From Geodermatophilus sp. YIM 151500 (lineage in GTDB: Bacteria > Actinomycetota > Actinomycetes > Mycobacteriales > Geodermatophilaceae), in the NCBI RefSeq assembly GCF_025716945.1, contig NZ_JAOVZT010000007.1, positions 1-56,212 on the forward strand: a stretch of DNA of 56,212 nucleotides. Direction: 5' to 3'. Position 1 is the stretch's first letter. Every line of letters begins with the position of its first letter. Position numbers and translations under genes: made by a program. Of the stretch, positions 1-56,212 are shown in pieces. Under the pieces are notes generated by a model. That model worked only from the letters and a program-made list of their open reading frames with translations. It was not told the origin of the DNA and ran no database searches.

Positions 1-23
1 CACGCGGTGGCCCCTCGACGTCG

Positions 24-293
24 GTGACCGACACGATCACCGAGGTCGGGGCCCCGATCTACACCACTCCAGGGGACTTACCCCGCCGCGAGGCCGGCGA
101 GTGGGTGACGATCACATTCTCGGTTGCACTGATGCTGAACGCAGTCGAGGCCTGGACCGATCCGGACGGCGTGGCTTGGACAGCCATCAGGTGGACAGTT
201 GCCGTCGCCTTCGCCCTCACCCTCCTGTGGTGGATCCATAGCAAGGCCATGGCTGGACAGCGGACCTCCCGGCGAGCGGGACCACGTGGCTAG
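24..293 (+). CDS. hypothetical small membrane protein
   Basis: An 89-residue ORF with a GTG start, encoding a charged N-terminus and two hydrophobic stretches (about residues 27-44 and 55-72, the second rich in Trp) followed by an Arg-rich tail. This would fit a two-helix membrane protein with a cytoplasmic basic end. I recognise no family. There is no clear ribosome binding site ahead of the GTG, so the start could be elsewhere or the message leaderless. Codon use is less GC3-biased than in the genes further right. It may be genuine accessory DNA or a chance ORF. Confidence 0.4.
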   Translation: MTDTITEVGAPIYTTPGDLPRREAGEWVTITFSVALMLNAVEAWTDPDGVAWTAIRWTVAVAFALTLLWWIHSKAMAGQRTSRRAGPRG

Positions 294-764
294 CACTTGC
301 ACGATCGGTCGGTGCTCTCGGCAGTGTCGTGTGGGCCCTATCTACAACGGGTCCTGCGTGGTCCCTCGGGGAAAGGCGGAACTGCCAGACTGAGCGGATA
401 TCAGGGGTGGCCGACGCTGCGGACCAGCAGACCCTGGAAGGGCTCGCCTTCGCAGACTGGTCCGGGAGCGCCGCGCCGCGAGTCATCTCCGTGACCCTGG
501 CAGGCAACCGCGCAGAGGTGCCGCTACTGGTCAATGGCAGCAGCGAGCACTGGATGTACTTCCAGTGCGGCGACTACGGCTGGTACGAGACCGTCTCCGG
601 GAACGGCCCCACGGTCGGCTGGACCGATGACCATCCGGTGGGGCGACGACTCCTGAGGCGGGCTTGCGCTGCCTGTAGCGGGGACCGGCTGCCACGTCGC
701 ACAGGGCTTCCGCCTGCATCGCTTCCACCGATGAGTCGCGACGGCTCCGGGCGTCACAAGCGGC
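294..764 (+). other. gene-poor stretch with possible decayed ORF
   Basis: No convincing gene fills this stretch. A plus-strand reading frame from GTG 329 gives about 80 residues (codons around 400-640) with normal protein composition, including a Trp/Tyr-rich segment containing MYFQCGDYGWYET. After about 645 it degenerates into Arg/Pro-rich sequence that runs into the next gene. A one-base shift near 645 reaches a stop almost at once. This may be a small gene whose 3' end is frameshifted or truncated. No family was recognised. Confidence 0.25.
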
Positions 765-1286
765 ATGGACCCCGTACCCGAGCAGGACATCCGCTTCGGT
801 GATCCGGACTCGCCTCCGACGCCCTGGGCGGAAGCCCTCCGCGTGCTCGAGACCGCCGAGCTCTTCTGGATCTCCACGGTCCGGAGCGATGGCCGGCCGC
901 ACGTCACACCGCTGCCGGCCGTCTGGTACGAAGACCGGCTCCACTTCTGCACGGGTCCGGCGGAGCAGAAGGCGGTGAACCTCGCGGGCAACCCGCACGT
1001 GGCGCTCACCACCGGCACCAACCGGTGGAAGGAGGGGCTCGACCTCGTCGTCGAAGGCATCGCGGTGCAGGTCACGGATGACGCCCGGCTGCGGACCCTC
1101 GCCGACCTCTGGCGCAGCAAGTACCACGGCGACTGGGACTTCGCCGTCGAACAGGGGATGTTCCGTCACGCGGACGGCGGTTCCGCACTCGTCTACGAGG
1201 TGTCGCCCACCAAGGTGCTCGCCTTCGCCAAGGGCCGCTTCGCGCAGACCCGGTTCCGCTTCGAGCGGCAGTCGGCCGGCACCTGA
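765..1286 (+). CDS. PNPOx-like flavin/F420-binding protein
   Basis: A 173-residue protein of the pyridoxamine 5'-phosphate oxidase-like split-barrel fold. Visible family features are the N-terminal helix followed by the strand segment FWISTVRSDGRPHVTPL (about residues 34-50), the WYEDRLHFCTG strand pair, and the central motif NPHVALTTG. Members bind FMN or F420 and act as small cytoplasmic oxidoreductases or cofactor-binding proteins; the substrate cannot be read from sequence. Length is typical of the family. It stands alone, convergent with the zinc-ribbon gene on the other strand. The ATG at 765 lacks a strong ribosome binding site. Confidence 0.85.
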   Translation: MDPVPEQDIRFGDPDSPPTPWAEALRVLETAELFWISTVRSDGRPHVTPLPAVWYEDRLHFCTGPAEQKAVNLAGNPHVALTTGTNRWKEGLDLVVEGIAVQVTDDARLRTLADLWRSKYHGDWDFAVEQGMFRHADGGSALVYEVSPTKVLAFAKGRFAQTRFRFERQSAGT

Positions 1287-1307
1287 GGGCTGTCCGCGCG
1301 GCACGGA

Positions 1308-1880
1308 TCAGCCACCCGGCGTGGCCTGCAGGTCGTCCCGGGGTGTCACCCGGACGGCGTGCAGGGCGTGCGCCCCCGCGCCGGCCTCCGCCCACTCCAC
1401 CTCGACGACCTGACCGGCGCGCAGAGCGCCGCCGGCAATCGGATCGAGCACTCCTGCCTCGACCCAGCAGGCGGCCGGGAGGTCCGGCAACTCGATGACC
1501 CCCTCACCCCGGTCGCCGTCCCACCGGACGACCGTGCCCACCGCCTTGCCGCTGCCTGCCATCTTCCCAGGCTGCGCGGAGCCCGCGACGTCGGCAAGGG
1601 GTCCGGCATGGGCCGGACCCCCGGCCGCACGAGGCGTCGGCGACCCGCCGAGCGAGCTCTGGCACTGCGGGACGCCGCCCGGGGGCCACCCGTCCTGGCT
1701 CCAGTCGCCCGCGCGCCAGTGCGCACCGCAGGCGGCGCAGCGGTCGTCCGACCCCAGGGGTGCGCGGCATCGCCGGCACCCGAACCGAGGCGGGCCGTCC
1801 GGCGGCACGGTCGGTGGTGGTGATGTCGGCCAACGCCAACCCTGTCGGCGACGCCACCATGCGGGTACCGGGAGAGGCAC
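1308..1880 (-). CDS. zinc-ribbon plus cold-shock-like domain protein
   Basis: A 190-residue protein with two recognisable modules. Residues 35-51 hold a CxxC-N9-CxxC zinc ribbon (C35, C38, C48, C51) followed by a Trp-rich strand. Residues about 115-180 begin GTVVRWDGDRGEGVIEL, which resembles the opening strands of cold-shock OB folds (GTVKWF...GFGFI); the usual aromatic RNP residues are only partly kept. The linker is Pro/Gly-rich. Nucleic-acid binding is the natural inference but is not proven. The start is uncertain: GTG 1880 is the longest, GTG 1808 would begin just before the ribbon, and a shifted frame from ATG 1860 also gives a plausible N-terminus. Confidence 0.55.
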   Translation of the reverse strand: MPLPVPAWWRRRQGWRWPTSPPPTVPPDGPPRFGCRRCRAPLGSDDRCAACGAHWRAGDWSQDGWPPGGVPQCQSSLGGSPTPRAAGGPAHAGPLADVAGSAQPGKMAGSGKAVGTVVRWDGDRGEGVIELPDLPAACWVEAGVLDPIAGGALRAGQVVEVEWAEAGAGAHALHAVRVTPRDDLQATPGG

Positions 1881-1964
1881 GCCCTCCAGCGTGTCACCAC
1901 CAGCACGCAGGTCGTTGACTTCTGCACCGTCATACGAGGGCGGCGTGCGATCGATCGCGGGGGA

Positions 1965-3015
1965 TCAGCGCCGAACCGGGTCCGGCAGCTCGACCACCTG
2001 ACCGGTGGTGGCGGAGCGCCGGGCCGCGTCGAGCACGTCGAGGGCGGCGACGGCGTCCCGGGGGTCGACCGGCGGCGGCGCCTCGCCGCGGACGGCCCGG
2101 GCGAGCCCCGAGTAGAAGGTGCTCCACGAGCCCACCTGCGCCGGCACGGGTTCGCTCCCGTCGTCGCGGTGCAGCCTGCCCCCCCCCGCTCTCCGGCACG
2201 GTGCCCCACGACGCCCCGTCGGAGGCCGGGGTACGGCCCTCGAGCAGCCGCTCGGTCTGGCCGTCGTCGTCCGGGGCCGCGTACGTCGCGTTGGAGCCGA
2301 CGACCCGGAACCGGTTCGACGGCTCGCCGCGCGACGCCCAGCTCCCGGTGACGTGCGAGCGGACCCCGTCCTCGTGCCGCAGCGCCAGGAAGAAGCGGTC
2401 GTCCAGGCCGTCAGGCAGCAACCGAAGCTCCGCGTACACCGAGCGCACTGGGCCGAACTGCGTGAGCGCCTGGTCGACGGCGTGGCTGCCGAGGTCCAGC
2501 AGCGCGCCTCCGCCGGTGCGGGGCAGGCCGCCCGGTGGCAGTCGCTGCTCCATGCGCGACTCGAAGGAGAGGACCTCGCCGAGGTGCCCGGAGGCGACGA
2601 CGTCCCGGACGGTCAGGTAGTCGGCGTCCCATCGCCGGTTCTGGTAGACGGTGAGCAGCACGCTGGCGCGCTCGGCCGCGTCCACCGCCGTCCGCGCGCT
2701 CGCCGCCTCCGGCGCGAACGGCTTGTCGGACACCACGGGCAGACCCAGCCCGACCGCCTCGAGGACGAGCGGCACGTGGGTCTCCAGCGGTGTGGTGAGC
2801 ACGACGGCGTCGACGCCTGCGGCCGCGAGCTCGGACAGGCCGGCGACGGCCGGCACGCCCGGGCGGTCCCGGGCGAGGTCCGCCCGCCGCTCCTCGGACC
2901 GGACGACGACGACGGCGAGCTCGCAGCCCTCCGCGTGCTCGATCAACGGTGCGTGGAACAACCGGCCGCCGAAGCCGTAACCGACGAGACCGATCCGTAC
3001 CGGGGACTGCGTCAT
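1965..3015 (-). pseudogene. Gfo/Idh/MocA oxidoreductase, frameshifted
   Basis: An NAD(P)-dependent sugar dehydrogenase-like protein of about 350 residues. The N-terminus carries the Rossmann motif GLVGYGFGGRLFHAPLI and the EKP-equivalent motif SDKPFAPE, followed by the C-terminal beta-sheet domain. The reading frame breaks in a run of nine C at 2179-2187. Removing one C joins the first 290 residues to a C-terminal segment (GSWSTFYSGLARAV... to PDPVRR) that ends at 1965 and completes the family length. The ATG at 3015 is preceded by GGAGGAGAGG. Phase variation, real inactivation and sequencing error are all possible. The sugar substrate is unknown. Confidence 0.8.
2179..2187. repeat. nine-C homopolymer at frameshift
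   Basis: A run of nine C on the plus strand inside the Gfo/Idh/MocA gene. Eight C would restore the full-length frame. This is the longest mononucleotide run I noticed in the window. Confidence 0.9.
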
Positions 3016-3144
3016 CCTGGTCCTCTCCTCCTGTCCGCCGGCCGGACGCGTGACGCGGCCGGTGCCGGGCATGGTGCGGTGCGTCCCGGTCCGGGCAGCC
3101 GCGGGTCGCTGTCCAGCGGGCGATCGACGACGACGAGCTCACCG

Positions 3145-4485
3145 TCAGTCCCCGTCCCGTCCGGAGAGCGGCTCGACGGGGGGCTGGCCGCTCCGTCCGG
3201 CCGGCGACCGGCGCGGGATGCGCAGCCGTCGGGCCGCCACCCGGGCGGCGCGGCGGGAGCGGAAGGGGTCCGGCGAGGCCTCCGGACCCCGGGCGAGGGA
3301 GACCGCCTCGACCTCGTCGAGCAGCCGGTCGACGGTCGTCAGCAGCGTGGAGTTGAGCTCCCAGAGACCCGACCGGCTGCGGGGGTCGCTGATCAGGAGT
3401 TCCGCCATCAGGTCCCGGCCGCTGTGCAGCGCCTCCAGCGACCGGGAGAGCCGCTCGTGCCCATCCCCGTCCCCGTCCTGCGGGTCGGCGGTGAGCACCT
3501 GCCCGAACTCGCCGACGACGTTGCCCATGCGTTCCAGGAGGCTCGCGGCCGTGCGCCGGACGGCGTCGGCGTACTCGGCGTCCTCCCGGACACCGGTCTG
3601 CTCCCGGGTCGCGTCGTCGATGACCCGGAACAGGGTCCGCAGCGACACCGAGGTGTGCTCCAGGTTGTCCAGTCCGGTGCGCATCCCCACCCCGACGGGC
3701 GGGACCCGCAGCGCCCTGACGTTGAGCCGGCGGCTCTCCTCGGCATGGGCGAGCGCGCGGTCCACCCGGGGCGCGTGCCGGTTGAGGCGGCGGGCGTCCT
3801 CCAGCCAGCGGGTCGACTGCTCCGCGGTCACGGGCCCGGCACCCAGAGCGGCGGCCGCCTCCCGGAGGAGGCCCGCGATCTCGTCGGCGAACTTCTTGAC
3901 CGACTGGGCCGCGTACCTGGTCTGCACCGCCGGCGGGAAGAGCACGTTGACGAGCATGCCGACCGCCGCACCGATCAGGGTCTCGACGATCCGCCCGGCC
4001 CCGACGGACTCCGCTCCTGCGGACCCGACGCCGAGGACCAGCATCGCGCTGATCGGCACCTCCACCAGGTGCGGACCCAGCCGGAGCAGCTGGCCCACGA
4101 CGATGGATGCCGCGACGAGCGCCGCGAGGCTCCACCACGTCAACCCCGCCAGGGCGACGACGAGCACGGCCAGGGCGACGCCGGCCACGACGCTCGCGAC
4201 GCGCTGCACCCCGTTGACCAGGGTGCTGGTGAGCGTCGCCTGCACCACGAGGAGTGCGGTGAGCGCGGCGATGATCGGGGGCGGGTCCCGCAACCCCACG
4301 AGCTCGGCGACCAGGAAGGCGGCCACCGTGGCGCCGGTCATCCGGGCCGCCCGGAAGGCGGCGGATCGGCCGCGCGTGCGCACCCGGAGGAGGGACTGGG
4401 CGACCGGACGTCGGGACGGCCACCCGGCTTCCCGGCTGGAAGGCATCACGTCGTCATCCTCCGCAGCCGCCGCGTCGGGGGACAT
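3145..4485 (-). CDS. FUSC-family membrane protein
   Basis: A 446-residue protein of the FUSC / aromatic-acid exporter type. About six hydrophobic helices lie in residues 45-190 (for example PPIIAALTALLVVQATL and a run of Ala/Val/Leu), ending at the family-typical NVLFPPAVQTRYA. A long, helical, charged cytoplasmic domain follows to the C-terminus. Relatives export small organic acids or are uncharacterised. It is co-directional with the broken Gfo/Idh gene (gap about 130 bp) and the MFS gene. The start is uncertain: ATG 4485 has only a weak GGGG upstream, and an internal ATG at 4446 is an alternative. Confidence 0.75.
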   Translation of the reverse strand: MSPDAAAAEDDDVMPSSREAGWPSRRPVAQSLLRVRTRGRSAAFRAARMTGATVAAFLVAELVGLRDPPPIIAALTALLVVQATLTSTLVNGVQRVASVVAGVALAVLVVALAGLTWWSLAALVAASIVVGQLLRLGPHLVEVPISAMLVLGVGSAGAESVGAGRIVETLIGAAVGMLVNVLFPPAVQTRYAAQSVKKFADEIAGLLREAAAALGAGPVTAEQSTRWLEDARRLNRHAPRVDRALAHAEESRRLNVRALRVPPVGVGMRTGLDNLEHTSVSLRTLFRVIDDATREQTGVREDAEYADAVRRTAASLLERMGNVVGEFGQVLTADPQDGDGDGHERLSRSLEALHSGRDLMAELLISDPRSRSGLWELNSTLLTTVDRLLDEVEAVSLARGPEASPDPFRSRRAARVAARRLRIPRRSPAGRSGQPPVEPLSGRDGD

Positions 4486-4744
4486 CCCGTACCACCGCCC
4501 CGCGCAGGACGGCCGGCGCCGGTGGAGACCCGTCTCGCCGGCGCCGGCCGGGTCCTGCGCTGGTCAGCCCTGCTTCGGAGGTCCCGCGCCGGGGTCGTCG
4601 TGGCCGGGGTCCGGTGGGCGACTGGTGGACGTCCGCGTCAGCGACGTCGTCCCCGGAGCTCGCTGCGGTCCCGGGGTGCTGCCGGAGGACCACGTCGTCC
4701 GCGGGCCGGCCCCGGGGTGACGGTCGCGGAGCGGTTGGGAATGC

Positions 4745-6220
4745 TCACCCGCCACGGACGCCGACCGGGGCCTCGTGGACGAAGTGCCCGGCGTCGTGCG
4801 TGCGGAAGTCGTCCTCGAGCTCCTCCAGGGTGCGGCCGCGCGTCTCCGGCGCGAACTTGGTCACGAAGACGAGGGAGCCGGTGTTGATGAGCGCGAAGAG
4901 ACCGAAGGTCAATGTGGCTCCGAGCGTGGCCACCAGCGGCGGGAAGGCGAAGGAAATGGCCGCGTTGACGGTCCACAGGACGAAGACCGCGATTCCCATG
5001 GCGAATCCCCGAATGGTCATCGGGAAGATCTCCGAGAGCAAGAGCCACACCAACGTGCCGATGAAGGTCTGCACGAAGAAGACGACCAGGAGCATCGCGG
5101 CCAGGATCAGATAACTGCGGAAACCCGATTCGGGCAGCAGGAAGGAGAAGGCGAGGATCGCGTGCCCGGCGGCCACTCCGACGAAGCCGGTGATGATGAG
5201 CGGTCTGCGGTTGATGAAGCCGAGCAGGATGATCCCGATGATCGTCCCGATGATCGCGATGACGCCGACGGTGACGGTGAGGATCAAGCTGGCACTCGCT
5301 CCGAGGCCGGTCGACTCGAGGATCGTGGGCGCGTAGTAGTTGACGGTGTTGATGCCGGTCGCCTGCTGCACCGTGGCCAGGCCGCACCCGACCCAGAGGA
5401 TCCGGCGCATCCACGAGTAGGCCCGCAGGTCCCGCATCGCGGCGCCCTTGTCCTCGCCGAGGTCGCGCCGGGCGTGCTCGGCGACGATGTTGTACTCCTC
5501 CGCGGCCTCCGCCGGGGGCCGACTCAGGTCCAGCACCCGCCGGGTGTCGTCGAGCCGGTTGCGCACCGCGTACCAGCGCGGCGAATCCGGCAGGGCGAAC
5601 AGACCGGCGAACAGCGCGATCGCGGGGAGGGTGGCGACGCCCAGCATCCATCGCCAGACGTTCGGGTCCTGGATGACCGCATCCAGGATGGCGTTGGTCG
5701 CGAAGGCCAGGAACTGCCCCGTCACGATCATGAGTTCGTTGATCGTGACCATGCGGCCCCGCGCGTCCACCGGCGCCATCTCGGCGAGGTAGAGCGGGAC
5801 GACCGCCGCCGCGGCGCCGACACCGAAGCCGAGGAGTACCCGGCCCGCGACCATGATGACGACGTTGGGTGCCACCGCCGTGATCAAGGCGCCGAAGAGG
5901 AAGAGGGCGGCGCAGACGAAGAGCGCGCCGCGCCGGCCCAGCGCATCGGCCAGCTTTCCGCCCAGGAGCGCGCCCAGCGCCGCCCCGGGGAAGAGCAGGG
6001 AGCTGACCACGACCGCCTCGCTGAGCGGCGTGAGGTCCAGGTCGTCGCCCATGTACAGGAGGGCGCCGGAGATGACACCGGTGTCGTAGCCGAACAAGAG
6101 ACCGCCGAGCGTGGAGATGACGGTCAGCTTGACGAGGAAGCGGTTGTTCGCTCTCGACCGCTTGGCTCCGCCCGTCACCTTCACGGAATGGCCGCCCCCG
6201 GAACCGTGACTCGCCGCCAT
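4745..6220 (-). CDS. sugar-porter MFS transporter (inositol/hexose type)
   Basis: A 491-residue, 12-helix major facilitator of the sugar-porter family. Signatures in order are GGLLFGYDTGVISGAL in helix 1, D-x-LGRRG in loop 2-3, PLYLAEMAP, PDSPRWY after helix 6, QQATGINTVNYYAP in helix 7 and the C-terminal PETRGRTLEE. This is the family of bacterial GalP/XylE/IolT proton symporters. The neighbouring inositol operon makes myo-inositol a reasonable substrate, but that is inference. It has its own promoter about 100 bp upstream with two inverted repeats and lies just downstream of the DeoR gene. The ATG at 6220 follows AAAGAAGG. Confidence 0.9.
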   Translation of the reverse strand: MAASHGSGGGHSVKVTGGAKRSRANNRFLVKLTVISTLGGLLFGYDTGVISGALLYMGDDLDLTPLSEAVVVSSLLFPGAALGALLGGKLADALGRRGALFVCAALFLFGALITAVAPNVVIMVAGRVLLGFGVGAAAAVVPLYLAEMAPVDARGRMVTINELMIVTGQFLAFATNAILDAVIQDPNVWRWMLGVATLPAIALFAGLFALPDSPRWYAVRNRLDDTRRVLDLSRPPAEAAEEYNIVAEHARRDLGEDKGAAMRDLRAYSWMRRILWVGCGLATVQQATGINTVNYYAPTILESTGLGASASLILTVTVGVIAIIGTIIGIILLGFINRRPLIITGFVGVAAGHAILAFSFLLPESGFRSYLILAAMLLVVFFVQTFIGTLVWLLLSEIFPMTIRGFAMGIAVFVLWTVNAAISFAFPPLVATLGATLTFGLFALINTGSLVFVTKFAPETRGRTLEELEDDFRTHDAGHFVHEAPVGVRGG

Positions 6221-6321
6221 CGCGCCTTCTTTCGATAGCAGGCCGGCTCTCCGGCCATTTCTCCAGGCGGACGGGACGGACTCGTGGCTCCTCCAGCCCC
6301 TCGCCCCCTACCGTGTCGAGG

Positions 6322-6350
6322 ACATTAAGCGGGGGTTGTCGGTGGTGCAA
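6322..6350 (-). promoter_or_regulatory. predicted promoter of the MFS transporter
   Basis: On the minus strand TTGCAC (6345-6350) is followed after 17 bases by TAATGT (6322-6327), a good sigma-70-type match. Transcription would start near 6315 and leave a leader of about 95 nt. The -35 box sits inside the left arm of the inverted repeat at 6345-6375. Confidence 0.6.
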
Positions 6351-6375
6351 TGCGGATCCGTGTTCGGAATTGCAC
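6345..6375. promoter_or_regulatory. inverted repeat, probable operator 1
   Basis: GTGCAAT (6345-6351) and ATTGCAC (6369-6375) are perfect 7-bp arms separated by 17 bases. The left arm covers the predicted -35 box of the transporter promoter, so a repressor bound here would block transcription. The adjacent DeoR or LacI protein is a candidate; which one is not shown by the sequence. Confidence 0.55.
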
Positions 6376-6387
6376 ATCTGGCGGTCG

Positions 6388-6405
6388 TTCTCGAACAGTC
6401 GAGAA
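6388..6405. promoter_or_regulatory. inverted repeat, probable operator 2
   Basis: TTCTCGA-ACAG-TCGAGAA is a perfect 7-bp inverted repeat with a 4-base spacer, 12 bp upstream of operator 1. It is not GC-rich and has no T-run, so a protein-binding site fits better than a terminator for the DeoR gene. Confidence 0.5.
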
Positions 6406-6484
6406 GTGCTCGGCGCGATGGTGGAGCGATCGGACCGGTCCGGTCTCGCACACCGGCCCTCCGGGCATCCAGCCGGCCCTCCGG

Positions 6485-7267
6485 TCACCCAGCCATGACG
6501 TGCGGGACCACTCCCACCCGTCGCAGCGCGCAGCCCAGCTCGCCGGGGGGCCGCCGGTCCGTGACGAGCGTCGCCAGCCGCTCCAGCGGCGCGATCCGCG
6601 CCGGCGCCGAGGTCGAGAACGCGTCGTGCGTGGCGACGACGACCACCTCGTCGGCGATGTCCATGAGCCGACGCTGCACGCTGGCCTCGGCCGGTGTCCG
6701 TGCGTACAGGCCACGGGCGTCGATGCCTGCGGGGGAGACGAAGAACGTGCGGACCCGCAGCTGGGCGACCGCGGCCTCGGTCGTCGGGCCGACGAACGCC
6801 TGGCGATCGGGCAGGAGCTCACCGCCGAGCGCGACCACCCGGTAGGACCGCCCCGAGGTGAGGAACTGCAGCACGGGCATCGAGTGGCTGATGACGCAGC
6901 CAGCGAACTCCTCGGGGAGCAACCGGGCGATCGCGTACCCCGTCGCCCCGGCGTCGATGGCGATCGTGTCGGCCCCGTCGACGAGGTGGACGGCGTGCGT
7001 GGCCACGCGCTCACGGGCCCGGACGAGCTCGTCGTCGGGGAAGGCGGACGTCCGCAGGGCGCCGGGAGTGAGGCTGGCCCCGCCGTGGACCAATCGGACG
7101 CGACCGGCCCCTTCGAGGGTGTGCAGGTCCCTGCGGATGGTCATCTGCGAGACCCCGAGCTGCCGGGCGAGATCGGCGACCGAGAGGAAGCCGACCGTCT
7201 GCAGGTTCGTGAGGATCCACGCGCGGCGCCCGGCCGCCGCCTCGGAACGCAGGCCGGTGTCCGTCAC
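6485..7267 (-). CDS. DeoR/GlpR-family transcriptional regulator
   Basis: A 260-residue regulator. The N-terminal winged helix-turn-helix has the family signature around residues 28-60 (LSVADLARQLGVSQMTIRRDLHTLE...GRVRLVHGGA). The C-terminal sugar-phosphate-sensing domain shows the DAGATGYAIA and ALGGELL motifs of the DeoR effector fold. It represses or activates sugar catabolism genes in response to a phosphorylated intermediate. The GTG start overlaps the LacI stop as GTGA, so the two regulators are co-translated. It lies directly upstream of the transporter, whose promoter region carries two inverted repeats. Confidence 0.9.
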   Translation of the reverse strand: MTDTGLRSEAAAGRRAWILTNLQTVGFLSVADLARQLGVSQMTIRRDLHTLEGAGRVRLVHGGASLTPGALRTSAFPDDELVRARERVATHAVHLVDGADTIAIDAGATGYAIARLLPEEFAGCVISHSMPVLQFLTSGRSYRVVALGGELLPDRQAFVGPTTEAAVAQLRVRTFFVSPAGIDARGLYARTPAEASVQRRLMDIADEVVVVATHDAFSTSAPARIAPLERLATLVTDRRPPGELGCALRRVGVVPHVMAG

Positions 7268-8274
7268 GGCGCCGGGTCCTGCCCGGCTGCCGAGGCGACG
7301 GCGCGGACCGGCCCGGTGCTCGACCGGACGACGAGCTCGGCCGAGACCTGGCGCGGGCTGCGCACGGTCACGTCGCGGCCGCGCACGAGGTCCAGCAGCA
7401 TCTCGATGGCGGCGGTCCCGGCGTCCGCAGCCGGGATCCGCACGGTGGTCAGCCTCGGCGTGACCACCTCGGCGAGCTGCGTGTCGTCGAAGCCGACGAC
7501 GCTGATGTCGGCGGGCACGTGGACCCCGCGGTCGGCGAGCCGGTTGATGACGCCCACTCCGATGTCGTCGTTGTAGGCCACGACGGCCGTTGCGGACGTG
7601 GCGAGGACGAGATCGGCGGCGCGCACCCCGGCCTGGAACCGTGCCGCGAAGGGGCCGATCTCGGACCCCTCCATGCCCAGCCGGCCGCAGGCGTCGCGGA
7701 ACCCGCGCAGCCGGACGTCGTTGGGGTAGCCGTCCGGGCCCGCCAGGTAGACGACGGTGCGGTGCCCGAGCGCGTGCAGGTGTTCGACGGCGTGCCTGGT
7801 GGCCTCGTAGAGGTTGGTGAGCACGGCCGGGATGCCGTCGAGGAGGCGGTTGAGCACGACGACCGGGGTGGCCCCGGCGAGAGCCAGCAGGGCGTCGTCC
7901 GGCATCCGTGGCGACACCAGCAGCAGCCCGTCCACCTGCTGGACGAGCGCCCGTGCCGACGCCTCCTCGTCGTGCACGACCTCCTCGGAGCCGGCGACGA
8001 AGAGGGCATAGCCCTCCCGGCGCGCCTGCCGGTCGACCGCCTTGATGACCACGGCGGAGAAGGAGTTCGCGATGTCCGGGACGACGATGCCGAGGTTGCC
8101 GGTGCGCCCACCGGCGAGCGAACTGGCTGCCGGGTGAGGCGAGTACTGCAGCTCCTCGGCGGCCGTCATCACGCGGTGGCGGGTGTCGGCTGCGACCGCT
8201 TCCGGTCGCGAGAACACCCGGGACACCGTCGCCGTCGACACGCCTGCACGGGCCGCGACCTCGCGGATGGACAT
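7264..8274 (-). CDS. LacI-family transcriptional regulator
   Basis: A 336-residue LacI/GalR repressor. The helix-turn-helix is at residues 2-25 (IREVAARAGVSTATVSRVFS), followed by the hinge helix YSPHPAASSLAGGRTGNLG and a periplasmic-binding-protein-like effector domain with the typical GFDDTQLAEVVTPRLTTVR segment. The ATG at 8274 follows AGGAGGAGG; an upstream GTG at 8307 is less likely because it lies within the promoter. The upstream region holds a LacI-type palindrome between the promoter boxes, so autoregulation is expected. It is coupled to the DeoR gene by a GTGA overlap. Confidence 0.92.
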   Translation of the reverse strand: MSIREVAARAGVSTATVSRVFSRPEAVAADTRHRVMTAAEELQYSPHPAASSLAGGRTGNLGIVVPDIANSFSAVVIKAVDRQARREGYALFVAGSEEVVHDEEASARALVQQVDGLLLVSPRMPDDALLALAGATPVVVLNRLLDGIPAVLTNLYEATRHAVEHLHALGHRTVVYLAGPDGYPNDVRLRGFRDACGRLGMEGSEIGPFAARFQAGVRAADLVLATSATAVVAYNDDIGVGVINRLADRGVHVPADISVVGFDDTQLAEVVTPRLTTVRIPAADAGTAAIEMLLDLVRGRDVTVRSPRQVSAELVVRSSTGPVRAVASAAGQDPAP

Positions 8275-8298
8275 CGCCCCTCCTCCTGGTCGTGTAAC

Positions 8299-8327
8299 AG
8301 AGTGCAAGCGTTTACACGATCAGTCAA
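8299..8327 (-). promoter_or_regulatory. predicted lacI-deoR promoter
   Basis: On the minus strand TTGACT (8322-8327), a 17-base spacer and CACTCT (8299-8304) form a plausible sigma-70-type promoter. The -35 box is strong and the -10 box weak. The start codon is 25 bases downstream with a strong ribosome binding site between. Confidence 0.5.
8303..8316. promoter_or_regulatory. LacI-type operator
   Basis: TGCAAGCGTTTACA is a near-palindrome of the general LacI/CcpA form TGTAANCGNTTACA, with the central CG typical of the family. It occupies the spacer between the predicted -35 and -10 boxes of the regulator operon, the classic position for autorepression. Confidence 0.65.
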
Positions 8328-8426
8328 GGGGTAGCTCTGGAGCCGCCATCAACCAGCGCGGGACACAGCCGTCGGTGGGGGCCGTGGATCGGGCGCCTCG
8401 GCCCGGGGCAGGCGGCCGGGGGCCGA

Positions 8427-8469
8427 GCGGAGTGGGATCGGCGCGGTCACCGCGCCGATCCCACTCCGC
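8427..8469 (-). terminator. terminator of the inositol operon
   Basis: A 20-bp perfect inverted repeat (8427-8446 and 8450-8469) with the 3-base loop TCA, lying 5 bp beyond the iolA stop codon. There is no long T-run, as is common in high-GC actinobacteria. A second inverted repeat (CTCGGCCC...GGGCCGAG, 8397-8427) abuts it and could act as a backup. Confidence 0.75.
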
Positions 8470-8474
8470 GTCCG

Positions 8475-9968
8475 TCAGGCGTTCTGCGGGAAGCCGAGGT
8501 TCAGCCCGCCGTGGCTCGGGTCGAGCCAGCGGCTGGTGACGACCTTGCCCCGGGTGAAGAAGTGCACGCCCTCGGTGCCGTGCGCGTGCGAGTCACCGAA
8601 CAGGCTGCTCTTCCACCCGCCGAACGAGTAGTACGCCATGGGCACCGGGATCGGCACGTTGATGCCGATCATCCCGACCTCGACCTCGTTCTGGAACCGC
8701 CGGGCGGCGCCACCGTCGTTGGTGAAGATGGCCGTGCCGTTCCCGTACGGGTTGGTGTTGATCAGCTCCAGCGCGTGCTCGTAGGTGTCCACCCGGAGCA
8801 CCGACAGCACCGGCCCGAAGATCTCGTCGGTGTAGACGCTCATCTGCGGCTCGACGTGGTCGAGCAGCGTCGGGCCGAGCCAGAAGCCGTCCTCGCCCCC
8901 GTCGGGCTGCACCTGGCGGCCGTCGACGACGAGCTTCGCGCCGGCCTCCTCACCGGCGTCGACGTAGGAGGCGACCTTGTCGCGGTGCTGCTTGGTGACC
9001 AGCGGGCCCATGTCGCAGCCCTTGCGCCCGTCGCCGGTCCGGAGGGTCCGGGTGCGCTCGGCGATGCGGGCGACGAGGTCGTCACCGACGCCACCGACGG
9101 CGAGCACGGCGCTGATCGCCATGCACCGCTCGCCGGCCGAGCCGAAGCCGGCGTTGACCGCGGCGTCGGCGGCGAGGTCGAGATCGGCGTCGGGCAGCAC
9201 CAGCATGTGGTTCTTCGCCCCGCCGAGGGCCTGCACCCGCTTGTCGTGGGCGGTGCCGGTCTCGTACACGTACTTGGCGATCGGGGTGGACCCGACGAAG
9301 GACACGCCCTGGATGTCGGGGTGCTCGAGCAGCCGGTCGACGGCGACCTTGTCGCCCTGGACGACGTTGAACACGCCGTCGGGCAGCCCGGCCTCCTTCC
9401 ACAGCTCGGCCATCCACAGCGACGCCGACGGGTCCTTCTCGCTCGGCTTGAGGACGACGGTGTTGCCGCAGGCGATCGCGATGGGGAAGAACCACATCGG
9501 CACCATGGCCGGGAAGTTGAACGGGCTGATGATCGCCACCGGGCCCAGGGCCTGGCGGACCGAGTGGACGTCGACGTTCGTCGAGGCGTTCTCGGTGAAG
9601 CCGCCGCGCATCAGGTGCGGGACGCCGCAGGCGAACTCCACGACCTCCTGGCCGCGGGAGACCTCGCCGAGGGCGTCGTCGAGCACCTTGCCGTGCTCGG
9701 CGGTGATGAGCTCGGCCAGCTCGGGCTTGCGGGCGTTGAGCAGCTCGCGGAAGCGGAACAGCACCGCCGTCCGCCGGGCCAGCGAGGTGTCGCGCCAGCC
9801 GGGGTAGGCCGCGGACGCGGCGGCGACCGCGGCGTCGACCTCCTCGGTCGAGGCGAGCGCGACCTCGCCGGTGACCTCGCCGGTCGCCGGGTCGGTGACC
9901 GGGCCGGTGCGGCCGCTGGCGCCGTCGCGGCGGCCGCCGTCGATCCAGTGCGGGATGTGCGTGGGCAT
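8475..9968 (-). CDS. iolA: methylmalonate-semialdehyde dehydrogenase (CoA-acylating)
   Basis: A 497-residue aldehyde dehydrogenase of the MMSDH type. It oxidises malonate semialdehyde (inositol route) or methylmalonate semialdehyde to acetyl-CoA or propionyl-CoA with NAD+ and CoA, releasing CO2. The family-typical start PHWIDG, the segment ISPFNFPAMVPMWFFPIA, the conserved GERCMA with catalytic Cys at about residue 282, and the end FFTRGKVVTSRW are all visible; length is normal. The ATG at 9968 is preceded by GAGGAGGGG, and the long upstream extension in frame is Pro/Arg-rich and non-coding. It is the last gene of the operon and is followed by a 20-bp hairpin. Confidence 0.95.
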   Translation of the reverse strand: MPTHIPHWIDGGRRDGASGRTGPVTDPATGEVTGEVALASTEEVDAAVAAASAAYPGWRDTSLARRTAVLFRFRELLNARKPELAELITAEHGKVLDDALGEVSRGQEVVEFACGVPHLMRGGFTENASTNVDVHSVRQALGPVAIISPFNFPAMVPMWFFPIAIACGNTVVLKPSEKDPSASLWMAELWKEAGLPDGVFNVVQGDKVAVDRLLEHPDIQGVSFVGSTPIAKYVYETGTAHDKRVQALGGAKNHMLVLPDADLDLAADAAVNAGFGSAGERCMAISAVLAVGGVGDDLVARIAERTRTLRTGDGRKGCDMGPLVTKQHRDKVASYVDAGEEAGAKLVVDGRQVQPDGGEDGFWLGPTLLDHVEPQMSVYTDEIFGPVLSVLRVDTYEHALELINTNPYGNGTAIFTNDGGAARRFQNEVEVGMIGINVPIPVPMAYYSFGGWKSSLFGDSHAHGTEGVHFFTRGKVVTSRWLDPSHGGLNLGFPQNA

Positions 9969-9993
9969 GGCCCCTCCTCGGGTGGGGTGTCTG

Positions 9994-10971
9994 TCAGGGA
10001 GCGGTGTCGTCGGGGAGCGGTGTCTGCGGGAAGTTCGGCCGCCCGGAGGCGGACGGCTGCCCGGAAGCGGACGGCCGCCCGGGCGCGGACGGCCGCCCGG
10101 CCAGCGCGTCGCCGGGGAAGTGCTTGGTGACCAGTTCGCGGATGGCGGTGAGCATCCGCGTGCCGGATTCCCTGGCCTGGTCGTCCCAGCCGAACACGCA
10201 GGTGGTGAGGACACCGTCGAAGCCGATGCCGGCGAGCGCGGCGAAGGCCTCGTCGAAGTCGACGTCCCCGCGGCCGATCTCCATGTGCTGGTGGACGCGG
10301 GTGGTGTTGCCCGGCGGGTTGGTGATGTAGCGCAGCCCGTCGGACGCGGTGTGGTCCATCGAGTCGGCGACGTGCACGTGGGTGAGCAGGTCGCCGGCCG
10401 CCGCGATGATGCCGGGCGCGTCGTCGCCCTGGTGGAACGTGTGCGGCAGGCAGTAGAGGAACGACATGCCCGGCGAGTCGATCCCGCGGACCATGTCGAT
10501 GGCCGGCAGCCCGAGCTCGATGAAGTCGTCCGGGTGCGGCTCGAGCGCCAGCTTCACGCCCTCCCGCTCGAACACCGGCAGCAGCTCCTCCATCGAGCGC
10601 CAGAACATCGCCTCGGCCAGCTCCGGCGCCTCCGGCCGGCCGTTGAACTCGCTGTTCATCGTGTCGACGCCGAGCTCGACGGTGATCTCGATGGCCCGCC
10701 GCCAGTACCGCACGGCGGCCTGCCGCTCGACCTCGCCGGGCCCCGACCAGCGCATCACCGGCAGCACCGACGTGATGCCCACGCCCGCGTCGGCCAGCTT
10801 CGACCGGAAGGCCCGCACCGTCGCCAGGTCCACCCGCGGGTGCTTGAAGAACGGGACGAAGTCCTCGCGCGGGGACAGCTCGATCCACTCGTAGCCCATC
10901 GAGGCCACGACGTCGGGCAGCTCCAGCAGCGGTGTCGTCCGCAGCATCTGGGGGTCGAGGGCGATCCTCAC
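9994..10971 (-). CDS. TIM-barrel sugar isomerase/epimerase of the inositol operon
   Basis: A 325-residue xylose-isomerase-like TIM barrel of the AP endonuclease 2 superfamily. Metal-site segments are visible in order: [21 protein letters not shown] and the C-terminal strand segment [15 protein letters not shown]. Its place in the operon suggests the IolI (inosose isomerase) or IolH role, but sequence alone cannot separate these. The last 35 residues are a low-complexity tail (repeats of G-x-PSAS/PG) encoded by an 18-bp minisatellite and lie outside the fold. The GTG at 10971 overlaps the iolG stop as GTGA. Confidence 0.85.
10036..10102. repeat. 18-bp tandem repeat in isomerase 3' end
   Basis: Three full units and one partial unit of an 18-bp repeat starting at 10036, 10054, 10072 and 10090; consensus CGGCYGCCCGGRVGCGGA. 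In frame it encodes a six-residue Gly/Pro/Ser-rich repeat forming the C-terminal tail of the TIM-barrel protein. Being a multiple of three, copy-number changes keep the frame. Confidence 0.85.
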
Positions 10972-12071
10972 GGCGCCGTCCCCTCCTGCGACGCGGCCTC
11001 GCGCGGCTCCAGCCGGACCTCGGTGCGCCGGCCGGTGCGCAGCGCCTCGATCCCGGCGGCGCACACCGCCTGGGCGGCGTAGCCGTCCCAGGCGCCGGGG
11101 CCGTCGATGGTGCCGCGGCGGGCGGCGTCCACCCAGCGCTGGAGCTCGATGTCGTAGGCCCGACCGAAGCGCTGGCGGAAGTCCGGCGCGATCGCCGTCG
11201 ACCGGCTCGCCCCGGACGCTCCGCCGCGGTGCCGCACGAGACCGAGGTCGAGGCCGATCATCGCGCTGCCGTCCTCTCCGACGACCTCGGTCCGCACCTC
11301 GTAGCCGACGCCGGTGCTGACGAAGACCTCGACGTCGACCATCCGGCCGCCGGTCGTCTCGAACAGCACCAGCAGCGGGTCGGACTGGCCGGCGACCGCG
11401 TGCCGGGTGGCCCGCGGCCGCAGCACGGTGACCGCGGCGATCTCCTCGTCGAGCAGGAAGCGGGTGACGTCGACCTCGTGCACCACCGAGTCGTTGACCA
11501 TCATCTCGCTGGTGAAATGCGGCGGGACGACGGCGTTGCGGTGCGCGCAGTGCACGACCAGCGGCTCGCCGAGCTCCCCGGAGGCGATCAGCTCGCGCAG
11601 CTGCGCGTACTCGGGGTCGAAGCGGCGCATGAAGCCGACCTGGACGAGCTGCCGGCCGGTGCGCGCGGTGTACGCGTCCTCCGCCCGGACCACCGCGAGC
11701 GAGCTGGCCGCCTCCATGGTCAGCGGCTTCTCGCACAGCACCGGGATGCCGCGCTCGATGCAGGCCAGCAGCTGCTCCTCGTGGAACTGGCCCGGAGTGG
11801 CGATCACCACGGCGTCGACGCCCTCGTCGGCGATCGCGGCCAGCGGATCGGAGATCACCCGGCAGCCGGGCACCGTGGCGGCGACCTGCTCGGCCTTCTC
11901 GGCGAACGCGTCGCTGACCGCGACGACCGTGGCGCCGGAGATGCGGCTGTAGAGGCGGGCCACGTGGTCGGCGCCCATCATGCCGACGCCGAGCACCGCG
12001 ACGCGCAGGTCGCGGGCCGGGACCTCGGCCATGTCCGGGAGCACCCCGGCGGAGGTCTCGGTGGTCGTCAC
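10968..12071 (-). CDS. iolG: inositol 2-dehydrogenase (Gfo/Idh/MocA)
   Basis: A 367-residue NAD-dependent dehydrogenase. The Rossmann motif [19 protein letters not shown] is at about residues 22-40. The catalytic EKPL motif follows ERGIPVLC, and the active-site D/H pair appears in the segment [15 protein letters not shown]. It oxidises myo-inositol to 2-keto-myo-inositol (scyllo-inosose), the first step of the pathway encoded here. The GTG at 12071 overlaps the iolE stop (GTGA), and its own stop overlaps the next gene in the same way. The N-terminal 20 residues precede the fold and may be a short extension. Confidence 0.9.
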
Positions 12072-13048
12072 GCCTGCTCCTCCTTCCCGGTCGTGGGGGT
12101 GCCGATCTGCAGCGACGGGAAGCCGCAGCTGGCGATGTAGCGGTGCGTGCGCTGCGCGATGGGGAAGGGCATGTCTGGCGGGCACGGGTACATGTCGTGC
12201 TCGACGATCGCGAACACGTCCAGGCCGAGCTCCTCGATCGCCTCCAGCAGCGGCGGGTAGGCCGGCACGCCGTTCGGCGGCTCGACCATCGCGCCCATCC
12301 GCACCGCCTCGGGCCAGACGATGTCCTTCTCCAGCACCTCGTCGATCACCGCCGGGTCGACCTGCTTGAGGTGCAGGTAGCCGATCCGGTCCGGGTAGCG
12401 GCGGATGAGGTCGAGGTTGTCGCCGCGGTAGTAGCTGACGTGCCCGGTGTCCAGGCACAGCGGCACGTACTGCGGATCTGTGTCGGCGAGGAAGCGCTCG
12501 ATGTCGGCCTGGTAGCCGACGTGGGTCTCCGCGTGCGGGTGGAACGCGATCGACAGGCCGTACTCCTCCTGCACGGCGCGGCCGAGCCGGGTCACGCCGG
12601 TGGTCTTGGCCTCCCACGCCTCGGGGGTGAGGTGGCGGGACTCGACGTCCGCGCCGGTCTTCTGGTCGCGGAAGGTGTCGGGGATGACGACGACGTGCGT
12701 GCCGCCCATCGCCTTCGTCAGCGCCGCGACGTCCCGCACCTGGCCCCAGACCGCGTCCCAGGAGTCGGGCCGGTGCAGGTGCTCGAAGACCGTGCCGGCC
12801 GACACCGAGAGCCCGCGGGCGGCGAGCTCGTCGGACAGCTGCGCCGGGTCGGTGGGCAGGTAGCCGTAGGGGCCGAGCTCGATCCACTCGTAGCCGCAGG
12901 CGCTGACCTCGTCGAGGAAGCGCTGCCAGGGCACCTGCTCCGGGTCGTCGGGGAACCACACCCCCCACGAGTCGGGCGCCGACCCCACCCTGATCCGGCC
13001 GGTGCCGCGCTGCGGCTGCGCGGGTGTCGCCTGGCTCTGCGTGCTCAT
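12068..13048 (-). CDS. iolE: inosose dehydratase (IolE/MocC-type TIM barrel)
   Basis: A 326-residue TIM-barrel protein of the inosose dehydratase family. The start of the barrel reads [13 protein letters not shown], a hallmark of actinobacterial IolE/MocC. Metal-ligand segments [23 protein letters not shown] and YLHLKQVDP follow in order, and VEHDMYP near the C-terminus completes the site. It dehydrates scyllo-inosose to 3D-(3,5/4)-trihydroxycyclohexane-1,2-dione, using a divalent metal. It is downstream of iolD with a 60-bp gap, the only sizeable gap in the distal half of the operon. The ATG at 13048 follows GGAGGAGCACC. Confidence 0.9.
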
Positions 13049-13108
13049 CGTCGGTGCTCCTCCAGCGGGGCTCGGGGGGGATGGGTCGGACGGGGAGTGC
13101 GTGGGTGC

Positions 13109-15049
13109 TCAGGCGCTCGGGTCGGACGGCGCGAGGTACGGGCGCTGGGCGGCCTTCCAGCCGTCGTAGACGGCGCGGGCCTCCTGCGTGCTCGACAGCG
13201 TCGAGACCTCGCTGACCGGCACGTCCCACCACGACCTGCTGGACGGCGCGTCGACCAGCGGGTCGGTCTCGACGTGGACGACCGTCGCCCGCTCGCTCGC
13301 CTTGGCCTTGCGCAGCGCCGCCTCGAGGCTGGGGCCGTCCTGGGCGACCAGGACGTCGACGCCCAGGCTGGCCGCGTTGGCGGCGAGGTCGACCGGCAGC
13401 ACGTCGCCGTCGAGCCGGCCCGACGACGACGACCGGTAGCGGTAGCGGGTGCCGAAGCGCTGCGAGCCCAGGGACTCCGACAGCGCGCCGATCGAGGCGA
13501 AGCCGTGGTTCTGCACCAGGACGACGACGATCTTGACGCCCTCCTGGACGGCCGTCACGAGCTCCGTCGGCATCATCAGGTACGAGCCGTCGCCGACCAT
13601 GACGAAGACGTCGCGGTCGGGGCTGGCCATCCGGATGCCGATGCCGCCGGGGATCTCGTAGCCCATGCACGAGTAGCCGTACTCGACGTGGTAGCCCTTC
13701 GGGTCGCGGACCCGCCACATCTTGTGCAGGTCGCCCGGCATCGACCCGGCGGCGCAGACCACCACGTCGCGGGCCGCGGAGACCTCGTTGACCACGCCGA
13801 TCACCTCGTTCTGGGTGAGCCGGCCGCCCTCCCCGGCGCTGGGGGTCGCCGGGTGGTAGGCGGCCTCGACCGTCGCCTCCCACTCGGCGGCCAGCTCGGC
13901 CGTGCGCCGCCGGTGGGCGTCGTCGACCGACCAGCCGGCCAGCGCCTCGGTCAGCGCGGTCAGCGTCTCGCGGGCGTCGGCCTGCACGGTGACGCCCGCG
14001 TGCTTGGCCGCGTCCATCGACGCGACGTTGACGTTGACGAAGCGGACGCCCGGGTCGGCGAACGCGGTGCGGGAGGCGGTGGTGAAGTCCTGGTACCGGG
14101 TGCCGATCCCGATGACGACGTCGGCCTCGCGGGCGAGGGCGTTGGCCGCGGTCGTGCCGGTCGAGCCGATCGCGCCGACCGACTGCGGGTGGTCGTAGGC
14201 CAGCGCGCCCTTGCCCGCCTGGGTCTGCCCGACCGGGATGCCGGTGGCCGTGGCGAAGGCGTCGAGCGCCTCGGTGGCGTGCGAGTAGATGACGCCGCCG
14301 CCGGCCACGACCAGCGGCCGACGGGCCGACCGGATCACCTCGACCGCGCGCTGGAGCGCGGCCCGCTCGGGCACCGGCCGGGCGACGTGCCAGGTCCGCT
14401 CGGCGAACAGGTCGACCGGCCAGTCGAAGGCCTCGGCCTGCACGTCCTGCGGGAAGCAGAGGGTCACCGCGCCCGCCTCGGCGGGGTCGGTGAGCACCCG
14501 CATCGCGCCGAGCAGGGCGCCGGGCAGCTGCTCGGGCCGCCAGATGCGGTCGAAGTAGCGCGACACGGGCCGGAAGGCGTCGTTGACGGTGACGTCGCCG
14601 CTGTGCGGCAGCTCCAGCTCCTGCAGCAGGGCCCCGGCCGACCGCGTGGCGAAGGTGTCGGCGGGCAGCAGCAGGACGGGCAACCGGTTGATCGTGGCCA
14701 GCGCGGCGCCGGTCAGCATGTTCGTGGAGCCGGGGCCGACGCTGGTCGACACGGCCCAGGTCTGCAGCCGGTCCTTGGCGCGGGCGTAGGCCACCGCGGT
14801 GTGCACCACGGCCTGCTCGTTGCGGCCCAGCACGTACCGCAGCGCCCCGGGGTCGTCGAGCTCGGCCTGCAGCAGGGCCTGGCCCAGCCCGGCGACGTTG
14901 CCGTGCCCGAAGATGCCGAAGCAGCCGGCGAACAGCCGCTGCCGGTGGCCGTCCCGCTCGGTGTGCTGCTGCGCGAGGAAGCGGACGACGGCCTGCGAGA
15001 CGGTGAGGCGCACGGTCTCGGTCCGTGCCGGCGGATAGGGCTCGCTCAC
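13109..15049 (-). CDS. iolD: trihydroxycyclohexanedione acylhydrolase
   Basis: A 646-residue thiamine diphosphate enzyme that hydrolyses the C-C bond of 3D-(3,5/4)-trihydroxycyclohexane-1,2-dione to 5-deoxyglucuronate. Visible features are the N-terminal TPP domain with [10 protein letters not shown] and the catalytic Glu in RNEQAVVH, the central domain, and the C-terminal TPP/Mg motif [17 protein letters not shown] followed by [15 protein letters not shown]. Length matches the family. The GTG at 15049 overlaps the iolB stop as GTGA; the longer frame extending to 15544 runs through iolB and is not used. Confidence 0.95.
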
Positions 15050-15981
15050 GGTCGGGACGCTCCGTTCTGGCTCGGTCGGGCGGGTGCGTGCAGCGGCAGG
15101 CGCGGGTCGACGTCCTCGTCGGCCCACGTGCCGCGGATCCATGCGTGGTCGGGGTCGTCGACGATCCGCCAGGCCCGCTCGGGGCCGGGCCCGGCCATGA
15201 CGTTGAGGTAGTAGAGGTGGTGGCCCGGGGCGGCGATCGACGGCCCGTGCCAGCCGTGCGGCACCAGGACGACGTCGCGGTCGCGGACCTCGGCGAGCAC
15301 GTCGATCGGCCGCTCGGCGGTGCCGTACACCCGGTGGTAGGCCAGCCCCGGCGTGCCGGCGGGCCCGGGCGCCACCTCGAAGTAGTAGATCTCCTCGAGC
15401 TCGGTCTCGGCCGCGGAGGTCTCGTCGTGCTTGTGCGGCGGGTACGACGACCAGTTGCCGCCGGGGGTGATCACCTCGCAGGCGATGATCGAGTCGGCCT
15501 CGAAGACGTCGGCGGTGGCGAAGTTGTGCACCTGCCGGCTGCACGGACCGGCGCCGCGCAGCTCGACGGGCACCCCGCCGGCCGGCCCGTACCGCACCGG
15601 CAGCCGCCGGGACGCGCGGGCGCCGCAGAGGGCGAAGCGGCCGCCGGTGGGGCTGGCCAGCGTCGCCGTGGCGCCGAGCGGCAGGTAGGCGAAGTCGGTG
15701 GGACCGGCGAAGACGTCGGAGCGGCCGGCCAGGGTCAGGGTCTTCCCGTCGCAGCCCACGTGGAGCGAGCCGGCGAGCGGGACGACGACGACCTCGTCCG
15801 GTCCGGTCTCCAGGGTGTGCGACGCGCCGGCGGCGAGCTCCAGGACCCGCAGGCTCGAGTGACCCCAGCCGGCCGACTCGGGGGTGACCTCAAGGGAGAA
15901 GGGGCCGGAGGCGGCGGTGCCGGCGGGCAGGTGCCACGATCGCCCCGGTCGCGCGGGGGCCGGCCGTGCTGCGGTGGTCAT
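15046..15981 (-). CDS. iolB: 5-deoxy-glucuronate isomerase
   Basis: A 311-residue bicupin that isomerises 5-deoxy-D-glucuronate to 2-deoxy-5-keto-D-gluconate. The metal-binding cupin motif is clear: [12 protein letters not shown] followed by [10 protein letters not shown], and the second His segment [26 protein letters not shown]. These are highly conserved in IolB. The ATG at 15981 follows GAGGAGCAGC. It is separated from the preceding aldolase gene by 112 bp holding two identical hairpins, so its translation or message stability may be set independently of the promoter-proximal genes. Confidence 0.95.
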
Positions 15982-16007
15982 GCTGCTCCTCGACGAAAGG
16001 GGAGGGC

Positions 16008-16053
16008 GGCCCTCCTGCAGGGCCTTGTGGTCGGCTGGCCCTCCTGCAGGGCC
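16008..16053. repeat. two identical 17-bp hairpins inside the inositol operon
   Basis: GGCCCTCCTGCAGGGCC occurs at 16008-16024 and again at 16037-16053. Each has 6-bp arms around a CCTGC loop, and the core CCTGCAGG is itself palindromic. They lie between the aldolase stop and the iolB start. They could act as an intra-operon attenuator or RNA-processing element, or be copies of a genome-wide intergenic repeat. Confidence 0.7.
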
Positions 16054-16093
16054 CCGCCGCGAGCCCGCGAGCGGTGGGGGCAGGAGGGTCCTT

Positions 16094-17026
16094 TCAGTGG
16101 ACGAGGGACACGGCGGTGTCGACGGCGGCCTCGACGTCGTCGTCCGGCGGGTAGAGCAGGGTGCGGCCGACGACCAGGCCGCGGACCGCCGGTAGCGCCA
16201 GCGCGTCCCGCCAGCTCGCGTAGGTCTCCTCGGGGCGACCGGTCGGGTCGCCGCCCAGCAGCAGGGTGGGCAGGGTCGTGGCGTCCATGACCCGGGCCAT
16301 CCCGGAGACGACGGGGAGCTTCAGCCAGGTGAAGGCGGAGGTGGCGCCCAGGCCCTGCGCGATGTGCACGGACTTGATCACCGCGTCGGTGCTCAGGTCG
16401 TTGACCACCCTGCCGTCCACGCGCCGGGAGAGGAACGGCTCCAGCATCGCCACGACGCCGGCCCGGGCCAGCTCGCTGATCGCCCGGCCGGAGGTCTCCA
16501 GCATGGCGACGGTCCCCGCGTCGTCGAGGTCGATGCGGTTGAGCATCTTCGCCGCGTCGAACCGGGCCGCCACGACACCGGCCACGTCGTAACCGGTCAT
16601 CCGGTCGTCCAGCTCGAAGGAGGCGCCGGCCAGGCCGCCGCGGTTCATCGAGGCCACGACGACCTTGTCCTCGAGCGCGCCGAGCAGCAGCAGGTCCTCG
16701 GCGACGTCTGCGGTGGCCAGCAGGCCGTCGACCCCGGGCCGGGCGAGCGCGGCCCGCAGCCGGTCGAGCATCCCGCGGCGGTCGTGCATGGCCGTCGGGC
16801 GTCCCTGCGCCGCGAAGGCGCCCCGCGCGGGGTGGTCGGCGGCGACCAGCATCAGCCGGCCGTCGGGTGGCAGGAAGGCGGGCCGGCGCCGGCGCGCCGC
16901 CAGGGCGCGGCCGATCGCCCCCGGGTCGCGGCTGCGCAGCTCGGTGACCTCGTCGTAGCTGGTGCAGGCCGGTGCCGCGGTGCCCCGCTGCTCGGCGGGC
17001 GCGACGGGGGTGATGGTGTCAGACAC
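16094..17026 (-). CDS. Cgl0158-family TIM-barrel aldolase, IolJ-like role
   Basis: A 310-residue (beta/alpha)8 protein of the class-I aldolase-like family typified by C. glutamicum Cgl0158. Visible landmarks are DGRLMLVAADHPARG, the acidic segment GVDGLLATADVAEDL, VAMLEPFL, IKSVHIAQGLGATSAFTWLKLPVV and the phosphate-binding end RGLVVGRTLLYP. In an inositol operon lacking a canonical class-II IolJ, this protein probably cleaves 2-deoxy-5-keto-gluconate 6-phosphate to malonate semialdehyde and dihydroxyacetone phosphate; that assignment is inferred from context. Its ATG lies inside the end of iolC (8-bp overlap). Confidence 0.8.
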   Translation of the reverse strand: MSDTITPVAPAEQRGTAAPACTSYDEVTELRSRDPGAIGRALAARRRRPAFLPPDGRLMLVAADHPARGAFAAQGRPTAMHDRRGMLDRLRAALARPGVDGLLATADVAEDLLLLGALEDKVVVASMNRGGLAGASFELDDRMTGYDVAGVVAARFDAAKMLNRIDLDDAGTVAMLETSGRAISELARAGVVAMLEPFLSRRVDGRVVNDLSTDAVIKSVHIAQGLGATSAFTWLKLPVVSGMARVMDATTLPTLLLGGDPTGRPEETYASWRDALALPAVRGLVVGRTLLYPPDDDVEAAVDTAVSLVH

Positions 17027-17999
17027 GGGTGCCCTCCAGGTCCGTGGTCGCAGCGGCGTGGGCGGCGACGTGCGCCTCGACCTCGGCGGCGGTCGGCATC
17101 GCCGTGGAGCACTCCAGCCGGGAGGCGACGATGGCCCCGGCCGCGTTCGCGTTGCGCAGCGTCTGCTCCAGCGGCAGGCCGGTCAGCAACCCGTGGCACA
17201 GCGAACCGCCGAACGCGTCGCCGGCGCCGAGGCCGTTGACCACGTCGACCGGCGTCGGCGGGACGACGACCCGCTCGGTGCGGGTGCGGCCGAGCACGCC
17301 CTTCGGGCCCTGCTTGACCACGGCCAGCTCGACGCCGGCGTCCAGGAGGGCCTCCGCGGCCCGGTCGGGGTCGGTCTCGCCGACCGCGACCTCGCACTCC
17401 TCGCGGTTGCCCACGGCGACGGTCACGTGCGGCAGGGCCGCCCGGACCTGCTCGGTCGCCTCCTCGCGCGAGGACCAGAACATCGGCCGGTAGTCGAGGT
17501 CGAGCACCGTGTGCTGCCGGTGGCCGCGGGCCTCCCAGGCGGCGTGGTGCGCCGACCGGCTCGGCTCCTCCGACAGCCCGGTGACCGTCGCCCAGAACAG
17601 CCGCGCGCTCCGGACGGCGTCGAGGTCGAGGTCCTCGGGGCGGACCTGGAGGTCGGGCGCGGTCGGGCGCCGGTAGAAGTACAGCGGGAAGTCGTCGGGC
17701 GGGAAGATCTCGCAGAAGGTGACCGGGGTCGGGTGCTCGGGGTCGACCACGACCAAGCGGTCGTCGACGCCGAGGTCGCGCAGCGCTCGGCGGACGAACC
17801 GGCCGAAGGGGTCGTCGCCCACGCCGGTGACCAGTGCCACCGAGTGCCCGAGGCGGGCGGCGGCGACCGCCACGTTGGCGGCACTGCCGCCGAGGTACTT
17901 GCCGAAACTGGTCACGTCCTCCAGGCCGACCCCGACCTGCTGGGGGTAGACGTCGACCCCGCTGCGGCCGAAGGCCAGCACGTCCACGGGCTGTTCCAC
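17019..17999 (-). CDS. iolC: 5-dehydro-2-deoxygluconokinase
   Basis: A 326-residue PfkB/ribokinase-family kinase that phosphorylates 2-deoxy-5-keto-D-gluconate. The N-terminal PfkB signature FGKYLGGSAANVAVAAARLG and the C-terminal ATP/anion-hole signature VVNGLGAGDAFGGSLCHGLL with catalytic Asp are intact. The segment RSGVDVYPQQVGVGLEDV is characteristic of IolC. I chose GTG 17999 because the protein fold begins there and GGAAGGA lies upstream; the longer frame to 18083 crosses the promoter. It is the first gene of the operon. Confidence 0.93.
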   Translation of the reverse strand: MEQPVDVLAFGRSGVDVYPQQVGVGLEDVTSFGKYLGGSAANVAVAAARLGHSVALVTGVGDDPFGRFVRRALRDLGVDDRLVVVDPEHPTPVTFCEIFPPDDFPLYFYRRPTAPDLQVRPEDLDLDAVRSARLFWATVTGLSEEPSRSAHHAAWEARGHRQHTVLDLDYRPMFWSSREEATEQVRAALPHVTVAVGNREECEVAVGETDPDRAAEALLDAGVELAVVKQGPKGVLGRTRTERVVVPPTPVDVVNGLGAGDAFGGSLCHGLLTGLPLEQTLRNANAAGAIVASRLECSTAMPTAAEVEAHVAAHAAATTDLEGTRV

Positions 18000-18066
18000 G
18001 GTGGTTTCCGTCCTTCCGCCGAGGCCGTCACGGGCCGGTGTCGCCGCCGGGCGCCTGTGCCCCCCG

Positions 18067-18096
18067 ACTGTGCTCGGGACCACACCGCGCTGTCAA
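18067..18096 (-). promoter_or_regulatory. predicted promoter of the inositol operon
   Basis: On the minus strand a perfect TTGACA (18091-18096) is followed after 18 bases by CACAGT (18067-18072). Transcription would begin near 18060, about 60 nt before the iolC start. The operator at 18102-18111 is directly upstream of the -35 box. Confidence 0.6.
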
Positions 18097-18101
18097 TACT
18101 T

Positions 18102-18111
18102 TGTCCTGACA
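18102..18111. promoter_or_regulatory. IolR-like operator
   Basis: TGTCCTGACA fits the C. glutamicum IolR consensus KGWCHTRACA at all ten positions. It lies in the 242-bp region between the iolC and GntR start codons, a few bases from the iolC -35 box. It would also sit between weak CTGTCA (18090-18095) and TATGTT (18112-18117) boxes reading toward the regulator. One bound repressor could therefore control both directions. The adjoining ACATATGT (18109-18116) is another palindrome. Confidence 0.65.
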
Positions 18112-18241
18112 TATGTTCATGGCACGGCCGGGTCGGGCTCACCCGACGGGGTCGGCGGGCGCCCGTTGCCGCGATCCCTTCTGCGATCATCGAGCTCACG
18201 ACCCGCCCCGGCAGGGGAGGGTGCCGGTCGGGAGGAGCACC

Positions 18242-18979
18242 GTGGCAGCCGTGCCGGCCTTCGACGTCGATCGCTCGAGCCCCACCCCGCTCTACTTCCA
18301 GCTCGCCCAGGCGATCGAGGGCGCCATCACCGGCGGCGACCTGCCGGCCGGCTCCCGGCTGGAGAACGAGATCCTGCTGGCCCAGCGGTACGGCCTGTCC
18401 CGGCCGACCGTCCGGCGCGCCGTCCAGGAGCTGGTCGACAAGGGCCTGCTGGTGCGCAAGCGCGGCGTGGGCACGCAGGTCATCCAGCCGCACGTGCGCC
18501 GCTCGGTGGAGCTGACCAGCCTGTACGAGGACCTCGCGAGCGGCGGGGAGGCGCCGACCACCAAGGTGCTGTCGCTCCAGCGCGTCCCGGCCCCGGCCGC
18601 GGTGGCGGACGAGCTCGACCTGGCCGAGGGCGACGAGATCGTCGTCCTGCGCCGGCTGCGGTACTCGCGCGGCGAGCCCCTGGCGCTGATGACCAACCAC
18701 CTGCCCGGCCGGTTCTCCCCGACCGCGGAGGAGCTCTCCGAGCGCGGGCTGTACCAGTACCTGCGCGCCCAGGGCGTGCACCTGCGGGTGGCCCACCAGC
18801 GGATCGGGGCCCGGCTGGCGCGCGCCGAGGAGGCGCGGCTGCTCGACGAGCCGCCGCGGGCGGCGCTGCTGACGATGCAGCGGACGGCCTTCGACGACCA
18901 GGGCGCGGCCGTGGAATTCGGGCGGCACGTGTACCGGGCGTCCCGGTACGACTTCGAGGCGACGCTGGTCGGTCGCTGA
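18242..18979 (+). CDS. iolR: GntR/UTRA regulator, probable inositol repressor
   Basis: A 245-residue GntR-family regulator of the HutC/UTRA type. The N-terminal winged helix-turn-helix is at residues 20-80 (TPLYFQLAQAIEGAI, SRLENEILLAQRYGLSRPTVRRAVQEL, KRGVGTQVI), followed by a UTRA ligand domain ending FGRHVYRASRYDFEATLV. It is divergent from the inositol operon and the shared region has an IolR-type site, so it most likely represses the operon and itself until an inositol-derived inducer appears. I chose GTG 18242 because it follows GGGAGGAGC; the longer frame from 18113 overlaps the operator. Confidence 0.88.
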   Translation: MAAVPAFDVDRSSPTPLYFQLAQAIEGAITGGDLPAGSRLENEILLAQRYGLSRPTVRRAVQELVDKGLLVRKRGVGTQVIQPHVRRSVELTSLYEDLASGGEAPTTKVLSLQRVPAPAAVADELDLAEGDEIVVLRRLRYSRGEPLALMTNHLPGRFSPTAEELSERGLYQYLRAQGVHLRVAHQRIGARLARAEEARLLDEPPRAALLTMQRTAFDDQGAAVEFGRHVYRASRYDFEATLVGR

Positions 18980-19118
18980 CCGGACGGCGGGGCGGTCGCG
19001 GACCGCGGACTCCCTCCTTCGGGCGATGATCGTCACAGCGGGAAACAAGCGGACCGGCGGGGATGTCGAGATACACAGCGACGGAGCTACCGATCCCATC
19101 CCCGAGCACGGAGCAGCC

Positions 19119-19340
19119 ATGTCCCGCCACATCCACCTGTCCGGCCTGTCGTCGCGCATGCGCCGCCGCCGCGCCGAGCGTGCCGCCCACCGCACCCTCG
19201 CCCGTGAGCTCGCCGGCCTGTCGCCCGTCGAGCGCGACGACCTGGAACTGCTGGTCAGCGCCCGGCCCGCCGCCGGAGCCGACCGCGTCGTCGCGATCCT
19301 GCGCGGCCAGGCGGAGGCGCGGCTCCACCGCGTCGCCTGA
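19119..19340 (+). CDS. small basic hypothetical protein
   Basis: A 73-residue, strongly basic, helical protein with an Arg-rich N-terminal third (SSRMRRRRAERAAHRTLARE) followed by an amphipathic segment LSPVERDDLELLVSARP. ATG 19119 is preceded by GGAGCAGCC; an upstream ATG at 19026 in the same frame adds 31 residues with no conserved look. No family recognised. It follows the IolR gene by 140 bp and may be an independent unit. Confidence 0.55.
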   Translation: MSRHIHLSGLSSRMRRRRAERAAHRTLARELAGLSPVERDDLELLVSARPAAGADRVVAILRGQAEARLHRVA

Positions 19341-19678
19341 CGACAGCCGCGGGAGCACCGCAGCGAGGAACGAGCGAGGAGCGGACCGCGCCGCGGAGGC
19401 AGGTCCGGGGCATCGCCTGACCAGCCACGCCGCACCGCATCCACCCGGTCGAGGGCCGGGCCCTCCGGGCTCGGCCGTCGCCGTCCGCGGACCCGGTCCG
19501 CAGGCGGCTCGAGGTGGGCCGATCCGGTGCCGATCGAGTGAGGGAGGGGTGACGGACGACATCACGTGAGGAGGACGTGCCGCGTGTTGCCTTTGTGACT
19601 CGCGGTAGCAGTGCGACCCTTCTCCGCAGTCACCCGCCGATCGAGCGACCGCACCACCGCCAGCCAGAGGGAGCGAGC
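19341..19678. other. intergenic region with dispersed repeat
   Basis: No gene is supported here. It contains the dispersed repeat at 19351-19388, a GC-rich hairpin-prone stretch around 19450-19500, and a GTG at 19577 with GAGGAGG upstream that could be an alternative, longer start for the M23 peptidase. I looked for a c-di-AMP (ydaO) riboswitch, common before cell-wall hydrolase genes in actinobacteria, and did not find a convincing one. Confidence 0.5.
19351..19388. repeat. dispersed intergenic repeat, copy 1
   Basis: A 38-bp stretch beginning GGGAGCACCGCAGCGAGGAA and ending GAGCGGACCG. It recurs with one mismatch at 47989-48026. Both copies are intergenic. Related GCAGCGAGGAGCGG fragments follow copy 2. 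It is probably one of the short purine-rich repeats scattered in this genome. Confidence 0.8.
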
Positions 19679-21001
19679 ATGCCGCAGCGCCGTCCGACCC
19701 CGCGCCCGCGCGCGCGGGTCCGCGGCGCGCGCGGCCGGCTGCCCCGGGCCCTGCTGGTCGGCGTGCTGACCGGCGCCGTCCTCGTCGGGACCGCCGGCCC
19801 CGCACAGGCCGTGCCACCGCCTCCGCCCAACCCCAGCGAGCAGCAGCTCGGCGACGCGCAGGCCGCGAAGGACGCCGCGGCGGCCGAGGTGGGCCGCATC
19901 GCCGGGCTCGTGGCGCAGGCCGCCGCCGAGCTGGAACGGCTGGCCGTGCAGGCGGAGGCGGCCGGGACCGCGCTCCTGGCGGCCGAGGAAGCCCTCGTCG
20001 TCGCCCAGGAGGCGGCGGACCGCGCCGCGGCCGAGCTGCGGCTGGCCGGCGAGGCCGTCACCGCGGCCGAGCGCCGGATCGCCGGCTTCTCCCGCGACAG
20101 CTACATGAACGGCAGCACGCTGACCGGCTCGGCGGCGCTGCTGGACGCCGAGGGCCCGGGCGAGCTCATCCAGCGGGCGGCGCTGCTCGACTACGTCGCC
20201 GAGACCCAGCTCGACGTGCTCGGCGCGCTGGAGATCGCGAAGGTGCGCCAGGCCAACGCCGACTCGGCGGCCCGCGCGGCCCGGGACGAGATGGCCGCGG
20301 CGGAGGCCGCGGCCGAGGCGGCCAAGATCGAGGCCGACCGCCAGGTGGCCGCCCAGCAGACCGCCTACGCCGCGGTCGAGGCGCAGAAGGCCACCTACGA
20401 GCAGCAGTTGCAGGACGCGCAGGTGCGCCTGCTCGAGCTGCAGGGCGCTCGGGACGCCTACCGGCAGTGGGTCGCCCAGAAGGAGGCCGAGGAGGCCGCC
20501 GCGCGGGCGGAGGCCGAGCGGCTCCGCCGGGAGGCCGAGCAGGCCGCGGCCCGGGCCCGGAGCCAGGGGGGCGGAGGCGGTGGCACCGGAGGCGGCCGCG
20601 GCTACGTGCGGCCCACCGGTGGCTACGTCTCCAGCTGCTTCGGCAGCCGCTGGGGCACCCTGCACGGCGGCGTCGACATCGCCGCGCCCATCGGGACCCC
20701 GGTCTACGCGGCCACGTCCGGCACCGTCGTGCGCACAGGTGCGGCGACCGGCTTCGGGCTGGCCGTCTACATCCGTGGCGACGACGGCGCGATCACCGTC
20801 TACGGCCACGTGAACCGCGAGTTCGTCCGGACCGGCGAGCGCGTCGGCGTCGGCGAGGTCATCGCCGAGGTCGGCAACCGGGGCCAGTCCACCGGGCCGC
20901 ACCTGCACTTCGAGGTCCACCCCGGCGGATCGATGCACAGCGGGCACACCGACCCGGTGTCGTGGCTGCGCGCCCGCGGCGTCCCGATGGAGCGCTGCTA
21001 G
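19679..21001 (+). CDS. secreted M23-family peptidoglycan endopeptidase
   Basis: A 440-residue exported protein: a basic N-terminus, a hydrophobic signal segment (LLVGVLTGAVLVGTAGPAQA, cleavage after AQA at about residue 42), and a long Ala/Glu coiled coil (about residues 50-290). A Gly-rich linker follows, then a C-terminal LytM/M23 domain with HGGVDIAAP and HLHFEVHPGG supplying the zinc ligands. Such proteins cleave peptide cross-links or activate amidases at division. The architecture resembles actinobacterial EnvC/RipA-like coiled-coil hydrolases. I took ATG 19679 (GAGGGAGCG upstream) because it gives the best signal peptide. A hairpin terminator follows. Confidence 0.92.
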   Translation: MPQRRPTPRPRARVRGARGRLPRALLVGVLTGAVLVGTAGPAQAVPPPPPNPSEQQLGDAQAAKDAAAAEVGRIAGLVAQAAAELERLAVQAEAAGTALLAAEEALVVAQEAADRAAAELRLAGEAVTAAERRIAGFSRDSYMNGSTLTGSAALLDAEGPGELIQRAALLDYVAETQLDVLGALEIAKVRQANADSAARAARDEMAAAEAAAEAAKIEADRQVAAQQTAYAAVEAQKATYEQQLQDAQVRLLELQGARDAYRQWVAQKEAEEAAARAEAERLRREAEQAAARARSQGGGGGGTGGGRGYVRPTGGYVSSCFGSRWGTLHGGVDIAAPIGTPVYAATSGTVVRTGAATGFGLAVYIRGDDGAITVYGHVNREFVRTGERVGVGEVIAEVGNRGQSTGPHLHFEVHPGGSMHSGHTDPVSWLRARGVPMERC

Positions 21002-21024
21002 ACCCGCACCCACCGCAGACCAGC

Positions 21025-21061
21025 TGCGGTCCGCCACCTCGGGGATCGGTGGCGGGCCGCA
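21025..21061 (+). terminator. hairpin terminator after M23 gene
   Basis: A 14-bp stem (21025-21038 with 21048-21061, one T:G wobble) and a 9-base loop lie 24 bp past the stop codon. There is no T-run. Confidence 0.65.
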
Positions 21062-21154
21062 GCGCAGGCCCCGGCGCTGTGTCGCAGCGCAGGCCCCACC
21101 CCTGATCATCGTCGAGTGGCTGCCCGCCACGCCGATCGGTGCGACCATCCGACC

Positions 21155-22036
21155 ATGATCACCGACGTGCCCCCGCCGGCCGACCCCCGCACCGGCTGGG
21201 CGCTGCCCGCGCCCGGCGCGATGCCCCGCACCGCCCGGCTCGAGCCGTTGGTCACCCGGGTGCTCGCGCCGAACCCCTCGGGGATGACCCTCGACGGCAC
21301 GAACACCTACCTGGTCGGGGAGCCGGGCTCCGGGCAGGCCGTGCTCGTCGACCCGGGGCCGGACGACGCCGCGCACCTCGCCGCCGTCGAGGCCGCGCTG
21401 ACCGAGCGCGACGCGCGCTGCGTCGCCGTGCTCGTCACCCACCACCACGGCGACCACGCCGAGGCGGCGCAACCGTGGGGAGCGCACTTCGGTGCGCCCG
21501 TCGCCGCCGCGCGCCGCGACGTCGCCGGCCCGGCCGGGCGGCTGCTGCGCGCGGGGGAGCGGCTGGTCCTGGCCGGCACGGTGCTCACCGTCGTCCCGAC
21601 CCCGGGGCACACCGGCGACCACCTCGCGTTCCGGCTGGAGTCGGGCGCGGTGCTCGTGGGCGACCACGTGCTGGGCCGGGGCACCTCGGTGGTGACGCAT
21701 CCCGAGGGCGACGTCGTCGCCTATCTCGAGTCGCTGCGCCGGGTGCACGACCTGGGGCCCAGCGCGCTCTACTGCGGGCACGGGCCGGAGCTGACCGAGG
21801 ACCCGGTGGCGGTGCTGGAGTACTACCTGGCCCACCGGGCGTACCGGGAGGTGCAGCTGCTGGGTGCCCTCGCCGGGGGCCCGCGCACGGTCGACGAGCT
21901 GGTCGCGGAGGTCTACGCGGACGTGCCGCGCGCGTTGTGGCCCGCGGCGGCCCAGTCGACCCGGGCGACGCTGGGCAAGCTCCTCGTCGAGGGCCGGGTG
22001 GAGCCGGGACCGGCGGAGTCTTTACGCCTGCCCTGA
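21155..22036 (+). CDS. metallo-beta-lactamase-fold hydrolase
   Basis: A 293-residue MBL-fold protein. The zinc-binding signature VLVTHHHGDHAEAA is at about residues 91-104, with further ligand segments TPGHTGDHLAF and VGDHVLGRGTSVV, and the C-terminal CGHGPELTEDP. A C-terminal winged-helix-like segment (RTVDELVAEVY...LGKLLVEGRV) follows, as in the LACTB2/glyoxalase II-like group. It probably hydrolyses a thioester or phosphodiester; the substrate is unknown. The ATG at 21155 has no obvious ribosome binding site. Confidence 0.9.
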   Translation: MITDVPPPADPRTGWALPAPGAMPRTARLEPLVTRVLAPNPSGMTLDGTNTYLVGEPGSGQAVLVDPGPDDAAHLAAVEAALTERDARCVAVLVTHHHGDHAEAAQPWGAHFGAPVAAARRDVAGPAGRLLRAGERLVLAGTVLTVVPTPGHTGDHLAFRLESGAVLVGDHVLGRGTSVVTHPEGDVVAYLESLRRVHDLGPSALYCGHGPELTEDPVAVLEYYLAHRAYREVQLLGALAGGPRTVDELVAEVYADVPRALWPAAAQSTRATLGKLLVEGRVEPGPAESLRLP

Positions 22037-22060
22037 GGGCGGTGCGCGGTGGACCGGGCC

Positions 22061-22094
22061 GTCCCGGCGGCGCGCTGTCCGCAGCCGCCGGGAC
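22061..22094. terminator. bidirectional hairpin between convergent genes
   Basis: GTCCCGGCGGC (22061-22071) pairs perfectly with GCCGCCGGGAC (22084-22094). It sits between the convergent MBL-fold gene and the small membrane-protein gene and can serve both. Confidence 0.65.
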
Positions 22095-22106
22095 GCCGGG
22101 GTCTGG

Positions 22107-22322
22107 TCAGCGGATCGCGGGGATCTCGCTGGTGGTGGTGACGGGTGCCCACGCGTCCGGGTGCCGGCGGCCCACGTCGGCCACCCAGCCGGCCGAGCGG
22201 TCGGGACGGCCGGAGGCGGCGCGGTCGCCGGCGGCGGGGCGGGCGCTCAGGGTCACGATCAGGGCGAGCAGCACGAGCAGCCCGGCGAGGACACCGCCGA
22301 TGACCAGGAGCGTCGAGAACAT
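22107..22322 (-). CDS. small single-pass membrane protein
   Basis: A 71-residue protein with one N-terminal transmembrane helix (residues 2-26, FSTLLVIGGVLAGLLVLLAL...) and a hydrophilic tail rich in Arg/Asp/Trp. No family recognised. The ATG at 22322 is only 6 bases from a predicted -10 box, so the message is likely leaderless. That promoter supports the gene and the start better than the longer frame from 22382. Confidence 0.6.
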   Translation of the reverse strand: MFSTLLVIGGVLAGLLVLLALIVTLSARPAAGDRAASGRPDRSAGWVADVGRRHPDAWAPVTTTSEIPAIR

Positions 22323-22328
22323 GAACAG

Positions 22329-22358
22329 AGAGTAATCGGGCGGACCGTTCCGTGTCAC
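22329..22358 (-). promoter_or_regulatory. predicted leaderless promoter
   Basis: On the minus strand GTGACA (22353-22358), an 18-base spacer and TACTCT (22329-22334) precede the ATG at 22322 by 6 bases, so transcription would start at or next to the start codon. Confidence 0.6.
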
Positions 22359-22636
22359 CGACCGCCGCGGGGCAGAAGTCACCGAAGTTGGCCGCGCGCT
22401 TGCACGAGGTCTGCCGGTTGACGGTGCGGATGCACCCGGGCGGACGGCGGGCCGTCGTCCCGGCGACGCCCATCCTGACCGGTGAGGAGGGCGTTCGTCA
22501 TCCCTTCGGGCGCCGTCCGGGTTGGCCGACGGATCGCCGGGTAACGGAACCCCGGTGCCTCACCGGTGCCGACACCGTCGTCGTGAGCACCGCCCCCTGC
22601 CGCCGCAGTGCTCGACCGCAGGAGGAGCACGGCCGG
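22359..22636. other. intergenic region upstream of GT-B gene
   Basis: Together with 22323-22358 this is a 314-bp gap. A plus-strand frame is open through it but has no protein-like composition. The only clear element in it is the GGAGGAGCAC ribosome binding site at 22621-22630. Confidence 0.4.
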
Positions 22637-23665
22637 ATGACCTCCGCACCACCGTCCCGCCCGGGCGGGCCGCCGACCGGCCTCCTGCGGGTGGCGAGCA
22701 TCCCGCACACCGACGCGTACGTCGACGCCGTGCTGCCCGACGGTGCGGTCCGCGTCGGGCCCGCTGCCGGACCGAGCCCCTGGCTGGACCCGACCTACCT
22801 GGAGCTGCACGCGCGGACGGTCGACGTGGTGCACCTGCACACCGGGTACGGGCACCTGACCCCGGCGCGGCTCGACCACTGGCTGGGGACGCTGCGCCGG
22901 CTCGGCGTCCCGCTGGTGGTGACCGTCCACCAGCTGCGCGACCCGCAGCAGGTGACCCGCGTGCGGCACGACGCGCACCTGGCCGCGGTGCTGACGACGG
23001 CGGAGCTGGTCCTGACCCTCACCGCGGGTGCCGCGGAGGAGCTCGCTGCGCGGTTCGGCCGGACGGCGATCGTCGTCGCGCACCCGTCGCTCGCCGTCCC
23101 GGTGCCCGAGCTGGGTGGCGAGCGCGGCCTGGTCGGGCTGCCGGTCGGCGGGCCGTCGCCGGCGGTCCCCGATCCGACGGCCGTGGTGCGGGCGGCGCTG
23201 TCGGGCGCCAGGTCGGGCGGAGGGCGGCTGCGGGTGCTGGTCGACGTCCGCGACGAGCCCGCGCTGCCGTCCGCCGTCCGCGGCCTGGTCGCCGACGGCG
23301 ACGTCGGGCTCGTGGTGGTCCGCGGCGACCGGACGGCGCGGCTGCAGCAGCTGCACGTCGCGGTGCTGCCCGAGCGGTGCGGCACCCACTCCCGCGACCT
23401 CGAGGTCTGCCGCGACGTCGGCACCCGGGTCGTCGCGCCGAGCTGCGGCTGGTTCGCCGACCAGTGGTCCGACGTGGTCACCTACGGCAACGACGAGCAC
23501 CGGGGGCTGGACCCGGTGTCGCTGACGGTCGCCGTCGGTGCGGCGCTGGCCCGGCCGATGCCGCGACCGGCCGACCGCGCGTGGCGGACCGAGCAGCGGG
23601 CCGCGGTGCGGCGCGTGCACGAGGAGGTGTACGCCCGCGTGGCCGCCGACCGCGTCTGGGTGTGA
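22637..23665 (+). CDS. GT-B glycosyltransferase-like protein
   Basis: A 342-residue cytoplasmic protein. The segment DVVHLHTGYGHLTPARLDHWLGTLRRLGVPLVVTVHQLRDP (two pieces, about residues 58-98) matches the acceptor-binding half of GT4-like glycosyltransferases, followed by a possible Rossmann-like half with RVLVDVRDEP. The usual EX7E motif is not clear, and VLPERCGTHSRDLEVCRDVGTRVV sits where it is expected. It may therefore be a diverged or degenerate transferase. ATG 22637 follows GGAGGAG. Confidence 0.6.
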   Translation: MTSAPPSRPGGPPTGLLRVASIPHTDAYVDAVLPDGAVRVGPAAGPSPWLDPTYLELHARTVDVVHLHTGYGHLTPARLDHWLGTLRRLGVPLVVTVHQLRDPQQVTRVRHDAHLAAVLTTAELVLTLTAGAAEELAARFGRTAIVVAHPSLAVPVPELGGERGLVGLPVGGPSPAVPDPTAVVRAALSGARSGGGRLRVLVDVRDEPALPSAVRGLVADGDVGLVVVRGDRTARLQQLHVAVLPERCGTHSRDLEVCRDVGTRVVAPSCGWFADQWSDVVTYGNDEHRGLDPVSLTVAVGAALARPMPRPADRAWRTEQRAAVRRVHEEVYARVAADRVWV

Positions 23666-23693
23666 GGAGGCGCCGGGTGCGGCGCGGAGGGTG

Positions 23694-23767
23694 TGGGCAG
23701 GGGCGGGGTCGAACCGCCGACCTCTCGCTTTTCAGGCGAGCGCTCGTACCGACTGAGCTACCTGCCC
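23694..23767 (-). tRNA. tRNA-Phe (GAA)
   Basis: A 74-nt cloverleaf on the minus strand. The acceptor arms GGGCAGG/CCTGCCC pair perfectly, the D-arm begins GCTCAG, the anticodon loop is CTGAAAA and the T-arm is GGCGG-TTCGACC-CCGCC. CCA is not encoded. First of three clustered tRNA genes. Confidence 0.95.
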
Positions 23768-23791
23768 CGACCGGTGCGGACCACCGGAGAG

Positions 23792-23865
23792 CGACCCTGA
23801 CGGGACTCGAACCCGCGACCTCCGCCGTGACAGGGCGGCGCGCTAACCAACTGCGCTACAGGGCC
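23792..23865 (-). tRNA. tRNA-Asp (GTC)
   Basis: A 74-nt cloverleaf on the minus strand with acceptor GGCCCTG/CAGGGTC, anticodon stem CCGCC/GGCGG around the loop CTGTCAC, and T-arm GCGGG-TTCGAGT-CCCGT. CCA is not encoded. Confidence 0.95.
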
Positions 23866-23899
23866 TTGCTGGTGTTGCTGGTGCTGCTCGTGCGGTGCG

Positions 23900-23972
23900 T
23901 GCCCCCAACGGGGTTCGAACCCGTGCTACCGCCTTGAAAGGGCGGCGTCCTGGACCGCTAGACGATGGGGGC
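23900..23972 (-). tRNA. tRNA-Glu (TTC)
   Basis: A 73-nt cloverleaf on the minus strand with acceptor GCCCCCA/TGGGGGC, anticodon loop CTTTCAA and T-arm ACGGG-TTCGAAC-CCCGT. It is probably the first of the three in a common Glu-Asp-Phe transcript. Confidence 0.95.
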
Positions 23973-24126
23973 TCGTACGTGCCGGGGGCATGGAGAACGA
24001 TACATGCCCCGCGCGGGGCGCCGGTGACCACCCCGCCGGCCGTGTCCGGGCGGGACTCGTCCGCTCCGGAAATCGCCGTGCCGTCAATCACGAACGGACC
24101 GCCTCGGGGGTGTCACCCTTCTGTGC

Positions 24127-24753
24127 ATGTACGTCCGCCGTGCCGCGTTGCTCGCCTCCTCGCTGTCCCTGGTCCTGCTGACCGCCTGCGCCGGTTCGGG
24201 GGACCTCGGGACGGCGGCCGGCGGCGGGGACGCGCCCAGCAGCGCGCCCGCGACCGGGGGTGCGGGCCCGGCCTCGCCGTCCGCCGGCGGGGACACCAGC
24301 GCGCCACCCTTCCCGGCCGACGCGACGCCGGACACCGCGGAGCCGTCGGCCGACTCGCAGGGCACCGTGACCGACATCCGGCTCGGCCGGCACGACGGCT
24401 TCGACCGGATCGTGCTCGAGCTCGGCGGCACCGGCACGCCGGGCTGGGACGTCCGCTACGTCGACGCGCCGTCGTCCCAGGGCTCGGGGGATGCGGTCGA
24501 CGTCGCCGGTGGCGCCGTGCTGCAGGTCACGCTGACCGGCACCGCCTACCCGTACGCCACCGGGGTCGAGGAGTACGCCGCCGACGCACCGCTCACCGAC
24601 CCCGCGGCCCAGGTGGTCACCGAGGTCGTCTTCGACGCCACGTTCGAGGGGCAGACGGTCACCTTCGTCGGGGTGCAGGAGGAAGTGCCCTTCCGGGTGT
24701 ACAGCCTCGCGGACCCGACCCGCATCGTCGTCGAGGTCGCCGACCCGGCCTGA
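24127..24753 (+). CDS. AMIN-like domain lipoprotein
   Basis: A 208-residue lipoprotein. The signal peptide has the lipobox LLTAC (Cys about residue 20), followed by a Ser/Ala/Gly/Pro linker to about residue 75. A beta-rich domain then opens VTDIRLGRHDGFDRIVLELGG and closes FRVYSLADPTRIVVEV, both typical of the actinobacterial AMIN-like domain that binds cell-wall components. It would be anchored on the outer face of the membrane. It stands alone between tRNA-Glu and a convergent lipoprotein gene. Confidence 0.85.
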   Translation: MYVRRAALLASSLSLVLLTACAGSGDLGTAAGGGDAPSSAPATGGAGPASPSAGGDTSAPPFPADATPDTAEPSADSQGTVTDIRLGRHDGFDRIVLELGGTGTPGWDVRYVDAPSSQGSGDAVDVAGGAVLQVTLTGTAYPYATGVEEYAADAPLTDPAAQVVTEVVFDATFEGQTVTFVGVQEEVPFRVYSLADPTRIVVEVADPA

Positions 24754-24831
24754 CCCGCGCCACCTGCGGGCGCGACCCGGGAGGCGCGCCCCGGGATGCC
24801 GATCGACACCCGCGCCGACCGACCCCGGCGG

Positions 24832-25161
24832 TCAGCCGAGCGAGGCGGTGACCTCGACGGAGTCGTCGGACACCGAGGTGCATTCCAAGGTGAGCGTCCC
24901 GGCCCGGACCGCCTCACCCTCGGCGCACGAGACGCTGGTGCCCGCCACCTCCAGCGACGCCCGCCCGTCCTGCACGCCGCCGAAGCCGAGCGTCGTGCCG
25001 AGGATCTCGACCTCCGAGGTGTCCCCGGACAACCGGACGGTGCAGGAGCTCGTCGAGCACGACACGTTCTCGGAGCTGACCGTGCAGCCGGCCAGCGGCG
25101 CGAGCAGCAGCCCACCCGCGAGCAGGGCCGCGGGGATGCGGATCGTCGTCCGGGGAGCCAT
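24832..25161 (-). CDS. small hypothetical lipoprotein
   Basis: A 109-residue lipoprotein precursor: Arg-containing N-terminus, hydrophobic stretch and lipobox LAGC at about residue 26. The mature part is rich in Ser, Thr and Val with four further Cys (two in the segment SCSTSSC), suggesting two disulfides in a compact beta fold. No family recognised. It starts 23 bp past the end of the metallophosphoesterase gene on the opposite side and is co-directional with it. Confidence 0.65.
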   Translation of the reverse strand: MAPRTTIRIPAALLAGGLLLAPLAGCTVSSENVSCSTSSCTVRLSGDTSEVEILGTTLGFGGVQDGRASLEVAGTSVSCAEGEAVRAGTLTLECTSVSDDSVEVTASLG

Positions 25162-25187
25162 GCCGCGAGCCTAGGCAGGCGGCCCGG

Positions 25188-26837
25188 TCACCCGGCGGGC
25201 GAGGCCGCCGGCGGCGCGCCGGGGTCCGGTGCGGGCGCCTCCGCCGGGCCGATCGGACCGGCCTCGGCGGGCGTCGGTCCGGCAGGCGTCGGCCCGGGCG
25301 GTGCCTGCCCGGTGGGTGCCTGCCCGGTGGGTGCCTGCCCGGTGGGTGCCTGCCCGGCGGGCGCAGCCCCGGCCGTCTCGCCCCCCGGCCGCTCGACGAC
25401 CGTGCGCTCGATGGTCGCCTCGGTGAGCCCGAGGCCGCCCACCGTGATCTCGTCGTAGGCGGTGAGCGCGCCGGTGGCCGAGTCGAAGTAGAGCACCGTG
25501 CAGGTCAGCGGCTCGGGGTACTCGCCCTCGAGCGCGCGCAGCCCCGCGCCGCCGGTGGAGCCCTGCACCATGAGCACGGTGCCCTCGTCGAGCTCGGTCA
25601 CCCTGCGGTCGTGCGTGTGCCCGGCGAGGACGAGCGGGACGACGCCGTCCAGCGGCTCGGCCGTCTTCGGGTCGTGCACCAGCGCCACCGCCGGCGCGGG
25701 GTCGAGCGACGCCGCGAAGTCGGCGAGCTCCTCACCGGTCGCCTGCAGCAGCTCGTCGCTGCCGCTGCCGTCGTCCCCGCTGCTCTTGTCCGGGGTGAAC
25801 CGGGGGTCGGCGGCGCCGACCACGCGGACGCCGCCGACGGTCACGTCGGAGCCGTCCAGGACGGCGGTGCCCGGCTGCGCGGCGATCAGCCCGGCGGTCA
25901 CCGACGAGTCGTGGTTGCCGCGGATGTAGACGTAGGGCACGCCGAACGCGCCCACCGAGCCGATCAGCTGGTTCTCCGGCTCGCTGCCCCAGTCGGTGAT
26001 GTCGCCGGTGTCGAGCACGCCGTCGACCTCGAACTGGTCGACCAGCTGCGCGACCAGGTCGAAGCCGGCGGGGTTGAGGTGCAGGTCGGAGACGTGCAGC
26101 AGGACCGTGCTGTCGGCGTCCGCGCTGGGCGGGGCGGGCAGCGCGGCGATGGTGGCGTAGAGCGTGGTGACGTTGCCGACCAGGTCCTCCAGCGACGCCC
26201 GGTAGGCGTCGAAACGCGCCACGATGTCCTCGGCGCTGCCGATCAGGCTGTTCGCGTTGACCAGCAGGCCGGTGTAGGTGGGCTGGGAGAGCGCCTCGGG
26301 CCGCCAGGTGGCCGCGCCGATGCCGGCGGTCCCGGCCAGCAGCACGACCGACAGGCCGGCGGCGATGGCCGGCTCCCGCCGGCGGCGGGTCAGCAGCAGC
26401 GCGGCTCCGGCGGCGCCGAGGACGGCAGCACCGGTCGTCGTCCACACCAGCCGGACGACGGCGGACCGCAGGTCGGCGCTGACCTCGTCGACGACCCGGT
26501 CGAGTGCGGCCGGGCTGGACACGAGGCTCTGCACACGCACCTCGTCGATGCGGCGGAGCTGGATCTCCAGGCGCAGCGGCCCGTCGTAGGCGTCGACGGC
26601 CAGCGAGCCGAGCGGAGGGATGGCCAGGTCGGCGCCGCCGCCCACCGGGCGGAAGGCGAGGCTGGCGTCGAAGGGGCCGATCGGCGCGTCGACCCGGCCG
26701 AGCAGCGCCACGCCGAGCAGGGCGCCGCCCACGGTCACGGCCAACCGCGAGCCCCAGCGGCGCGCGGCCGGGAGCAGACGCCGTGCACCGGTGAGCCACG
26801 GCCGCGGAGGGCGCGGCGGGGTGCTCGGCTCGGACAC
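25188..26837 (-). CDS. membrane-anchored metallophosphoesterase
   Basis: A 549-residue calcineurin-like phosphoesterase. An N-terminal hydrophobic segment (about residues 30-48), an extracytoplasmic region and a second membrane pair (about 145-195) precede the catalytic domain. The latter has LHVSDLHLN, VLDTGDITDWGS, YIRGNHDS, and the late ligands LVHDPKTA and LAGHTHDRRV, that is all five metallophosphoesterase blocks. The Pro/Gly/Ala-rich C-terminal tail of about 60 residues is encoded partly by a 15-bp tandem repeat. GTG 26837 begins SEPSTPPRPPRP, where coding composition starts; the longer frame continues through wrbA and is a shadow. Confidence 0.88.
   Translation of the reverse strand: MSEPSTPPRPPRPWLTGARRLLPAARRWGSRLAVTVGGALLGVALLGRVDAPIGPFDASLAFRPVGGGADLAIPPLGSLAVDAYDGPLRLEIQLRRIDEVRVQSLVSSPAALDRVVDEVSADLRSAVVRLVWTTTGAAVLGAAGAALLLTRRRREPAIAAGLSVVLLAGTAGIGAATWRPEALSQPTYTGLLVNANSLIGSAEDIVARFDAYRASLEDLVGNVTTLYATIAALPAPPSADADSTVLLHVSDLHLNPAGFDLVAQLVDQFEVDGVLDTGDITDWGSEPENQLIGSVGAFGVPYVYIRGNHDSSVTAGLIAAQPGTAVLDGSDVTVGGVRVVGAADPRFTPDKSSGDDGSGSDELLQATGEELADFAASLDPAPAVALVHDPKTAEPLDGVVPLVLAGHTHDRRVTELDEGTVLMVQGSTGGAGLRALEGEYPEPLTCTVLYFDSATGALTAYDEITVGGLGLTEATIERTVVERPGGETAGAAPAGQAPTGQAPTGQAPTGQAPPGPTPAGPTPAEAGPIGPAEAPAPDPGAPPAASPAG
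25301..25360. repeat. 15-bp tandem repeat in metallophosphoesterase tail
   Basis: Four contiguous units of GTGCCTGCCCGGTGG (the last with one change) encode repeated APTGQ pentapeptides in the C-terminal tail. The unit is a multiple of three, so copy number can vary without a frameshift. Confidence 0.9.
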
Positions 26838-26904
26838 GGCGGCCAGGTTAGTGAGCGGCGAGGCCGCCGTCCGGGTCTCCGCGCCGGCCGGCACCCGAAC
26901 GGGC

Positions 26905-26937
26905 GGCGCCCCCGCACCGGACGGGTGCGGGGGCGCC
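26905..26937 (-). terminator. hairpin terminator after wrbA
   Basis: A perfect 14-bp stem (26905-26918 with 26924-26937) and a 5-base loop lie 20 bp past the wrbA stop, and before the metallophosphoesterase start. Confidence 0.7.
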
Positions 26938-26956
26938 GTGCCGTGCGCGGGGTCGC

Positions 26957-27559
26957 TCAGGCGGCGAGCTTGGCGCTCACCTCGGCCAGGCGGCGGCCCT
27001 GGTGGCGGGCGGCGGCCAGCTCGGCGTCGGACGCCGCGGCCGACTTGCCGGCGGAGGCGACGGAGCTGCCGTAGGGGTTGCCGCCGGCCTCGAACAGGAT
27101 CGGGTCGGTGTAGCCCGGCGGGACGATGACGGCGCCGAAGTGGGAGAACACGTTGAACAGCGTCAGGATCGTCGACTCGATGCCGCCGTGGGTGTTCTGC
27201 GCGCTGGTGAAGGCGGTCGCGCCCTTGTTGGCGAGCTTGCCCTGGAACCACAGGCCGCCGAGCGTGTCGATGAACTGCTTGAGCTGCGCGGCGGGCGTGC
27301 CGAAGCGCGTGGGCGTGCCGAGCGCATAGCCGTCGGCCCACTCCAGGTCGGCCGGGGTGGCCTCCTCGACCTCGTGCGCGGTGGCGTCGACGTGGGCGCG
27401 CCACAGCGGGTTGGAGTCGATGGCCTCCTGGGGCGCCAGCTCCGGGACGCGGCGCAGGCGGACCTCGGCGCCGGCCTCGCGGGCGCCCTCGGCCACGGCC
27501 GCGGCCAGCTGGTGCACGTTGCCGGTCGACGAGTAGTAGATGACGGCGATCTTCGCCAC
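26957..27559 (-). CDS. wrbA: NAD(P)H:quinone oxidoreductase, WrbA type
   Basis: A 200-residue flavodoxin-like protein that reduces quinones by two electrons, limiting semiquinone radicals. The FMN phosphate loop YYSSTGNVHQLA is at residues 8-19. The WrbA signatures GTPTRFGTPAAQLKQFID, GGLWFQGKLANKGATAFTS, and NTHGGIESTILTLFNVFSHFG (in two parts) are intact. GTG 27559 follows GAGGAGCACC; the longer upstream frame has no coding character. An inverted repeat 39 bp upstream suggests control by a redox-responsive repressor. Confidence 0.93.
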   Translation of the reverse strand: MAKIAVIYYSSTGNVHQLAAAVAEGAREAGAEVRLRRVPELAPQEAIDSNPLWRAHVDATAHEVEEATPADLEWADGYALGTPTRFGTPAAQLKQFIDTLGGLWFQGKLANKGATAFTSAQNTHGGIESTILTLFNVFSHFGAVIVPPGYTDPILFEAGGNPYGSSVASAGKSAAASDAELAAARHQGRRLAEVSAKLAA

Positions 27560-27597
27560 GACGGTGCTCCTCGATGGATCGGGGACGGGAGGTGCAG

Positions 27598-27617
27598 TTG
27601 GTTGCACGCTCAACCAA
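27598..27617. promoter_or_regulatory. inverted repeat upstream of wrbA, probable operator
   Basis: TTGGTTG-CACGCT-CAACCAA is a perfect 7-bp inverted repeat with a 6-base spacer. Its left edge is 39 bp from the wrbA start, a position compatible with overlap of the promoter. AT-richness compared with the surroundings favours a repressor site (MarR, HxlR or TetR type). Confidence 0.6.
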
Positions 27618-27706
27618 TGCCACCGGGGTACATGTTCATCCCGGGTGTGGCGCAAACCTCAATCCCCGGCCCCTCGGGGCAGGTGGCCGGACGTGCCGCG
27701 GGGCGG

Positions 27707-28227
27707 TCAGGCCGCGCCGGCCAGGGTGGGCCGGGCGGGGCGGGCGGGGCGGAACACCCAGCGGAGGGCGATGAAGCGGACCAGGCCGACGGTGGCGGTC
27801 ACCGACAGCACGAGGACGGCGCCGGTGGCCGGCGACGGGTCGACGACCGCGGCCTCGAGCACGCCCAGCGCAGCGGCCGACATCGCCCAGCCGGCCAGCG
27901 CGATGCCACTGCCGGCCCACTGCGCGGTCAGCCAGCCGACCCGTGCCCCGGCCCGGAAGGTCGAGCGGCGGTGCAGCTCGTTGGCCAGCGTCGAGGACGC
28001 GACCGCACCGGCGAGGTTGGCCGGTTGGCCGCCCAGCGGCGCCAGGGAGAGGAACAGCACCGCGTACAGCACGTTCGCCAGGCCGCCGGCGAGCAGGAAA
28101 CGGGTAACTGGGAGAGGACGTCGTCGCGGTGGCGCAGCGTCCGCAGCCACGGTCCGGCCCCGGCCTCCCGCACCCGCGCCACCGCCGCGGGCAGCGGGTG
28201 ACGCAGCAGCAGCGTCGGGCAGGTCAC
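27707..28227 (-). pseudogene. GtrA-family membrane protein, frameshifted
   Basis: A GtrA-like four-helix membrane protein (flippase/cell-wall glycosylation accessory family). The frame from about 28105 down to 27707 encodes RFLLAGGLANVLYAVLFLSL, then NLAGAVASSTLANELHRRSTF and two further helices ending VRFIALRWVFRP, which is the complete domain. The natural N-terminus (TCPTLLLRHPLPAAVARVRE... RHRDDVLSQLP) lies in another frame from GTG 28227. Inserting one base near 28101-28105 would join QLP directly to RFLLAGG. Either the gene is broken, or there is a sequencing error, or an alternative upstream start in the second frame is used. Confidence 0.65.
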
Positions 28228-28392
28228 GGGGGTCCTCTCGGTGTGCCTCGCTGTGGAAACGGCCGGGTGTCGGGCTGGGATTCCCGCGGCGGGCGAGGGT
28301 CATGCCCCCCTGTGGGACGGGTCACGACCGGCCCGGGCCGACAGCGACCGGGGCGCACGCGTCGCCGGGTCGCCGCGGGGTAGAGGGGCCGC

Positions 28393-29277
28393 ATGAGCCT
28401 CACGGGTTTCCTCGATCGACTCTCGGACGTGCCCACCCTCGACCGGGCGATCGAGCCCGCGCGCACCGCCGTCCGCGCCGCCCTGCGGCCGACGGCGCTC
28501 AAGGACCTCCTGCACGGCACCTGGCTGGGCCACCCGCTGCACCCGGTCGTCATCCAGGTGCCCACGGGCAGTTGGCTCTCGGCGGGCCTGCTCGACGCCA
28601 TCCCGCCCCTGCGGCCGGCGGCGACGGTGCTCATCGGCACCGGCGTGGCGGCGTCCGTGCCCGCGGCGCTCACCGGGGCCGCCGACTGGGCCGAGCAGGG
28701 AGCGGGCGTGCGGCGGCTGGGTGCTCTGCACGCCGCACTGAACGTCGTCGCCACCGGGCTGTACGTCGGTTCGCTGGTGGCACGGGCGCGGCGCCGGGAC
28801 GGGCTCGGCCGGGGGTTGGCGTACGCCGGGCTCGCCGTGGCCACCGGATCCGCCTCGATCGGCGGCCACATGTCCTACGCGCAGTCGTCGGGTGCCTCGC
28901 ACTCCGCGGCCGCGGCGCGGGCGCTGCAGCACGACTGGATGGACCTCGGCCCGCTCGACGACTTCCCCGACGGCCGGCCGGCGCTGCGGACCGGGAGCGG
29001 CGGCAGCGCCGACGTCCCGCTGGTGGCGGTCCGGCGGGGCGCCCGTGTGGACGTGTTCGTCGGCAACTGCTCGCACGCGTCCGGCCCGCTGCAGGAGGGC
29101 ACCGTCGAGGAGCTGCGCGGACGGACCTGCCTGGTCTGCCCGTGGCACGGATCGGCCTTCGACCTCGACGACGGCACTCCGCGGCGCGGGCCGGCGGCGA
29201 ACCACCAGGAGAAGCTGGACGTCCGCATGGACGCCGGACGGGTGCTGGCCCGCCTCGCGGGGCGACACCAGGGGTGA
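28393..29277 (+). CDS. DUF2231 membrane domain fused to Rieske [2Fe-2S] domain
   Basis: A 294-residue fusion. Residues about 40-165 form a DUF2231 four-helix membrane domain starting with the characteristic GTWLGHPLHPVVIQVP and containing LGALHAALNVV and SIGGHMSYAQ. The C-terminal 100 residues form a Rieske domain with ligand pairs NCSHASG (C226, H228) and CPWHGSAFDL (C249, H252). It is presumably a membrane-bound electron carrier with the cluster on one face; the partner is unknown. Length and order match similar actinobacterial fusions. ATG 28393 is near a weak GGGG. Confidence 0.9.
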   Translation: MSLTGFLDRLSDVPTLDRAIEPARTAVRAALRPTALKDLLHGTWLGHPLHPVVIQVPTGSWLSAGLLDAIPPLRPAATVLIGTGVAASVPAALTGAADWAEQGAGVRRLGALHAALNVVATGLYVGSLVARARRRDGLGRGLAYAGLAVATGSASIGGHMSYAQSSGASHSAAAARALQHDWMDLGPLDDFPDGRPALRTGSGGSADVPLVAVRRGARVDVFVGNCSHASGPLQEGTVEELRGRTCLVCPWHGSAFDLDDGTPRRGPAANHQEKLDVRMDAGRVLARLAGRHQG

Positions 29278-29317
29278 ACGCCCCGCGCTGACGGTCCCGC
29301 GGGCGGTTGCGCCGACC

Positions 29318-29323
29318 TACGCT
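29318..29323 (+). promoter_or_regulatory. -10 box of a leaderless promoter
   Basis: TACGCT ends 7 bases before GTG 29331, placing the transcription start at the start codon. No clear -35 box at the right distance. Confidence 0.4.
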
Positions 29324-29330
29324 GCGCGTC

Positions 29331-30227
29331 GTGGGACGGGAGGCGGGGCGCTCCGCCCGCCGGGCGGCCGTCGTCGGGCTGCTGCTCGGGCTCGGCGCCG
29401 GCTGCGGTGGTGCCGAACCCGCCGTGCGCGACGGCGCCGGAGCGGCGGCGAGCCCGTCGTCCGCCAGGCCCGCGACGCCCGCCGTCCCGGCCGTGCCAGG
29501 GATCGACGCCGAGGCCATCGAGCTGCGCACGGACGCCGCCGTCGGCGGCCAGGTGCACGTGCGGATCACCAACACCGGCGCGGAGCCGTTCACGGTCACC
29601 TCGCTCGCGCTGCGGTCGCCGGGCTTCGAGCCGCTGCCCGCCGGCGAGGAGGTGGCCGGCTACGCGCCGGGCCGCACGATCGACCTGCCGGCCCCGTACG
29701 GGGACCCGGTCTGCGACGCGGACGCCGAGCCGGCCACCGTCGAGCTGACCGTCGCCCGACCGGACGGGACGACCGAGCGGCTCACCGCGCCGCTCGCCGC
29801 GGAGGCGCTGACCCGCGTCCACGGGAAGCGGTGCGCCGCCCTGGCGCTGGCCGGCGTGGTGGACGTCGCGGTGACCGGGCTGCGGGCGGACGAGGCGGGG
29901 GTGAGCGGCTCATTGACGCTGGAGCGCCGGTCGGGGACGGAGCCGGTGCGCGTGGTCCGGCTCGACCGGAGCGTGCTGGTCGAGCCAACGGCGTCCGGAC
30001 TGCCGCTGGACCTGGGCGGCGACGAGCGGTCGGCCGCGACGCCGGTATCGTTCGAGCCGGCGTCCTGCGACCCGCACGTGCTGGCCGAGACCAAGCAGCC
30101 GTTCCGCTTCCCGGTCGGGGTCGAGGTGGGGGAGCGCGAGCCGGTGGTCGTCGACCTGCCGCTCGACGAGCCGGCCCGGGCGCAGCTGACCGAGATGGTC
30201 GACCGGATCTGCACGGGACGCCGCTGA
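29331..30227 (+). CDS. hypothetical secreted or lipid-anchored protein
   Basis: About 298 residues. An Arg-rich N-terminus and hydrophobic segment VVGLLLGLGAGCGG end in a Gly-Cys that could be a lipobox (GAGC). An Ala/Pro linker and two beta-rich regions follow (VHVRITNTGAEPFTVTSLALRSPGFEP and later VSGSLTLERRSGTEPVRVVRLDRSVLV, in pieces), suggesting immunoglobulin-like domains. No family recognised. GTG 29331 sits 7 bases from a -10 box; an upstream TTG at 29307 is possible. A strong hairpin follows the stop. Confidence 0.65.
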   Translation: MGREAGRSARRAAVVGLLLGLGAGCGGAEPAVRDGAGAAASPSSARPATPAVPAVPGIDAEAIELRTDAAVGGQVHVRITNTGAEPFTVTSLALRSPGFEPLPAGEEVAGYAPGRTIDLPAPYGDPVCDADAEPATVELTVARPDGTTERLTAPLAAEALTRVHGKRCAALALAGVVDVAVTGLRADEAGVSGSLTLERRSGTEPVRVVRLDRSVLVEPTASGLPLDLGGDERSAATPVSFEPASCDPHVLAETKQPFRFPVGVEVGEREPVVVDLPLDEPARAQLTEMVDRICTGRR

Positions 30228-30253
30228 CGGTGGTGGCCCGGGAAGAGAGCCGA

Positions 30254-30286
30254 CCCGGCCGCTCCGGGGGGAACGGAGCGGCCGGG
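30254..30286 (+). terminator. hairpin terminator
   Basis: CCCGGCCGCTCCG (30254-30266) pairs perfectly with CGGAGCGGCCGGG (30274-30286), 26 bp past the stop of the preceding gene. No T-run. Confidence 0.7.
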
Positions 30287-30506
30287 CCGGGGTCGGGGCC
30301 CGTCCCACCGCCTCTGCTCGGCGATGGGACGGGCTGGTCCGGGACCGGGTGGTCGGGCGTCGTCGACCGGCCACCCGGCCGTCGCGCTCACGCTACGTAG
30401 CCGCTGCTGGGGGACGGGATCCCCTGGACGGGTGAGCGCACCCGGTCCGGTGAGGTTCCGCTCACACGCGCGGTAGCGGGCGGCCGGTGGCGGGCATCGA
30501 TCGCGG

Positions 30507-30605
30507 GTGTTCTTCCTGTTCTCCAGCCGCCTGGGCTGCCTCGGCTCCCTGCTCGTCTCGGCCCTGCTCACGCTCGTGCTGCTGCTCGCGTTCGACGTGA
30601 TCTGA
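30507..30605 (+). CDS. 32-residue hydrophobic small protein
   Basis: GTG FFLFSSRLGCLGSLLVSAL and a further hydrophobic Leu-rich run end with FDVI: a single transmembrane helix preceded by a short polar SSR patch and a GCLG turn. Composition is that of a genuine membrane peptide rather than noise, and I believe peptides with the MFFLFS-R-GCLGS pattern recur in related actinobacteria (recollection, not checked). No ribosome binding site is evident. It occupies an otherwise gene-free 450-bp gap. Nothing else is seen in that gap beyond the hairpin at 30254-30286. Confidence 0.55.
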   Translation: MFFLFSSRLGCLGSLLVSALLTLVLLLAFDVI

Positions 30606-30675
30606 GCCGGCACGGGCAGGCGCCGGTCCGCGGGTCCGGCGCTCCGGCGCGTCGGTCCTCGACCGGAGCCGGGCG

Positions 30676-31293
30676 TCAGAGCGCGCTGGTGAGCAGGCCG
30701 AGGCCGAGGACGGCCATGACGACGGCGATGGCGGAGTCGAGCACCCGCCAGGCCGCCGGGCGGGCGAACAGGGGCCGCAGCAGCCGCGCGCCGTAGCCGA
30801 GGGCGCAGAACCAGATCACGCTGCCGACTGCCGCGCCGACGGCGAACCACCACCGCCAGGTGCCGTGGCTGTCGGCGACCGATCCCAGCAGCAGCACGGT
30901 GTCCAGGTACACGTGCGGGTTGAGCCAGGTCAGCGCGAGGCACGTCACGACGGTCGCCAGCAGGCCGGTCCGGGTGCCACGCGTGTCGACGGCGATCGCC
31001 GCCGGGTGCAGCGCCCGGCGGGCGGCGAGAGCGGCGTAGCCGAGCAGGAAGGCCGCGCCGGCCAGGCGGATCGCGGTGATCGCGTCGGGCAACCGGGCGC
31101 TGAGCCACGAGCCGCCCGCGACGCCGGCGAGGATGAGCACCGCGTCGGACACCGCGCACACCGCCACGACCGCGCTCACGTGCTCGAGGCGCAGACCCTG
31201 CCGCAGGACGAAGGCGTTCTGCGCCCCGATGGCCACGATCAGCGAGAGGCCCAACCCCAGTCCGGCCAGGGCGGCCAGCAGTCCCGTCGTCAC
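30676..31293 (-). CDS. LysE/ArgO-family amino-acid exporter
   Basis: A 205-residue, six-helix transporter of the LysE/ArgO group, which exports lysine or arginine by proton exchange. The N-terminal family signature LSLIVAIGAQNAFVLRQGL and the central TCLALTWLNPHVYLDTVLLLGS (in pieces, with the conserved NPHVYLD) are intact. Length is normal. It is divergent from a LysR regulator across 73 bp, the same arrangement as lysE-lysG of C. glutamicum and argO-argP of E. coli, so induction by intracellular basic amino acids is expected. Confidence 0.93.
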   Translation of the reverse strand: MTTGLLAALAGLGLGLSLIVAIGAQNAFVLRQGLRLEHVSAVVAVCAVSDAVLILAGVAGGSWLSARLPDAITAIRLAGAAFLLGYAALAARRALHPAAIAVDTRGTRTGLLATVVTCLALTWLNPHVYLDTVLLLGSVADSHGTWRWWFAVGAAVGSVIWFCALGYGARLLRPLFARPAAWRVLDSAIAVVMAVLGLGLLTSAL

Positions 31294-31352
31294 GGTGTTC
31301 GACGCTAGGAACGGTGCGTCCGACAGTCCAGCTCATGTTTCTTTGGCAGCGT

Positions 31353-31358
31353 TAGCAT
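31353..31358 (+). promoter_or_regulatory. -10 box of the LysR regulator gene
   Basis: TAGCAT lies 8 bases before GTG 31367 and so would give a leaderless or nearly leaderless message. The 73-bp divergent region must also contain the exporter promoter and the regulator's binding site; I could not place these reliably. Confidence 0.4.
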
Positions 31359-31366
31359 CGCTGTTC

Positions 31367-32269
31367 GTGGACGTCGACCTGGCGCAGCTGCAAACCCTGG
31401 TCGCGGTGATCGACGAGGGCACCCTGGAGGCGGCCGCGCGCCGGCTCCACGTCACGCCGTCCGCGGTGTCGCAGCGCCTGCGCGCGCTCGAGGTGGCCAC
31501 CGGCCGGGTGCTGGTGCAGCGTGGGCGGCCGGCAACCGTCACCTCCGCCGGCGAGCCGGTGCTGCGGCTGGCCCGCCAGGTCGGTCTGCTCGTCGCCGAC
31601 ACCAGCCGTCACCTCGACCCGGCCGAGCCCGGCCGCCCGCCGGTCGTGCCGATCGCGGTCAACGCCGACTCGCTGGCCACCTGGGCCCTGCCCGCGCTCG
31701 CTCCGCTGGCCGACGAGCTCCGTTTCGACCTGCACAGCTCCGACCAGACCCACACCAGCACGCTGCTGCGGGCCGGCACCGTGATGGGTGCGGTCACCTC
31801 CGACGCGGAACCGGTGGCTGGCTGCCGCGTGACGCCGCTGGGCCGCATGCGCTACCTGCCCTGCGCCGCTCCCGGGTTCGCCGACCGTTGGTTCCCGCGC
31901 GGGCCCGCCGCCGAGGCCTTGCGGTCGGCGCCGGTGGTCGTCTTCGACCGCCGCGACGACCTCCAGCACGTCTACCTGCGCCGGCACCTGCCGACGGCGG
32001 ACGTGCCGATCCACTACGTCCCCTCGTCGGCGGACTACCTTCGCGCCGTGGCCCTCGGCTTCGGCTGGGGCATGCTGCCGGAACTGCAGCTGGACCCCGG
32101 ACGTCGGCCGCGGATGCCCGGCGTCGGCGCGGTCACGCCGTTCGACCCGGCCGGCGCCGTCGACGTCCTGCTGTACTGGCAGCAGTGGCGACTGGACTCC
32201 GACCCGCTCGACCGGGTCGCCGACGCGTTGGTCCGGGCCGCGCACGCGCAACTCCGGGGTCGGGCGTGA
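31367..32269 (+). CDS. LysR-family regulator, ArgP/LysG type
   Basis: A 300-residue LysR-type regulator. The N-terminal helix-turn-helix starts DVDLAQLQTLVAVIDEGTLE and contains AARRLHVTPSAVSQRLRALE (residues about 22-41). The effector domain includes VNADSLATWALPAL, a motif particular to the ArgP/LysG subgroup, and ends with YWQQWRLDSDPLDRVADAL. It should activate the divergent exporter in response to basic amino acids. GTG 31367 is chosen because the fold starts there; a long in-frame extension upstream runs through the exporter gene and is a shadow. Confidence 0.92.
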   Translation: MDVDLAQLQTLVAVIDEGTLEAAARRLHVTPSAVSQRLRALEVATGRVLVQRGRPATVTSAGEPVLRLARQVGLLVADTSRHLDPAEPGRPPVVPIAVNADSLATWALPALAPLADELRFDLHSSDQTHTSTLLRAGTVMGAVTSDAEPVAGCRVTPLGRMRYLPCAAPGFADRWFPRGPAAEALRSAPVVVFDRRDDLQHVYLRRHLPTADVPIHYVPSSADYLRAVALGFGWGMLPELQLDPGRRPRMPGVGAVTPFDPAGAVDVLLYWQQWRLDSDPLDRVADALVRAAHAQLRGRA

Positions 32270-32400
32270 CCATGGGGCTGCCCCCGGACCGGTCGCGACG
32301 GCGACGGTATCGCCCCCTCGTGGCGTCCCTTGTAGCCTCCCCTCGTAGCCTCGACCGGTGGCCGCGGGCCAGGCGGCACCGGCCGGACCCGGGAGGGACC

Positions 32401-33303
32401 GTGATCGACGTCGAGCTCCCGCCCGGGGCGGTCTCCGATGAACTGACCCGCGGCTTCGCCGTCTGCCTGGCCTCGGTCACCGAGGTGCCCGGGACCGACC
32501 TGCCGCTGCCGGACGGCGGCCTGCGGCACGCTCTCGGAGCCTGGCGGACGTGGCTGGCCGAGCGCGGGTCGGGTCTGGTGCCCATCGCCGAGCCCGACCG
32601 GTTCCAGTGGGCCGGCTGGTGGATCGCCGTGGTGGAGCGCGGCGGTGCTGCGGGCGGCGCGGCCGGGGGAGCCGGGGCGTCCGTCCCCGTCCTGGCCTTC
32701 GGGACGCCACCCGGGGTCGTCCTCAGTCCCCAGGCGCCCGGGCTGCTGGGCCGGGCCACCGCCGAGCTGCGCATCACCGAGGCGTACGCCGTCGCCTCCC
32801 TCGACCCCGTGCTGCGCCCGGCTCCGGTCGCGCCGGAGCTGCACGGCACCGTCGAGAGCCTGGCCGTGGCCACCGTGGCCGAGGCCCCCATGCAGCTGCT
32901 CGGGACCGCACGGGCCCTCGCCGGGCGCGGCCTCGACGGCGACCGCTACGCCGCACGGGCCGGCACGTTCAGCCCGCGCGCCGGCCACCGGCCCGGGTAC
33001 GACCTGACGCTGGTCGCCGCGGAGGTGCTCGACGAGCTCGGGGCGGCGGGGCATCCGCTCGAATTCGCCGCGACCCGGCGCAACGTCCTCACCCGCGGCA
33101 TCGACGTCAACGCCCTCGTCGGGCGCACCTTCCGCATCGGGGACGTGCTGTGCGCCGGCCGCCGGCTGTGCGAGCCCTGCGCGCACCTCGAGCGGCTCAG
33201 CGGCCCCGGTGTGCTGCGACCGCTGATCCACCGGGGTGGGCTGCGGGTGGACCTCCTCACCGACGGGGAGATCCGAGTCGGAGCCCCGGTGACCGTCGTC
33301 TGA
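32401..33303 (+). CDS. MOSC-domain protein
   Basis: A 300-residue protein whose C-terminal 150 residues form a MOSC (molybdenum cofactor sulfurase C-terminal) domain. Visible landmarks are GRGLDGDRYAARAGTFSP, DLTLVAAEVLDEL, TRRNVLTRGIDVNALVGRTFRIGDV and the conserved Cys segment CEPCAHLERL, followed by RGGLRVDLLTDGEIRVGAPV. Members bind Moco or transfer sulfur; the reaction here is unknown. The N-terminal half (about 150 residues) is not recognised and is probably a family-specific extension. GTG 32401 follows GGGAGGGACC. It ends 129 bp before tRNA-Lys. Confidence 0.85.
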   Translation: MIDVELPPGAVSDELTRGFAVCLASVTEVPGTDLPLPDGGLRHALGAWRTWLAERGSGLVPIAEPDRFQWAGWWIAVVERGGAAGGAAGGAGASVPVLAFGTPPGVVLSPQAPGLLGRATAELRITEAYAVASLDPVLRPAPVAPELHGTVESLAVATVAEAPMQLLGTARALAGRGLDGDRYAARAGTFSPRAGHRPGYDLTLVAAEVLDELGAAGHPLEFAATRRNVLTRGIDVNALVGRTFRIGDVLCAGRRLCEPCAHLERLSGPGVLRPLIHRGGLRVDLLTDGEIRVGAPVTVV

Positions 33304-33432
33304 TCTCCGTTGGCCGCCGGCCCCGCGGGCCGAGCCGCTCGCTGCGGTGGCTCGGATCTCCGGCGGTAGCCTCGGACCGTGCGGCAGGGCCTCCAGCAGT
33401 CCCGCGCGCATCTGGAGGGTCCTGCACCCACC

Positions 33433-33505
33433 GGGCCTCTAGCTCAACTGGCAGAGCAGCGGACTTTTAATCCGCGGGTTGTGGGTTCGATCCCCACGGG
33501 GCCCA
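33433..33505 (+). tRNA. tRNA-Lys (TTT), integration site
   Basis: A 73-nt cloverleaf: acceptor GGGCCTC/GGGGCCC (one U:G), anticodon stem GCGGA/TCCGC around CTTTTAA, and T-arm GTGGG-TTCGATC-CCCAC. CCA is not encoded (CCG follows). A tyrosine integrase remnant lies 20 bp downstream, so the 3' end of this tRNA is the likely attachment site of a former mobile element. I did not find the second copy of the attachment repeat further right. Confidence 0.95.
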
Positions 33506-33524
33506 CCGCCTTGGAACAGCGCAT

Positions 33525-34662
33525 TTACCGTTCGGCGGAGTGTCGGCTGGCGGGCCGCGCCCACACGGCGCCCACACGCGCCTCCGCGGCTGCCCGCGCG
33601 GCGGCGTCCATCCGGTCGGCCAGCGCCGTCAGGTCGTCGTCGAGGAGGCCGGAGTGGACGTCCAGGGTCATCGCCGCCGAGGCGTGGCCAAGCATCCGCT
33701 GGACGGCCTTCACGGTGGCGCCGCTGGCAACGGCGAGCGAGGCAGCGGTGTGGCGCAGGTCGTGCGGGGTGACGTCGCTCAGCCCGGCCGCGCGCACGGC
33801 GGGATCGAAGACCTCGCGTCGCCAGTTCCGCAGGCGGAGCGGTCCGCCCTTCGGCGCGGTGAGCACCAGGTCGTCAGCGCCCTTGCCTTCGCACCGCCGG
33901 GCCAGTGCTTCCGTAGCTGCGGCCGGCAAGGGCACCGTCCGCTGTTGATGCGTCTTGGGCGTGCCGAACTCGAGCTTGCCCGCCACCTCGGTGGCGGCCT
34001 CGGCGATGACCAGTCGTCGGCGGAGGAAGTCGACGCGGCGCACCCGCAGTGCGGCCATCTCGCCGAAGCGGAGACCGGTGTAGGCGAGTAGCCGGATCAC
34101 GTCGCCGTCATCGCCGGCCGCCTCGGCGAGGTGCTCGACCTGGTCGTGAGTGAGGAACCGCGGCTCGTCGCGAGTCACCCGCGGCAAGGGGACTCGGGAG
34201 GCCGGATTGCGAGGGATGCGGCCGTCCCGCACGGCGAGGTCGAGCAGCAGTGAGAAGACGCGGTGTGCCTGCCGGACGGTGGATGGCGCAGATCCGTGCG
34301 AGCGGAGAGCGGCGACCCATGCGGCGACCTCGGCGTGGGTGACGTCGGAGAGCCGGTGCCGACCCCAGGACGGCAGCACGTGGGCCCGGAGCAGGGTGGC
34401 GTACCGGTACTGGGTGCCCGGCCCGATGCCGGTCTGGGCGGCCAGCCATCGTGCGGCCCACTCCGCGACGGTGAAGCGGCCGCGCTCGGGTGCGGTCCAG
34501 GTCCGGGTCACCGACGCCGAAGTGGTCTCGTCGAGCCAACGCTGGGCGTCGACCTTTCGTGGGAAGCGTCGTTCCTGCTGCCGACCGCTGGGGTCCCCGA
34601 TAGCGAGCGCGGTAGCGGAACGTTCCGTCGCTGATGCTCACGCGGCTGATGGAGCAGTCCAT
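33525..34662 (-). pseudogene. tyrosine recombinase (integrase), decayed
   Basis: A phage/ICE-type integrase next to tRNA-Lys. The intact part (GTG 34511 to 33525) has the core-binding domain and the catalytic segments YTGLRFGE (Arg), K in TPKTHQQRT, HDLRH and GHASAAM. The position of the catalytic tyrosine reads DVHSG, a His codon CAC at 33654-33656 where relatives have Tyr. The N-terminal domain (SDGTFRYRARYRGP from ATG 34662) is in another frame: removing one G from the run at 34590-34593 joins it to SGRQQERRFPRKVDAQRWLD and the intact part. Two independent lesions indicate a dead integrase. Confidence 0.85.
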
Positions 34663-34792
34663 CCTGACCTCCGCCGAGACGAGCGTCGCTGCAGCATGCA
34701 GGAGGCCTCTGACACCCGCCGACCTGAGCATGCTTACTGAACCGACTGTGGCCCGAATTGGCCGAGGCTGCGCCGCGACGCCGCGGGCGGGC

Positions 34793-35176
34793 TCAGCGAA
34801 TGACGCGGACGGTGACGCCCAGCTCGTCCGCCCACACCTCCCACGCTCGGTCTGCGGTGAACGCCACGCTCGACAGGCTTCGAGCGAGGGCCAGGCAGAC
34901 GCGATCGGCGAGGCTGAGCTTCGACTGGTGCCGGTAGAACGACGCCGCTAGGCGGGCGTCGAGGCGACCGAACGGGCTGACCGTGATCCCAAGGGCTTCG
35001 AGGGCGACGTCCACATCCTCGACCGCAACGCCTGCCCGGGCGGCCTTCTGGAGGGTCTCGGCGTAGTTGACCGCCGAGATGGTCGCGTCGTCACTGCCTG
35101 CCGCGCGGGCCACGACGTCGGCTCCCGCTTCGTCCTTGATGAGTGCGAGCAGGGCCGAGGCGTCGAGGACGATCAC
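34793..35176 (-). CDS. vapC: VapC-type PIN-domain toxin
   Basis: A 127-residue PIN-domain ribonuclease. The acidic triad is present: LDASALLALI (Asp5), NYAETLQKA (Glu about 40) and LADRVCLALA (Asp about 91), followed by AFTADRAWEVW with a further Asp. VapC toxins cleave tRNA or rRNA and are neutralised by the co-transcribed antitoxin. The GTG start overlaps the antitoxin stop as GTGA. It lies within the putative element remnant downstream of tRNA-Lys, where a toxin-antitoxin pair could have stabilised the insertion. Confidence 0.88.
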   Translation of the reverse strand: MIVLDASALLALIKDEAGADVVARAAGSDDATISAVNYAETLQKAARAGVAVEDVDVALEALGITVSPFGRLDARLAASFYRHQSKLSLADRVCLALARSLSSVAFTADRAWEVWADELGVTVRVIR

Positions 35177-35403
35177 TCGCCAGTCGGCTCCGGTCCGCGA
35201 CGGATCTCGACGACGACCTCATCGGCAATGCGTGCGTGCTCTTGGGCTGCCGCCTCCGTGTGTCGCTCGGCCAGCAACTCGTCCACAAGGTCGATCTGGT
35301 CGCCGCCGGCGTCCTTGAACTGGCGCCGGATGCGCTCGAGAGCAGCTCGACGCCGCGGGTCCCACCCGGCGAGGGGGTCCTCCTGCGATCCGGCGGTACT
35401 CAT
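35173..35403 (-). CDS. VapB-type antitoxin
   Basis: A 76-residue, acidic protein immediately upstream of and overlapping the PIN toxin gene. Its position, size and coupling make it the cognate antitoxin. The sequence is helical (ALERIRRQFKDAGG, IDLVDELLAERHTEAA) with no obvious AbrB or ribbon-helix-helix motif at the start, so its DNA-binding type is unclear. ATG 35403 is 6 bases after a predicted -10 box, indicating a leaderless message. The frame remains open further upstream but without coding character. Confidence 0.7.
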   Translation of the reverse strand: MSTAGSQEDPLAGWDPRRRAALERIRRQFKDAGGDQIDLVDELLAERHTEAAAQEHARIADEVVVEIRRGPEPTGE

Positions 35404-35409
35404 GATCAA

Positions 35410-35415
35410 ACCGTA
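35410..35415 (-). promoter_or_regulatory. -10 box of the vapBC operon
   Basis: TACGGT on the minus strand ends 6 bases before the antitoxin ATG, so transcription would start at the first codon. No clear inverted repeat for autoregulation was seen next to it. Confidence 0.45.
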
Positions 35416-35691
35416 GCGCCGAGGTGCGTCACCGTGCGAGACGTGAGAGACCCACAGCAGGTGACAGGCGGTTCGCTTCGGATCATCGGGAGCGGCTATC
35501 TCGGTAGCCTGCGTACCGCTGGGGATCGAGGGCGCCGGTGGTGCCCGCTGCCCGACCTCGACGGGCCGGCACGCGCCCGGGGCCCGTTCCGGGAGCACGT
35601 TCGGCTCGCGGACCGAGGTCGCGCTGGTCGTGCGCAGCCGGAGGGCCCATGGGCACTGGAGGCCCGGGCTGGTCACTCCTAGCGTGACTCC

Positions 35692-35856
35692 ATGGCCGGC
35701 AAGTCTCTCGCATGCGTGTTCGGCTTCCACGCCTACGTCGCGGAACATCCTCTGGACGAACGGCTACGAGGACCGGATCGAGCGAAGGTCTGCCGACGCT
35801 GCGGTAAGCGCAGCGAGGACAACATCGGTGGTCTGCCGCCAGTCACGTTGACCTAG
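35692..35856 (+). CDS. 54-residue protein with Cys/His zinc-ribbon pattern
   Basis: A small protein starting MAGKSLACVFGFHAYV with a second cluster KVCRRCGKRSED. C8, H13, C34 and C37 form a C-x4-H...C-x2-C arrangement that would bind zinc. Small actinobacterial and phage proteins with CxxGxH...CxxCG look alike, so this could be a genuine zinc-ribbon peptide. A TAGCGT -10 box (35680-35685) ends 6 bases before the ATG, so the gene is probably leaderless. The 280 bp to its left hold no gene I can see. It may belong to the element remnant next to tRNA-Lys. Confidence 0.55.
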   Translation: MAGKSLACVFGFHAYVAEHPLDERLRGPDRAKVCRRCGKRSEDNIGGLPPVTLT

Positions 35857-35891
35857 GAGGCCACCATGCGCCCCGGTCGGCCCCCGTGGGC

Positions 35892-37427
35892 TCACGGGCC
35901 CGCCGGGTTGACCATCGACGGGGAGATCCGCACGTTCACCTGCTTGATGTGGGTGAACGACTCGAGCATGCCCTCGAGGGAGAACTCCCGGCCGATCCCG
36001 CTCTCCTTCATCCCGCCGTACGACTGGCCGACGATCTGCCCGCCGCCCTGGTTGACCTGCACCCAGCCGGACTCGATGCGGTCCGCCGCGTGGAGGGCGC
36101 GGTTGAGGTCGTGGCACCAGACGTAGGCCGCCAGCCCGTAGTGCGAGTCGTTGGCCATGGCGATGACCTCGTCGTCGTCCCGCCACGGGATGACCACCAT
36201 CACCGGCCCGAAGATCTCCTCCCGGGCCAGCCGCCAGGTGTTGTCGGCCCGCGAGAACACGGTGGGCCCCATGTAGTACCCCTCCAGGCCGGAGAGGTCG
36301 CGCTGCGTCCCGTCGAGCGGGGTCTGGATGCCCGGCTCGGCGAGCCCCTCGCCGATGTAGTCCCGGACGCGGTCGTACTGCTTCTGGTTGATGAGGGAGC
36401 CCATGTCGGTGGCCTCGTCGAGCGGGTCCCCGACGCGCATCTCGCGCAGCCGCTCCACGACGGTGTCGAGGACGTCGTCGTAGACGTCCTCGTGCAGGAA
36501 GAGCCGGGAGCCGGCGGTGCAGGACTGCCCCTGCCGGGTGAAGCGCATCCCGGTCAGGACCCCGGTGACGGTCTCGTCCATGAGCTCGGACGTGGCGGCG
36601 TCCGGCCACACGATGCACGGGCTCTTGCCGCCCAGCTCGAGCGACGCCGGGACCAGCCGCCGGCCGGCGGTCTCGGCGACCGTCCGGCCGACCGGCGTCG
36701 ACCCGGTGAAGGAGACCTTGTCCACGCCCGCGTGGGCGATGAGCGCCGCTCCGCACTCGGTCCCGTATCCGGTGATCACGTTGAGCACGCCGGGGGGCAG
36801 GTGCGGGCTGCAGAGCTCCGCGACGCGCAGCACCGACAGCGGCGCGTCCTCGGCGGCCTTGACCACGATCGTGTTGCCGGCCGCGAGCGCCGCGGGGATC
36901 TTCATCCCGGCGATCATGAGCGGCGAGTTCCACGGCAGGACGGCCCCGACCACCCCGACCGGCTCCCGCCGGCTGAACTGCAGCTGCCCGTCGCCCGCCG
37001 GCAGCACCACGCCCTTCACCTCGGACGCGACACCGCCGAAGTAGCGGAACAGCGAGACCAGCGTCTGCGTCTCCGGCCGCGCCTGGGGTCGCAGGGCGTT
37101 GCCCGTGTCGGCGGCGGTGAGGACGGCGAGCTCCTCGGCGTGCGCCTCGAGCACGTCGGCGATGGTGAGCAGGGCCCGCTGTCGTTCGGTGAAGTGCACC
37201 GCCCGCCAGCCCGGGAACGCGGCCCGTGCCGCGGCGACGGCTCGATCGACGTCCGTCGCTCCCGCCCGGGGCACCCGCCCGAGGACGTGACCGGCCCTCG
37301 ACGGCGCGGTCACCTCGATCCACCGGCCGTCCTCGGGGCCGGCGGACTGCCCGCCCACCAGCATCGGCACGTCCGGACGGCGGGAGAAGACCGAAGCAAC
37401 CAACGTCGACGGCGCCTGCTGGGTCAC
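35892..37427 (-). CDS. NAD(P)-dependent aldehyde dehydrogenase
   Basis: A 511-residue aldehyde dehydrogenase. The cofactor-binding segments VLPWNSPLMIAGMKIPAAL and SFTGSTPVG, the general base in LELGGKSP and the nucleophile in RQGQSCTAGSRLF (Cys about residue 302) are all intact. The end GGMKESGIGRE is typical of the betaine-aldehyde/vanillin-type branch. The substrate is not evident. GTG 37427 follows GGAAGGGGA. The upstream NDH-2 gene ends 61 bp before it and reads the same way, so the two may be co-transcribed and share the NADH pool. Confidence 0.92.
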   Translation of the reverse strand: MTQQAPSTLVASVFSRRPDVPMLVGGQSAGPEDGRWIEVTAPSRAGHVLGRVPRAGATDVDRAVAAARAAFPGWRAVHFTERQRALLTIADVLEAHAEELAVLTAADTGNALRPQARPETQTLVSLFRYFGGVASEVKGVVLPAGDGQLQFSRREPVGVVGAVLPWNSPLMIAGMKIPAALAAGNTIVVKAAEDAPLSVLRVAELCSPHLPPGVLNVITGYGTECGAALIAHAGVDKVSFTGSTPVGRTVAETAGRRLVPASLELGGKSPCIVWPDAATSELMDETVTGVLTGMRFTRQGQSCTAGSRLFLHEDVYDDVLDTVVERLREMRVGDPLDEATDMGSLINQKQYDRVRDYIGEGLAEPGIQTPLDGTQRDLSGLEGYYMGPTVFSRADNTWRLAREEIFGPVMVVIPWRDDDEVIAMANDSHYGLAAYVWCHDLNRALHAADRIESGWVQVNQGGGQIVGQSYGGMKESGIGREFSLEGMLESFTHIKQVNVRISPSMVNPAGP

Positions 37428-37488
37428 GGCCCGTCCCCTTCCGCGCAGGGGTCCACCCCGATCATCCGCCCGCCGGCCGCCCGGCGTA

Positions 37489-38904
37489 TCACCGCGGGGC
37501 TCCGGGGATGGTCTCCTCCGCATCGGGTGCGGGAGGGCGCGTGCTCCGGGGCAGGATCGTCGGCGGGCGCCCGGCGGGGGCGCGGCCCTCGGTCACCTCC
37601 TGGTGCGCCGTCTCGAACGCGATGATCCGGTTGCCGCGGGTGTGCGACAGCCACAGCGCGCGGGCCCAGGTGTAGAGCGTGCCGAGCCGGTTGCCCCAGC
37701 CGACCAGGTACAGCACGTGGATGAAGACCCACATGACGTAGGCCGGGAAGCCGATCACCTTGACCCCGAAGGCGTCGGCGACGGCCGAGCGGTAGCCGAT
37801 GGTGGCCATCGTGCCCTTGTCGAAGTACCGGAACGGCGGGGTCTGCCGGCCGGCGAGGCGGTCCTTGATCACCCGCCCGACATACTTGCCCTCCTGGATG
37901 GCCGGCTGGGCCACCCCGGGCAGCTTGTCCAGCGCCACCATGTCGCCGATGGCGAACACCTCGGGATGGCCCGCCACCGTGCAGTCCGCGCTCACCGGGA
38001 CCCGGCCGGCGCGGTCGGTCTCGACCCCGGCGTGCCCGGCGAGCATGCGGGCCAGCGGCGAGGCCTGGACGCCGGCGGCCCAGAAGCGGCTGCCGGTCCG
38101 GATCGTCTCCAGCCCGTCCGGTCCCTTGACCGTGATCGACTGGTGGTCCATGTCGACGGCCAGGGTGTTCAGCCGCACCTCCACGCCCATCTCCTCCAGG
38201 CGTTTCTGGGTGTACGCCTGCAGCTTGGGCGCGAACGGGGGCAGGACGGCTCCCGCCCCCTCCAGCAGGATGATCCGGGCCTGGCGGGTGTCCGCGGAGC
38301 GGTAGTCCCGCGGGAGGACCGTGTGCGCCAGTTCGGCGATCTGCCCGGCGAGCTCGACCCCAGTCGGCCCGGCCCCCACCACCACGAAGGTCAGCCACTC
38401 CGCCCGCTCGGCCGGGTCGGTGGCGATCTCGGCCATCTCGAACTTGGCCAGGATCGCGTCGCGGACGTACCGGGCGTCCTCGATGGTCTTCATGCCCGGC
38501 GCGTATTCGGCGAAGTGGTCCTTGCCGAAGTAGGAGTGCGTCGCCCCGGCGGCGACGACGAGCGTGTCGTAGGGCAGCTCGAGCAGCCGCCCGTCCGGTG
38601 CCCGGGCGCCGACCAGCCGCCTATCGAGGTCGAGGTCCTGGACGTCCGCGAGCAGCACCCGGGCGTTCCGCTGCCTCTTGCTGATGCTGCGCAGCGCCGG
38701 CGCGATCAGGCCCGGAGGCAGGATGCCCGTCGCCACCTGGTACAGCAGCGGCTGGAACAGGTGGTGGTTCGACCGGTCCACCAGGGTCACCTCGACGTCG
38801 GCACCCGCGAGGGCCCGGGTGACGTTGAGCCCGCCGAACCCGCCCCCGACCACGACGACCCGGTGCCGCCCGGTCGTGGACTGCCCGGCTCCGACCGTCC
38901 CCAT
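37489..38904 (-). CDS. ndh: type II NADH dehydrogenase (NDH-2)
   Basis: A 471-residue non-proton-pumping NADH:menaquinone oxidoreductase. The FAD-binding motif VVVVGGGFGGLNVTRAL is at residues 16-32. A second dinucleotide fold reads VVVGAGPTGVELAGQIAELA, and the quinone-side segments PGVAQPAIQEGKYVG and ATIGYRSAVADAFGVK are family-typical. A C-terminal amphipathic/hydrophobic region with YVMWVFIHVLYLVGW anchors it to the membrane. ATG 38904 follows AGGAGGGGG. It is probably the first gene of an operon with the aldehyde dehydrogenase. Confidence 0.92.
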   Translation of the reverse strand: MGTVGAGQSTTGRHRVVVVGGGFGGLNVTRALAGADVEVTLVDRSNHHLFQPLLYQVATGILPPGLIAPALRSISKRQRNARVLLADVQDLDLDRRLVGARAPDGRLLELPYDTLVVAAGATHSYFGKDHFAEYAPGMKTIEDARYVRDAILAKFEMAEIATDPAERAEWLTFVVVGAGPTGVELAGQIAELAHTVLPRDYRSADTRQARIILLEGAGAVLPPFAPKLQAYTQKRLEEMGVEVRLNTLAVDMDHQSITVKGPDGLETIRTGSRFWAAGVQASPLARMLAGHAGVETDRAGRVPVSADCTVAGHPEVFAIGDMVALDKLPGVAQPAIQEGKYVGRVIKDRLAGRQTPPFRYFDKGTMATIGYRSAVADAFGVKVIGFPAYVMWVFIHVLYLVGWGNRLGTLYTWARALWLSHTRGNRIIAFETAHQEVTEGRAPAGRPPTILPRSTRPPAPDAEETIPGAPR

Positions 38905-39302
38905 GACGCCACCCCCTCCTGCCGGGCCGCCGACCGGGCCCGGAGGCCCTCCTCGGCCGGCAGCTCCTGCTGATCCGCGCGCGCCTCGCCGCCCGGTCGG
39001 GCGACGAGGCACACAGCGGCGGGACGTCCCGCATGCTAGGGCGTGCGCCGTAGGTCAGCGCGTTCGTCGTGATCGCGGCTTGGCTGTTTCGACGTCCGCC
39101 CCGTCCCGTCGGGCGATGCCTCCGGTCGCGGATCGGCGCGGCCTTTTCCGGTACGGCGGGGCCACGGAATGTCTACCGTGCGGTCGTCGGGCACACGCGA
39201 CCGGGAGGTGCGTCATGACCGGACCGTGCGCTCGGATCCGCGCCCGTGCGGCCCGCCCGACGGTCGGCCCGCAGCACGGGCGCCCGACGAGGGAGGTGTT
39301 CG
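38905..39302. other. divergent intergenic region
   Basis: No gene is supported in these 398 bp. They must contain the NDH-2 promoter (minus) and the promoter of the membrane-protein gene (plus). A TACCGT at 39174-39179 is a possible plus-strand -10 box. A plus-strand ATG at 39218 with GGGAGG upstream opens a frame, but it runs as a shadow through the following gene. Confidence 0.4.
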
Positions 39303-39749
39303 ATGAGCACGTCGTCGCGCCGGATGGCCGGAGTGCTGCTGATCGTCATGCCTACTGTGGTGCTGGGCGGCGTCAGCGTCCTGACGCTGCTGGTCAACGA
39401 CCCGGCGTATGCCGCCAACCCGCTCCGCCAGGACCTCTGGCGGGCGGGGCACGCGCATGCCGGGGTGCTCCTGATCCTGTCGCTGGTCGCGCTCCGCTAC
39501 GTGGACGAGACGGCGCTCCGGGAACGGACCCGCTGGTTCATACGGCTCGCCTTCCCGATCGCCGCGCTGCTCCTGCCCTTGGCCTACTTCCTGTCGGTGC
39601 TCAGCCCGACCGCGGAGGAGCCCAACGCCCTGGTCAACCTCGCCTACGTGGGAGCGGTGGTCCTCGTGGCCGGCATGCTGGCCCTCGGCGTGGGACTGGT
39701 CCGCCACCGGTCCTCCGCACCGGCGGAGGAGTTCACCTCGGCGCGGTGA
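39303..39749 (+). CDS. four-helix membrane protein of unknown function
   Basis: A 148-residue integral membrane protein with four predicted helices: residues about 8-30, 48-66 (GHAHAGVLLILSLVALR), 80-101 and 110-137. The His-containing segment RAGHAHAGVL at the start of helix 2 is a potential metal or heme contact. ATG 39303 follows GAGGGAGG. I do not recognise the family by name. It lies alone, divergent from the NDH-2 gene, so a respiratory role is conceivable but not shown. Confidence 0.7.
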   Translation: MSTSSRRMAGVLLIVMPTVVLGGVSVLTLLVNDPAYAANPLRQDLWRAGHAHAGVLLILSLVALRYVDETALRERTRWFIRLAFPIAALLLPLAYFLSVLSPTAEEPNALVNLAYVGAVVLVAGMLALGVGLVRHRSSAPAEEFTSAR

Positions 39750-39808
39750 CGGTCGACGCGGTGAGGGTCACCGCGACTGCCCCGTAGGTCGCCGTCGGAG
39801 GGCACGGT

Positions 39809-40654
39809 TCAGCCGTCGAGGAACCGCTCGACCACCGGTGCGAGCTGCGTCGCCTCCGTGACCAGCGCGAGGTGGCCGCCGCGGTACACGTGCAGCTCCG
39901 AGCGCGGGATGAAGCGCGCCATCACCCGCGCGTTCACCACCGGGATGATCGGGTCGTCGTCGCCGCAGAGCACCAGCGTCGGCTGCCGGATCAGCCCGAG
40001 GAACGGCAGGCTGCTCCACCCCGTGCCTGCCGCGAGCTGGTAGTAGTAGCCGCGCCGCGGGCCCAGCCGGGTCGCCGCGTGCAGCGCCCGCGCGGCCCGC
40101 TCCGGATCGAGCCGCACCGTGCCGCCGTACAGCTCGCCGGCGATCCGCCGCGCGTACTCCGGGTCGCGGTGCCGCCGCGGAGTGAGCATGTGCGCCAGCA
40201 CCCGGGGGTGCGCGGGCACCATCAGCGTGCCGGTGCCGGTCGCGGCCAGCACCAGCCGTCGGCAACGCCGCCGGTGCTGCACAGCGAAGTGCTGCGCGAG
40301 CCCGCCGCCCCACGACAGGCCCAGCACGTCGACCGGCCCGGGCAGGTCGAGGCGGTCGAGCAGCGCGGCCACGACGGGGCTGAAGGTCGCGTAGAGGTAC
40401 GGGACGACGGGTCGCGGCGATCCGCCGACTCCGGGCACGTCGAAACGGACGACGGTGCGCACGGGGTCCAGCGCGTCGACGAAGGGCTGGAGCACCTCCA
40501 GGCTCGCCCCGAGGCCGTTCATCAGCAGCAGCGGCGTCCGGTGGTCCGTACCGGGGCGGACGGCGACCCGCAGCGTCCGGCCCCCCGCGACGACCGTCCG
40601 CACCGTCTCCCGCCGCCCCGGTGCGGGCGGGAAGGACTCACTTGTCGAGGACAT
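39809..40654 (-). CDS. phaZ: alpha/beta hydrolase, PHA-depolymerase-like
   Basis: A 281-residue alpha/beta hydrolase resembling intracellular medium-chain PHA depolymerases. The oxyanion segment LLLMNGLGASLE, the nucleophile elbow GLSWGGGLAQ (Ser about residue 114), the acid in LCGDDDPIIP and the catalytic His in YRGGHLAL are in order. It follows the PHA synthase gene and its ATG overlaps the synthase end by 17 bp, indicating co-translation. Synthase plus depolymerase would make and mobilise storage polyester. An alternative start is GTG 40672. Confidence 0.82.
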   Translation of the reverse strand: MSSTSESFPPAPGRRETVRTVVAGGRTLRVAVRPGTDHRTPLLLMNGLGASLEVLQPFVDALDPVRTVVRFDVPGVGGSPRPVVPYLYATFSPVVAALLDRLDLPGPVDVLGLSWGGGLAQHFAVQHRRRCRRLVLAATGTGTLMVPAHPRVLAHMLTPRRHRDPEYARRIAGELYGGTVRLDPERAARALHAATRLGPRRGYYYQLAAGTGWSSLPFLGLIRQPTLVLCGDDDPIIPVVNARVMARFIPRSELHVYRGGHLALVTEATQLAPVVERFLDG

Positions 40655-42545
40655 ACGTCCCCGGCGCGTCACCGAGCACCTCGAGCGGCCCGGCCAGGTC
40701 GGTCGGTGCCGGCACCTCGTCGCCGCAGCGCTCGCCCAGCCAGGCCACGAAGTCCGGCCACCACGACCCCTGCACCGTCTCCGCCGCGGCCATCCACCGC
40801 TGCGGGTCCTCCGGGGTCTCCTCCGCCACCTGGAAGGTCGCCTTCTTGTTCCCCGGCGGGTTGACCAGCGAGGCGATGTGCCCGCTCGTGGACAGCACGA
40901 AGCGGTTGCGCCCGCCGAGCAGCTGGGTGCTCCGGTAGCAGGACTGCCACGGGCAGAGGTGATCGGCGATGCCGGCGGTCAGGTAGGTGTCGACGGTGAT
41001 GGTCGAGAGGTCCACCGGCGTGCCGAGCATCGTCGTCGCGCCGGGCTGGGTGAGCCGGTTGCCGAGGGCGACGTCGATGAAGTCGCGGTGCAGGGCCGCC
41101 GTCATCCGCGTCGTGTCCGCGTTCCAGAACAGGATGTCGAAGGCCGGCGGCGGCTTGCCCTGCAGGTAGTTGTTGACCCAGTAGCTCCACACCAGGTCGT
41201 TGGGCCGCAGCCAGGCGAACACCTCGGCCAGCGTGGCGCCGTCCAGGTACCCCTTCTTGCGGGACTTCTCGATGGCCTCCTCGATGGCCTTCTCGTCGAT
41301 CAGCGCGGCGACGGTGCCGGCCCGCGCCCAGTCGAGCACGGTGACCGCGAGGCTGGCGGCGGCCACCCGGTCCTGCTGCCCGATCGCGGCCAGGTGCGAC
41401 AGCAGCATCGCGGTGATGATCCCGCCGGAGCAGAAGGCCTGGAGGGCGACGCGGTCGCTGCCGGTCGCCTGCTCGACGGCGTCCATCGCGTCGAGCACGG
41501 CCTGGCCGTAGGTGTCCAGGCCCCAGTCGGCGTGCCGCTCGTCGGGGTTGCGCCAGCTCATCATGAACACCTGCTGGCCCCCGGCCACGTAGTGCTCCAC
41601 GATGCTGCGCCCGGGTGCGAGGTCGGCGATGTAGTACTTGTTGATCGTCGGCGGCACCATCAGCAGCGGCACCGCGCGGACGGTCTCCGTCGTCGGGCGG
41701 TACCGGATTAGCTCGAACACCGGCGTCCGCAGGACGACGACGCCCGGCGTGACCGCGAGGTCGTCGCCGACGGTGAAGGCGTCCGGGTCGACCATCGCCG
41801 GGATCCGCGGCGGCGAGGCCAGGTCCGACACGAGCCGCCGCAGCCCCGTCACCGCGTTGCGGCCGCCGGTGTCGATGACGGCCTTCCACATCAGCGGGTT
41901 GACCACCGGCACGTTGCTCGGCGCGAGCGCGTCGACCAGGTTGGTGAGCGAGAAGCGCATCCGCTCGTCGTCCCGCCAGTCCAGGTCGGCGTCGTCCATG
42001 AGCTCCCACGCCGTCCGCGCGGTGGCGAGGTGGGCCTGCATCGCCCGGCGCAGCAGCGGGTTGCCCGTCCAGGCCGGGTCGGTGAAGCGCTTGTCCTTCG
42101 GCGACGGTGCCAGCTCGGACCGGCCGGCGACGACCCTGGCCAGCTCCTGCGCCAGCCCGCCGGAGCGCCGGACGACGGTGCCGGGGCGGCGGGCCAGGGC
42201 GGCGCCGAAGCGCAGCGCGGTGCCTGCGGGCGGTACCAGCCGGCGGATCGGCCCCCGCGCGACGTCGACGAGGACCATGTCCAGGCCGGTCGCCGCCTCG
42301 ACGGCGTCGGACTCGGGCCCGTCGGCGCCCCGGCCGCCGCGCGGGTCCGCCGCGGAGGGTGGGGTGCCGCCGGCCCCGGCCGCGCGGGGCGGCGGCCCGT
42401 CCTTCTCGGCCGCGCCGGGGGACGGGCTGCCCTTGTCGGCCGCACCGGCCGATGCGGCCCCGCGCGCCGGGCCCCGCCGCGCGCCCCGGCCGGAGGGCCG
42501 AGCGGTTCCCCGCGTACGGCTGCGGTCGGACGCGCTCCGGGTCAT
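40638..42545 (-). CDS. phaC: poly(3-hydroxyalkanoate) synthase
   Basis: A 635-residue PhaC-type polymerase. An N-terminal low-complexity region of about 90 residues (Gly/Ala/Pro/Arg) precedes the PhaC N-terminal domain (DPAWTGNPLLRRAMQAHLATARTA, split) and the alpha/beta-hydrolase core (PPTINKYYIADLAPGRSIVEHYV). The lipase-box-like nucleophile reads AFCSGG (Cys about 372), where classic synthases have G-x-C-x-G-G, so the first Gly is replaced by Ala. The Asp and His segments GIADHLCPWQSCY and STSGHIASLVNPPGNKKA are intact. Pattern and length fit class II-like synthases. ATG 42545 follows AGGAGC. Confidence 0.88.
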   Translation of the reverse strand: MTRSASDRSRTRGTARPSGRGARRGPARGAASAGAADKGSPSPGAAEKDGPPPRAAGAGGTPPSAADPRGGRGADGPESDAVEAATGLDMVLVDVARGPIRRLVPPAGTALRFGAALARRPGTVVRRSGGLAQELARVVAGRSELAPSPKDKRFTDPAWTGNPLLRRAMQAHLATARTAWELMDDADLDWRDDERMRFSLTNLVDALAPSNVPVVNPLMWKAVIDTGGRNAVTGLRRLVSDLASPPRIPAMVDPDAFTVGDDLAVTPGVVVLRTPVFELIRYRPTTETVRAVPLLMVPPTINKYYIADLAPGRSIVEHYVAGGQQVFMMSWRNPDERHADWGLDTYGQAVLDAMDAVEQATGSDRVALQAFCSGGIITAMLLSHLAAIGQQDRVAAASLAVTVLDWARAGTVAALIDEKAIEEAIEKSRKKGYLDGATLAEVFAWLRPNDLVWSYWVNNYLQGKPPPAFDILFWNADTTRMTAALHRDFIDVALGNRLTQPGATTMLGTPVDLSTITVDTYLTAGIADHLCPWQSCYRSTQLLGGRNRFVLSTSGHIASLVNPPGNKKATFQVAEETPEDPQRWMAAAETVQGSWWPDFVAWLGERCGDEVPAPTDLAGPLEVLGDAPGTYVLDK

Positions 42546-42672
42546 CGCGGGCTCCTGGGTCTGCTGCCGGGGCGGGCGGGTCGGCGTCGCCGCCCCCGGG
42601 TGCGGATGTGAGCTCGAACACTCAACCACAGCACCCCGGCCTCGGCAGCGCGCGCACTCCCGGAGGGGCAGG

Positions 42673-43854
42673 TCAGACGATCGCGCTCGCCCCGGTGATC
42701 GCTCTGCCGACGATGAGGGTGTTGACCTCGCGGGTGCCCTCGTAGGAGTAGATGGCCTCGGCGTCGGCGACGTAGCGCCCCACGTGGTTCTCCAACAGGA
42801 TGCCGTTGCCGCCCATGAGCTCGCGGGCCCAGCCGACCGTCTCGCGCATCCGCGCCGTGCAGAAGGCCTTGGCCAGCGAGGCGTGCTCGTCGCGCAGCCG
42901 ACCGGCGTCCTGGAGCTGGGAGACCCGCGCGCACATGGTCGCCGACGCGGTGATGTTGCCCAGCATCCGCACCAGGAGGTCCTGCACGAGCTGGAAGCCC
43001 ACCAGGGGCTTGCCGAACTGGGTGCGCTGGCGGGCGTAGGCCAGGGCGTGCTCGTAGGCGCCCCGCGAGCAGCCCACCGCCGACCAGGCCACGCCGGCGC
43101 GGGTCATGCGCAGCACGGTGGAGGTGTCACGGAAGCCGTTCGCCTCCTGCAGCCGGTTCTCCTCCGGCACGCGGACGCCGTCGAGGGTGATGACCGCGTT
43201 CTGGACCGCCCGGAGCGCGATCTTGTCCTCGAGGTCGACGGCCGTGAAACCAGGCGTGCCCCGCTCCACCACGAAGCCCAGCACGCGGTCTGTCTCGACG
43301 TCGCGCGCCCAGATGACCACCAGGTCGGCGAAGCTGGCGTTGCCGATCCACTTCTTGACGCCGTCCAGGACCCAGTCGTCGCCGTCCCGGCGGGCCGTCG
43401 TCCGCAGACCGCGGGCGACGTCGGAACCGGCCTCGGGCTCGGTGAGCCCGAACGCCCCGATCAGCTCCATCCGCGCCATGGCCGGCAGCCACCGCTGCCG
43501 CTGTTCCTCGGAGCCGCACAGCCCGACGCTGCCCATGGCCAGGCCGCTGTGGACGCCGTAGAAGGTGGCGATCGACGGGTCGCCGCGGGAGAGCTCCATG
43601 GCGATCATGCCGTCGAGCAGGAACGACCGGCCGGGGCAGCCGTGGCCGGCGTAGGGCGTGCCCGCGATGCCGAGCTCGGCCAGGCCGGGGATCAGGTGCT
43701 GCGGGAACCTGCCGCGGGTCCACCACTCGTTGATGACCGGCTCGACCTCCTTGTCCATGAAGGTCCGCACCCGGTGCAGCAGCGCCCGGTCGTCGTCGTC
43801 GAGCAGGCCCTCGAGGTCGTAGAAGTCCGAGCTGGTGGTGGGGTCGGCGCTCAT
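42673..43854 (-). CDS. acyl-CoA dehydrogenase, glutaryl-CoA dehydrogenase-like
   Basis: A 393-residue flavoprotein that introduces a trans double bond into an acyl-CoA. Signatures visible: FGLTEPEAGSDVARGLRT, WVLDGVKKWIGNASFADL, RQRTQFGKPLVGFQLVQ and the C-terminal YSYEGTREVNTLIVGRAITG, whose Glu is the usual catalytic base of the glutaryl/isobutyryl-like branch. Substrate not certain. Its position next to the PHA genes suggests it feeds acyl-CoA toward beta-oxidation or storage polymer, but the 127-bp gap means co-transcription is not assured. Confidence 0.92.
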   Translation of the reverse strand: MSADPTTSSDFYDLEGLLDDDDRALLHRVRTFMDKEVEPVINEWWTRGRFPQHLIPGLAELGIAGTPYAGHGCPGRSFLLDGMIAMELSRGDPSIATFYGVHSGLAMGSVGLCGSEEQRQRWLPAMARMELIGAFGLTEPEAGSDVARGLRTTARRDGDDWVLDGVKKWIGNASFADLVVIWARDVETDRVLGFVVERGTPGFTAVDLEDKIALRAVQNAVITLDGVRVPEENRLQEANGFRDTSTVLRMTRAGVAWSAVGCSRGAYEHALAYARQRTQFGKPLVGFQLVQDLLVRMLGNITASATMCARVSQLQDAGRLRDEHASLAKAFCTARMRETVGWARELMGGNGILLENHVGRYVADAEAIYSYEGTREVNTLIVGRAITGASAIV

Positions 43855-43950
43855 CGCGGCTGCCTCTCTGCAGCGTGGTGGGAGTGGCGGGGCGTACCCC
43901 GCCGGCCGGCCACCGGAACCGCCCGGGCGGGAGGACGCCCGCTCCCTCCC

Positions 43951-45006
43951 TCAGGTGGTCTGCTGCGGCTTCGGGTCCTGGCGGGCGTCGAGCTGGATCT
44001 CCTTCTCGGCCCGCGGCACGCCGTCCTTCAACTCCTTGGTGCGCTCGATCTCGGAGTCGAGCTCCGCACCGATCAGCAGCGACAGGTTGGTCAGCCAGAA
44101 CCAGACGAGGAAGACGACCACGCCGGCCAGCGCGCCGTAGGTGGCGTTGTAGCTGCCGAAGTTCGCCACGTAGAACGCGAACAGCGCCGAGGCGACGACG
44201 AACACCAGGATCGCCACGCCGGCGCCGGGGCTGACCCACCTGAAGCCGCGCTGCCGCACGTTCGGTGTCATGTAGTAGAGCAGTGCGATCATGATCGCGA
44301 CGATCGCGGCCATGACCGGCCACTTGGCGATGCTCCACACCGTCTGCGCGGTGCTCCCCAGGCCCAGGGCCGAGCCGAGGGCGTCGACGACCGGGCCGCT
44401 GATGATCACGGCGCCGATCAGGACCGCCGCGAGGACCACGCCGATCAGGGTGATCAGCATCTGCAGCGGCTTCAGCTTCCAGATGGGCCGGCCCTCGGGG
44501 GTCTCCCAGATGACGTTGGCCGCGCGGGTGAAGGCCCCCACGTAGGCCGAGGCGGAGAACAGCGCGCCGGCCAGACCGAGGATCAGCCCGAAGCCGGCGG
44601 CCGAACCGCTGCCGGCCACCTGCTCGATGACCCCGGTGAAGCTCTGGGCCGACGTGCCGGGGGCGATCTGCTCCAGGAGCGAGGTCAGCGCGCTGGTGAT
44701 CTGCGCCGGGCTGAACACCAGGCCGGCGATCGACACCAGCGCGATGACGGCCGGGAACAGGGCGAGGACGCCGTAGTAGGTGAGCGCCGCGGCCCAGTCG
44801 GTCAGGTCGTCCTGGCCGATCTCCTTGACCAGGCGCTTGAGCGTGCCGCCGGCGGTGGGTTCGGGATCGGCGCCCCGCGGGGCGTAGTCGGCGCGCTCGC
44901 CGGAGATCCTGTCGTCGCCGGGGGCCGGGTCGACGTCCCGGCCGGCGCGGTTGCTCTCGAATCGGACGTCGGTCTGCTGGCGGGACGATCCCGCGGGTCG
45001 GGCCAT
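43951..45006 (-). CDS. YihY/BrkB-family membrane protein
   Basis: A 351-residue membrane protein of the YihY (formerly RNase BN) family. A charged N-terminus of about 60 residues is followed by LTDWAAALTYYGVLALFPAVIALVS, the family hallmark, and five more helices ending VFLVWFWLTNLSLLIGAELDSEIERTK (in pieces). The C-terminal tail is hydrophilic. Function is not established; relatives affect envelope and serum resistance. ATG 45006 follows GGGGGAAC. An in-frame extension upstream to 45150 lacks coding character. Confidence 0.88.
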   Translation of the reverse strand: MARPAGSSRQQTDVRFESNRAGRDVDPAPGDDRISGERADYAPRGADPEPTAGGTLKRLVKEIGQDDLTDWAAALTYYGVLALFPAVIALVSIAGLVFSPAQITSALTSLLEQIAPGTSAQSFTGVIEQVAGSGSAAGFGLILGLAGALFSASAYVGAFTRAANVIWETPEGRPIWKLKPLQMLITLIGVVLAAVLIGAVIISGPVVDALGSALGLGSTAQTVWSIAKWPVMAAIVAIMIALLYYMTPNVRQRGFRWVSPGAGVAILVFVVASALFAFYVANFGSYNATYGALAGVVVFLVWFWLTNLSLLIGAELDSEIERTKELKDGVPRAEKEIQLDARQDPKPQQTT

Positions 45007-45129
45007 GCTGTTCCCCCAAGGAAGACGGCGTCGCCTCTGTCTGCCCCGGCCCCATCCGTGCGACACTCCGTACAGGAATGTCGCCGGAACGCAATGTGGG
45101 CCGGCTCGAGCCGACACGCAGACAAGTCG

Positions 45130-45270
45130 ATGGTGAGACCGGTCACCCACGGTCAGGTGATCGATGCGATTCGACGATTGGAACGGCGTTCGAGTGGGGA
45201 AGAAGCCCCCGACGACGCGGCACCGGGTCTCCCGCCCGGTGCCGTTTGCCGAGACGCACGGGGGTTGTAG
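45130..45270 (+). CDS. possible 46-residue leader ORF
   Basis: ATG 45130 opens a short frame with a helical, coding-like start (VRPVTHGQVIDAIRRLERRS) and a less convincing end. The stop TAG is immediately followed by the ATG of the next small membrane protein, so translation could be coupled. A 10-bp hairpin sits inside its 3' third. No ribosome binding site. It may instead be untranslated leader. Confidence 0.3.
   Translation: MVRPVTHGQVIDAIRRLERRSSGEEAPDDAAPGLPPGAVCRDARGL
45218..45244 (+). promoter_or_regulatory. leader hairpin, attenuator-like
   Basis: CGGCACCGGG and CCCGGTGCCG form a perfect 10-bp stem with a 7-base loop, followed by TTTGCC. No complete plus-strand gene lies upstream, so the hairpin belongs to the leader of the gene at 45271 rather than to the end of another one. 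It could attenuate transcription or occlude the downstream ribosome binding site. Confidence 0.45.
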
Positions 45271-45435
45271 ATGGTGCTGTGGCCGGCCGTGAGCCTGCTC
45301 GGGTTCCTGCTCCTCACCGCACTGGTCATCGCCATGGGCACGCGGTCGACGGCGCGGTACGAGCGCGAGCAGCGGGCCGCCGTCGCCGGCGGCCCGAACA
45401 CCGCAGCGGAGGCGGTGGGCGCGTCCAGCGCGTGA
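45271..45435 (+). CDS. 54-residue single-pass membrane protein
   Basis: A small protein with an N-terminal transmembrane helix (VLWPAVSLLGFLLLTALVIA, residues 2-21) and a hydrophilic, Arg/Ala/Gly-rich C-terminal half. The ATG follows CGGGGGTTGTAG. No family recognised. It is convergent with an acyl-CoA dehydrogenase gene across a long hairpin. Confidence 0.55.
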   Translation: MVLWPAVSLLGFLLLTALVIAMGTRSTARYEREQRAAVAGGPNTAAEAVGASSA

Positions 45436-45513
45436 GCCGCCGCGGACGACCGGCCGAGGCCGGGACCGCCCGACGCCCCGTCCGCTCCACCCGGAGCCGG
45501 CGGGGCGTCGTCA

Positions 45514-45577
45514 TGAGCGGAGGGGATCCGTGCGGGTGCCCTGCATAGAGGAGTCCTGCACGGATCCACCCCGCTCA
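45514..45577. terminator. long bidirectional hairpin between convergent genes
   Basis: Arms 45514-45533 and 45558-45577 match at 18 of 20 positions, with a 24-base loop that can fold further. It lies 78 bp past the small membrane-protein stop. Its right arm covers the stop codon of the convergent acyl-CoA dehydrogenase gene (45575-45577), so it can terminate both transcripts. Confidence 0.7.
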
Positions 45578-47389
45578 GAGCCAGTGGTCGGGTGTGTCCA
45601 GCACCGTGCGGTCGAGCGACTCGAGCAGGTCGAACCGGGTGTGCACCGTGGGCAGTTCCCACCGGGCGAAGAAGCGGGCGGCCGCGCGCTTGCCCTCCGC
45701 GAAGTTGCTGCGGGGGTCGGCCGACGCCTCGACGGCCAGCACCTGCTCCAGCCACAGCCAGCCGACGACGACGTGCCCGGCCGCCTCGAGGTAGGCGCTC
45801 GCATTGGCCAGGGCCAGCTCGGGGTCGCCCGGCGACCACAGCGCGGCGGTCACCGCGCCCAGCCGGTCGACCGCGACCTCGAGGTCGGCGGCGAACCCTG
45901 CCCACGCGGTCCCGCCCGCCCGGGCGGTGGTCGCGCGGATGGTCGAGAGGAGCAGCCGCAGCCCGGCGCCGTCGTGCATGACCACCTTGCGGCCGAGCAG
46001 GTCGATCGCCTGGATGCCGTTGGTGCCCTCGTGGATGGGGTTGAGCCGGTTGTCGCGGTAGAACTGCTCGACCGGGTAGTCGCGGGTGTAGCCGTAGCCG
46101 CCGTGCACCTGGATGGCCAGGTCGTCGGCCACCGGCCCGTACTGCGACGGCCAGGCCTTGGCGATCGGCGTGAGCACCTCCAGCAGCAGGTGCGCGCGGG
46201 CGCGGTCGGCTCCGGCCTCCGCCGTCTGCTCCTCGTCGACCAGCCGGGCGCAGTACAGCCCGAGCGCCAGCCCGCCCTCGGCGTAGCACTTGGCCTGCAG
46301 CAGCATCCGCCGCACGTCGGCGTGCTCGACCAGCCGCACCGGCGGCGCCGACGGGTCCTTCGCGGCCGGTGAGCGACCCTGCGTGCGGGTGCGCGCGTAG
46401 TCCAGCGCGTGCAGGTACCCGGTGTAGCCGAGCGCGGTCGCGCCCATCCCGACGGCGATCCGCGCCTCGTTCATCATGTGGAACATGTAGGTGAGGCCGT
46501 GGTGCGGCTCGCCGACCAGGTACCCGACGGCGCCGGCCCGCCCGCCGGGGGTGTGCACGCCCTCGCCGAAGTTGAGCAGCGTGTTCGTCGTCCCGCGGTA
46601 GCCCATCTTGTGGTTGAGCCCGGCGAGGACGACGTCGTTGCGCTCGCCCAGCGATCCGTCGTCCCGCACCAGGTACTTGGGGACGACGAACAGCGAGATG
46701 CCCTTCACCCCCGGCGGACCGCCCGGGATCTTCGCCAGCACCAGGTGGACGATGTTCTCCGTCAGCTCGTGGTCGCCGCCGGAGATCCACATCTTGTTCC
46801 CGGTGAGCCGGTAGCTGCCGTCGTCCGCGGGCTCGGCGCGGGTGGTGATGTCCGAGAGCGAGGAGCCGGCCTGCGGCTCGGACAGCGCCATCGTGCCGAA
46901 CCACCGCCCCTCGACCATGGGCCGCACGAAGGTGTCGACCTGCTCGCGGGAGCCGTGCGCGATCAGCAGCCGCGCGTTGGCCATGGTCAGGAAGGGATAG
47001 GACGACGTGGCCACGTTGGCCGCCTTGAACCACGCCAGCGCCGCCTCGGCGACCGCGTGCGGCAGCTGCATGCCGCCGAGCTCCTCGTCGAAGGCGCCCG
47101 CCATCAGCCCGGCCGCGGTGAAGACCCGCAGGGCGGCGCCGATCTCCGGGACCAGCTCGACCCGGCCGTCGACCATCCGCGGCTCGTGCTCGTCGGAGGT
47201 GCGGTTGTGCGGGGCGAAGTGCTCGGCGGCGATCTCCTCGGCGAGGTCGAGGACCGCGTCGAAGGTGTCGCGGGAGTGCTCGGCGTAGCGGGGCCGCTTG
47301 GTGAGCTCGTCGACCCGGAGCCAGTCGTGCAGCAGGAAGTCGAGGTCGCGGCGGGACAGGATCAGCCGCGACGGGGAAGCTGGGGCCAC
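45575..47389 (-). CDS. acyl-CoA dehydrogenase, large form
   Basis: A 604-residue acyl-CoA dehydrogenase of the long branch with a C-terminal extension. Motifs in order are the N-terminal RLILSRRDLDFLLHDWL, GTMALSEPQAGSSLSDITT, NKMWISGGDHELTENIVH, GYLHALDYARTRTQGR, the QVHGGYGYTRDYPVEQFYRDNRLNPIHEGTNGIQAIDLLGRK segment (in pieces; its Glu is the probable catalytic base) and about 130 further residues. The group acts on aryl- or medium/long-chain acyl-CoAs; the exact substrate is not evident. GTG 47389 is where coding character begins. The following gene is divergent. Confidence 0.9.
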   Translation of the reverse strand: MAPASPSRLILSRRDLDFLLHDWLRVDELTKRPRYAEHSRDTFDAVLDLAEEIAAEHFAPHNRTSDEHEPRMVDGRVELVPEIGAALRVFTAAGLMAGAFDEELGGMQLPHAVAEAALAWFKAANVATSSYPFLTMANARLLIAHGSREQVDTFVRPMVEGRWFGTMALSEPQAGSSLSDITTRAEPADDGSYRLTGNKMWISGGDHELTENIVHLVLAKIPGGPPGVKGISLFVVPKYLVRDDGSLGERNDVVLAGLNHKMGYRGTTNTLLNFGEGVHTPGGRAGAVGYLVGEPHHGLTYMFHMMNEARIAVGMGATALGYTGYLHALDYARTRTQGRSPAAKDPSAPPVRLVEHADVRRMLLQAKCYAEGGLALGLYCARLVDEEQTAEAGADRARAHLLLEVLTPIAKAWPSQYGPVADDLAIQVHGGYGYTRDYPVEQFYRDNRLNPIHEGTNGIQAIDLLGRKVVMHDGAGLRLLLSTIRATTARAGGTAWAGFAADLEVAVDRLGAVTAALWSPGDPELALANASAYLEAAGHVVVGWLWLEQVLAVEASADPRSNFAEGKRAAARFFARWELPTVHTRFDLLESLDRTVLDTPDHWL

Positions 47390-47495
47390 GGAGGTCTCCG
47401 GACGACGGTGGGCGGGACGCCGCTCACGGTAGGCGGGTTGCCGGACCGCGCGGGCGGGGTAGGGGCCGCGCACCGCGATCCCGGAAGGAACTGCG

Positions 47496-47945
47496 ATGGC
47501 CTCCCTGCTCTCCCGCGCCGCCGACGCCGGCGGCGCTCTCCTCGGCCGGCTGCAGAGCGTGCGGCTGCCCGGCGTCGGCACGGCCTCGGTCAAGGACGAC
47601 CCCGCCACCGCCGCCCGGCGCTGGCGCGCGGTGACCGTGCTGTGCGATCCGGACCGGCTCGCCGACCCGCCCGCCCCGCTGGCCGCCCTCGGCGGCCGCA
47701 TCGAGACCCGGGTGACCCGGGCGCCCGGCGACAAGGGGACCGAGCTCGCCGCCCGCTACCGCGGGTCGGCCTCCGACGCGGAGATCGGCGAGCTGCGCGC
47801 CGCGCTGCGCGAGGCCAAGCAGCTCGTCGAGGTCGGGGAGGTGCTGCGCGTGGAGCCGCAGCCGCACGGCCCGCGCGCCGAGACCCCGGCCGGGAAGGCG
47901 CTGGACGGCGCGGCCGCTGCGGCGCCGAAGGAGGGCGTGCTGTGA
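47496..47945 (+). CDS. hypothetical protein resembling an SRPBCC C-terminus
   Basis: A 149-residue protein. The middle and end (VTRAPGDKGTELAARYRG ... LREAKQLVEVGEVLRVEPQPHG) resemble the last strands and helix of SRPBCC/polyketide-cyclase-like proteins (APGGRGTEV..., KQLMETGEIPTTEGQP), while the usual N-terminal half is replaced by a shorter helical segment. The substrate cavity would be incomplete. It is upstream of a zinc alcohol dehydrogenase gene, a pairing I recall from related genomes but cannot check. ATG 47496 follows GGAAGGAA. Confidence 0.5.
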   Translation: MASLLSRAADAGGALLGRLQSVRLPGVGTASVKDDPATAARRWRAVTVLCDPDRLADPPAPLAALGGRIETRVTRAPGDKGTELAARYRGSASDAEIGELRAALREAKQLVEVGEVLRVEPQPHGPRAETPAGKALDGAAAAAPKEGVL

Positions 47946-47988
47946 GACAGGACCGCGAGCATCGCAGCGAGGCGGCCGTCGACACGGA

Positions 47989-48026
47989 GGGAGCATCGCA
48001 GCGAGGAACGAGCGAGGAGCGGACCG
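47989..48026. repeat. dispersed intergenic repeat, copy 2
   Basis: Matches 19351-19388 at 37 of 38 positions. It sits in the 148-bp gap between the SRPBCC-like gene and the alcohol dehydrogenase gene. Shorter relatives (GCAGCGAGGAGCGGAGCGG) flank it at about 48051-48069, so the whole gap is repetitive. Confidence 0.8.
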
Positions 48027-48093
48027 ACCGCGGAGACGGCCTGGGCCTCGCAGCGAGGAGCGGAGCGGTCCGCGGGAGCGAACGGAGGACGCT

Positions 48094-49272
48094 GTGAAGG
48101 CGCTGACCTGGACCGGCGTGAACCAGCTTGCGGTGGCGGACGTGCCGGAGCCGCAGATCCTCAACGACCACGACGTGATCCTCAGGATCCGCCGGACGAC
48201 CACCTGCGGGTCCGACCTGCACCTGCTGTCGGGCTACATCCCGTTCATGCGCGCCGGTGACGTCATCGGCCACGAGTTCATGGGCGAGATCGTCGAGGCG
48301 GGCAAGGCGGTGGAGAACCGCAGGGTCGGCGACCGCGTCGTCGTCGCCTCCTTCGTCTCCTGCGGCGGCTGCTGGTACTGCAGGAACGAGCTCTACTCGC
48401 TCTGCGACAACGGCAACCCCAACCCGGGGATCACCGAGGGCCTCTGGGGGCAGAGCGTCGGCGGGTGCCTGGGCTACTCGCACGCGGTGGGCGGCTTCGC
48501 CGGCAGCCACGCGGAGTACATGCGGGTGCCCTTCGCCGACGTCGGCACCTTCGTCGTGCCGGACGGCGTCTCCGACACCCGTGCGCTGTTCGCCTCCGAC
48601 GCCGCGTCGACGGCGTTCACCGGCGTCGACCTCTCGGGCGTGCAGGCCGGTGACACCGTGGCGGTCTGGGGTGCCGGGGCCGTGGGGCAGATGGCCGCTC
48701 GCATCTCGGCCATCGTCGGTGCCGAGCAGGTCTTCGTGATCGACCGGCTGCCGGAGCGGCTGGAGCAGGCCCGCACGCACGCCGGCGCGGAGACCATCGA
48801 CTACACCCGCACCGACGTGGCCGCCGAGCTCAAGGAGCGCACCGGCGGCCGCGGACCCGACGTCTGCATCGAGGCGGTCGGCATGGAGGCGCACAGCCCG
48901 GGTCCGCAGGGCGTCTACGACCAGGTCAAGCAGCAGCTGCGGCTGCAGACCGACCGCCCGACGGCGGTGCGCGAGGCGGTCCTGGCCTGCCGCAAGGGCG
49001 GCAGCGTGTTCGTGCTCGGCGTCTTCGCCGCGATGGTCGACAAGTTCCCGCTCGGCGCGGTGATGAACAAGGGTCTGACCCTGCGGGGCGCCCAGGTGCA
49101 CGGGCCGAGGTACATCCCCCGCCTGCTGGAGTGGATGGAACGCGGCGAGCTGGTCACCGAGCACCTCGCCACGCACGTTCTGCCGCTGGAGGAGGGGCCC
49201 CGCGGGTACGAGCTGTTCAAGGAGAAGAAGGACGGCTGCGTCCGCGCGGTCTTCACCCCGCACGGGACGTGA
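48094..49272 (+). CDS. zinc-dependent alcohol/formaldehyde dehydrogenase
   Basis: A 392-residue medium-chain dehydrogenase. The catalytic zinc site is formed by TTCGSDLHLL (Cys38), GHEFMGEI and a later ligand. The structural zinc lobe CGGCWYCRNELYSLC is complete, and the NAD motif VAVWGAGAVGQMAARI is intact. The insertion after the zinc lobe and the segment QGVYDQVKQQLRLQTDRP resemble the glutathione-independent formaldehyde dehydrogenase branch. The GTG at 48094 lies after GGAGGACGCT. Downstream is a perfect 11-bp terminator hairpin. Confidence 0.9.
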   Translation: MKALTWTGVNQLAVADVPEPQILNDHDVILRIRRTTTCGSDLHLLSGYIPFMRAGDVIGHEFMGEIVEAGKAVENRRVGDRVVVASFVSCGGCWYCRNELYSLCDNGNPNPGITEGLWGQSVGGCLGYSHAVGGFAGSHAEYMRVPFADVGTFVVPDGVSDTRALFASDAASTAFTGVDLSGVQAGDTVAVWGAGAVGQMAARISAIVGAEQVFVIDRLPERLEQARTHAGAETIDYTRTDVAAELKERTGGRGPDVCIEAVGMEAHSPGPQGVYDQVKQQLRLQTDRPTAVREAVLACRKGGSVFVLGVFAAMVDKFPLGAVMNKGLTLRGAQVHGPRYIPRLLEWMERGELVTEHLATHVLPLEEGPRGYELFKEKKDGCVRAVFTPHGT

Positions 49273-49348
49273 TCGGAGCTGATGACCCACCTCCCGCCGG
49301 CGGGGGTGACGGCGACTCCGCGCGGTAGGCAGCAGCTGGCACGGCGGC

Positions 49349-49375
49349 GGCCCCTACCCAGCGCGGGTAGGGGCC
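49349..49375. terminator. bidirectional hairpin terminator
   Basis: GGCCCCTACCC and GGGTAGGGGCC form a perfect 11-bp stem with loop AGCGC, between the convergent alcohol dehydrogenase and MFS genes, followed by GTT. Confidence 0.75.
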
Positions 49376-49392
49376 GTTGACGCGTGCCGGGA

Positions 49393-51150
49393 TCAGCCGC
49401 GGTCCGGCCCGGCGTCGCCGGGGCGGCCGACCGGCGGTGGCGTCGACGTCGGAGCCGACGCGGCGACCGCTCCGACGGCCTGCCCGCCCTCGTCGTCCAC
49501 CCGCGGCAGGCCGGCGTCGGCCTGCCGGGCCTGGATGCCCGACTGGTTGCGCAGCGGTAGCTCCGGCAGGAACCACAGGACGACGAAGCCCAGCGCGACG
49601 ACCGCGGCCGCGATGAGGAAGACCGTGTCGATCGAGGCCGAGAAGCCCACCTCGAACGGCAGCGCCAGCGCGGCGGGCAGCTCCTGGATGAACGAGGTGT
49701 CGGACAGGTCGGCGCCGCCGCCGCTGCTCAGCTCGGACAGCCGCGGCGCGAGCGACGGGTCGCCGGCGACGGCCTCGCGCACCGCGGTGTCGATGTCGGC
49801 CGGCAGCCGGGTGAAGAGCACCGACAGGAAGGCCGCCGTGCCGATCGTCCCGCCCATCTGCCGGAAGAACGTCACCGACGAGGTCGCCACCCCCATCTCG
49901 CGCGGCGACACCGCGTTCTGGACGGCGAGGATCACCGGCTGCATGTTGAACCCGAGCCCCAGGCCCAGCAGCACCATGAACGGCACCAGGCTCCAAACCG
50001 AGGCGTCGGCGTCCACCACCAGGAACAGGCAGACCAGGGCGAGGGTCATCAGCACGGTGCCGACCAGCGGGAACGCCTTGTAGCGGCCGGTGCGCCCGAT
50101 GCCGATGCCCGAGCCCATGGCGCCGGCCATGATGCCCGCCACGAGCGGGATCATCTGCAATCCGGCGACCGTGGGGCTCGAGCCCTGCACGATCTGCAGG
50201 TACTGCGGCAGGAGGAGCAGCCCGCCGAACATGCCGGCGCCCACCACGACGCTGGCGGCACCGGCGACCGCGAAGCTGCGGTTGCCGAACAGCCGCAGCG
50301 GCAGCAGCGCGTCGTCGCCGTAGGCCCGCTCGGCGAGGAAGAACGCCACCGCACCGCCGCCGGAGACCGCGTAGGCCACGACCGCGCCGGACGACGTCCA
50401 GCCCCACAGGCGGCCCTGCTCGGCGACGACGAGCAGCGGCACCAGGCAGGTGATCAGCGCCAGCGCGCCGGGCCAGTCGATGCGGTGGTCGCGCCGCTCG
50501 TGGGGCAGGTGCAGCACCCGCGAGACGACGGCGAAGGCGAGGAAGCCCAGCGGCACGTTGATCCAGAAGATCCACCGCCAGCCGTCGAGGCCGAGCAGCG
50601 ACGGCTGCCCGGCGAGGAAGCCGCCGACCACCGGGCCCAGCACGCTGGACGTGCCGAAGACGGCCATGAAGTACCCCTGGTACCTGGCCCGCTGCCGCGG
50701 CGGCACCAGGTCACCGATGATCGCCAGCGCCAGCGACATCAGCCCGCCGGCGCCGATGCCCTGCACCGCGCGCCACACGGCCAGCTCGTACATCGACCCG
50801 GCGATGCCGCACAGCGCGGAGCCGACGACGAAGACCGCGATCGCGAAGAGGTAGAACGGCCGCCGGCCGTAGATGTCCGAGAGCTTCCCGTACAGCGGCG
50901 TCGAGATCGTCGAGGTGATCAGGAACGCCGTCGTCGCCCAGGCCTGCAGGTCGTAGCCCCGGAGGTCGTCGGCGATGGTGCGGATCGCCGTCGAGACGAC
51001 GGTCTGGTCGAGGGCGGCGAGGAACATGCCCAGCATGAGCCCGCCGAGCACGGTGAGGATCTGCCGGTGCGTGAAGGCGCCGTCGGCGCCGGCGGGGGCG
51101 ACGGCCGCGGCGCGGGTGCGGCGTCGGTCGGTGCGGGTGGCGGAACTCAT
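49393..51150 (-). CDS. DHA2-family (14-helix) multidrug MFS exporter
   Basis: A 585-residue MFS drug:proton antiporter of the EmrB/QacA type. Motif A (GKLSDIYGRRPFYL), motif B/C segments (WRAVQGIGAGGLMSLALAIIGD, SSVLGPVVGGFL) and the D1 motif LDQTVVSTAI are present, with about 14 predicted helices and a long periplasmic loop near residue 450. The hydrophilic C-terminus is Pro/Gly-rich. Its ATG overlaps the stop of the upstream MarR regulator (ATGA), so expression depends on the regulator's promoter. Export of a toxic compound sensed by MarR is the natural role; the substrate is unknown. Confidence 0.93.
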   Translation of the reverse strand: MSSATRTDRRRTRAAAVAPAGADGAFTHRQILTVLGGLMLGMFLAALDQTVVSTAIRTIADDLRGYDLQAWATTAFLITSTISTPLYGKLSDIYGRRPFYLFAIAVFVVGSALCGIAGSMYELAVWRAVQGIGAGGLMSLALAIIGDLVPPRQRARYQGYFMAVFGTSSVLGPVVGGFLAGQPSLLGLDGWRWIFWINVPLGFLAFAVVSRVLHLPHERRDHRIDWPGALALITCLVPLLVVAEQGRLWGWTSSGAVVAYAVSGGGAVAFFLAERAYGDDALLPLRLFGNRSFAVAGAASVVVGAGMFGGLLLLPQYLQIVQGSSPTVAGLQMIPLVAGIMAGAMGSGIGIGRTGRYKAFPLVGTVLMTLALVCLFLVVDADASVWSLVPFMVLLGLGLGFNMQPVILAVQNAVSPREMGVATSSVTFFRQMGGTIGTAAFLSVLFTRLPADIDTAVREAVAGDPSLAPRLSELSSGGGADLSDTSFIQELPAALALPFEVGFSASIDTVFLIAAAVVALGFVVLWFLPELPLRNQSGIQARQADAGLPRVDDEGGQAVGAVAASAPTSTPPPVGRPGDAGPDRG

Positions 51151-51620
51151 GCGGTCACCGTCCGGGGAGGCGGGGCGGGCTCGCCGGGCAGCGTCGTCGC
51201 GATGCCGTCGAGGAACCGGTCGAACAGGGTCGTGAAGGTCTCGAGCTCCTCATCGGTCCAGCCGGCGGTGACGGAGCGCAGGTAGGCCACGCGCTCGGCG
51301 CGCAGCTGGTCGAGCTGGTCGCGGCCGGCGTCGGTGAGCACGAGCCGGCTGGCCCGGCCGTCGGACTCGTCCGCCTCGCGGACCACGAGGCCCCGCTCGA
51401 CGAGCAGCGCCACGTGCCGGCTCACCGTGGAGGGATCGGCGTGCACCTCGTCGGCCAGGGTTCCCTGCCGCAGCGGCCCGAGGCGGGCGAGCGGGAACAG
51501 CAGCACCAGAGCCGCCCGGTCGCGGACCTCGGCGCTGTGCTGGGCCTTGAGCCCGTGGATCAAGCGCAGGAAGCGCGGCATCTGCTCGCTGACCCTGCGC
51601 AGCTCGTCGTCCCGGCTCAC
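51147..51620 (-). CDS. MarR-family regulator of the adjacent exporter
   Basis: A 157-residue MarR-type repressor. The winged helix-turn-helix reads LRQGTLADEVHADPSTVSRHVALLVERGLVVREADESDGRASRLVLT (in pieces, residues about 55-105), including the DxR wing that contacts DNA. Flanking helices form the dimer. It is the first gene of a two-gene operon with the DHA2 exporter. GTG 51620 is 8 bases after a good -10 box, indicating a nearly leaderless message; the longer frame to 51740 runs into the hrpA promoter region. It is divergent from hrpA. Confidence 0.9.
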   Translation of the reverse strand: MSRDDELRRVSEQMPRFLRLIHGLKAQHSAEVRDRAALVLLFPLARLGPLRQGTLADEVHADPSTVSRHVALLVERGLVVREADESDGRASRLVLTDAGRDQLDQLRAERVAYLRSVTAGWTDEELETFTTLFDRFLDGIATTLPGEPAPPPRTVTA

Positions 51621-51628
51621 GAACGTGC

Positions 51629-51658
51629 AGCCTACAACCAGTTGCAAGCTGCATGCAA
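51629..51658 (-). promoter_or_regulatory. marR promoter with overlapping operator
   Basis: On the minus strand TTGCAT (51653-51658), an 18-base spacer and TAGGCT (51629-51634) form the promoter. The palindrome TTGCAAGCTGCATGCAA (51642-51658) covers the -35 box and much of the spacer, so MarR binding would shut off its own operon. Confidence 0.65.
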
Positions 51659-51766
51659 TTTTCCTGGCGGGTTCGGAGGCAGACCGCCCGGGGGCGGGAG
51701 TGGGATGCTCGGGACGGCGTCGATCCGTCGCTGCGAGCACCGACCGAGAGGAACGCGAGCCCGGCC

Positions 51767-54700
51767 GTGAGCGCCCCGCAGGACGACCTCCGGTCCCGGC
51801 TCCCCGCGCTGAGCATCGAGGACGAGCACCGGCTGCGGCGGCGGCTCGACGGCCTCCGCCGGACCGGGGACCCGCAGGCCCGCGCCCGGCAGCGGGAGCG
51901 CGTCGCCGAGCACGTCGCGGCGGCCGAGCGGCGCATCGCCCGGCGTCGGGCGGCGGTGCCGCGGATCACCTACCCCGACGACCTGCCGGTCAGCAGGCGC
52001 CGCGACGACATCGCGGCCGCGCTGCGCGACTCCCAGGTCGTCGTCGTCGCGGGGGAGACCGGCTCGGGCAAGACCACGCAGCTGCCGAAGATCGCCCTCG
52101 AGCTCGGCCGCGGCGTCCGTGGCCGGATCGGGCACACGCAGCCGCGGCGGATCGCCGCCCGGAGCGTCGCCGAGCGCATCGCCGAGGAGCTGGGCAGCCC
52201 GCTGGGCGAGGTGGTCGGCTGGAAGGTGCGCTTCACCGACCAGGTGGGCGACGCGACCGCGGTGAAGCTGATGACCGACGGCGTCCTGCTGGCCGAGATC
52301 GCGCACGACCGGCTGCTGCGCCAGTACGACACGATCATCCTCGACGAGGCGCACGAGCGGAGCCTCAACATCGACTTCCTGCTGGGCTACCTGGCCCAGC
52401 TGCTGCCCCGCCGTCCCGACCTGAAGCTGGTCATCACGTCGGCGACCATCGACGTCGACCGGATCGCCCGCCATTTCGACCGGGACGGCGAGCCGGTCCC
52501 GGTCGTCGAGGTCAGCGGGCGCACCTACCCGGTCGAGGTGCGGTACCGGCCGGTGGTCGATCCGGACGACCCGGACGCCGATGCCGACCGCGACCAGGTG
52601 ACCGCCGTCGTCGACGCCGTCGACGAGCTGGTCGCCGAGGGACCGGGCGACATCCTGGTGTTCCTGGCCGGCGAGCGGGAGATCCGCGACACCCAGGACG
52701 CGCTGGCCGACCGGGGCCTGCCGGGCACCGAGATCGTCCCGCTCTACTCCCGGCTGTCGGCCGCCGACCAGCACAAGGTGTTCGCCCCGCATACCGGACG
52801 GCGGATCGTGCTGGCCACCAACGTCGCCGAGACCTCGCTGACCGTGCCGGGCATCCGCTACGTGATCGACCCCGGCACCGCCCGGATCTCCCGCTACAGC
52901 GCGCGCACCAAGGTGCAGCGGCTGCCGATCGAGCCGGTCAGCCAGGCCTCGGCCCGGCAGCGGTCCGGCCGCTGCGGCCGGCTGGGGCCGGGCATCGCGA
53001 TCCGGCTCTACACCCAGGAGGACTTCGAGGGCCGGCCGGAGTTCACCGACCCGGAGATCCTGCGCACCAACCTCGCGTCGGTGCTGCTGCAGATGGCAGC
53101 GCTCGACCTCGGCAGCGTCGAGGACTTCCCCTTCGTCGACCCACCCGACCGGCGCTCGGTCGCCGACGGCCTCGCGCTGCTCGGCGAGCTCGGCGCCCTC
53201 GACGGTGGGAAGCTCACCGCCACCGGCCGGGCGCTGGCCGCGCTGCCGCTGGACCCGCGGATCGCGCGCATGGTGGTGGAGGCCGACCGCCGCGGCGTGC
53301 TGGAGGAGGTCCTGGTGATCGCCGCGGGTCTGACCATCCAGGACCCGCGCGAGCGCCCGGCCGAGCACCAGCAGGCCGCCGACCAGGCGCACGCCCGGTT
53401 CGCCGACGAGCACTCCGACTTCCTCGCCCTGCTCAACCTGTGGCGGTACCTCTCCGAGCAGCAGGACGCCCTGTCCGGCAACCAGTTCCGCCGGCTCGTG
53501 AAGCGGGAGTTCCTGCACTACCTGCGCATCCGCGAGTGGCAGGACCTGCACGGCCAGCTGCGCGGCACGGCCCGGCGCCTCGGCATGCGGCTCGGCGAGC
53601 TCGCCCCCGAGCCGGACGAGCGGGGCGTGCACGCCGCGCTCGTCGCCGGCCTGCTCTCGCAGGTCGGCGTCCAGGCGGAGCCCGACAGCGGCGGGAATGG
53701 CCGAAAGCGCCCCTCCGGTGGGCGGCGGCCGGGGCGGGAGTACCTGGGGGCGCGGGGGACCCGCTTCGTCATCGCGCCCGGCACCCCGCTGGCGAGGAAG
53801 CCGCCGCGCTGGGTCGTCGCCGCCGAGCTGGTCGAGACCAGCCGGCTGTTCGCGCGCACCGTCGCCGGCATCGACCCGGACGTCGTCGAGCGGCTGGCCG
53901 GCCACCTGGTGCACCGCCAGTACAGCGAGCCCCGGTGGGACGCGGCGAGGGGCAGCGTCGTGGCCACCGAGCGGGTCACCCTGTACGGCGTCCCGCTCGT
54001 CGTCGGGCGCCGGGTCCAGTACGGCTCCATCGACCCGGTCGTCTCGCGCGAGCTGTTCGTCCGGCACGCCCTGGTGCAGGGGGAGTGGACGACGCACCAC
54101 CGCTTCTGGCACGACAACCAGCGGGCCATCGAGCGGGTCGCCGAGTTGGAGGAGCGCGCCCGTCGGCGCGACATCCGGATCGACGACGAGACGCTGTTCG
54201 AGCTCTACGACGCCCGGGTCCCGGCGGAGGTGGTCTCCACCCGGCACTTCGACCGCTGGTGGAAGGACGCCCGCCGGCGGACGCCGGACCTGCTCACCTT
54301 CACCCCGGAGATGCTCACCGACGCCGCGGCGGCCGGCGCGGTGCGCGCCGCGGACTACCCCGACGAGGTCCACCTCACCTCGGGTCTCACCCTGCCGCTC
54401 TCCTACGCCTTCGCACCGGGCGAGGCCGAGGACGGGGTGACCGTCGACGTGCCGATCGCGGTGCTGGACCAGGTCGCCGAAGGCACGTCGGGCGAGTCGC
54501 TGGCCTTCACCGTGCCCGGGCTCCGCGAGGAGCTGGTGACCGCGCTGTTGCGCACGCTGCCCAAGCAGCTGCGCCGGTCGCTGGTGCCCATCCCCGACCG
54601 GGTGCGCGAAGTGCTGCCGCGCATCGACCCCGGCGAGCCGCTGCTGCCGGCGCTGGAGCGCGAGCTGCGCCGCGCCGCTGCCGTCGTCATCCCCCCGGAT

Positions 54701-55729
54701 GCCTGGGCCCCGGACCAGGTGCCCGGCCACCTGCGGGCCACCTTCCGGGTGCTCGACGACGCCGACCGGCCGCTGGCGCAGGGCAAGGACCTCGACGCGC
54801 TCCGCGCCGAGGTGGCCCCGCACAGCCGGGCCGGGCTGGCGCGGGCGGCGGCCGACCTGGAGCGCACCGGGCTCACCTCCTGGACGGTCGGCGAGCTGCC
54901 CCGGACGGTGGAGGTGCGCCGCGCCGGTCGCGTCGTCACCGCCTACCCCGCGCTCGTCGACGAGGGGGCCACCGCCGGCGTGCGCGTGGTGGCCACCGAG
55001 GCGGAGGCGAGCCGGCTGACCTGGCGCGGCGCGCGGCGGCTGCTGGTGCTGGCCGCCGGCTCACCGGCGCGGCAGGTGGTCAGGGGGCTGTCCCCGGCGA
55101 CCCGCCTGGCGCTGCAGTTCAACCCGGACGGCGAGATCCCCGCCCTGGTCGACGACTGCGTCGACGCCGCCGCCGGCGAGCTGCTCGCGGCCGCGGGTGG
55201 GCCGCCGCGCGACGAGCCGGCCTTCACCGCCCTGGTGGCCACCGCCCGCGGGGAGCTGCCCGCGCTGACCGCCGACACGGTGCGCCGGGTCGAGGCGGTG
55301 CTCACCCAGGCCCGCGAGGTGGCGATCGCGATCGGCGCCGCGCCGGGACGGCGGGTCCCCGATGCCGCGATCGCCGACCTGCGCCGCCAGATGGGCGGGC
55401 TGCTGCACCGCGGCTTCGTGGCCGCGACCGGGCGCCGGCGGCTGCCCGACGTCGTCCGCTACCTGCGGGCCATGGCGCACCGGCTGGAGAAGCTGCCGGC
55501 CAACGCCGCCCGCGACGCCCTGTGGATGGAGCAGGTCGCCGCGGTCACGGCCGAGTACGAGCAGCTGCGGCGCACGGTGCCGGGCACCGGAGCGCCCGAC
55601 GACCCGGTCGACCGGGTGCGCTGGATGATCGAGGAGCTGCGGGTCGGCCTGTTCGCCCAGGGTCTCGGCACCGCACGCCCGGTGTCCGAGCAGCGCATCT
55701 ACAAGGCGATCGACGCCATCAGCGCCTGA
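51767..55729 (+). CDS. hrpA: ATP-dependent RNA helicase HrpA
   Basis: A 1320-residue DEAH-box helicase of the HrpA family, acting on RNA and stalled ribosomes. Motif I is GETGSGKTTQLPK (about residues 95-107), motif II DEAHERSLNID (about 192), motif III TSATID, and motif VI QRSGRCGRLGPG. The HA2, OB-like and long HrpA-specific C-terminal domain (DUF3418-like, ending VSEQRIYKAIDAISA) follow, giving the normal family length of about 1300. GTG 51767 is chosen because the upstream part crosses the marR promoter; GAGAGGAA lies upstream of it. It is divergent from marR. Confidence 0.95.
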   Translation: MSAPQDDLRSRLPALSIEDEHRLRRRLDGLRRTGDPQARARQRERVAEHVAAAERRIARRRAAVPRITYPDDLPVSRRRDDIAAALRDSQVVVVAGETGSGKTTQLPKIALELGRGVRGRIGHTQPRRIAARSVAERIAEELGSPLGEVVGWKVRFTDQVGDATAVKLMTDGVLLAEIAHDRLLRQYDTIILDEAHERSLNIDFLLGYLAQLLPRRPDLKLVITSATIDVDRIARHFDRDGEPVPVVEVSGRTYPVEVRYRPVVDPDDPDADADRDQVTAVVDAVDELVAEGPGDILVFLAGEREIRDTQDALADRGLPGTEIVPLYSRLSAADQHKVFAPHTGRRIVLATNVAETSLTVPGIRYVIDPGTARISRYSARTKVQRLPIEPVSQASARQRSGRCGRLGPGIAIRLYTQEDFEGRPEFTDPEILRTNLASVLLQMAALDLGSVEDFPFVDPPDRRSVADGLALLGELGALDGGKLTATGRALAALPLDPRIARMVVEADRRGVLEEVLVIAAGLTIQDPRERPAEHQQAADQAHARFADEHSDFLALLNLWRYLSEQQDALSGNQFRRLVKREFLHYLRIREWQDLHGQLRGTARRLGMRLGELAPEPDERGVHAALVAGLLSQVGVQAEPDSGGNGRKRPSGGRRPGREYLGARGTRFVIAPGTPLARKPPRWVVAAELVETSRLFARTVAGIDPDVVERLAGHLVHRQYSEPRWDAARGSVVATERVTLYGVPLVVGRRVQYGSIDPVVSRELFVRHALVQGEWTTHHRFWHDNQRAIERVAELEERARRRDIRIDDETLFELYDARVPAEVVSTRHFDRWWKDARRRTPDLLTFTPEMLTDAAAAGAVRAADYPDEVHLTSGLTLPLSYAFAPGEAEDGVTVDVPIAVLDQVAEGTSGESLAFTVPGLREELVTALLRTLPKQLRRSLVPIPDRVREVLPRIDPGEPLLPALERELRRAAAVVIPPDAWAPDQVPGHLRATFRVLDDADRPLAQGKDLDALRAEVAPHSRAGLARAAADLERTGLTSWTVGELPRTVEVRRAGRVVTAYPALVDEGATAGVRVVATEAEASRLTWRGARRLLVLAAGSPARQVVRGLSPATRLALQFNPDGEIPALVDDCVDAAAGELLAAAGGPPRDEPAFTALVATARGELPALTADTVRRVEAVLTQAREVAIAIGAAPGRRVPDAAIADLRRQMGGLLHRGFVAATGRRRLPDVVRYLRAMAHRLEKLPANAARDALWMEQVAAVTAEYEQLRRTVPGTGAPDDPVDRVRWMIEELRVGLFAQGLGTARPVSEQRIYKAIDAISA

Positions 55730-55739
55730 TGGGGGCCGC

Positions 55740-56207
55740 CTAGAGGGACGGCGCGGCGGGCGCCTCGGCGGCGTCCTCCTCGCCGGTGTCGGCACCGGTG
55801 GCGCCCTGCTCGCGCAGCAGTGCCGAGATGCGCTGGCGGGTGACCCCGAACAGCGCGGCGATGCGGTTGATGCTCACGCCCTCGGCCTGAAGCGCCGCGG
55901 CCTGGTCGCGCCGCCACGCGTGCCCGGCCGTGGCCAGCGACGACAGCACCGTGGAGATGCTCTCGACCACGAGCGGGCGGCTCTCCGTGGTGACGATGTC
56001 CAGCCACTGCCGCCCGCTCGCGCGTTGCTCGAGCAGACGACCGGCCCGGTCCCGGGCGCGCTCCAGCTCGCCGATGCACAGGTCGATCTCGGCCCACAGG
56101 TGCTCCAGCGCCCGGGCCGCGGCGTCCTCACCGGACGGCCGCCGCTCGGCGTCGGCCACGCGGACCTGCTCGGCGTCGGCCACGCGGACCTGCTCGGCGT
56201 CGGCCAC
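55740..56207 (-). CDS. HTH protein with N-terminal tandem repeat
   Basis: At least 155 residues. The N-terminus repeats VADAEQVR (encoded by a 24-bp repeat that continues to the window edge), so the true start may lie outside. A helical region (EHLWAEIDLCIGELERARDRAGRLLEQ) and a Trp-containing core follow, then a clear helix-turn-helix EGVSINRIAALFGVTRQRISALLRE and an acidic Ala/Glu tail. The HTH resembles those of resolvase-type or sigma-like DNA-binding modules, but no catalytic domain is present. It may be a nucleoid or transcription factor. It ends 11 bp from the convergent hrpA stop. Confidence 0.6.
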   Translation of the reverse strand: MADAEQVRVADAEQVRVADAERRPSGEDAAARALEHLWAEIDLCIGELERARDRAGRLLEQRASGRQWLDIVTTESRPLVVESISTVLSSLATAGHAWRRDQAAALQAEGVSINRIAALFGVTRQRISALLREQGATGADTGEEDAAEAPAAPSL

Positions 56208-56212
56208 GCGGA
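56146..56212. repeat. 24-bp tandem repeat running off the window
   Basis: Units of TCGGCGTCGGCCACGCGGACCTGC start at 56146, 56170 and 56194; the third is cut by the window end. In frame they encode the octapeptide VADAEQVR in the HTH protein. Being in-frame, copy number can change the N-terminal length without loss of the gene. Confidence 0.9.

Follow-up and report, generated by a model that had tools for sequence, protein, structure and literature searches.

The DNA examined here (the window, the first 56,212 bases of contig C51 in a 4.77-Mb assembly of 53 contigs) has an integrase gene with a broken reading frame next to an intact tRNA-Lys gene, with a toxin-antitoxin pair beyond it. This arrangement raises the question of whether the locus is what remains of an integrative element and, if so, whether that element could still leave the chromosome. 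The features concerned are as follows.

33433 to 33507, plus strand: intact tRNA-Lys(TTT) gene, called by ARAGORN.
34662 to 33525, minus strand: decayed tyrosine integrase gene, with an ATG at 34662, a TAA stop codon at 33525-33527, and a frame broken at ~34590-34599.
34793 to 35176, minus strand: open gene for a VapC-like PIN-domain toxin (PF01850, E = 1.8e-14), overlapping the gene upstream of it by 4 nt.
35173 to 35403, minus strand: putative VapB antitoxin gene (76 aa), whose homologs neighbor VapC in 8 of 9 homologous loci.

We favor, with a probability of roughly 0.8, the reading that the remnant is the left end of a decayed tRNA-Lys element, its integrase recently inactivated, its attR gone, VapBC left behind, and site-specific excision no longer available to it.

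The integrase matches PF00589 (E = 1.4e-23) and phrog_1 (E = 2.7e-64), and its closest named matches in the genome-contig set (best 80 of 549) are from Blastococcus, Modestobacter, and Geodermatophilus, all genera of Geodermatophilaceae, which is presumably the family of the window as well. It is encoded on the strand opposite the tRNA, and 17 nt separate its stop codon from the tRNA gene. Comparison with relatives reveals three lesions.

34590 to 34599, minus strand: G/C run that differs in length from relatives by a net one base in the DNA alignment, shifting the first ~22 codons out of the frame of the rest.
33654 to 33656, minus strand: CAC (His) codon, GTG on the plus strand, at the position that the alignment assigns to the catalytic Tyr.
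33508 to 33560, minus strand: linker between the integrase domain and the tRNA, altered in length (173 nt between the SAAMTLD codon and the tRNA, versus 171 nt in relatives).

To place the catalytic residues, the window protein was aligned by tblastn to 196 loci, comprising 80 genome contigs (best 80 of 549), 80 viral contigs (best 80 of 329), and 36 loci from a genome search, with some genomes present in more than one set. Tyr occupies the catalytic position in 190 of the 190 relatives that cover the site (79/80, 80/80, and 31/36, respectively), and no other residue is seen there; the remaining six loci (L183, L002, L003, L007, L008, and L037) did not align over it. The catalytic residues R, K, H, R, and H are all retained. 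Thus, of the hallmarks of an active recombinase, the R-K-H-R-H set is present, while the Tyr nucleophile and a single frame that includes the N terminus are absent. Four codons downstream of the mutated Tyr codon, Phe is replaced by Leu, which is also found at that position in L117, one of the 14 relatives printed in the alignment.

The N terminus of the window integrase, MDCSISRVSISDGTFRYRARYR, lies in one frame and the subsequent DPSGRQQERRFPRKVDAQRW in another, whereas intact relatives such as L009 read MDGSITRITLSDGSTRYRARYRDPGGRQHERRFARKVDAQRW in a single frame. When the protein of an intact relative is used as the query, the window likewise yields residues 1 to 24 and residues 23 to 370 in different frames. 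The original prediction, made from the letters of the window, was that the catalytic tyrosine codon reads CAC and that the N-terminal domain is out of frame. Both claims hold, and the break it placed at 34590-34593 agrees with ours within the ambiguity of the G/C run.

The third lesion concerns the tail. In all 15 intact tRNA-Lys copies examined (L009-L013, L274-L276, and L279-L285, with 12 distinct sequences over this stretch), the integrase frame extends along the antisense strand of the tRNA and ends within it, and the spacing is a constant 171 nt (170 nt where ARAGORN counts a 76-nt tRNA). In the window the spacing is 173 nt, and the frame ends before reaching the tRNA.

Sequencing or assembly errors in a gene that is intact in the organism might account for any single lesion, and the N-terminal break falls in a G/C run. 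However, the three lesions are of different kinds, including a substitution in a catalytic codon and a two-base difference in the linker, and two of them lie outside homopolymers, which makes a purely technical cause unlikely. As no attR was found either, we regard such errors as a very improbable explanation. Our preferred reading is that an integrase of the Geodermatophilaceae tRNA-Lys clade was hit, probably recently, by an early frame break, the loss of its tyrosine, and a frame change in the tail, and that its product would be inactive.

An integrated element should be bounded on its far side by a second copy of the attachment core. Partial second copies of the tRNA in relatives indicate that this core corresponds to the 3' part of the gene, at tRNA positions ~31 to 75 (33463-33507). 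Such copies, starting at positions 26 to 38 and reaching 74 or 75, are present in at least 29 of 76 family genomes (own genome included), two of them, in G037 and G015, at only 90 to 92% identity. The distance from the tRNA to the second copy is 20.6 kb in G048 and G033, 28 kb in G047, and 6.8 kb in G054. The tRNA-Lys locus is an insertion hotspot.

A search for a second tRNA 3' end to the right of 33505 had been proposed with the original prediction; none was found in the window or the assembly. Exact matches within the window all fall short of 11 bases, and the last 25 bases of the tRNA, with up to 3 mismatches allowed, occur at one place only in the whole assembly. Two other weak tRNA matches in the genome span positions 8 to 62 and 8 to 56 only and do not include the 3' end. 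Between 33508 and 39812, local alignment for a degenerate attR gave best scores of 12.0 (plus strand) and 11.0 (minus strand), compared with a mean of 12.2 and a maximum of 16.5 for 60 mononucleotide shuffles, and thus no signal; a degenerate attR might nevertheless escape the searches made here. To the right of the integrase, the contig continues without a break for ~150 kb, reaching base 183,400 or beyond, and it is therefore unlikely that an attR close by was missed because of an assembly gap. The far boundary of the element therefore seems, from the sequence, to have been lost, probably by deletion or erosion of the right end. Excision needs attR and none was found, so a helper integrase should not remove the remnant; lacking a partner site, site-specific excision would probably be impossible even with help supplied in trans. 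That the element cannot excise itself, as originally predicted, is well supported, given the lost tyrosine, the out-of-frame N terminus and tail, and the failure to find attR.

How much of the neighboring DNA belonged to the element depends on where the conserved chromosome resumes, which was judged from two anchors.

28393 to 30227, plus strand: two genes often found to the left of tRNA-Lys in relatives (tblastn), the left anchor.
39809 to 40672, minus strand: PHA-depolymerase-type hydrolase gene (TIGR02240), the first window gene also found to the right of tRNA-Lys in relatives, the right anchor.

Among 25 fetched tRNA-Lys regions, many of which include only ~3 kb of left flank, homologs of the left-flank genes at 28393 and 29307 were found in 12 and 15, respectively. 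The hydrolase gene and the PHA-synthase-like gene next to it lie 4 to 39 kb from tRNA-Lys in 13 genomes (both on one contig), and the hydrolase gene is on a different contig from tRNA-Lys in, for example, G016, G006, and G024; the fetched regions were chosen partly for holding the hydrolase gene. Both flanks are common to relatives and the interval between them differs, which supports insertion. We infer that an integrative element once entered at the 3' end of the tRNA-Lys(TTT) gene.

The fetched tRNA-Lys regions all lack counterparts of VapBC, an aldehyde dehydrogenase gene, an NDH-like gene, and the gene at 39246. The right boundary can thus be confined to somewhere within ~33.5 to 39.8 kb and not placed more closely. 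Homologs of the NDH-like and aldehyde dehydrogenase genes, considered as boundary markers, are not at the tRNA-Lys locus in the fetched regions and yielded no boundary. The G+C profile, with a mild dip to 68 to 70% over ~34.5 to 36.5 kb, is too blunt for this purpose, and tblastx synteny scans were swamped by compositional noise; single-protein tblastn was used in their place.

Several observations on genes around the locus may be recorded separately. A 54-aa open reading frame with a CxxC motif, presumably zinc-ribbon-like, lies at 35692-35856 between VapB and the aldehyde dehydrogenase gene, and has no homolog at an E value of ≤0.01 in the regions searched. The best relative of the NDH-like gene (37489-38910) is 74% identical and was found in 1 of 59 genomes searched (own genome included); its remaining listed matches are at most 59% identical. 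Genes for LysE, LysR, and MOSC proteins lie to the left of tRNA-Lys in the window (30676-33303) and to the right of it in G018 (L087, 3759-6132), so that the block has switched sides of the tRNA.

The VapBC pair lies in the interval that separates the integrase from the right anchor, the first conserved gene on that side. It has the layout expected of such a locus, a PIN-domain toxin gene preceded by a small overlapping partner gene, and the predicted VapB has no match in Pfam, PHROGs, PADLOC, or NCBIfam. VapC homologs are sporadic, being found in 13 of 112 family genomes at an E value of ≤1e-15 (own genome included). Nine other VapC loci (L289-L296 and L101) were examined. At L289 (5474-9148), VapBC is part of a 3.6-kb element that runs from a tRNA-Ala gene to a perfect 53-bp repeat of the 3' end of that gene; the integrase and VapBC lie at opposite ends of the element. 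At L290, VapBC lies between a tRNA-Arg gene and a 48-nt repeat (93.8%), and at L101 it adjoins an integrase, with the genes ordered and oriented as in the window. The association is looser elsewhere: at L294 both an integrase and a tRNA repeat are present, with VapBC outside the nearest repeat; at L291 a tRNA adjoins VapBC, with no integrase recognized and no tRNA repeat; L292 and L293 have weak recombinase-like matches only (35 to 36%); and neither an integrase nor a tRNA repeat was seen at L295 and L296. The VapC homolog at L101 (2484-2857; genome G014) is itself split over two frames.

These comparisons bear on whether VapBC was carried by this element at all. In the 25 fetched regions that contain an entire tRNA-Lys gene, among them the ones carrying the closest intact integrases, neither VapC nor VapB occurs, and the pair could therefore have come independently, as a separate arrival or a chromosomal locus that lies beside the dead integrase by chance; the unmapped right boundary leaves room for this. 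The sporadic distribution of VapBC and its presence in tRNA-bounded integrase elements at L289 and L290, and beside an integrase at L101, argue against a separate origin, which we consider possible but doubtful. The pair is most likely leftover cargo of the element, so that the original prediction on this point is plausible but unproven.

It had also been claimed that VapBC is now fixed in the chromosome. This is an overstatement, as the loss of the integrase and attR removes site-specific excision and leaves ordinary deletion and recombination possible. As leftover cargo, VapBC would now be kept in the same way as any chromosomal toxin-antitoxin locus. With a broken integrase, a far att site that could not be found, and a toxin-antitoxin pair left, the locus is a clean example of element decay at a tRNA hotspot.

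To establish how common such decay is, 21 copies of the tRNA-Lys integrase clade, including that of the window, were compared. A tRNA-Lys gene adjoins 18 of the 20 other copies (genome-search loci), L277 and L278 being without a tRNA, and the closest copies have the same tRNA-Lys and the same orientation as the window integrase. The next integrase clade, 72 to 73% identical, sits at tRNA-Met. L023, in which a contig end truncates the integrase, was set aside and not scored as broken; another piece of an integrase of this kind lies on a second contig of that genome. Four of the 20 assessable copies are frame-broken (window, L019, L278, and L288), and the window integrase is thus an ordinary instance of decay in a common kind of element. 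The window's own genome also holds a second, more distant integrase relative (C53:148364-148975; L002), which is 63% identical to the window integrase over residues 83 to 286 and likewise has a frame break next to the Tyr codon.

The dN/dS ratio between the window integrase and eight relatives is 0.14 to 0.24, which is within the range of 0.11 to 0.32 for pairs among six intact relatives. This suggests that purifying selection acted on the gene during most of its past and that its breakage is recent. A low dN/dS ratio, together with core and catalytic domains that stay open for 328 codons and retain the remaining catalytic residues, might also be expected if the damaged gene still gave a useful protein, such as a DNA-binding repressor without recombinase activity. 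Nevertheless, open frames are cheap at ~73% G+C, the N-terminal part is out of frame, recent loss accounts for the low ratio, and the share of broken copies within the clade fits decay, so that we find a retained function hardly credible. Recent inactivation, as in the preferred reading, remains our account of the gene.

The overlap of the integrase frame with the tRNA in intact copies invites a further proposal. Over the linker, variable sites are spread evenly across the three codon positions (12, 12, and 13 among the 12 distinct sequences), giving no coding signal, and the constant spacing may thus reflect a DNA site rather than the protein. Nor is overlap rare in itself: in 53 of the 80 genome-contig loci the integrase stop could be used and a tRNA lay no more than 500 nt away, and in 17 of these the stop falls in or beyond the start of the tRNA (7/8 for tRNA-Lys and 10/45 for other tRNAs).

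Att cores away from the tRNA were then read in the integrase frame with their own neighboring bases. In genomes with the tRNA-Lys clade, 9 of 13 right-end cores stop after 21 residues, at 7 residues beyond the shared core (L044, L046, L048, L102, L297 at 19185, L298, L300, L301, and L303 at 2127); the integrated form stops after 22. The other four do not conform (L092, in which the frame is shifted by one base, L302, L049, and L304). The same is true of two further degraded cores at loci already named (L297 at 3045 and L303 at 3585) and of six right ends in genomes that lack the clade (L085 and L305-L309). In G110, G114, G024, and G050, core and integrase are on different contigs, and their pairing is presumed. 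This pattern would fit an att core inside the 3' end of int, such that integration would swap the last 7 element-encoded residues for 8 from the antisense strand of the host tRNA and could tune integrase activity; the window copy would then be missing this tail in addition to its tyrosine. We put this forward as a speculative and rather unlikely proposal; a conserved DNA motif around the stop explains the right-end pattern equally well. The intact sister clade in Geodermatophilaceae, with its integrase frame entering the tRNA, offers a testable case.

The arrangement can be set against several known systems. In phage Mx8, attP lies within int and integration changes the C terminus of the integrase (PMC6070905, PMC4701971, and PMC4383910). 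The intact relatives are similar in that their int frame enters the att core, and integration would alter the last residues. They differ in that the predicted change comprises only ~7 to 8 residues and 4 of 13 right ends do not fit, and the window integrase differs further, as its frame no longer reaches the core.

In the Islander definition (PMC4383910), a tDNA island consists of a tDNA and a displaced tDNA fragment flanking an intact integrase. In the window, by contrast, the tRNA gene is intact, no fragment was found in the window or the assembly, and the integrase is broken. Decayed islands and dICEs are described as elements without an extremity or with defective signature genes (PMC4701971), and the window likewise has an integrase pseudogene and one missing extremity. 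In the window, only the integrase and perhaps VapBC are left.

Actinobacterial tRNA-targeting integrases of the AICE and prophage types share with the window integrase the placement and orientation relative to a tRNA 3' end, the R-K-H-R-H residues, and an att core in the tRNA; the window differs from them in having His for Tyr, an out-of-frame N terminus, and no attR that could be found. In a published survey of AICEs, excision could still be detected for one whose int is truncated (PMC3218068). A dead integrase alone is therefore not decisive, and the missing attR is the stronger argument that the remnant cannot excise. The same survey reports that AICE integrases closely related to each other use tRNA-Lys or tRNA-Met (PMC3218068), a pairing that matches the two neighboring integrase clades described above.
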